DNA of 22,536 nucleotides from a virus: the IMG/VR virus record IMGVR_UViG_3300045146_000152, positions 1 through 22,536 of that record; one strand, given 5' to 3'. This document shows, in pieces, positions 1 through 22,536 of the stretch; within the stretch, counting starts at the first letter, position 1; every line of letters starts with the position of its first letter. Both the position numbers and the translations under genes were made by a program. The notes beneath the pieces were generated by a model. The model worked only from the letters and a program-made list of their open reading frames with translations. It ran no database searches and was not told where the DNA came from.

Positions 1-127
1 TAAGATTAGATTTTAACCATTTTACTACATTGGGGTTATTAACTGTCTGGGACAAATCTACTATAAATTGGTCTATAGTATCTAAATTATAGATATTACG
101 TTCTAGTAGGTAGTTTAGTAGTCTCAT
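1..127 (-). CDS. Partial CDS, N-terminus of unknown protein with capsid-targeting-like leader
   Basis: Only the first 42 codons are in the window; the gene runs off the left edge. The ATG at 125-127 overlaps the TGA of the giant upstream gene as ATGA, so the two are probably translationally coupled, with an AGGA about 10 bases upstream. The visible protein starts MRLLNYLLERNIYN and continues as a mostly helical stretch. I do not recognise the family. The first nine residues, MRLLNYLLE, closely resemble the start of the repeat protein at 5001-5762 (MKLLSYLTE). They also look like T4 capsid-targeting peptides, which end in a prohead protease site of the form (L/I)xE. That function is inference. 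The start is well supported; the product is unknown. Confidence 0.7.
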   Translation of the reverse strand, partial: MRLLNYLLERNIYNLDTIDQFIVDLSQTVNNPNVVKWLKSNL

Positions 128-3100
128 AACTTATTTATCCTGTATAATATTGTTAAATCGGTTCTATCAGACTTATATAGTTCACTATCTGGTTTAACAT
201 ATGTATAAAAAGCCAAATCATTATTAGCTGTAAATAATCCCATTTCTGTTATTGATTTTGCTGTGAAATGTTCTCGTACATTACCTTTTATGTAATAATG
301 TCCACCATCTTCTGTCACACTTAAATTATTTCCCAATAGAGGTGTTATATCAACTATACTGTTATTAGCCTCTGCATCCCAAGTATCTGTATTTTCACCA
401 TCACCCACTTTTATATAACCACCATTAGCAAAGGAATCTACTAGATATTGTGTTGTAAATGGGCTGCCAACATCTGTCACTATAGCATAACCACTTAGTG
501 ACTCACTAAAAGTTATTGTACATTTCTTCTCGTGATTATAAAGTTTTATATTAAGTGGTAATATTCTATTATGGTCTCCGTCAAAACAATCAACAAATAC
601 ACCATAATGTTCTAGATTATGTTCCACTTCCCAGGTATCTGCCGAAACAGACTGAACGTGTAAGTATTCATAATCTCTTATATTACAATATCCCAATGTT
701 GGTACATACCAATTAGTGCTGATAATATTAGCTGTATCGGCACGAACTGTATCGGGTAAAATTTGTTTATAGTTATAGAAATAATGATCGGCAAATACCA
801 ACACCTTATTAAGATTGTGTGGCATTACCCAATTATCATTGTCGCCAAAAAAACTCCCACCATATTCTATTTCACCATATTCGGGAAGTATGTCGCCGGC
901 CTCATCAAGATTTACGAAATTATATTGTGACTTTTTAATAAAAACCCTGCCGGCTTGATTGGAATAGAATTCTATATTCACTTCATTTTCATTTATTATT
1001 ATTACATTGGCTGGATAAAGCAAATCATTATTCATATCATAACATTGTACCAATATATTTCTAGTATTTAAATTATGAATTATATTCCATTTCATAGTTG
1101 GATCAAGTCTGGTATATACGTAACCAGCACTTGATGTGGTTGTGTCCAGACAACATCTTGTATATATGCCCGAATAATCATATTGATTATCATATAAGTC
1201 AATTTCATTACCAGAAAAATCTGTTTTGGGCGATACAAGAATATTATAATGTGAAAATTTACTTACCGGTCTAGCAAGCTCCCAATTATCTAATAATATT
1301 TCTAGTGTATCACTTTTAAGTATATCTGGATTGGATAATGGTTCACAATTTACATCTATTTCAACTTTATAATGTGGTGACTGTATAAGATTTCCGCCAT
1401 ATGTCAGTTGTCCTATTTCTTTAACAACCGCATAGCCATCTGCGCTTGTTGAAAAAGTTGCAATATTTGTATCTTGGTCATATATTATTACATTGTCTGG
1501 TTCTGCTCTATATATGTGTTTTGCTGTAGTATCGGCAATACTTACTAAAGCATAGCCTATATTTCCCGATGTGGCAAATGTAGCAACAAAATCTGCTGAT
1601 GATGTAAGAGACATAGTATTTGGTCTTTCTTTTGTTACTGGTGTAATAATAAGATCGTCTGCTATTTTAACAGATACATAGCCATTAATTGGTTTATCAT
1701 GTATAATTTCCAACCAATTTTTATTGTATAATCTACAATGTGGGGGATCAATCTCAAATAGTGTTGGATATATTCCCTTAACTGATAAATATCCCGATAC
1801 GGGATAACTGAAAACCGCTCTACAGCTTATATCATCTATAATTTCAACTGAATCTGGTTCCATTACAACAAAACTATTATTGAACGCCTGGGTTATAATA
1901 CCGGGTTTACCAAGATTATGTGTAATATTCCAAGCACTAGTGGGTATGGATTGAACATGTAGATAATCCGGTGGAACACAAATACATTTGCCCGCCACCG
2001 GAGTTATAAACGATGCTTGTAGATTATTATGGTTTATTAGTTGTATCGCAGACGGCGATATCATGTTATTATTATCATCATAATATTGTGATATTGAGAG
2101 TTTATTGCCTATATTATGCGCCACATTCCAAGTTGATGCCGTCACTGCTTGGGTCACTGTTGTTCCTGGCTGAATACACACAAAACCACTTGTACTACTA
2201 ATAAAATCTATAGTTATAGTATTGCCATCATTGTTAATATTGTTTGGTGTTAGTTTATTTCTATTATAATCATAGCAAGCTACTAGTGTATTTTCTATAT
2301 TATGTCTAAGCAACCAGCTATTACCCTCAATTAAATGTGAATATACCGAATATATAATCTCATATGTATCCAAATTATGTTCAACCCACCATTTTGTGCT
2401 ATATTCTTCCTGGTGATGTAAATAATTTCCCCTAATTATCATCCCATATCCGGCATCCGGCGATGATAAAGTAACTATTAGTGTTTCTCCACCCTCTCTT
2501 ATTTCAATATTCTCTGGTATAAATACACTTTTTGGTGAATATGTTTGGTATTGGCTAATAACATCGTTTCTCACTTTAATTATAGGCGTAGTGTTTATAT
2601 CCCACCGTGCTGATGGCGATACAGACTCAAAAACTTGATCTGCCCTACAAATAACCATAAACCCCGATACATTTTCAGGAAAAGAAAGATAATATTTTTC
2701 ATGTTGGCAACTAAAATTATCTGGATATATTTGGTATCTGTCCGAATCAAAGCATTTCACTATACTATTATCATACAAATCTCCTATTTCCCAAATATTA
2801 TTACTGTCGGATATATAAAATTGTGCTATGACTTCTTTTTGGCCAAGATTATGTTCTATATTCCAGATATTGGATTTTTCTATTATTTTCTGTGTATAAT
2901 CAGGAATTTTACCATTAAAAACGCCACTTATAGGCATTGAAGTTGTAACTTTTATATTACCAGCTCCACCATATGAATCTTCGGTGAGATAGTCTAATAT
3001 TACATTTTCGCCATGATATATATAGTTGCTAAGGTAATGTCCAGACAATGCAGTACTAAAGAACCAAGTTGATGATGCGGGTAAAGAAATTGTTTCATTT

Positions 3101-4977
3101 GTAACTAATAGTGAAACAAACCCCTTTTCTGGTCTAGCAAATTTTATCACCAACATTTTGCTATTAACTATTATTATAGCTATTGGATAGATAATGTTTC
3201 CATTACTATCAAATGTTTGTACGATTAAGCTTTCTGTATCAAGATTATGTGATATTCTCCATTCATCAACTGGTCTGGTGCAATAAAAATCTAGTGCGAC
3301 TGCACGAGAATCAAGATTGTGTTCTATTGTCCAATGTGTATCGGGATATTTCTGTGTATGTAAATAATTACCACTAACCGCTATCACCATCATATCATCA
3401 AGATAAGCTGTGCCAAATAACATTCCACCAAAACCACTTGGTGATATCGAATAGTTTAGTAAATTTATAGCGGTATAATCAACAGTATCATAAGCTCCGA
3501 CTATAGGTGTTAATGTATCAAGATCATGCTCTATAAAATTATTTAAAGTTTCTTCCGATACAAACCACCCTGGATCAACTAACCATCCGGGGGAATCAAA
3601 CCAGCCCGCATACGTTGCCGATACTGGGTCCGATTCTACAGTTGAACTTTCTGGTAAAATAAGTAGGGCGGTGCCCTTATAGTTAGAATTGAAAGTTATT
3701 CTTACTAGATAGTTTTGTAAGCTTTCTATATTAGTTGGTATAATAAGATTAAAATTTTCATCATAACACCTTATAAGAGGAAATCTGGTTTCCAAATTAT
3801 GCATTATCAGCCACGATGAATTGGGAAGTCTTTGTGTGTGAATATAACAATTTGATAATGGAACTGGGTATCCACCCGCATTTATTAAAGAATGATAACC
3901 CGCAGATACACAAGTATTAGGTGTATCACCATAATAATTTAAATAATTTATATCTACGAAATGATTAAGTGGTACCTGTGGTAATGCATTGGGATTTTCT
4001 GGATATCCATTGCAAATATCTTCGTTGTGCCACCTTTCATAGATACTAATTTTATCAGTAGTGTTCCAAAAGAAATTCTTAAATATAGTATATAATGAAG
4101 AATATGTTCCTTTTTTCTTTAAAAAATTTGGTAGTTCTCTTACATATTCCCGCATTCGTCTTTCTTTTAGTCTGGTTTCTTGTGAATTTTGGTCAACAAA
4201 CAGACTGTCTAAGTATTCCTTATTAAGTTCTATATTATACAACCCAGCTAGGTAAGTAATAAAATTTAGGTCTATTTCTAGTGCATCTAATAATGTTATA
4301 ACATTTTTTTTCTTATTGTAAATCTTATTGTGTATTTTATCAAAATAAATATCAAAAAATTCTTTAATATTATCTGTTTGTAGATGTATTGGCAAACAAT
4401 TTAAAACATATCTATCCATACCATAGTATTCTATACGATAGTTATTACTACGGCCGAACCAGTATGTTCCATAATGGAAGGTTCCATAAGTGGTGTATGG
4501 GCAGTCTTCAGAGTAAATTTTGCCAAGATACAAAAATGGTTTTTCTGTATTTACAAAATCCAAAGTATCTGGTTCTATATCAGACCTTATTCTAAGATAT
4601 GAATCGAATGATATGGCGTTATAACTATTATTACCATCTGTTCTAGTTTCGTCATATATAGAACTTTTTCTAAGATAGACTGTGCTTTCATCGTCTATTT
4701 CTATTGCACTTGTGGCCGAAGTTTCTAGTGTATTTAATCTATTTACATAGAAGAAATTATCATTATAAGATGGATTAATAGGTGCAAATGGAATTGAATA
4801 CAGCTCGGTATAAGTTGTATTGTTTTCGTATTTCTTTTCTACTACTAAATCGAAATATGATGCCGATAATGCTTCTATATCATCAAGAAAATCACTATCG
4901 TTTATATATAACACACCATTTAACACATCAAAAAATTCTTGTAATAGAAATCTAGGCGATTCTGTGAATTTTGGCAA
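124..4977 (-). CDS. Giant baseplate wedge/adhesin fusion protein (gp7 or gpI position)
   Basis: This 1617-residue protein follows the gp6-like gene and one inserted gene, the place held by gp7 in T4 and gpI in P2/Mu-type tails. Residues 1-310 look like a baseplate-anchoring region. It includes a helical segment (about 203-305) with ELPNFLKKKGT at 281-291, which resembles the conserved KGT stretch of tail protein I families. From about 378 to 1505 there are at least eleven copies of a roughly 60-residue beta-rich unit marked by W-x-(I/V)-x-H-N-(L/I). The HN positions are H393, H553, H577, H709, H867, H892, H954, H1020, H1301, H1387 and H1453. Copies are often preceded by YLHxQ and followed by YD..., P..I and an aromatic/G near the end. 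The C-terminus (about 1510-1617) contains ITEMGLF, as in tail-collar fibre attachment regions. The start is TTG at 4975-4977; an in-frame TAA lies at 4990-4992 and AGAGG sits 8 bases upstream. Likely a wedge component carrying receptor- or glycan-binding domains. Confidence 0.75.
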   Translation of the reverse strand: MPKFTESPRFLLQEFFDVLNGVLYINDSDFLDDIEALSASYFDLVVEKKYENNTTYTELYSIPFAPINPSYNDNFFYVNRLNTLETSATSAIEIDDESTVYLRKSSIYDETRTDGNNSYNAISFDSYLRIRSDIEPDTLDFVNTEKPFLYLGKIYSEDCPYTTYGTFHYGTYWFGRSNNYRIEYYGMDRYVLNCLPIHLQTDNIKEFFDIYFDKIHNKIYNKKKNVITLLDALEIDLNFITYLAGLYNIELNKEYLDSLFVDQNSQETRLKERRMREYVRELPNFLKKKGTYSSLYTIFKNFFWNTTDKISIYERWHNEDICNGYPENPNALPQVPLNHFVDINYLNYYGDTPNTCVSAGYHSLINAGGYPVPLSNCYIHTQRLPNSSWLIMHNLETRFPLIRCYDENFNLIIPTNIESLQNYLVRITFNSNYKGTALLILPESSTVESDPVSATYAGWFDSPGWLVDPGWFVSEETLNNFIEHDLDTLTPIVGAYDTVDYTAINLLNYSISPSGFGGMLFGTAYLDDMMVIAVSGNYLHTQKYPDTHWTIEHNLDSRAVALDFYCTRPVDEWRISHNLDTESLIVQTFDSNGNIIYPIAIIIVNSKMLVIKFARPEKGFVSLLVTNETISLPASSTWFFSTALSGHYLSNYIYHGENVILDYLTEDSYGGAGNIKVTTSMPISGVFNGKIPDYTQKIIEKSNIWNIEHNLGQKEVIAQFYISDSNNIWEIGDLYDNSIVKCFDSDRYQIYPDNFSCQHEKYYLSFPENVSGFMVICRADQVFESVSPSARWDINTTPIIKVRNDVISQYQTYSPKSVFIPENIEIREGGETLIVTLSSPDAGYGMIIRGNYLHHQEEYSTKWWVEHNLDTYEIIYSVYSHLIEGNSWLLRHNIENTLVACYDYNRNKLTPNNINNDGNTITIDFISSTSGFVCIQPGTTVTQAVTASTWNVAHNIGNKLSISQYYDDNNNMISPSAIQLINHNNLQASFITPVAGKCICVPPDYLHVQSIPTSAWNITHNLGKPGIITQAFNNSFVVMEPDSVEIIDDISCRAVFSYPVSGYLSVKGIYPTLFEIDPPHCRLYNKNWLEIIHDKPINGYVSVKIADDLIITPVTKERPNTMSLTSSADFVATFATSGNIGYALVSIADTTAKHIYRAEPDNVIIYDQDTNIATFSTSADGYAVVKEIGQLTYGGNLIQSPHYKVEIDVNCEPLSNPDILKSDTLEILLDNWELARPVSKFSHYNILVSPKTDFSGNEIDLYDNQYDYSGIYTRCCLDTTTSSAGYVYTRLDPTMKWNIIHNLNTRNILVQCYDMNNDLLYPANVIIINENEVNIEFYSNQAGRVFIKKSQYNFVNLDEAGDILPEYGEIEYGGSFFGDNDNWVMPHNLNKVLVFADHYFYNYKQILPDTVRADTANIISTNWYVPTLGYCNIRDYEYLHVQSVSADTWEVEHNLEHYGVFVDCFDGDHNRILPLNIKLYNHEKKCTITFSESLSGYAIVTDVGSPFTTQYLVDSFANGGYIKVGDGENTDTWDAEANNSIVDITPLLGNNLSVTEDGGHYYIKGNVREHFTAKSITEMGLFTANNDLAFYTYVKPDSELYKSDRTDLTILYRINKL
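463..3846 (-). repeat. Tandem protein repeats with WxIxHNL motif (11 or more copies)
   Basis: This is the part of the giant tail gene that encodes the repeated beta-rich unit. Each unit has a Trp, then HN(L/I) four to five residues later, a hydrophobic strand ending in YD or FD, a P-x-x-I strand, and a final G-aromatic strand. Units are diverged in protein and DNA, so this is old duplication and not recent expansion. Spacing is irregular: pairs are as close as 24 residues (553/577 and 867/892), and gaps reach about 280 residues (1020-1301). The large gaps contain degenerate units such as EHDLD near residue 483. Confidence 0.7.
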
Positions 4978-4985
4978 ACTATTAA

Positions 4986-4990
4986 CCTCT
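4986..4990 (-). promoter_or_regulatory. Ribosome binding site deciding a TTG start
   Basis: AGAGG on the minus strand lies 8 bases before the TTG at 4975-4977. An in-frame TAA at 4990-4992 rules out any earlier start for the 1617-residue gene. The first internal ATG in frame is near residue 187, so TTG is the only reasonable start. Confidence 0.6.
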
Positions 4991-5000
4991 TATAATGATT

Positions 5001-5762
5001 TTATTTTATTACAACTTTGTATTTATTATCATATTTCTTGAATATTTCATATTGTCTTTTATTAATAAGCAAACTACCACCAATAATTATATCATTTGGT
5101 ATTTCTTCTAGTGATGTATTATATAAATCTAAATTGCCATTTATTACAGTTTTATTATTTATTTTTTCAATATTACTAACACATAAATAACAATTGCCTT
5201 TTACTACCAGTCCTTTACCTATTTTTTTAATATTACTAAAAGATAAATCTAAATCACCACCAATACTAACATTATCTAGTAGTTCTTCTATTGGTGTATC
5301 AGATAAATCACAATTGCCCTTTACTACTAAATTCTTACCTATTTTCTTAATATTACTACCAGTTAAATCCAAACTACCACCAAAAGTCATATTATTTGGT
5401 ATTTCAATTATTGGCGTATTATGTAAATCACAATCACCTTTTACTATTAATTTACTACTTATTTTCTTAATTTTACTATCAGACAAATCTAAATCGCCGC
5501 TAATTATCATACTATATAGTATTTCTTCAATTGGTGTATTAAACATGTTACAATCACCTTTTACTATTAGGTTGTTGCCTATTTTTTTAATATCACTAAA
5601 AGATAGATCTAGATTACCATTAATAGTTACATTATCTGGTATTTTAGTTGTATTACTAAAAGATAAATCTAAATTACTATCTACTATCATACCACTTACT
5701 AGTTTAATATTATGTTCAGATTCAGTTGTTGATGTCTCTGTTAAATAACTTAATAACTTCAT
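5001..5762 (-). CDS. Solenoid protein of 20-residue LDLS repeats with capsid-targeting-like leader
   Basis: A 253-residue protein made almost entirely of about ten 20-residue units of the form G(N/D)(L/C)DLS-x-(S/T)-x-I-(K/E)-(K/E)-I. The final unit is degenerate (GSLLINKRQYEIF). The repeats alternate between a GDLDLSFSNIKKIG type and a GNCDLSDTPIEEL type, giving a 40-residue super-repeat. This predicts a right-handed beta-solenoid or leucine-rich-like fold; similar repeats are common in large phage genomes without a firm function. The ATG at 5760-5762 has GGGGG four bases upstream and is preferred over an in-frame GTG at 5784-5786 that would add eight residues across the ribosome binding site. 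The N-terminus MKLLSYLTE resembles a capsid-targeting peptide with an LxE cleavage site. The gene interrupts the usual gp6-gp7 order, and its upstream junction carries a duplication of the gp6-like 3' end. Confidence 0.8.
   Translation of the reverse strand: MKLLSYLTETSTTESEHNIKLVSGMIVDSNLDLSFSNTTKIPDNVTINGNLDLSFSDIKKIGNNLIVKGDCNMFNTPIEEILYSMIISGDLDLSDSKIKKISSKLIVKGDCDLHNTPIIEIPNNMTFGGSLDLTGSNIKKIGKNLVVKGNCDLSDTPIEELLDNVSIGGDLDLSFSNIKKIGKGLVVKGNCYLCVSNIEKINNKTVINGNLDLYNTSLEEIPNDIIIGGSLLINKRQYEIFKKYDNKYKVVIK
5066..5678 (-). repeat. Coding tandem repeat, 60-base unit in 120-base super-repeat
   Basis: The DNA of the solenoid gene shows a clear 120-base periodicity. Blocks such as TTTACTACTA..ATT..TACCTATTTT (plus-strand reading) recur every two units, and the two 60-base halves differ more from one another. 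Recurrence at the DNA level points to expansion by slippage or unequal recombination more recently than the repeats of the giant gene. Confidence 0.75.
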
Positions 5763-5775
5763 TATACCCCCAAAA

Positions 5776-5915
5776 AATACAATCACCCAAACTTAACATT
5801 GGGTAATGGCCAAATAGAAAAAATTAGTAACATGAATATTGGTGATAAGTGATCTGATAATTTCATTATGTTTCTTCAAAAAAATTACAATTAACCAGAC
5901 TTAACATTGGGTACT
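5776..5915. repeat. Direct duplication of gp6-like 3' end and following gene start
   Basis: Two copies on the minus strand: one at about 5910-5850 (end of the gp6-like gene through its TAATG) and one at about 5810-5745 (leading into the solenoid gene). Both contain TACCCAATGTTAAGT, then TGG or GGG, ATTGTA, a run of T and ATAATGAA(A/G)TTAT. Read in the gp6 frame, the second copy gives YPMLSLGDC against YPMLSLVNC. The arrangement shows that the junction was duplicated. Confidence 0.7.
5783..5866 (-). CDS. Possible 27-residue ORF (TAATG-coupled), perhaps relic of duplicated gene start
   Basis: The ATG at 5864-5866 overlaps the TAA of the gp6-like gene as TAATG. It opens a 27-codon frame that starts MKLSDHLSPIFML, is hydrophobic in the middle and ends in a TGA at 5783-5785. 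The start resembles that of the next gene (MKLLSYLTE), and the surrounding DNA is a second copy of the same junction. It could be a real tiny coupled peptide. More likely it is what remains of a second copy of the downstream gene. It lacks the LxE end seen in the other leaders. Confidence 0.3.
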   Translation of the reverse strand: MKLSDHLSPIFMLLIFSIWPLPNVKFG

Positions 5916-7593
5916 GATTAAAATCAAGTAATATTGTTTTAAGTGAATTTTCTTCCCAATATTGAGTAATAGCAGAAGTATATTCAGAATATTGTGGATA
6001 ATGCATACTACCATTACTATATGGATTAGACCAATCGCCTGTTATTGGGTCATAAAAGTCTATATCTCTTATATTTATATTATATATACCTTTTACATTG
6101 CTAAATGTATTAGTTGAAGATGTTTTGCTTGAATCCAATAAATAATTTATAATTTCCATAAATGATATGGTTTCGCCGAATTCACGTTCATCCAAAGAAA
6201 AATAATAATTAAGTTTACTTTTTATATCTTCCCTTACATTAGCAAATCTATAATTTCGTTTTATTCTAATACCCATATTAAACCTAAAATAAATAAAGTC
6301 GGGCACAAGAAATACCTCATAGGCACATAACATTTTTCTTGGTTCTAGATATTCCGCTATAGTTTCCATGAAAGATGTTGTATAAGAACCAGCTATTACT
6401 ATACCATCTTCATTGGTTGTATAATTTAAATTACCATTCCATGTTTCTGGTACAAGTGATAGATATACTTTATTGTAATCTAAAATATTGCCACTTGGAG
6501 ATATTTCCTTTTCTCCCCAAGCATTAGCTGTTTTCACCAAACTATGATTCTCCAAATAAGTAACATAATCGTTCCTGGTTACACAACGATATTGTGCATT
6601 AGTCATGCTTTCAATACCATCTTTTATCTCGTCGTTTGTTTCGGCGTCGACACCACCAGTAGATGCGTTTGTATTAGTTATGTTGTACCAAGATGTGCCC
6701 AGGTTAAATTCTAATCCAGCACTAGGAGTTACAGTAATAAAGTTACTTGAGCTTACATTTACTATAGTATTTGACCCCACATTACCATTAGCTCCAAGTG
6801 TTTCTATAAGAGTTATGGAAATTTCATCATTGAGACCTGGTATATTTCTAGCATCGGAAAATCTTACTATATATTGCCCATATTTATTGGAACGTAATAC
6901 ATAAATATTGTCATCATCATTGAGACCGGATAAATCTTCATAGAAATTTTCAACTCTATTCCATAAAGTACCATTCACTGACAATTCTACTGACGGATAG
7001 TTATCATCTTGATTATCATCATAACCAAATGCTAAGGTTGGTAAATATAATGTGTTGTCTAATAAATCTCTACCATGATAAGTATATTGTTTTACTCTAC
7101 CTTGTGATATTGGTACTGATAAAATTACTGGAAAAGAATCTATAGTTTCAAATACATCATTAGTAATAGTAAAATAAATAGATTCACCATCATAGGTTGC
7201 ATTGTTGTTGGTATATACTTCTGTCCATGCGTTTGCTCTAATAGTATCACCAATATTACATCCATAAGATGGATAAGTACCTGCTGATGGTATCGTAACA
7301 GTAAGAGTAGTTCTTGATGATAATGGCCCTTTAGGATAATAACCAACTAAATAACCTAATCTTATAATATTTTCTCTTAAATCTGCTGTATCAACATAGA
7401 CATTTTTAGCTATTTTATTTAGGTAATATCCAGTAAGTTCACCTAAGTAAGCCATTAGTTCAATTAAAATAGTAATATTACTGGCATCTGTATTATAGTC
7501 TTGGAAAACTGCCGATTCGGACATTTTTTCCTTTAAATCAGCTTTTATCGTATCAAAATTTAGGTCTAAATACGATGGAGTAAGTTCTGTCAT
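5866..7593 (-). CDS. Baseplate wedge subunit, gp6-like (Baseplate_J family)
   Basis: A 575-residue homologue of T4 gp6/P2 gpJ wedge proteins, which dimerise to join neighbouring wedges and form the ring around the hub. The N-terminus fits the family: MTELTPSYLDLNFDTIKADL, then a helical stretch (ITILIELMAYLGELTGYYLNK) and DLRENIIRLGYLVGYYPKGP. The middle (about 300-420) contains the G-GG-DAETNDEI segment and RCVTRNDYVTYLE, typical of Baseplate_J proteins. The ATG at 7591-7593 lies two bases after the gp25 stop with AAGGA upstream. It is a little shorter than T4 gp6 (660 residues). It follows gp25 as in T4-like baseplate operons, and its TAA overlaps a small ATG as TAATG. Confidence 0.9.
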   Translation of the reverse strand: MTELTPSYLDLNFDTIKADLKEKMSESAVFQDYNTDASNITILIELMAYLGELTGYYLNKIAKNVYVDTADLRENIIRLGYLVGYYPKGPLSSRTTLTVTIPSAGTYPSYGCNIGDTIRANAWTEVYTNNNATYDGESIYFTITNDVFETIDSFPVILSVPISQGRVKQYTYHGRDLLDNTLYLPTLAFGYDDNQDDNYPSVELSVNGTLWNRVENFYEDLSGLNDDDNIYVLRSNKYGQYIVRFSDARNIPGLNDEISITLIETLGANGNVGSNTIVNVSSSNFITVTPSAGLEFNLGTSWYNITNTNASTGGVDAETNDEIKDGIESMTNAQYRCVTRNDYVTYLENHSLVKTANAWGEKEISPSGNILDYNKVYLSLVPETWNGNLNYTTNEDGIVIAGSYTTSFMETIAEYLEPRKMLCAYEVFLVPDFIYFRFNMGIRIKRNYRFANVREDIKSKLNYYFSLDEREFGETISFMEIINYLLDSSKTSSTNTFSNVKGIYNINIRDIDFYDPITGDWSNPYSNGSMHYPQYSEYTSAITQYWEENSLKTILLDFNQYPMLSLVNCNFFEET

Positions 7594-7595
7594 GT

Positions 7596-7973
7596 TTAAA
7601 TCCTTTTAAGTATGAAATCAATAGTTTGTATTACATCTACACGTGGTAATATATAGAAACTTATTTTTGTTCTATATTCATTATTACCTGTATCATAAGC
7701 AACATGAACATTAGTAACTTCTATTCTGTTTTCATATTCGGTTATAGCATTTGTAATAGTATTACCTAATCTTATAGCGTTAATTTCATTTATTGGTTCA
7801 AATAGAAAATTATGTGGCCCATAAACAAAATCTGGCCTCATTCTTCTCGAACCTTGTATGGTTTTAACTATATTTTCTAAAGCGTTGAATATGGCCTGCA
7901 CATCTTCATCTTTTTTTATGTCACCATCAGTTTGTTTTGATAAAGTAATATCTATATCACTATATACAGCCAT
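7596..7973 (-). CDS. Baseplate wedge subunit gp25-like (GPW_gp25 family)
   Basis: A 125-residue protein, typical length for T4 gp25, which initiates sheath assembly on the baseplate and shares a fold with the sheath handshake domain. It shows the family pattern GSRRMRPDFVYG, then FLFEPI, A-x-x-LG-x-x-I and a YE-x-RI stretch, ending in strands with FYILPRVD. I place the start at the ATG at 7971-7973 (MAVYSDIDITL). This ATG overlaps the gp5-like stop as TAATG and has GGGAG seven to eight bases upstream. An in-frame upstream start at 8009 would add 12 residues inside the preceding gene and lacks support. Confidence 0.92.
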   Translation of the reverse strand: MAVYSDIDITLSKQTDGDIKKDEDVQAIFNALENIVKTIQGSRRMRPDFVYGPHNFLFEPINEINAIRLGNTITNAITEYENRIEVTNVHVAYDTGNNEYRTKISFYILPRVDVIQTIDFILKRI

Positions 7974-10297
7974 TATGGACTCCCAGATGGTGGCCAAGTA
8001 TGTTCCCAATCATCAAACTTACCATTCCAAGTTATTTTGTCGTAATCAATATTACTTGTTATATCTTTTATATCATTTTCCAAATCTATTAATTTATTGA
8101 ATACTTCTTTTATTTGTTCTCGTATTATATATGATACTGACCCAGAATAAGATGGTATTCTAATATATTTAGTATTTTCTAGTATATTTCTTGCGTCCAA
8201 TGATATTCCTGAATCGGCCAATACTTCGTCTACAGTTAAGTCTAATTGTGATGCACTAAGTTCTATAGTAATCATACTATCAACAAAATAACCACTACAA
8301 GCTTCATTCAAAGTATCATTATCTATTATTGAACCACTTACTTCTGGTAAAGTCATGCCGGAAGGGTTAAGTAAATCATTTATACTAAAACTTAATAAAG
8401 TATTTTCAATATAATCTGATTGTTGGTCAAATATAGAATTCAGTGCATTTTCTACTAAGAAATCTCCTTCAGATGATATGAAACTAGCTGATAATGCATC
8501 AGAAACAAATTGCTGCATTTCTTCTAATTCATCGGCCATACTACCAGATGTTGTTACACTAGATGTATTACCATAGTAATCAAGATAGTCTCTAGTATTA
8601 TAGGTTGTACCATCATAACTTGCTAATCCAGACCTGCCAAGTATATTAAGATCAAATTGAGTATATTTTGTAATATCAGACATGTATTGATTTAGGTCTA
8701 ATAGATTCGGTTTAAGTTGAAAACCAAAATCATTGGCAGATGAATATAATCTATTTACAGCTTTAAGTAAATTAAGGTTTCTAACGGAACTATTTAATTT
8801 ACCTATAGTGGTATATATAATAGTTCCTGGTATAGATGTTATAGAATTTACATGATTTACCAATGCTCTTACTACTGTGTATGGTAAATTTTGTACTGTT
8901 TGTACAAGTTGTCTGGCATAATTATATTCTTGTTTAACGTAATCAACTACATTGTTAATATCATTTACAATATCTGTTACTGGTGTTACTACACTATTTA
9001 CGAAATTTACCGCATCAGTTATTACACTATCAATAGTTTTTTGTAAGGCATTAACTGTATCAAATATAGGTTGCATTTGTTCTCTTATAGCACCCATTAT
9101 TCCACCTACGGCGGAGTTTACTACATTAAGTGCTGTGCCAGTAGGAGTAAATCCTAAGTGCGTTTTTACTGGACTACCAATAAAATTCATTCCCCAAGAA
9201 TTTTCTACTTTTATTGCCTTTACCTGTCTGGTATAAAATCCACCTACATTTTCATCAAACCAACCTAGTACATTATTAGTTAACCAGCCCTTATTGCTTT
9301 TAGTTTCGTTACCATAGCATGAATCGGTTCTGTTTCCCTTACAATCAAGTTTTTGATTTACCCATGAAGCAATATTTTGCAAACCAGTACATAAGAAATT
9401 TTGTGAATTTTCTCCTTCGGCAGCTAAAGTTTGTGAACCCTTCACATAAATTTTTTGATCATCTCTAATAAATACATCTTGGCCCGCATTTACTATAACT
9501 TTTTCATCATCACTTACTAATCTACTTGATTTACCACCTACTGTTATATTTCTATCATTTTCTACATAACTATTATAATCTTGCATAGATATATCATATC
9601 TATCTTGTGCATTTCTTATAATAAGATCGCCATCCTGATTGAACTCCAAATAAGAATGTGATGGATGATAATAATGTAATCTCTCCCCACCTTCTGTATT
9701 ATCAATTTCTATCACATGTCCACCATGTGTTGCTATAACAATATTGTTGGGATACTTATCTTCTGGTAAATATTCTGGCTCATCCCAATATTCACCATCG
9801 GCTTTAGGTATATCTTCCAGTAAATTATTTTTTTTAGTATCTATTATAGTTCCGTCAGTAACATCACGAGCTAGTTTATGCCAATCAGCTTCTCCAAGCA
9901 ATTCGTCTATCGGATATTCATTATCTGGGTCTGAAAATCCTTTATTTGGATCTGGTTTTGTTTTAGGAACACCTGGTGATGTAGCAAAATAACGTGGTTG
10001 TAATATATTACCATTTTCAAAAAATAAAAATACATGGCTACCTTGAACTGGTACTGCCCATACACCATAACCACTTATGGAACCTTCCATTATGGAACAT
10101 ACTGGTTCGGCCCAGGATAAATGCTCAGTAGGAATTCCCATAGTTTCATGTTGTTGTCTTTCCTGAGTATGAATACCGAATATTCTTACTCTTACTCTAC
10201 CACGTTTTTCAGGATCTTTATTATCTTCAACAACACCACGATAAATTCGATTTAGTTTGCCCGTAGATGGTAATAAATTATCTAATGTTACTTTCAT
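7973..10297 (-). CDS. Tail spike/hub protein gp5-like, without lysozyme domain, with long C-terminal extension
   Basis: A 774-residue homologue of T4 gp5, the membrane-puncturing spike below the hub. Residues 17-106 match the gp5 OB-fold domain (GVVEDNKDPEKRGRVRVRIFG at 21-41, MGIPTEHLSW at 53-62), and GFSDPDNEYP follows at 120-129. In T4 a lysozyme domain comes next; here a linker of about 55 residues leads straight to the beta-helix (HGGHVIEIDNTEGGERLHYYHPSHSYLEF at 191-219, RYDI at 233-236, then GKSS, NAGQDVFI and KGSQTL). Muralytic activity is therefore absent from this protein. After the beta-helix (about 330) an extension of about 440 residues is mainly helical and ends in WNGKFDDWEHTWPPSGSP. 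It may wrap the spike or cap it in place of gp5.4. Its ATG overlaps the hub gene stop (ATGA). Confidence 0.88.
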   Translation of the reverse strand: MKVTLDNLLPSTGKLNRIYRGVVEDNKDPEKRGRVRVRIFGIHTQERQQHETMGIPTEHLSWAEPVCSIMEGSISGYGVWAVPVQGSHVFLFFENGNILQPRYFATSPGVPKTKPDPNKGFSDPDNEYPIDELLGEADWHKLARDVTDGTIIDTKKNNLLEDIPKADGEYWDEPEYLPEDKYPNNIVIATHGGHVIEIDNTEGGERLHYYHPSHSYLEFNQDGDLIIRNAQDRYDISMQDYNSYVENDRNITVGGKSSRLVSDDEKVIVNAGQDVFIRDDQKIYVKGSQTLAAEGENSQNFLCTGLQNIASWVNQKLDCKGNRTDSCYGNETKSNKGWLTNNVLGWFDENVGGFYTRQVKAIKVENSWGMNFIGSPVKTHLGFTPTGTALNVVNSAVGGIMGAIREQMQPIFDTVNALQKTIDSVITDAVNFVNSVVTPVTDIVNDINNVVDYVKQEYNYARQLVQTVQNLPYTVVRALVNHVNSITSIPGTIIYTTIGKLNSSVRNLNLLKAVNRLYSSANDFGFQLKPNLLDLNQYMSDITKYTQFDLNILGRSGLASYDGTTYNTRDYLDYYGNTSSVTTSGSMADELEEMQQFVSDALSASFISSEGDFLVENALNSIFDQQSDYIENTLLSFSINDLLNPSGMTLPEVSGSIIDNDTLNEACSGYFVDSMITIELSASQLDLTVDEVLADSGISLDARNILENTKYIRIPSYSGSVSYIIREQIKEVFNKLIDLENDIKDITSNIDYDKITWNGKFDDWEHTWPPSGSP

Positions 10298-11568
10298 GTT
10301 GAAAATTTACCTAAATTAAGATTAAATGGTGTATAACCAGCAGTTTTAGTATTACCAATTATTTTAGAAGAATTATAAGCATTTTTTATAAGCACTATAG
10401 TTTGTGTATATAATGGTGTAGTTAATGGACTGAACTGATGAGTTATTGATTTTATTAAATATTCTCCACTATCTAAAGCATTGTATATTTCTTTTCTATT
10501 AGCCGATGGCCACATTATTTCTATTTTTTGTCCTGCATATCTTTTATCATGTCCTAATAACATAAGTTTTACTGTATTATGCAATGAATATCTTCTGATA
10601 AAGTCATTATAAAATATATTTTTTAGAACTTTTTTATCCGAATCACCATCAACTTTATACATATAGTTAAATTTGCTGTTATCATTATCTATATAATTAC
10701 CATCAAATAACGAAGCATTACCAAGAGAAGTTATTTTGTTTATTGCTTTGGAATAAATGAATTCTTCATCCTTTTCTATACCAAGAAATGTTTTGCTACT
10801 AGTATCAAAGCCTAGTACTTGACCACCACCAATTTCTTTCACTCCAATATGGTCAACACCCGATGCCTGCCAAGCCATAATAGTATTTTCATAATTTATA
10901 TTAGAAGTATCAAATATATATATATCTGGGTCTTTCTCTGCCAACTTCAGCATACCATCTAATGTAACATAATTTAATAAATTTTTAGAATTACTGAATA
11001 ACATATACCCATATTTACCTCTTGTACCAGTAATACGATTTGAAATCCATCTTATACTATCGGCTGTATTCCAAAATGGCACATAAAAATTTATTCCCAA
11101 ATTACCATCAGATGGTTCTAAATCAACTGTATTCATATCCAGTTCTAACATGTCATCTATCATATCTGCAACAATATCAGACCCAGACATATCTATTCCC
11201 CAAGATTTACTAAATTTTTTCATAGTAAGATTATTAAAAAAGGTATCGGCAAAATATATTTCTATGGCAGATTTTGCTGCTTTTTTAAACTCGGTTATAC
11301 CTTCTATCTTGGGTATTCTATATATACCAAATTCTTTTTCTATTATACCATCACTACCATAAGTAACAATTATACGTTCATCACCAGTTAATGGTCCATA
11401 TTCTTTTATACCATATTTGTCATATAGGGTTATTTTGCCCAACATACTCATAGAATAAATATCTTCTATAAAATAACATTCCATAATATCTTCATTATCT
11501 ATCTTAATATTTGATAGATAATCAAAATTTATAAAAACACCAAATGAACTATTATCTGTTGGTCTCAT
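10294..11568 (-). CDS. Baseplate hub, gp27-like
   Basis: A 424-residue protein immediately upstream of, and overlapping by ATGA, the gp5-like spike gene; hub and spike subunits are normally adjacent and assemble together. The N-terminus has a beta-rich pattern (FGVFINFDYL, ECYFIEDIYSMSMLGKITLYD, RIIVTYG). The C-terminal part has GEYLIKSITHQF at 368-379, followed by YTQTIVLIKN. This is the usual last strand pair of gp27/gpD/VgrG-N hub proteins (GxYxIxxxxHxF...YxTxLxLxRN). It forms the trimeric platform that joins tube and spike. Sequence identity to T4 gp27 is not obvious, so the family name relies on both motif and position. Confidence 0.75.
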   Translation of the reverse strand: MRPTDNSSFGVFINFDYLSNIKIDNEDIMECYFIEDIYSMSMLGKITLYDKYGIKEYGPLTGDERIIVTYGSDGIIEKEFGIYRIPKIEGITEFKKAAKSAIEIYFADTFFNNLTMKKFSKSWGIDMSGSDIVADMIDDMLELDMNTVDLEPSDGNLGINFYVPFWNTADSIRWISNRITGTRGKYGYMLFSNSKNLLNYVTLDGMLKLAEKDPDIYIFDTSNINYENTIMAWQASGVDHIGVKEIGGGQVLGFDTSSKTFLGIEKDEEFIYSKAINKITSLGNASLFDGNYIDNDNSKFNYMYKVDGDSDKKVLKNIFYNDFIRRYSLHNTVKLMLLGHDKRYAGQKIEIMWPSANRKEIYNALDSGEYLIKSITHQFSPLTTPLYTQTIVLIKNAYNSSKIIGNTKTAGYTPFNLNLGKFST

Positions 11569-11936
11569 AAACTAGCAATTATTCCAATTTCTTTAAGTAG
11601 TTGATAGAGATATTCTTGTTTTAATATTTTTAGATTAGTTCCTGGTAATAACTCTTCAAAGGGATTATTAATATTGTTCATTAAAGCAACTACCCACCAT
11701 AAGTAAGGTGTATCATAATATTGTTGTGATATAGAATCTAACCAGTCTGTATCACTAACTTCATAAGTAAGATAATATAAAATACTATTTTGTACATTTT
11801 CGTTAATTATGTATGTCCTAAAAATATTTAAAAAATATTCATTATTATCAACCATAATAGGAAATAAATTAAGTTCAGTTAAATTTGATAGATAATGTGA
11901 TGTAATTTCATAAAATGTTTTAGTAGATTTTTCCAT
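11565..11936 (-). CDS. Baseplate wedge subunit gp53-like (LysM-like)
   Basis: A 123-residue protein with the gp53 hallmark in its second half: YEVSDTDWLDSISQQYYDTPYLWWVVALMNNINNPFEELLPGTNLKI. In form this is a LysM-like unit, with a 'D(T)WxxIAxxYYG...YWWVxxxxNxIxxP' pattern. The N-terminal half (FYEITSHYLSNLTELNLFPIMVDN) contains the usual strand pair. In T4, gp53 clamps the wedge core to hold neighbouring wedges together. The ATG at 11934-11936 has AGGA six bases upstream, inside the end of the preceding intergenic stretch. Its stop overlaps the ATG of the hub gene at 11566-11568. Confidence 0.85.
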   Translation of the reverse strand: MEKSTKTFYEITSHYLSNLTELNLFPIMVDNNEYFLNIFRTYIINENVQNSILYYLTYEVSDTDWLDSISQQYYDTPYLWWVVALMNNINNPFEELLPGTNLKILKQEYLYQLLKEIGIIASL

Positions 11937-11939
11937 GTA

Positions 11940-12836
11940 TTATCCTGCCGGTTCAAATTTTGCAGCTTCTGGTGATTTTTGTGGTGTACTAACTACTGCT
12001 TCAGTAGTGACACTTGTGCCTGTAATGAATGTTTCATCAAACAATGGTGTAACATCTACAAATGTTAGTGTTAATGATGTTGCCATTGGTCTTCCATTTA
12101 TATATGGAGCTTTAAATTCTGGTTGAACAGTTGTTAATGCGGCATATTCTATATTTAACATGGGCGGTCTTTTCTTTGATGAATCTTCAGATGTATTATC
12201 TGATAAATCTGATGAACATATAGTTTTAACGCTAAATAGATGTGGTGGCTCTATTATATAATACCATTTAGGATTTTTTCTTGGACTAGAAAGTTTCATT
12301 AATTCTCTTATCATATCATTTATATGTTCTGCATCTCCACTTTGTCTAACTACAAATTCAAACACAATATTATATTCTAATGGTTGTGATGATTTATAAA
12401 CTAAAGGTGAATCTGCCCTAGTAAAAACAATATTTTCACTATTAGCGATATTAGAGAACGAACTTGCCAATATATTTGACATATTAGATCCTTGTCCTGC
12501 TAAAGTTTTGGCAATATCTTGTAATGTTAATGATCCAGTTTTATAAAGTGCGCTGCCAATACCACCTATTGTTCGTATTGTTTTGTATAATCTTGAAAGT
12601 GTTTCCGCCAATCTGGATGTAACACTATCATATACTTCCCAATTGTGACTTAATGAAATATTAAAGTTATCTGGCATTAGTAGTTGAAAACTATGTTCGC
12701 CTGGTGTTGTAGGAATTTTTACTCTTGGATGTGCTGATACATTTTCACTTATGTTTATTTTACGAGAATCTATTTTTAACCACACCATATTCTTAAATGT
12801 CTCTGCTTCTATAGTTCTAGGAAAAACATAGTCCAT
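11940..12836 (-). CDS. Baseplate tube-junction protein, probably gp48/gp54-like
   Basis: A 298-residue protein between the tape measure and gp53. Its composition suggests a tube-initiator: an N-terminal arm (MDYVFPRTIEAETFKNMVWLKI), strands around SHNWEVYDS, a helical insertion (ETLSRLYKTIRTIGGIGSALYK), and strands PLEYNIVFEFVVRQSG and PMLNIEYAALTTVQPEF...ATSLTLTFVDVTPL. These last strands are the pattern of tube-fold proteins such as T4 gp48 and gp54, which cap the hub and nucleate the tail tube. I infer the role from strand pattern and position; direct similarity to T4 proteins is weak. The C-terminal 35 residues are Thr/Ser/Pro-rich and look disordered. Confidence 0.55.
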   Translation of the reverse strand: MDYVFPRTIEAETFKNMVWLKIDSRKINISENVSAHPRVKIPTTPGEHSFQLLMPDNFNISLSHNWEVYDSVTSRLAETLSRLYKTIRTIGGIGSALYKTGSLTLQDIAKTLAGQGSNMSNILASSFSNIANSENIVFTRADSPLVYKSSQPLEYNIVFEFVVRQSGDAEHINDMIRELMKLSSPRKNPKWYYIIEPPHLFSVKTICSSDLSDNTSEDSSKKRPPMLNIEYAALTTVQPEFKAPYINGRPMATSLTLTFVDVTPLFDETFITGTSVTTEAVVSTPQKSPEAAKFEPAG

Positions 12837-12837
12837 A

Positions 12838-15315
12838 TTATGCTACTCCTGTTACATAGTTAAGAATACCAACAGCTAATGTTGCTATTGAATCTTGATG
12901 TATTGTTGGTCCAAAACTTTTACTTGTTTGATCTCCTTGTTGTTGACCAATACTTTGGTTATTTAATTGTAAGTTATTTTGTGGTAATGTTTCTAATTGT
13001 AATTTACCTCCCATACCACGCAAGAAATCATTATTATTTTTCATCATGTCTATCTGTTCTTTTTTAAATATTGATTCCTCTTTATTTTTTGCTGCTTCTA
13101 TTGAACTAAGTTGTGTTCCTTTTTCTGTAGCTTTCCAATTTTCTAATAATCCATCTTTTTTTAAATAGTTTAATGTTCCCATAATATTTTCTACAAATTT
13201 TAATGTCTCTTCATTACGTGGAATTCCGCCGGCTCTTTTTACACTTCCCGGCCCGGCATTATAACCAGCAGCAACTAATGCAGGATCATTTCCTATGTAT
13301 GGTAGGGACTGTAAATATTTGATATATTTTATACCACCAATAATATTCTGGTCTAAATTACGGGGATCAACTCCCATATCTTTAGCAGTATCTGGCATCA
13401 GTTGCATTACCCCCATTGCCCCTTTGGAACTATCTTTGATATTAGGATTAAAATTTGATTCATGCCGCGCAATAGCATGTGCTAATTTTGGATCAACACC
13501 ATATTCTTGAGCATATTTAGTTATCCTATCCATAACAGTTTGTCTATCAACAGAATATTTACTCGGATCAATACCAAACGATGTTGCAAGGCCGCCCCCA
13601 AAACTACCTGTTGATAAAAAATTTGATGTAAAACTTTTATCACCTATAATATTCATGAATCCTTCCCACAACTTGCCCCAAAATCCTTTGTCATCTGTGT
13701 TTTTGATAGCTTCAACAACATTACTTGTTTTTTCATCTGGATGTTTACTAAAATAGTCCTCTTGTGATTTTAAATAGCTTTTACCTATTAAATTGGCAAA
13801 TATATTACCTTTTTCATCGGCAAATAAAAAAGTACGTTTTAATAAATTACTAAGTTTTAGTTCTTCTTTACTTTCACCCTCATCTTGAATTTGTGAAGTT
13901 GCGGACTCGGCAGAACCATATTCTTGCATTTGTTTAGCAAATTCTGGATTTTTAAGAAGATAATCAGTAGTATAATATGCTAAACCGGCTTGTGTTACTA
14001 ATAATGCTGCAATAGCTGCAATAGGTAAAGCAGATAGTAAACTTAGAAGTATAGTTGGTGACCATGCGGCCGCAATACTTGCTCCCAATCCTGTTAGAAA
14101 TGGTTGTATATATTCCCACATTGGATATACGATACGATTCATAAATGATTCGCCAATTTTGGTCATTATGCCCCTTAGGAAACCACCACTGATTTTATTA
14201 TTACTAATACCGAGATATTTAAAAAATTCATTTTTAAAACCCGTAATATAATCTCCAATTTTACTTAAACTTTTTATTGCAATAAATATGTTTTTCATTA
14301 TATTAGAAAAAAAACCAAATATATTTTTTATTCTCTCAAAGAAATCTTTTATTTGAATTTTCATTATGGACTTTAAACTACTAGACAGTTTTTCCATTTT
14401 TATTTTTATTGTTTCTATAAATGTAACAGTTTTTTCACTAACTGGTTTAATAAATTCACTTTCAATTTTTTTATAGATTGGTGTTTCTGTTACAGCATCT
14501 TTAATTTCTTCTACAATTGGTTTTATTTTTTCTTCATAATATTTCTTAGTAGGTTTTATTGTTTGTTTATAAAAACCCGATGCAACAACAAAATCACTTA
14601 TAGATTGTGTAAAATTTTCTACAGATTCGGAAAATTTCTTTATTGGTTCTATGAAATATACTTTAAATGTCTCTGAAAATTTCTCCGATAAAAATGCATA
14701 AGTTTCCTTTGGATGTATGGCTGCTGCTATTAGAGTTTTGGAAATAGCACCTGTAGTTTCAACAATGGGTTTGGCTATACCCAACATCCATTTTATTGAT
14801 TTCCATATTTGACCAAAAATTAAAAATACCCAGGTTCTTAGTTTAGTCCATTTGTCTATTTGTTTCTCTGTCATAGGTGTAAAGGTTCTCAAAAAACTTT
14901 TAACTAAGTATTTACCTAATATAAGAAGAAATATATCTCTGGCCACTTTTCCTATAGTACGAATAATACCAACACCCATATCTTTCATCCATATTATTTC
15001 TTCACCAAAAACTTGTCTTAAATCACTTCTTACTTTATCTAAAAATACTTTCACATGTTCTTTAAGTGTTTTGAATGTATTAACAATAATAATACCAAGT
15101 TTGGTATCCATTAACATAGCCTCGGCCCATTTTTTTACTGGTACTTTTTTCTCAAATACACCTTCGTTATATTTTTTATGTAGTTTAATTCCCGAAACAA
15201 TACCAAGTCCAACTGCTGTTGTACTTGCAACAATTGTGGCTGTTTTTTTAATAAATTTTAACATTCCGGCATCAATTTTAAATTTATAATCTTTTTGTTT
15301 TTTTTCTTCTCTCAT
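12838..15315 (-). CDS. Tail tape measure protein with lytic transglycosylase (SLT) domain
   Basis: An 825-residue, largely helical, lysine-rich protein with hydrophobic segments at about 24-43 and 404-446, as expected for a tape measure ejected into the cell envelope. Residues about 587-699 form a complete SLT transglycosylase domain: catalytic Glu619 in ARHESNFNP, GAMGVMQLMP at 632-641 and AGYNAGPG at 683-690. It would cut peptidoglycan during DNA entry. A rule of about 0.15 nm per residue implies a tail near 120 nm (inference). The ATG at 15313-15315 has GGGGA four bases upstream. The gene follows the frameshifted gp26-type pair, as tape measures follow G/GT chaperones in other phages, and it is separated from them by a terminator hairpin. 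A Q/N-rich stretch (about 775-800) precedes the C-terminal helix. Confidence 0.85.
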   Translation of the reverse strand: MREEKKQKDYKFKIDAGMLKFIKKTATIVASTTAVGLGIVSGIKLHKKYNEGVFEKKVPVKKWAEAMLMDTKLGIIIVNTFKTLKEHVKVFLDKVRSDLRQVFGEEIIWMKDMGVGIIRTIGKVARDIFLLILGKYLVKSFLRTFTPMTEKQIDKWTKLRTWVFLIFGQIWKSIKWMLGIAKPIVETTGAISKTLIAAAIHPKETYAFLSEKFSETFKVYFIEPIKKFSESVENFTQSISDFVVASGFYKQTIKPTKKYYEEKIKPIVEEIKDAVTETPIYKKIESEFIKPVSEKTVTFIETIKIKMEKLSSSLKSIMKIQIKDFFERIKNIFGFFSNIMKNIFIAIKSLSKIGDYITGFKNEFFKYLGISNNKISGGFLRGIMTKIGESFMNRIVYPMWEYIQPFLTGLGASIAAAWSPTILLSLLSALPIAAIAALLVTQAGLAYYTTDYLLKNPEFAKQMQEYGSAESATSQIQDEGESKEELKLSNLLKRTFLFADEKGNIFANLIGKSYLKSQEDYFSKHPDEKTSNVVEAIKNTDDKGFWGKLWEGFMNIIGDKSFTSNFLSTGSFGGGLATSFGIDPSKYSVDRQTVMDRITKYAQEYGVDPKLAHAIARHESNFNPNIKDSSKGAMGVMQLMPDTAKDMGVDPRNLDQNIIGGIKYIKYLQSLPYIGNDPALVAAGYNAGPGSVKRAGGIPRNEETLKFVENIMGTLNYLKKDGLLENWKATEKGTQLSSIEAAKNKEESIFKKEQIDMMKNNNDFLRGMGGKLQLETLPQNNLQLNNQSIGQQQGDQTSKSFGPTIHQDSIATLAVGILNYVTGVA

Positions 15316-15331
15316 ATATTCCCCAATAAAA

Positions 15332-15367
15332 ATAGGGTCTTAAGGTTATTTCTCCTTAAGACCCTAT
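15332..15367 (-). terminator. Rho-independent terminator upstream of tape measure gene
   Basis: A perfect 14-base-pair stem (left arm 15332-15345, right arm 15354-15367) has an 8-base loop. On the minus strand it is followed by TTTTATT. It stands 17 bases upstream of the tape measure ATG and after the frameshifted chaperone stop. It probably ends most transcripts from the sheath-tube operon and keeps tape measure expression low. Confidence 0.8.
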
Positions 15368-15383
15368 AAGTCCATTAGATATT

Positions 15384-15566
15384 CTAAGTGGAGATACCAG
15401 ATTTTTCTTTTAGACTTTTTATAGCTAAATGTGTATATGCTATCCTTTCAAAATCCGGTAACAACGAACTTTCGGTTATACTTATACCACATATATATGA
15501 TAGGTAGTATTGTTCTTCTACTATATTCTCAATAGTAGCACCACCCGTAACAATTTCTCTTAGTTG
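15384..15566 (-). CDS. -1 frameshift extension of the gp26-type protein (tail assembly chaperone T-like part)
   Basis: A 60-codon frame in the -1 phase relative to the gp26-type gene runs from the slippery site to a TAG at 15384-15386. It has no ATG or GTG, only one internal TTG, and an in-frame TGA lies a few codons upstream of the slip site, so it cannot easily be translated on its own. The encoded tail starts QLREIVTGGATIENIVEEQY and contains a YYLSYICGISITESSLLPDF stretch then ERIAYTHLAIKSLKEK. This is helical, with the aromatic/LP-FER pattern common in tail chaperone T domains. The fusion would be about 301 residues against 242 for the unshifted product. By analogy with lambda G/GT, both forms would coat the tape measure during assembly. 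Alternatively it could be a decayed gp51-like gene. Confidence 0.7.
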   Translation of the reverse strand, partial: QLREIVTGGATIENIVEEQYYLSYICGISITESSLLPDFERIAYTHLAIKSLKEKSGIST

Positions 15567-16288
15567 AAAAAATTTTCTACTGGAACCTCAATTTTTCGTT
15601 CTGCACCACAATGAGGACACTTAATATCAAAGTTGAAATCAACACCAAATTCTAAATCATCATACCACTTTACTAGATTGTCATAGAAGAAGCTAGGCCC
15701 TTCTTTAAATAATATTGTTTTATCTTCTAGTAATGGATTTTCTACTTGTTCTTCTGGTGTTATTATTTTTTTTATGCCAGATATATAAGTAAGAATATTT
15801 TCTTCTAAGACTTTATCCTTTTCTTTCACATTACCATTTTTTATTTCTTTTGCAACAATACCTTTAACTATTTTTTGATGATTTCTAGTAAGAAGTTCAA
15901 CTTCTACTGATATATTATCATCTAGTTTAACCACATAATCAAGTTTCTTAAGTTTCTTGACCTTAAGTTTACCTAGATCAAGTTTATCTATGACTTGAGA
16001 TTTACAATTATCACAGTCGTAGGTTATCTCGTTCGTACTGCCCTTACTTTTTTTTCTAACTTCTATTAATAGAAAAAACCTATCTTGTAGTGGAATATCT
16101 TCTACTTTAAAATCTTCGGTAATGACACAAGAATTTATAAGATTATCCAATCCATCTTCTTCATCACCATCAAATGAAAGCAGTTCTTTCATTTGATATG
16201 TAGTAATTGGTCTAAATTTTACCTCTTTTCCACAACCAGGTAAAACCGTGGTAAACTGATAAACATTTAAATACTTCTTTAATTCCAT
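15560..16288 (-). CDS. gp26-type baseplate hub assembly/tail chaperone protein with zinc ribbon
   Basis: A 242-residue protein between the tail tube and the tape measure. It resembles the T4 gp26 family (T4_baseplate). The pattern is an N-terminal strand region with GKEVKFRPITTYQMKELL at 20-37, a helical middle, and two CxxC pairs at C92/C95 and C224/C227. The pairs (CDNC, CPHC) should bind one zinc ion. The C-terminus VENFFN lies on a slippery run of T, and a second product of about 301 residues is predicted by -1 frameshift. Its place just before the tape measure matches lambda G/GT-type chaperones, so I favour a chaperone role. The start ATG at 16286-16288 lies three bases after the tube stop. 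Confidence 0.75.
   Translation of the reverse strand: MELKKYLNVYQFTTVLPGCGKEVKFRPITTYQMKELLSFDGDEEDGLDNLINSCVITEDFKVEDIPLQDRFFLLIEVRKKSKGSTNEITYDCDNCKSQVIDKLDLGKLKVKKLKKLDYVVKLDDNISVEVELLTRNHQKIVKGIVAKEIKNGNVKEKDKVLEENILTYISGIKKIITPEEQVENPLLEDKTILFKEGPSFFYDNLVKWYDDLEFGVDFNFDIKCPHCGAERKIEVPVENFFN
15566..15575 (-). promoter_or_regulatory. Programmed -1 ribosomal frameshift site
   Basis: In the zero frame the minus strand reads GAA AAT TTT TTC AAC TAA. Two overlapping canonical X-XXY-YYZ heptamers are present, A-AAT-TTT and T-TTT-TTC, directly before the stop. Slipping back one base at either leads into the open -1 frame. No strong stimulatory hairpin is obvious within the next 30 bases. Confidence 0.7.
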
Positions 16289-16291
16289 TTA

Positions 16292-16852
16292 TTATCCTCT
16301 TAATGCTTGAGATGGTGTATTTGCTGCTAATGTTTTGAAATATACATATGAATATGTTACATCAAACATAGCAAAGTCACTATTGGCATAATCTAATGAT
16401 ACTTCACCAACACTACTTGGCCAAGCATAATATAGATTATAGGCCATTAAATCGGTTAAATCTAAACCAATAAGTGTTACTGTTTGCACAGGAACCATAT
16501 ATTCATCTGGATAAGCATGTCGATTTGTAAGTGGATCCAAAATTAAATCCATCCAGTTAGCAAAGGCGGCTCTAATTTTAGCATCTTTATCTACAGTAAA
16601 ACTTACTGTCCATTGGTCATAATTCCTTTTACCGGCTGTTTTGAAATCAAATCCTTGCCACGAAGTTATCATTTCGTCAAAATTAGAACTTGGTAAACTA
16701 GAAGATCTTACAAGAAATTTTGCATCTTCTTGTACATTTTGTGTTAGTCCAGCAGGAAATGATGGTACTATATAAAATAGATAACTTCTGGCACCAGTTT
16801 TGAATTTATCTTTAAAGACATCAATATTTAATCCTTGAAGAGTTTGGGCCAT
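16292..16852 (-). CDS. Major tail tube protein, gp19-like
   Basis: A 186-residue tube-fold protein whose hexamers would stack to form the inner tail tube. Features of the gp19 family: an N-terminal helical start, SYLFYIVPSFP, LVRSSSLPSSNFDEMITSWQGFDFKTAGKRNYDQWTVSFTVD (the LP-S and W-G-x-x-x-K-x-AG motifs), and a final VGEVSLDYANSDFAMFDVTYSYVYF. T4 gp19 is 163 residues; this one has a slightly longer N-terminus and tail. It is downstream of the sheath in the same direction, separated by one small gene, and followed three bases later by the gp26-type gene. Confidence 0.9.
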   Translation of the reverse strand: MAQTLQGLNIDVFKDKFKTGARSYLFYIVPSFPAGLTQNVQEDAKFLVRSSSLPSSNFDEMITSWQGFDFKTAGKRNYDQWTVSFTVDKDAKIRAAFANWMDLILDPLTNRHAYPDEYMVPVQTVTLIGLDLTDLMAYNLYYAWPSSVGEVSLDYANSDFAMFDVTYSYVYFKTLAANTPSQALRG

Positions 16853-16864
16853 TTTTTACTCCTT

Positions 16865-17164
16865 TTATTTCTGTATCTGAGATTTTTTGTCAATAGACAT
16901 CTCTAGATCTTCTTCGGCATCTTTCATAACTAATTTTTTAGCATATTGTAAAAAAGTTGTTTCTTTAAATTGTGGATTGGTCTGTACAAAATCTTTTACT
17001 AAAATATTGATCATATCTAGTAACATTATTCTACGCATACCAACTTTTTTTGCCGCCTCAACAAATATTTCTAGAAACCACACATAATGTTTTCTTGTAA
17101 ACATAACCGCCTCGTCAACTCTTTTATCTGCCATATATTTTTCTATTCTTGCCACTACTGTCAT
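16865..17164 (-). CDS. Small helical protein of unknown function between sheath and tube
   Basis: A 99-residue, highly charged helical protein beginning MTVVARIEKYMADKR. It contains a hydrophobic helix (YVWFLEIFVEAAK, RIMLLDMINILVKDF) and a lysine/glutamate-rich end. I do not recognise it. The ATG at 17162-17164 is preferred because GGAGGA sits about five bases upstream. An in-frame TTG at 17174-17176 overlaps that ribosome binding site and would place the site inside the gene. Being between sheath and tube suggests a tail assembly or capping role, by position only. Confidence 0.75.
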   Translation of the reverse strand: MTVVARIEKYMADKRVDEAVMFTRKHYVWFLEIFVEAAKKVGMRRIMLLDMINILVKDFVQTNPQFKETTFLQYAKKLVMKDAEEDLEMSIDKKSQIQK

Positions 17165-17182
17165 ATTTTCCTCCAATATTAT

Positions 17183-17216
17183 ATAACCCGGTCACTAATA
17201 TTAGTGACCGGGTTAT
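17183..17216. repeat. Perfect 34-base palindrome downstream of the sheath gene
   Basis: The two 17-base halves are exact reverse complements, containing AACCCGGTCACTAA and its complement. The palindrome starts four bases after the sheath stop. As RNA it gives a stem of up to 15 pairs with a 4-base loop. On the minus strand it is followed by ATAATATTGG, with no run of T, so it is not a classical terminator. It may protect the sheath mRNA 3' end, pause polymerase, or bind a protein as DNA. Confidence 0.8.
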
Positions 17217-17219
17217 CTG

Positions 17220-18992
17220 TTATACACTTTCACTAAAATCTGTCGTGTCTTTAGTTGCTACAAAAGTTATGATAATATAATCTGCCGCATAAGTTGGCTT
17301 GACATAAATATCAACCCACATTTCATTGCGGGCAATGCGTTCCGGGGTATTGTTGGTTGTATCACAGATTATTTTATAATCATCTATACCATCATTTGCT
17401 TTAGCATAGTTTAATACTGGCCTGATCTCACTTACTATAGCATTACGATGAAAAGTGTTATTGGACTCAAACAGATAGTTACGCGCTATGGAAGCAATAT
17501 CTGTTTCTATACTAATAAATAAACGTCTTACGTTTACTCTATTAAACGCACTATATTTATCTAACAGTGTTTTATGGCCATATACTACTTTACCCTGATT
17601 AGCAAATGATACAATAGGATTCCAGCTATATTTGTAAATGGCATCACGTTGTGTCTGTGTCGGATTCCAAGCCAAACGCCTAACATTATTTATTTTGCCA
17701 CGAATGAAACCGGCCGGCGTGCTCCAATATTGTGCCTGATTCTGGCATCTGGCATATATTGCGGCTACATAACCACTAGCGGGTATCCATCTATATTTAT
17801 TGTTATACTTATCATAAATATCAAGCCAATTAGCATATATTGCACCATAACTTGTATTTACTTCACTGTTTCCGCCGCGCCAAGAAATCATCCAGTCTCT
17901 TAGATTAGTTTCTTCTGAACCAGATTGATTAATCACATGTGTAGATAAGCAATCTAGCACGGCCATACAATCTTTTCTGGTTTTGGCCACTGTTACTATT
18001 TCTGTTTTTACTGCTTCTGGTTTGTCACTATCAATAATAACATCTAGATTTATTTCTTCGGCATTATTATATAAATCCACAGCAGCAATTATTGTTGCAT
18101 CCGGCACAGTAGCATTTGTAACAGCATTAGTTAAATTGGTAGCTGTATTGTTATTACTTCCACCACTTAATCTCTGCCATGCAGATGTAACAAAATTTAC
18201 AATATTGGTGTTATTATAACTACCATTAAACGATACTCTAATATATTGCGAATTTGTATTTATAACATTTTCTACATACATGGGCTGTCCAACATCATCA
18301 TATTTATTTTCATCTGTAGATACATTCCACCATTCTACAGTTGACCAGTTGGACTCGGTATCGGCATCATATCCCTGGGTGCATTCTTGTACTATTACAA
18401 TAAACTCTTTATTAGAATCCAATGGTGCATCTACAGCATATAATGATGAGTATGTATCCCATGCAGTATAATTTTTTTGTCTGATTAAATCATAATGTGT
18501 TTTATCGCATACTGCAATTCTTAGCATGTTGCCGCAGTAACCACGATCTTTACAAATAACCTTCATCATATCAGTACCAGATACAACAGCATAATCTGGA
18601 TATTCATCTGGGTCTACTACTTGTCCTACACCACTACTTAAAATGGGCGCATTATTGAAGGTGAATGCGGTAAATGTTGCACTAGTTCCACTTGTAGCTG
18701 TAGTGCCAGCAAAAGTAGCACTTATCGGCATTGTTCTAGTACAATAAAGATTGTTAGACTCCTTTAGGAAAGCGATAGCCGAAAATATATCTCTATAACA
18801 GTCGGCATTTGAAGATGGGCTTCCAAATTTAGTTACCAATTCTGTTTCAGTCGCAATCAAAATTTTGTCATTTTCTCTACCTTTATAGGTATTTCTCAAA
18901 ACAACGGCACCTACTGGCCCGGATGCTTCACCCACAAAAGTAGTTTTGTCAACTTCCTCAAAATATACTTGAGGACTAACTAATGTTGGCAT
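17220..18992 (-). CDS. Tail sheath protein, gp18-like
   Basis: A 590-residue contractile sheath subunit. The N-terminus MPTLVSPQVYFEEVDKT and the following GPVGAVVLRNTYKGREND are family-typical. The C-terminal domain is clearly conserved: NNTFHRNAIVSEIRPVL, then IICDTTNNTPERIARNEMWVDIYVKPTYAADYIIITFVAT. This region holds the handshake strands that link subunits to each other. Sheath hexamers wrap the gp19-like tube and contract to drive it through the envelope. The ATG at 18990-18992 has GGAGGAG six bases upstream, a strong site for an abundant product. It is a little shorter than T4 gp18 (659 residues), mostly in the variable middle. Confidence 0.95.
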   Translation of the reverse strand: MPTLVSPQVYFEEVDKTTFVGEASGPVGAVVLRNTYKGRENDKILIATETELVTKFGSPSSNADCYRDIFSAIAFLKESNNLYCTRTMPISATFAGTTATSGTSATFTAFTFNNAPILSSGVGQVVDPDEYPDYAVVSGTDMMKVICKDRGYCGNMLRIAVCDKTHYDLIRQKNYTAWDTYSSLYAVDAPLDSNKEFIVIVQECTQGYDADTESNWSTVEWWNVSTDENKYDDVGQPMYVENVINTNSQYIRVSFNGSYNNTNIVNFVTSAWQRLSGGSNNNTATNLTNAVTNATVPDATIIAAVDLYNNAEEINLDVIIDSDKPEAVKTEIVTVAKTRKDCMAVLDCLSTHVINQSGSEETNLRDWMISWRGGNSEVNTSYGAIYANWLDIYDKYNNKYRWIPASGYVAAIYARCQNQAQYWSTPAGFIRGKINNVRRLAWNPTQTQRDAIYKYSWNPIVSFANQGKVVYGHKTLLDKYSAFNRVNVRRLFISIETDIASIARNYLFESNNTFHRNAIVSEIRPVLNYAKANDGIDDYKIICDTTNNTPERIARNEMWVDIYVKPTYAADYIIITFVATKDTTDFSESV

Positions 18993-19139
18993 ATATCTCC
19001 TCCATTTTAAGGGAAAGTATTTTTTCCCTGACTAAGTTATTCACAGATAACATTATAAATTGTTATTTTTGTTTTTTTGGTTTGTTCTTTTTTTAGTAGA
19101 AAATTTTTTAGTAGCATTTCTTATAGATGCTAATACTAT
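18993..19139 (-). promoter_or_regulatory. 147-base leader region upstream of sheath, possible promoter and hairpin
   Basis: The stretch holds no gene. On the minus strand it begins with CATAAATA at 19137-19144, a 7 of 8 match to the T4 late promoter box. An A-rich segment follows, then TATAAT at 19052-19057 without a good -35 box. A 7-base-pair hairpin (19010-19016 with 19023-19029) comes just before the sheath ribosome binding site. Any of these could raise sheath expression, but none is certain. Confidence 0.35.
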
Positions 19140-19637
19140 TTATGAAATTTCTTCAGTTGATCCATAAACATCAAATCGACTATATTCAAATGTGGCAGTG
19201 CATTGTAAAAATTCTTCACCTGATTGATAAGTAAGTCTTACTTCCCCTATATTCTTAATCCAGACATTTTCGAAAAATATTCTAATAACTTCTTCATTGA
19301 AGTTATTTCTTATACTAAGTGTCGCACCTACATTATGTTCTGATGGTATAGTATGTTGTTCTGCTGCGTATTTAAGCCAATCATGTAAGGTGCGCCAATT
19401 ATCAAAATTTCTATCTACAAAAAAGCTAACTGTCCAATCTTGAAATGATACACCACCAGAGTTATCACGTCTGGCTACAACGCCCATCCAATTTGCATCT
19501 ATAGTGGTTACGTCCATAGATGGTATGACGGTTTCAAACAAATTAAGAATTACGTTCTTAGTTTGTGATACTGTTTTGTTGGGTATTTTTCCAATAATCA
19601 ACTCAAAATTAGTTGCATTAGCTTTATCAACAATCAT
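19140..19637 (-). CDS. Tube-fold tail protein, second gp19-like paralogue
   Basis: A 165-residue protein with the same strand order as the main tail tube. The shared features are FELIIGKIPNKTVSQTKN, LFETVIPSMDVTTIDANWMGV (the 'P-S...W-G' pattern), VSFQDWTVSFFVDRNFDNW (compare DQWTVSFTVD in the main tube), and a final IGEVRLTYQSGEEFLQCTATFEYSRF. Its start ATG at 19635-19637 directly abuts the stop of the preceding gene. It may be a minor tube subunit, such as a tube terminator or the first ring, or a second tube type. Its place before the sheath, apart from the main tube, suggests a distinct role. Confidence 0.75.
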   Translation of the reverse strand: MIVDKANATNFELIIGKIPNKTVSQTKNVILNLFETVIPSMDVTTIDANWMGVVARRDNSGGVSFQDWTVSFFVDRNFDNWRTLHDWLKYAAEQHTIPSEHNVGATLSIRNNFNEEVIRIFFENVWIKNIGEVRLTYQSGEEFLQCTATFEYSRFDVYGSTEEIS

Positions 19638-20254
19638 TATTCTCTACCATAATAATAACTAAATGGTTTTCCCGTCCTTTTTTCGTATTTATCCTTTGCT
19701 TGTCTAATTTGATCCATTATACGTCTTTTCCTTTCTGGATCTTTTTCATATTTTTTTGCTTTTATCAGAGTTTTTATATTAGTAGCCAACCTAATCTCTG
19801 CTCTATCATCTTGATTTAATTTGGAATTAATACTAAATTCTTTTTTTATACGTTGTGGATCATATTTCAACTTAAAAACATTAACAATACCTATAGTTTT
19901 TGGTTTTTCGTCCAATTGCCTTTCAATATACTTATTTCTAGCTTGTGCTATTTCTTGCCTAAGTATTTCCTTAGCACCAACAAAATCATCATTTATAAAT
20001 TTATCAAACGCTTCTTTGATATTTTCAATGTTCATATTTCTCTTCTTAATTTGGATTATTTGAAAGTTGTCCTTTTTGTTCCCAAAATAATTTTTTATTC
20101 TATAGCTTGAAATATTAAGCTTTTTTTCAAGTTGTGATATGAAATTAATTTTGGCTTTTTTTTCTGAATCAGCTTGAGTATATAAAGTTATGGTTTCACC
20201 ATACCAATTAAAATCTCCTTTATATTTAGATTCTAGTAGATGTCTCTGCTTCAT
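19637..20254 (-). CDS. Basic two-part protein with capsid-targeting-like leader, function unknown
   Basis: A 205-residue, strongly basic and helical protein. The leader MKQRHLLE (1-8) ends in LxE. Residues 13-68 form a compact unit (FNWYGETITLYTQADSEKKA, NFISQLEKKLNISSYRIKNYF, KDNFQII) that I have the impression of seeing in phage proteins of unknown role. Residues 75-115 (IKEAFDKFINDDFVGAKEIL) recall the short helical segment found in prohead core or scaffold proteins of T4-like phages. The C-terminal half is rich in Lys/Arg (KDPERKRRIMDQIRQAKDKYEKRTG). A protein that binds DNA or the scaffold inside the head is plausible. The start overlaps the end of the membrane protein gene by 29 bases. 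Confidence 0.75.
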   Translation of the reverse strand: MKQRHLLESKYKGDFNWYGETITLYTQADSEKKAKINFISQLEKKLNISSYRIKNYFGNKKDNFQIIQIKKRNMNIENIKEAFDKFINDDFVGAKEILRQEIAQARNKYIERQLDEKPKTIGIVNVFKLKYDPQRIKKEFSINSKLNQDDRAEIRLATNIKTLIKAKKYEKDPERKRRIMDQIRQAKDKYEKRTGKPFSYYYGRE

Positions 20255-20744
20255 ATTTTTCCATCATATTACCAGCTTTAGCTTTAATACGTTCTAAATA
20301 ATTTTTAACTGTCTCATTTTTACTAGATAATATACAAACAAAGAATATACACAAATACACCAAACCAATAAGTATAGCTCTTTTAATTTCCATATTACTT
20401 AAAATAACAATAGCTTCTATAATATTAGATAAAATTATACATATAATTGGTAAATTATTCATTACAAAACCAACCATAGTAGCAAATTCAATGGATTCGT
20501 CTGTTTTGGATAAAATCTCATCCAATTGTCTTGATGTGATGCCAAACATTTCTTGAAGAACTTTAGATAAAGTTTCCTCATCACTACTTTTTTTAATTTC
20601 CGTCCAATGTCTTAAGGTTCTACTCTTAAATACATTATAACCAATATCTTTTAGCGATTGTAGTACATCTTTTACGTACTCTTTGCCACTACTATAGAAT
20701 TTTTTAATATATTTTTTTTCTATTAAATATTCTTCAAATCGCAT
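20226..20744 (-). CDS. Two-helix membrane protein with capsid-targeting-like leader
   Basis: A 172-residue protein. The leader MRFEEYLIE (1-9) ends in LxE. A charged helical region (10-90) follows, including ITSRQLDEILSK. Two transmembrane helices lie at about 97-117 and 123-140 with a very short turn (NMEIKR) between them, and the basic tail is at 145-172. I recognise no family. A helical hairpin with charged ends could act at the host inner membrane after ejection. A holin is less likely because of the long N-terminal domain and the surrounding structural genes. The ATG at 20742-20744 has AAGG about eight bases upstream. Confidence 0.75.
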   Translation of the reverse strand: MRFEEYLIEKKYIKKFYSSGKEYVKDVLQSLKDIGYNVFKSRTLRHWTEIKKSSDEETLSKVLQEMFGITSRQLDEILSKTDESIEFATMVGFVMNNLPIICIILSNIIEAIVILSNMEIKRAILIGLVYLCIFFVCILSSKNETVKNYLERIKAKAGNMMEKYEAETSTRI

Positions 20745-20747
20745 TTT

Positions 20748-21506
20748 TTATGCCTTATATTCTACTACTGTTATACAACTATAACATACACCACCAAATA
20801 GACGGCCACCAGCATTGCCATTCAGATAGATACTAGCACCACCAGGTTCGCCTATACGCACTTTAAAAGTTATTTCGCTTACTGTGCCGGCATCCATAAC
20901 ATGTTCAAAGTTAAGTAGTGCCATAACCTCGGCATGTGGATAATATTTTGTTCTGGCCGATAGTGCATTACTTGTGCCGGTTTTAAATAGCGCCGATATT
21001 ACTTGTAGTGCATCTGCATATACCGATAAATTTACAGTGATATGTAATTTATTGGTTGCGCTTGTTGGTGTAATCGCAACAGATAATACTTCCGCACCTT
21101 CGGTTATCTGGGGGATTGTATCATCAAACGGTATGGCAACGGCAGTGGTTACATGGTCAGATCTACTGTAGGTGGCTATTTGAACACTGTCGCCAGATTG
21201 TTTGGCCAAAGCAGTATTAAGTTGTGTTTGTATAGCCGAATTTACACCATTCAAATATCCAAACTCGGTATTATTTACGACACCAGTACCTACTTTAGCA
21301 GCATCTATACCACTTGGTATTACAGATTCCCCTAATGTGCCGCTAGCTGCAATTGTCCCCGTGCCATCTGCGAACAAATAACCCGATGTATGAGAAGAAA
21401 ATTGCACTGTCCCGGCAACTACTAAATCATCAAGCTGCATTTCTGGACCGGTTACTATATCAACATCTGTAAACCCTTGAATCTCATCAACTCTTATTAA
21501 ACTCAT
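20748..21506 (-). CDS. Fibre-like virion protein with beta-rich C-terminal domain
   Basis: A 252-residue protein. Residues 1-105 have the short-repeat composition of phage fibre shafts (SGYLFADGTGTIAASGTLGE, then NNTEFGYLNGVNSAIQTQLNT at 79-98, a common fibre motif). Residues 107-252 form a beta-rich domain (VAIPFDDTIPQITEGAEVLSV, ITPTSATNKLHITVNLSV, ..GGVCYSCITVVEYKA) of the jelly-roll type seen at the tips of short fibres in marine and freshwater myoviruses. It probably trimerises and contacts the host surface or decorates the head or tail. The stretch looks slightly richer in G and C than its neighbours, which would fit exchange of tip domains. GGGAG lies seven bases before the ATG at 21504-21506. 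Confidence 0.75.
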   Translation of the reverse strand: MSLIRVDEIQGFTDVDIVTGPEMQLDDLVVAGTVQFSSHTSGYLFADGTGTIAASGTLGESVIPSGIDAAKVGTGVVNNTEFGYLNGVNSAIQTQLNTALAKQSGDSVQIATYSRSDHVTTAVAIPFDDTIPQITEGAEVLSVAITPTSATNKLHITVNLSVYADALQVISALFKTGTSNALSARTKYYPHAEVMALLNFEHVMDAGTVSEITFKVRIGEPGGASIYLNGNAGGRLFGGVCYSCITVVEYKA

Positions 21507-21515
21507 TTGTACTCC

Positions 21516-21905
21516 CTAAATTATAGCCCAACTACCAGATGTTGCTACTGTTACATTACTACTAATGGTAAGAGGGCCTATACTAAGTGCATTTTTGGGT
21601 ATTGTAATATCATAATCTATAATATTATCTTGCATAAAAATTTGCGGAGTCATGAATGCCCCCCGTTGTGTTATTGAACGATTTATTGAAGTTTGATAGT
21701 CAAATGATGGAGTCCCAGATAGATTTATATATTCTAATATATTATGCCATATAGCATTATTAATTGTGTTATCTATACATATAAACACTTCTTTAGTATT
21801 TATGTTACACCACAATCCACCCACTATAAAACCATGATTAACATCACTTGCACTAGTTGGTGGTAAACTATCAAAATGTAATTTCGGAATGTAATATCTA
21901 GTCAT
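21516..21905 (-). CDS. Small fibre-like or decoration protein
   Basis: A 129-residue protein. Residues 27-50 (GFIVGGLWCNINTKEVFICID, then AIWHNI) match the small beta unit 'G-x-(I/L)-W-x-N..T-x-(D/E)-V-(F/Y)-I-C-(I/V)-D' found in phage fibre and baseplate-appendage proteins. The last 35 residues (YDITIPKNALSIGPLTISSN, VTVATSGSWAII) resemble the C-terminal cap 'NALSAGPITI..GVTVTV..GSTWTIV' of many phage appendage proteins. It is likely a structural protein exposed on the virion, perhaps partner to the next gene, which starts ten bases after its stop. AGGAAA sits about six bases before the ATG. Confidence 0.7.
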   Translation of the reverse strand: MTRYYIPKLHFDSLPPTSASDVNHGFIVGGLWCNINTKEVFICIDNTINNAIWHNILEYINLSGTPSFDYQTSINRSITQRGAFMTPQIFMQDNIIDYDITIPKNALSIGPLTISSNVTVATSGSWAII

Positions 21906-21921
21906 TTTGTTTTCCTATAAT

Positions 21922-21929
21922 TATTTATA
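21922..21929 (-). promoter_or_regulatory. T4-type late promoter box TATAAATA
   Basis: An exact TATAAATA on the minus strand lies 17 bases upstream of the fibre-like gene at 21905. In T4 the same box, recognised by the gp55 late sigma factor, is all that is needed for late transcription. The predicted start would fall close to the ribosome binding site, giving a very short leader. In such AT-rich DNA a chance match is possible. Confidence 0.45.
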
Positions 21930-21946
21930 ATAAAAAGTATAACAAT

Positions 21947-22348
21947 TCAGCCGAATCTATCATCACCACGAGTAACAGTTCTAACATTAACTATTTCACC
22001 CTCAAAAAATTCTGATATGAGAGTTAATGGCACATCTATATCGAAATGGTAACATGAGAATACATCAAAGTCGGCATTATTATATTCTGGCCATAAATGG
22101 CCGGAAAGATGCGACTCGAACAACAAAGAAAATACAGAATATCCCCAATTATCAGGATTTTTATTATTTTTACAGTTAAAAATTATAGGATTTGTGTTTA
22201 TTTTATCAGGCGGAACTAGAGTCATGCCAATTTTAGCCGGCAACATGCTAAATAGATTTAGTATGCCATCTCTATCACACAATTTTGACATACTACATCC
22301 AACCAGAGTAAACATTAGATGTAATCCCAAACCACGACCCTTCTGCAT
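21947..22348 (-). CDS. speD: S-adenosylmethionine decarboxylase homologue, pyruvoyl type (SpeD-like)
   Basis: A 133-residue protein, usual length for prokaryotic SpeD. The enzyme cleaves itself at Glu-Ser, turning the serine into a pyruvoyl group that decarboxylates S-adenosylmethionine for spermidine synthesis. Here ESHLSGHLWPEY spans 78-89, giving a cut between Glu78 and Ser79. His84 (+5) and Cys99 (+20, in DVFSCY) keep the exact spacing of the processing and catalytic residues of the Thermotoga enzyme (S63, H68, C83). The N-terminal GLHLMFTLVGC matches the family start (GRHL...YGC). Differences: HTWPE is HLWPE, and a longer loop (about 46-68) replaces the usual HxFxPxGVSG segment, so substrate use may have changed; SpeD relatives that act on arginine or ornithine are known. 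GGGAGGA lies seven bases before the ATG. No other polyamine gene is in the window. Confidence 0.88.
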   Translation of the reverse strand: MQKGRGLGLHLMFTLVGCSMSKLCDRDGILNLFSMLPAKIGMTLVPPDKINTNPIIFNCKNNKNPDNWGYSVFSLLFESHLSGHLWPEYNNADFDVFSCYHFDIDVPLTLISEFFEGEIVNVRTVTRGDDRFG

Positions 22349-22381
22349 CCATATATCCTCCCACCAATTAACTTATTATAA

Positions 22382-22389
22382 TATTTATA
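22382..22389 (-). promoter_or_regulatory. T4-type late promoter box TATAAATA, proximal to speD
   Basis: An exact TATAAATA box lies 33 bases before the speD ATG. A start about six bases downstream would give a leader of some 28 bases that contains the GGGAGGA ribosome binding site. The position is right for a late promoter. Confidence 0.55.
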
Positions 22390-22403
22390 AAATACTTCTA
22401 TGT

Positions 22404-22411
22404 TATTTATA
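22404..22411 (-). promoter_or_regulatory. T4-type late promoter box TATAAATA, distal to speD
   Basis: A second exact box lies 22 bases upstream of the first and just after the T-run of the preceding terminator. The pair sits between a terminator and a new gene, where promoters are expected. Confidence 0.5.
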
Positions 22412-22449
22412 AAAAAAATCCCCGGATAGATTATATCTATCCGGGGATT
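22411..22449 (-). terminator. Strong rho-independent terminator of the upstream operon
   Basis: A perfect 15-base-pair stem with a 3-base centre (22417-22449), containing ATCCCCGGAT and its complement, is followed on the minus strand by a run of eight T (22418 to 22411). It lies about 30 bases after the stop of the gene at the right edge and separates it from speD. Read on the plus strand it has only a weak, delayed T-run. Confidence 0.9.
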
Positions 22450-22480
22450 TAGTTGGTTTTTTAGATTGTATTATTTACAA

Positions 22481-22536
22481 TTACAAATTAGCCAGCTCTT
22501 TATCTAGATCATCGAACTCCTCTTCATCTTTTGATA
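22481..22536 (-). CDS. Partial CDS, acidic C-terminus of upstream gene
   Basis: Only the last 18 codons are visible, reading SKDEEEFDDLDKELANL and a TAA at 22481-22483. The frame is open to the right edge, and the strong terminator follows about 30 bases later. The acidic end could belong to a head or scaffold protein, but nothing visible shows which. Confidence 0.6.
   Translation of the reverse strand, partial: SKDEEEFDDLDKELANL

What the first reader, a model, noticed from the sequence alone, without database searches (positions are those of the whole stretch)
15384..16288. Programmed -1 frameshift extends the gp26-type protein into a tail-chaperone pair
Seen: the zero frame ends GAA AAT TTT TTC AAC TAA, holding two overlapping canonical slippery heptamers right at the stop. 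The -1 frame then stays open for 60 codons to 15384, with no ATG or GTG and an upstream in-frame stop, so it has no start of its own. Known: most long-tailed phages make a G and a G-T chaperone by frameshift just before the tape measure gene; in T4 this position is filled by genes 26 and 51 and no comparable shift is generally cited. Inference: the gp26 family here works as G, and the extension (EQYYLSYICGISITESSLLP...) is T. This would tie the T4-like gp26 family to the lambda G/GT system.
Basis: partly seen in the sequence, partly recalled or inferred. Interest (0 to 1): 0.82.

Follow-up and report, generated by a model that had tools for sequence, protein, structure and literature searches.

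The report
Frameshifted tail chaperone in T4-like phage
A distant, uncultured relative of phage T4 appears to make two versions of its tail-building helper protein from one gene by letting some ribosomes slip back one base, as phage lambda does; the arrangement was already proposed for other T4 relatives, so this is a new and divergent example, not a new kind of system.

Summary
Observation confirmed; interpretation largely right but anticipated in print. The gp26-like ORF (16288..15560, minus; PF12322 E=1.7e-19) ends GAA AAT TTT TTC AAC TAA with overlapping heptamers A_AAT_TTT and T_TTT_TTC. The -1 frame runs 60 residues to TAG 15386..15384 without ATG/GTG, has coding-like codon use (0 of 1,234 off-frame windows match it), weakly but consistently resembles the gp51 C-terminus, and lies between tail-tube and putative tape-measure genes. 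In 97 of 97 frameshift-type loci the -1 frame is open; 90 have T_TTT_TTC one codon before the stop. Three phages with separate full-length gp51, T4 included, lack this site. The gp26 N-terminal model's best structural matches include the HK97 tail assembly chaperone. An SD-like GAGG lies upstream, as in 73 of 97 loci against 11% of control positions: probably a dnaX-like stimulator. Vladimirov et al. 2022 (seen only as cited) already named T4-like tail chaperones, with frameshifting in some groups. New here: a divergent lineage whose extension has no ordinary start, and the SD-like element. No frameshift product has been shown.

The parts
15560..16288 (-). gp26-like protein, 242 aa; short chaperone (G / TAC-N)
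   Evidence: PF12322 E=1.7e-19, phrog_150 E=1.7e-23; N-terminal model ties first with 3fgx (Z 7.4) and HK97 tail assembly chaperone 2ob9 (Z 7.3)
15585..15589 (-). [quoted passage not shown]
   Evidence: an element of this kind in 73 of 97 loci against 2,030 of 18,825 control positions; function inferred
15566..15575 (-). slippery site AAATTTTTTC, two overlapping heptamers A_AAT_TTT and T_TTT_TTC
   Evidence: T_TTT_TTC one codon before the stop in 90 of 97 loci
15560..15562 (-). zero-frame stop TAA, one codon after the slippery site
   Evidence: same distance in 92 of the 93 loci with a canonical heptamer
15384..15565 (-). -1 frame extension, 60 residues plus stop TAG (T / TAC-C, gp51 C-terminus-like); predicted helical
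15332..15367 (-). terminator-like hairpin (14-bp perfect stem, 8-nt loop, T-rich tail) between the extension and the next gene
   Evidence: fold z -4.9, 0 of 200 shuffles as good
12838..15315 (-). putative tape measure protein, 825 aa, with lytic transglycosylase domain
   Evidence: PF01464 E=2.5e-21; tape-measure role inferred from position and size, no tape-measure family matched (one search showed the best 25 of 31 PHROG matches)
16292..16852 (-). tail tube protein (gp19-like), directly upstream of gp26
   Evidence: PF06841 E=1.3e-7, phrog_45 E=3.5e-33
17220..18992 (-). tail sheath protein
   Evidence: PF17482/PF04984, phrog_23 E=5.7e-80

Best explanation
One gene gives two tail assembly chaperones. 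Most ribosomes stop at TAA 15562..15560 and make the 242-aa gp26-like short form. A minority slip back one base on A_AAT_TTT_TTC (T_TTT_TTC most likely), pass the stop and make a form of about 301 aa ending in a 60-residue helical domain related to the C-terminus of T4 gp51. By analogy with lambda gpG/gpGT, the short form would coat the tape measure protein encoded just downstream, and the extension of the rarer long form would recruit tail tube subunits. Shown here: the sequence anatomy, coding character, homology, conservation and fold similarity. Inferred: that slippage occurs, its frequency, stimulation by the upstream SD-like GAGGT, and the chaperone roles.
For: Site and open frame present and unlikely by chance. 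Extension coding-like and related to the gp51 C-terminus: best of 284 window ORFs and above 1,000 shuffles at 14.0 bits; 11.4 bits, 0 of 1,000 shuffles as good, in a leave-one-out test; hhalign probability 80, E 1.4e-5, 44 columns. In 97 of 97 frameshift-type loci the -1 frame is open from the gp26 end: 95 reach a stop after 54-65 codons, two run off the contig; 93 of 97 have a canonical heptamer. Kyanoviridae-like set, 53 representatives: Ser codon before the site T-ending 50 of 50 (62% in gene bodies), TTT then TTC 53 of 53 (Phe is TTC 26% in bodies); -1 frame differences by codon position 0.21/0.11/0.43, as in a coding frame. T4, DLP3 and SJ_PmiM, each with a separate gp26 and a full-length gp51, lack the site. 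One PF12322 copy in the 39.8-kb sister contig, so no separate fused copy seen. Best structural matches of 575 chains aligned: 3fgx Z 7.4, HK97 TAC 2ob9 Z 7.3, YqbN 3klu Z 6.8. Gene order tube - gp26 - extension - large SLT protein.
Against: No protein or reporter data. The extension's sequence similarity is weak taken alone: a profile search of the sister contig with A6 found nothing at E<=10, and Pfam, PHROGs and NCBIfam gave nothing usable. No close relative of this lineage was found, only an identical 39.8-kb contig, so conservation cannot be tested within it. No well-placed downstream structure: the best hairpin starts 19 nt after the site (z -2.2, 7 of 200 shuffles as good); folds including the site have z 0.3 and -1.3. 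Foldseek gave no PDB match at E<=0.001 for gp26 or the extension; Z under 8 is only moderate support. 24 of 97 loci have no SD-like element by the rule used.
Confidence: 0.9

Rival explanations
1. The extension is a separate small gp51-like protein translated by re-initiation or coupling after the gp26 stop, not by frameshifting.
For: Relatives annotate it as a separate gene: from an ATG in KVP40, phiM12 and P-HM1, from a TTG in PX29; 91 of 97 loci have an ATG in the early part of the extension.
Against: In this window and SRB7757 there is no ATG, GTG or TTG before the conserved motif; only rare codons such as ATT would serve. The -1 frame is open from the slippery site through the stop in 97 of 97 loci, and the synonymous positions of the site are fixed in the Kyanoviridae-like set. 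In T4, DLP3 and SJ_PmiM the C-terminus is fused to a gp26-like domain.
Confidence: 0.05
2. The frame change is made by RNA polymerase slippage on the T run.
For: There is a run of six T.
Against: Six is short for slippage (recalled). In Cygsa01, K393 and Marshall the run is four T and in Kuja five, while the -1 frame is still open; a T_TTY tetramer lies at the same codon.
Confidence: 0.03
3. Sequencing error or a broken gene: one original ORF split by an indel in a T run.
For: Homopolymer at the break; the only second copy is an identical contig, perhaps not independent.
Against: The same frame relation holds at the gp26 end in 96 other loci from many records.
Confidence: 0.02

Closest known systems
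T4-like tail assembly chaperones gp26/gp51 with frameshift in some groups (Vladimirov, Gautam & Davidson 2022, Virology 566:9-15; text not held, known here from citing papers PMC10274946 and PMC12846349 and from recall of its abstract)
   Same: PF12322 short form, poly-T -1 site at its end, gp51 C-terminus-like extension in the -1 frame
   Different: 23-29% identity to the gp26 homologues aligned here; no usable start codon in the extension before the motif; two overlapping heptamers; gp26 sits between the tube gene and a large SLT-domain gene
T4 genes 26 and 51
   Same: Same two domains
   Different: Separate, divergently transcribed genes; gp51 carries its own gp26-like domain and neither gene ends with a slippery site
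Lambda gpG/gpGT
   Same: Gene order, low-level -1 shift near the end of the short form (PMC5009743, passages), two products inferred here
   Different: Different slippery sequence (recalled); no sequence comparison with gpG or gpT was made
Vandenendeviridae/Andersonviridae TAC locus (PMC12846349, section 3.8.3 read)
   Same: Conserved -1 shift with a GTTTTT motif at the end of TAC-N
   Different: Other phage families; homology to this gene not tested
E. coli dnaX-type -1 signal
   Same: SD-like element upstream of the slippery heptamer
   Different: No well-placed downstream hairpin here

Membership tests
T4-like gp26 family (PF12322) | Profile match over the curated cut-off | tested here: met
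   70.9 bits against 24.5
T4-like TAC with frameshift | Slippery heptamer near the gp26 stop with open -1 frame | tested here: met
T4-like TAC with frameshift | -1 extension homologous to the gp51 C-terminus | tested here: met
   Weak but above the shuffle and ORF controls; a contig-level profile search missed it
T4-like TAC with frameshift | No separate full-length gene 51 | tested here: inconclusive
   One PF12322 copy in 39.8 kb; the genome is incomplete
Lambda-type G/GT tail assembly chaperones (function) | Gene between tail tube and tape measure genes | tested here: inconclusive
   Tube at 16292-16852 is met; the tape-measure role of the 825-aa SLT protein is inferred, no tape-measure family matched
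Lambda-type G/GT tail assembly chaperones (function) | TAC fold of the short form | tested here: met
   HK97 TAC 2ob9 Z 7.3 over 82 residues, rmsd 3.5, in the top three of 575; next rows 5.3 and 2.7; model pLDDT 70.5 and Z under 8, so moderate support
Lambda-type G/GT tail assembly chaperones (function) | Both products made at an unequal ratio and needed for tails | not testable with these tools
   Needs expression and genetics
[quoted passage not shown]
   GAGG at 14 nt (T_TTT_TTC) and 11 nt (A_AAT_TTT); rule as quoted in PMC4066793 (passages)
dnaX-type stimulated -1 site | Downstream stem-loop or pseudoknot close to the site | tested here: not met
   Best stem starts 19 nt downstream; pseudoknots not modelled

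The most novel reading that the evidence does not exclude
The frameshift of T4-superfamily tail chaperones is driven by a conserved two-part signal: a slippery site (T_TTT_TTC, or a T_TTY tetramer in outlying groups) fixed one codon before the stop, plus, in most members, an upstream SD-like GAGG kept at the synonymous level and acting on the elongating ribosome as in dnaX, without a downstream hairpin. This divergent lineage keeps the signal although it has no ordinary separate start for the gp51-like part.
Probability: 0.55. Interest if true: 0.45.

Novelty: new member of a known kind. Interest (0 to 1): 0.38.

Why it matters
It extends the frameshift-made tail chaperone to a divergent uncultured T4-like lineage. 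With SRB7757 it is one of two of 97 loci where no ATG, GTG or TTG before the conserved motif can explain the extension, so it argues for real frameshifting across the family. The SD-like element gives a simple, testable account of how the rate is set. Several public records that I saw annotate the extension as a separate gene; they probably need a joined CDS.

Tried and rejected
Close relatives were sought in IMG/VR with gp26, the extension and the tube protein: only the identical 39.8-kb contig. Sheath query: 13 further loci, none with a gp26 hit in the stretch fetched; BUCT-ZZ01, CP81 and phiLo likewise. gp26 of SRB7757 as query: no relative. tblastn of the extension in phages: one chance hit, E 8. 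PDB sequence search with the gp26 profile: two chance hits, E 0.17 and 0.52. Foldseek PDB: no match at E<=0.001 for either model; the HK97 chaperone was only rank 43 there, E 2.3. BFVD: 52 matches at E<=0.001, the best without a name (2.8e-12), many of the named ones being baseplate hub / gp26 proteins (from 3.6e-11), as expected from sequence. RNA structure as stimulator: not convincing. No variation between the two contigs to test selection. Resemblance of gp26 to lambda G itself was not tested.

Rows dropped or flawed: in A1 L008-L010 were cut short at the C-terminus; in A5 the L116 row was read from a wrong place and was left out of A6. For structure prediction only the window and every second usable IMG/VR locus (39 of 77) went into A3, and 28 of those 39 into A4. 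The ext HMM gave the DLP3 gp51 only 9.4 bits, below the best window shuffle (10.2); the leave-one-out HMM gave it 30.4.

Literature: the key paper (10.1016/j.virol.2021.11.003) is not held; its abstract, as I recall it, says frameshifting is conserved in several T4-like groups while T4 uses genes 26 and 51. The listings showed no title or abstract start about an SD-like stimulator for these genes; most of those papers I did not open, and the unread key paper may describe one.

Full report
What is there. On the minus strand a 242-aa ORF (16288..15560) matches PF12322, the T4 gp26 family (E=1.7e-19), and phrog_150. It ends GAA AAT TTT TTC AAC TAA, with heptamers A_AAT_TTT (15575..15569) and T_TTT_TTC (15572..15566) in the right phase. 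The -1 frame runs 60 residues past the slip to TAG 15386..15384. It has no ATG or GTG; a TTG occurs only at codon 33.

Chance. A 59-codon open run has probability 0.0025-0.0053 under first-order Markov models; 3 of 1,234 off-frame windows of that length inside the window's genes are stop-free; in-frame heptamers occur at 71 of 7,207 codons; of 19 genes only gp26 has heptamers within 6 nt of its stop. The extension scores 12.3 bits on the window's codon usage (in-frame windows mean 20.3, sd 6.7; 13% of in-frame windows score lower); 0 of 1,234 off-frame windows reach it. One antisense frame of the same stretch scores 8.4.

Homology of the extension. An HMM of 94 other extensions ranks the window extension first of 284 window ORFs of 30 aa or more, at 14.0 bits, above all 1,000 shuffles (best 10.2). 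The same HMM finds T4 gp51 (21.7 bits) and SJ_PmiM gp51 (34.1) at their C-termini, but DLP3 gp51 at only 9.4. Leaving each of 19 diverse members out in turn, the window scores 11.4 bits with 0 of 1,000 shuffles as good; it is second weakest, between Marzo (9.4, 2 shuffles as good) and Kuja (16.9). hhalign against 18 relatives gives probability 80 over 44 columns. Against this, a profile search of the sister contig with the same alignment returned nothing at E<=10.

Survey. 116 distinct loci were searched with a gp26 HMM. Sixteen, fetched through the sheath protein, had no hit. Three carry separate gp26 and gp51 genes (T4, Acinetobacter DLP3, Proteus SJ_PmiM): T4 and DLP3 have no heptamer in the last 60 nt of either gene, and the long -1 frames after their genes are the next overlapping genes; SJ_PmiM has heptamers 18 and 30 nt before its two stops, but its -1 frame closes within 2-4 codons. 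The other 97 (this window, 80 IMG/VR loci, 16 named records) all have the -1 frame open from the gp26 end; 95 reach a stop after 54-65 codons and two run off the contig. Ninety have T_TTT_TTC exactly one codon before the stop, one TTTTTTT and one TTTTTTA at the same place, one TTTTTTT a codon earlier; the other four (Cygsa01, Kuja, K393, Marshall) have only a T_TTY tetramer there. PMC4066793 (passages) lists U_UU.U_UU.C among motifs shifting at more than 0.10% in E. coli without stimulators and U_UU.[U,C] among the most shift-prone tetramers. Two of 97, this window and SRB7757, have no ATG, GTG or TTG before the motif; 91 of 97 have an ATG there.

Selection on the signal. In 53 representatives (85% identity) of the Kyanoviridae-like set of 83 (my label), 50 of 50 Ser codons before the site end in T (62% in gene bodies), and TTT TTC is fixed although Phe is TTC only 26% of the time in bodies. 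In 52 representatives with a full extension, differences by codon position in the -1 frame are 0.21, 0.11, 0.43, like those of gp26 itself (0.20, 0.13, 0.51). The stop is TAG in 76 of 83. The Glu codon eighth from the end is GAG in 42 of 53 representatives against 34% in bodies (p=1e-11), giving GAGG before the following Gly. [quoted passage not shown] 24 of 97 do not, among them OC, Marzo, phiM12, PhiW-14, K393 and Marshall. The window has GAGG at 14 nt, 11 nt counted from A_AAT_TTT; 8 of 212 positions in its own gp26 gene and 648 of 7,492 along its strand pass the same rule. By my count on the sequences the element lies 20 nt or more from the annotated gp51 starts of KVP40 and S-PRM1-like phages, too far to serve them, so a stimulator acting on the elongating ribosome is the likely role (inference). 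No downstream structure stands out.

Fold and context. The AlphaFold2 model of gp26 (pLDDT 70.5) has as best structural matches 3fgx (uncharacterised Bacillus protein, Z 7.4), HK97 tail assembly chaperone 2ob9 (Z 7.3, 82 residues) and YqbN 3klu (Z 6.8; a phage-type chaperone as I recall), all within residues 1-92; ranks 4 and 5 are at 5.3 and 2.7. Z under 8 and a non-significant Foldseek search make this moderate support. The extension is predicted helical, pLDDT 78, with no PDB match. Gene order is sheath, 99-aa protein, tail tube, gp26, extension, 825-aa SLT-domain protein, tail-tube-cap-like protein. An identical 39.8-kb contig adds, among 10 of its 16 long ORFs scanned, PHROG matches to a DnaB-like helicase, UvsY-like mediator, DNA helicase, HNH endonuclease, major head protein, scaffold and maturation protease, three having none; with PF12322 and the gp19-like tube this fits a divergent T4-type phage (inference). 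It holds one PF12322 copy.

Mechanism. Most ribosomes stop and make the short chaperone; a minority slip on the heptamer and make about 301 aa. By analogy with lambda (PMC5009743, passages) the short form would coat the tape measure and the extension would bring the tube protein. Slippage, its rate and both binding roles are inferred.

Known or new. The 2016 review excepted T4 from G-T frameshifting. Vladimirov et al. 2022 then named the T4-like chaperones; I saw only its title and citing passages, which state that some T4-like phages carry a short copy and a fused copy instead of a shift, and that poly-T signals are known in TAC-N genes of T4-like phages. This window is therefore a new, divergent member of a known kind. 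The SD-like element may be new, but the unread paper could contain it.

Noticed in passing
15332-15367 (-): A 14-bp perfect hairpin with a T-rich tail between the chaperone extension and the putative tape-measure gene; may lower transcription of that gene.
   Followed up: partly
22416-22450: A 16-bp perfect hairpin with T-rich flank, terminator-like, near the end of the window.
   Followed up: no
16292-16852 and 19140-19637 (-): Two tail-tube-like (gp19 / phrog_45) proteins, one on each side of the sheath gene; KVP40 is also annotated with a duplicated tube protein.
   Followed up: no
5001-5786 (-): 261-aa protein of repeated LDLSFSDIKKIGNNLIVKGDC-like units, with a 184-aa open frame on the opposite strand (5194-5748).
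   Followed up: no
124-4977 (-): 1,617-aa repetitive protein with many W-x-x-x-HNL-like motifs and weakly named PHROG matches.
   Followed up: no
L122:8748-10415: HNH/homing-endonuclease-like ORF of 556 aa next to the major head protein in the sister contig.
   Followed up: no
L112, L114, L115, L117: Marshall, K393, Kuja and Cygsa01 keep the open -1 frame but have only a T_TTY tetramer, not a heptamer, at the gp26 end.
   Followed up: partly
L006, L009, L010, L030-L109, gp26 ends: The zero-frame stop is TAG in 76 of 83 Kyanoviridae-like loci, probably fixed by the -1 frame or by termination kinetics.
   Followed up: partly
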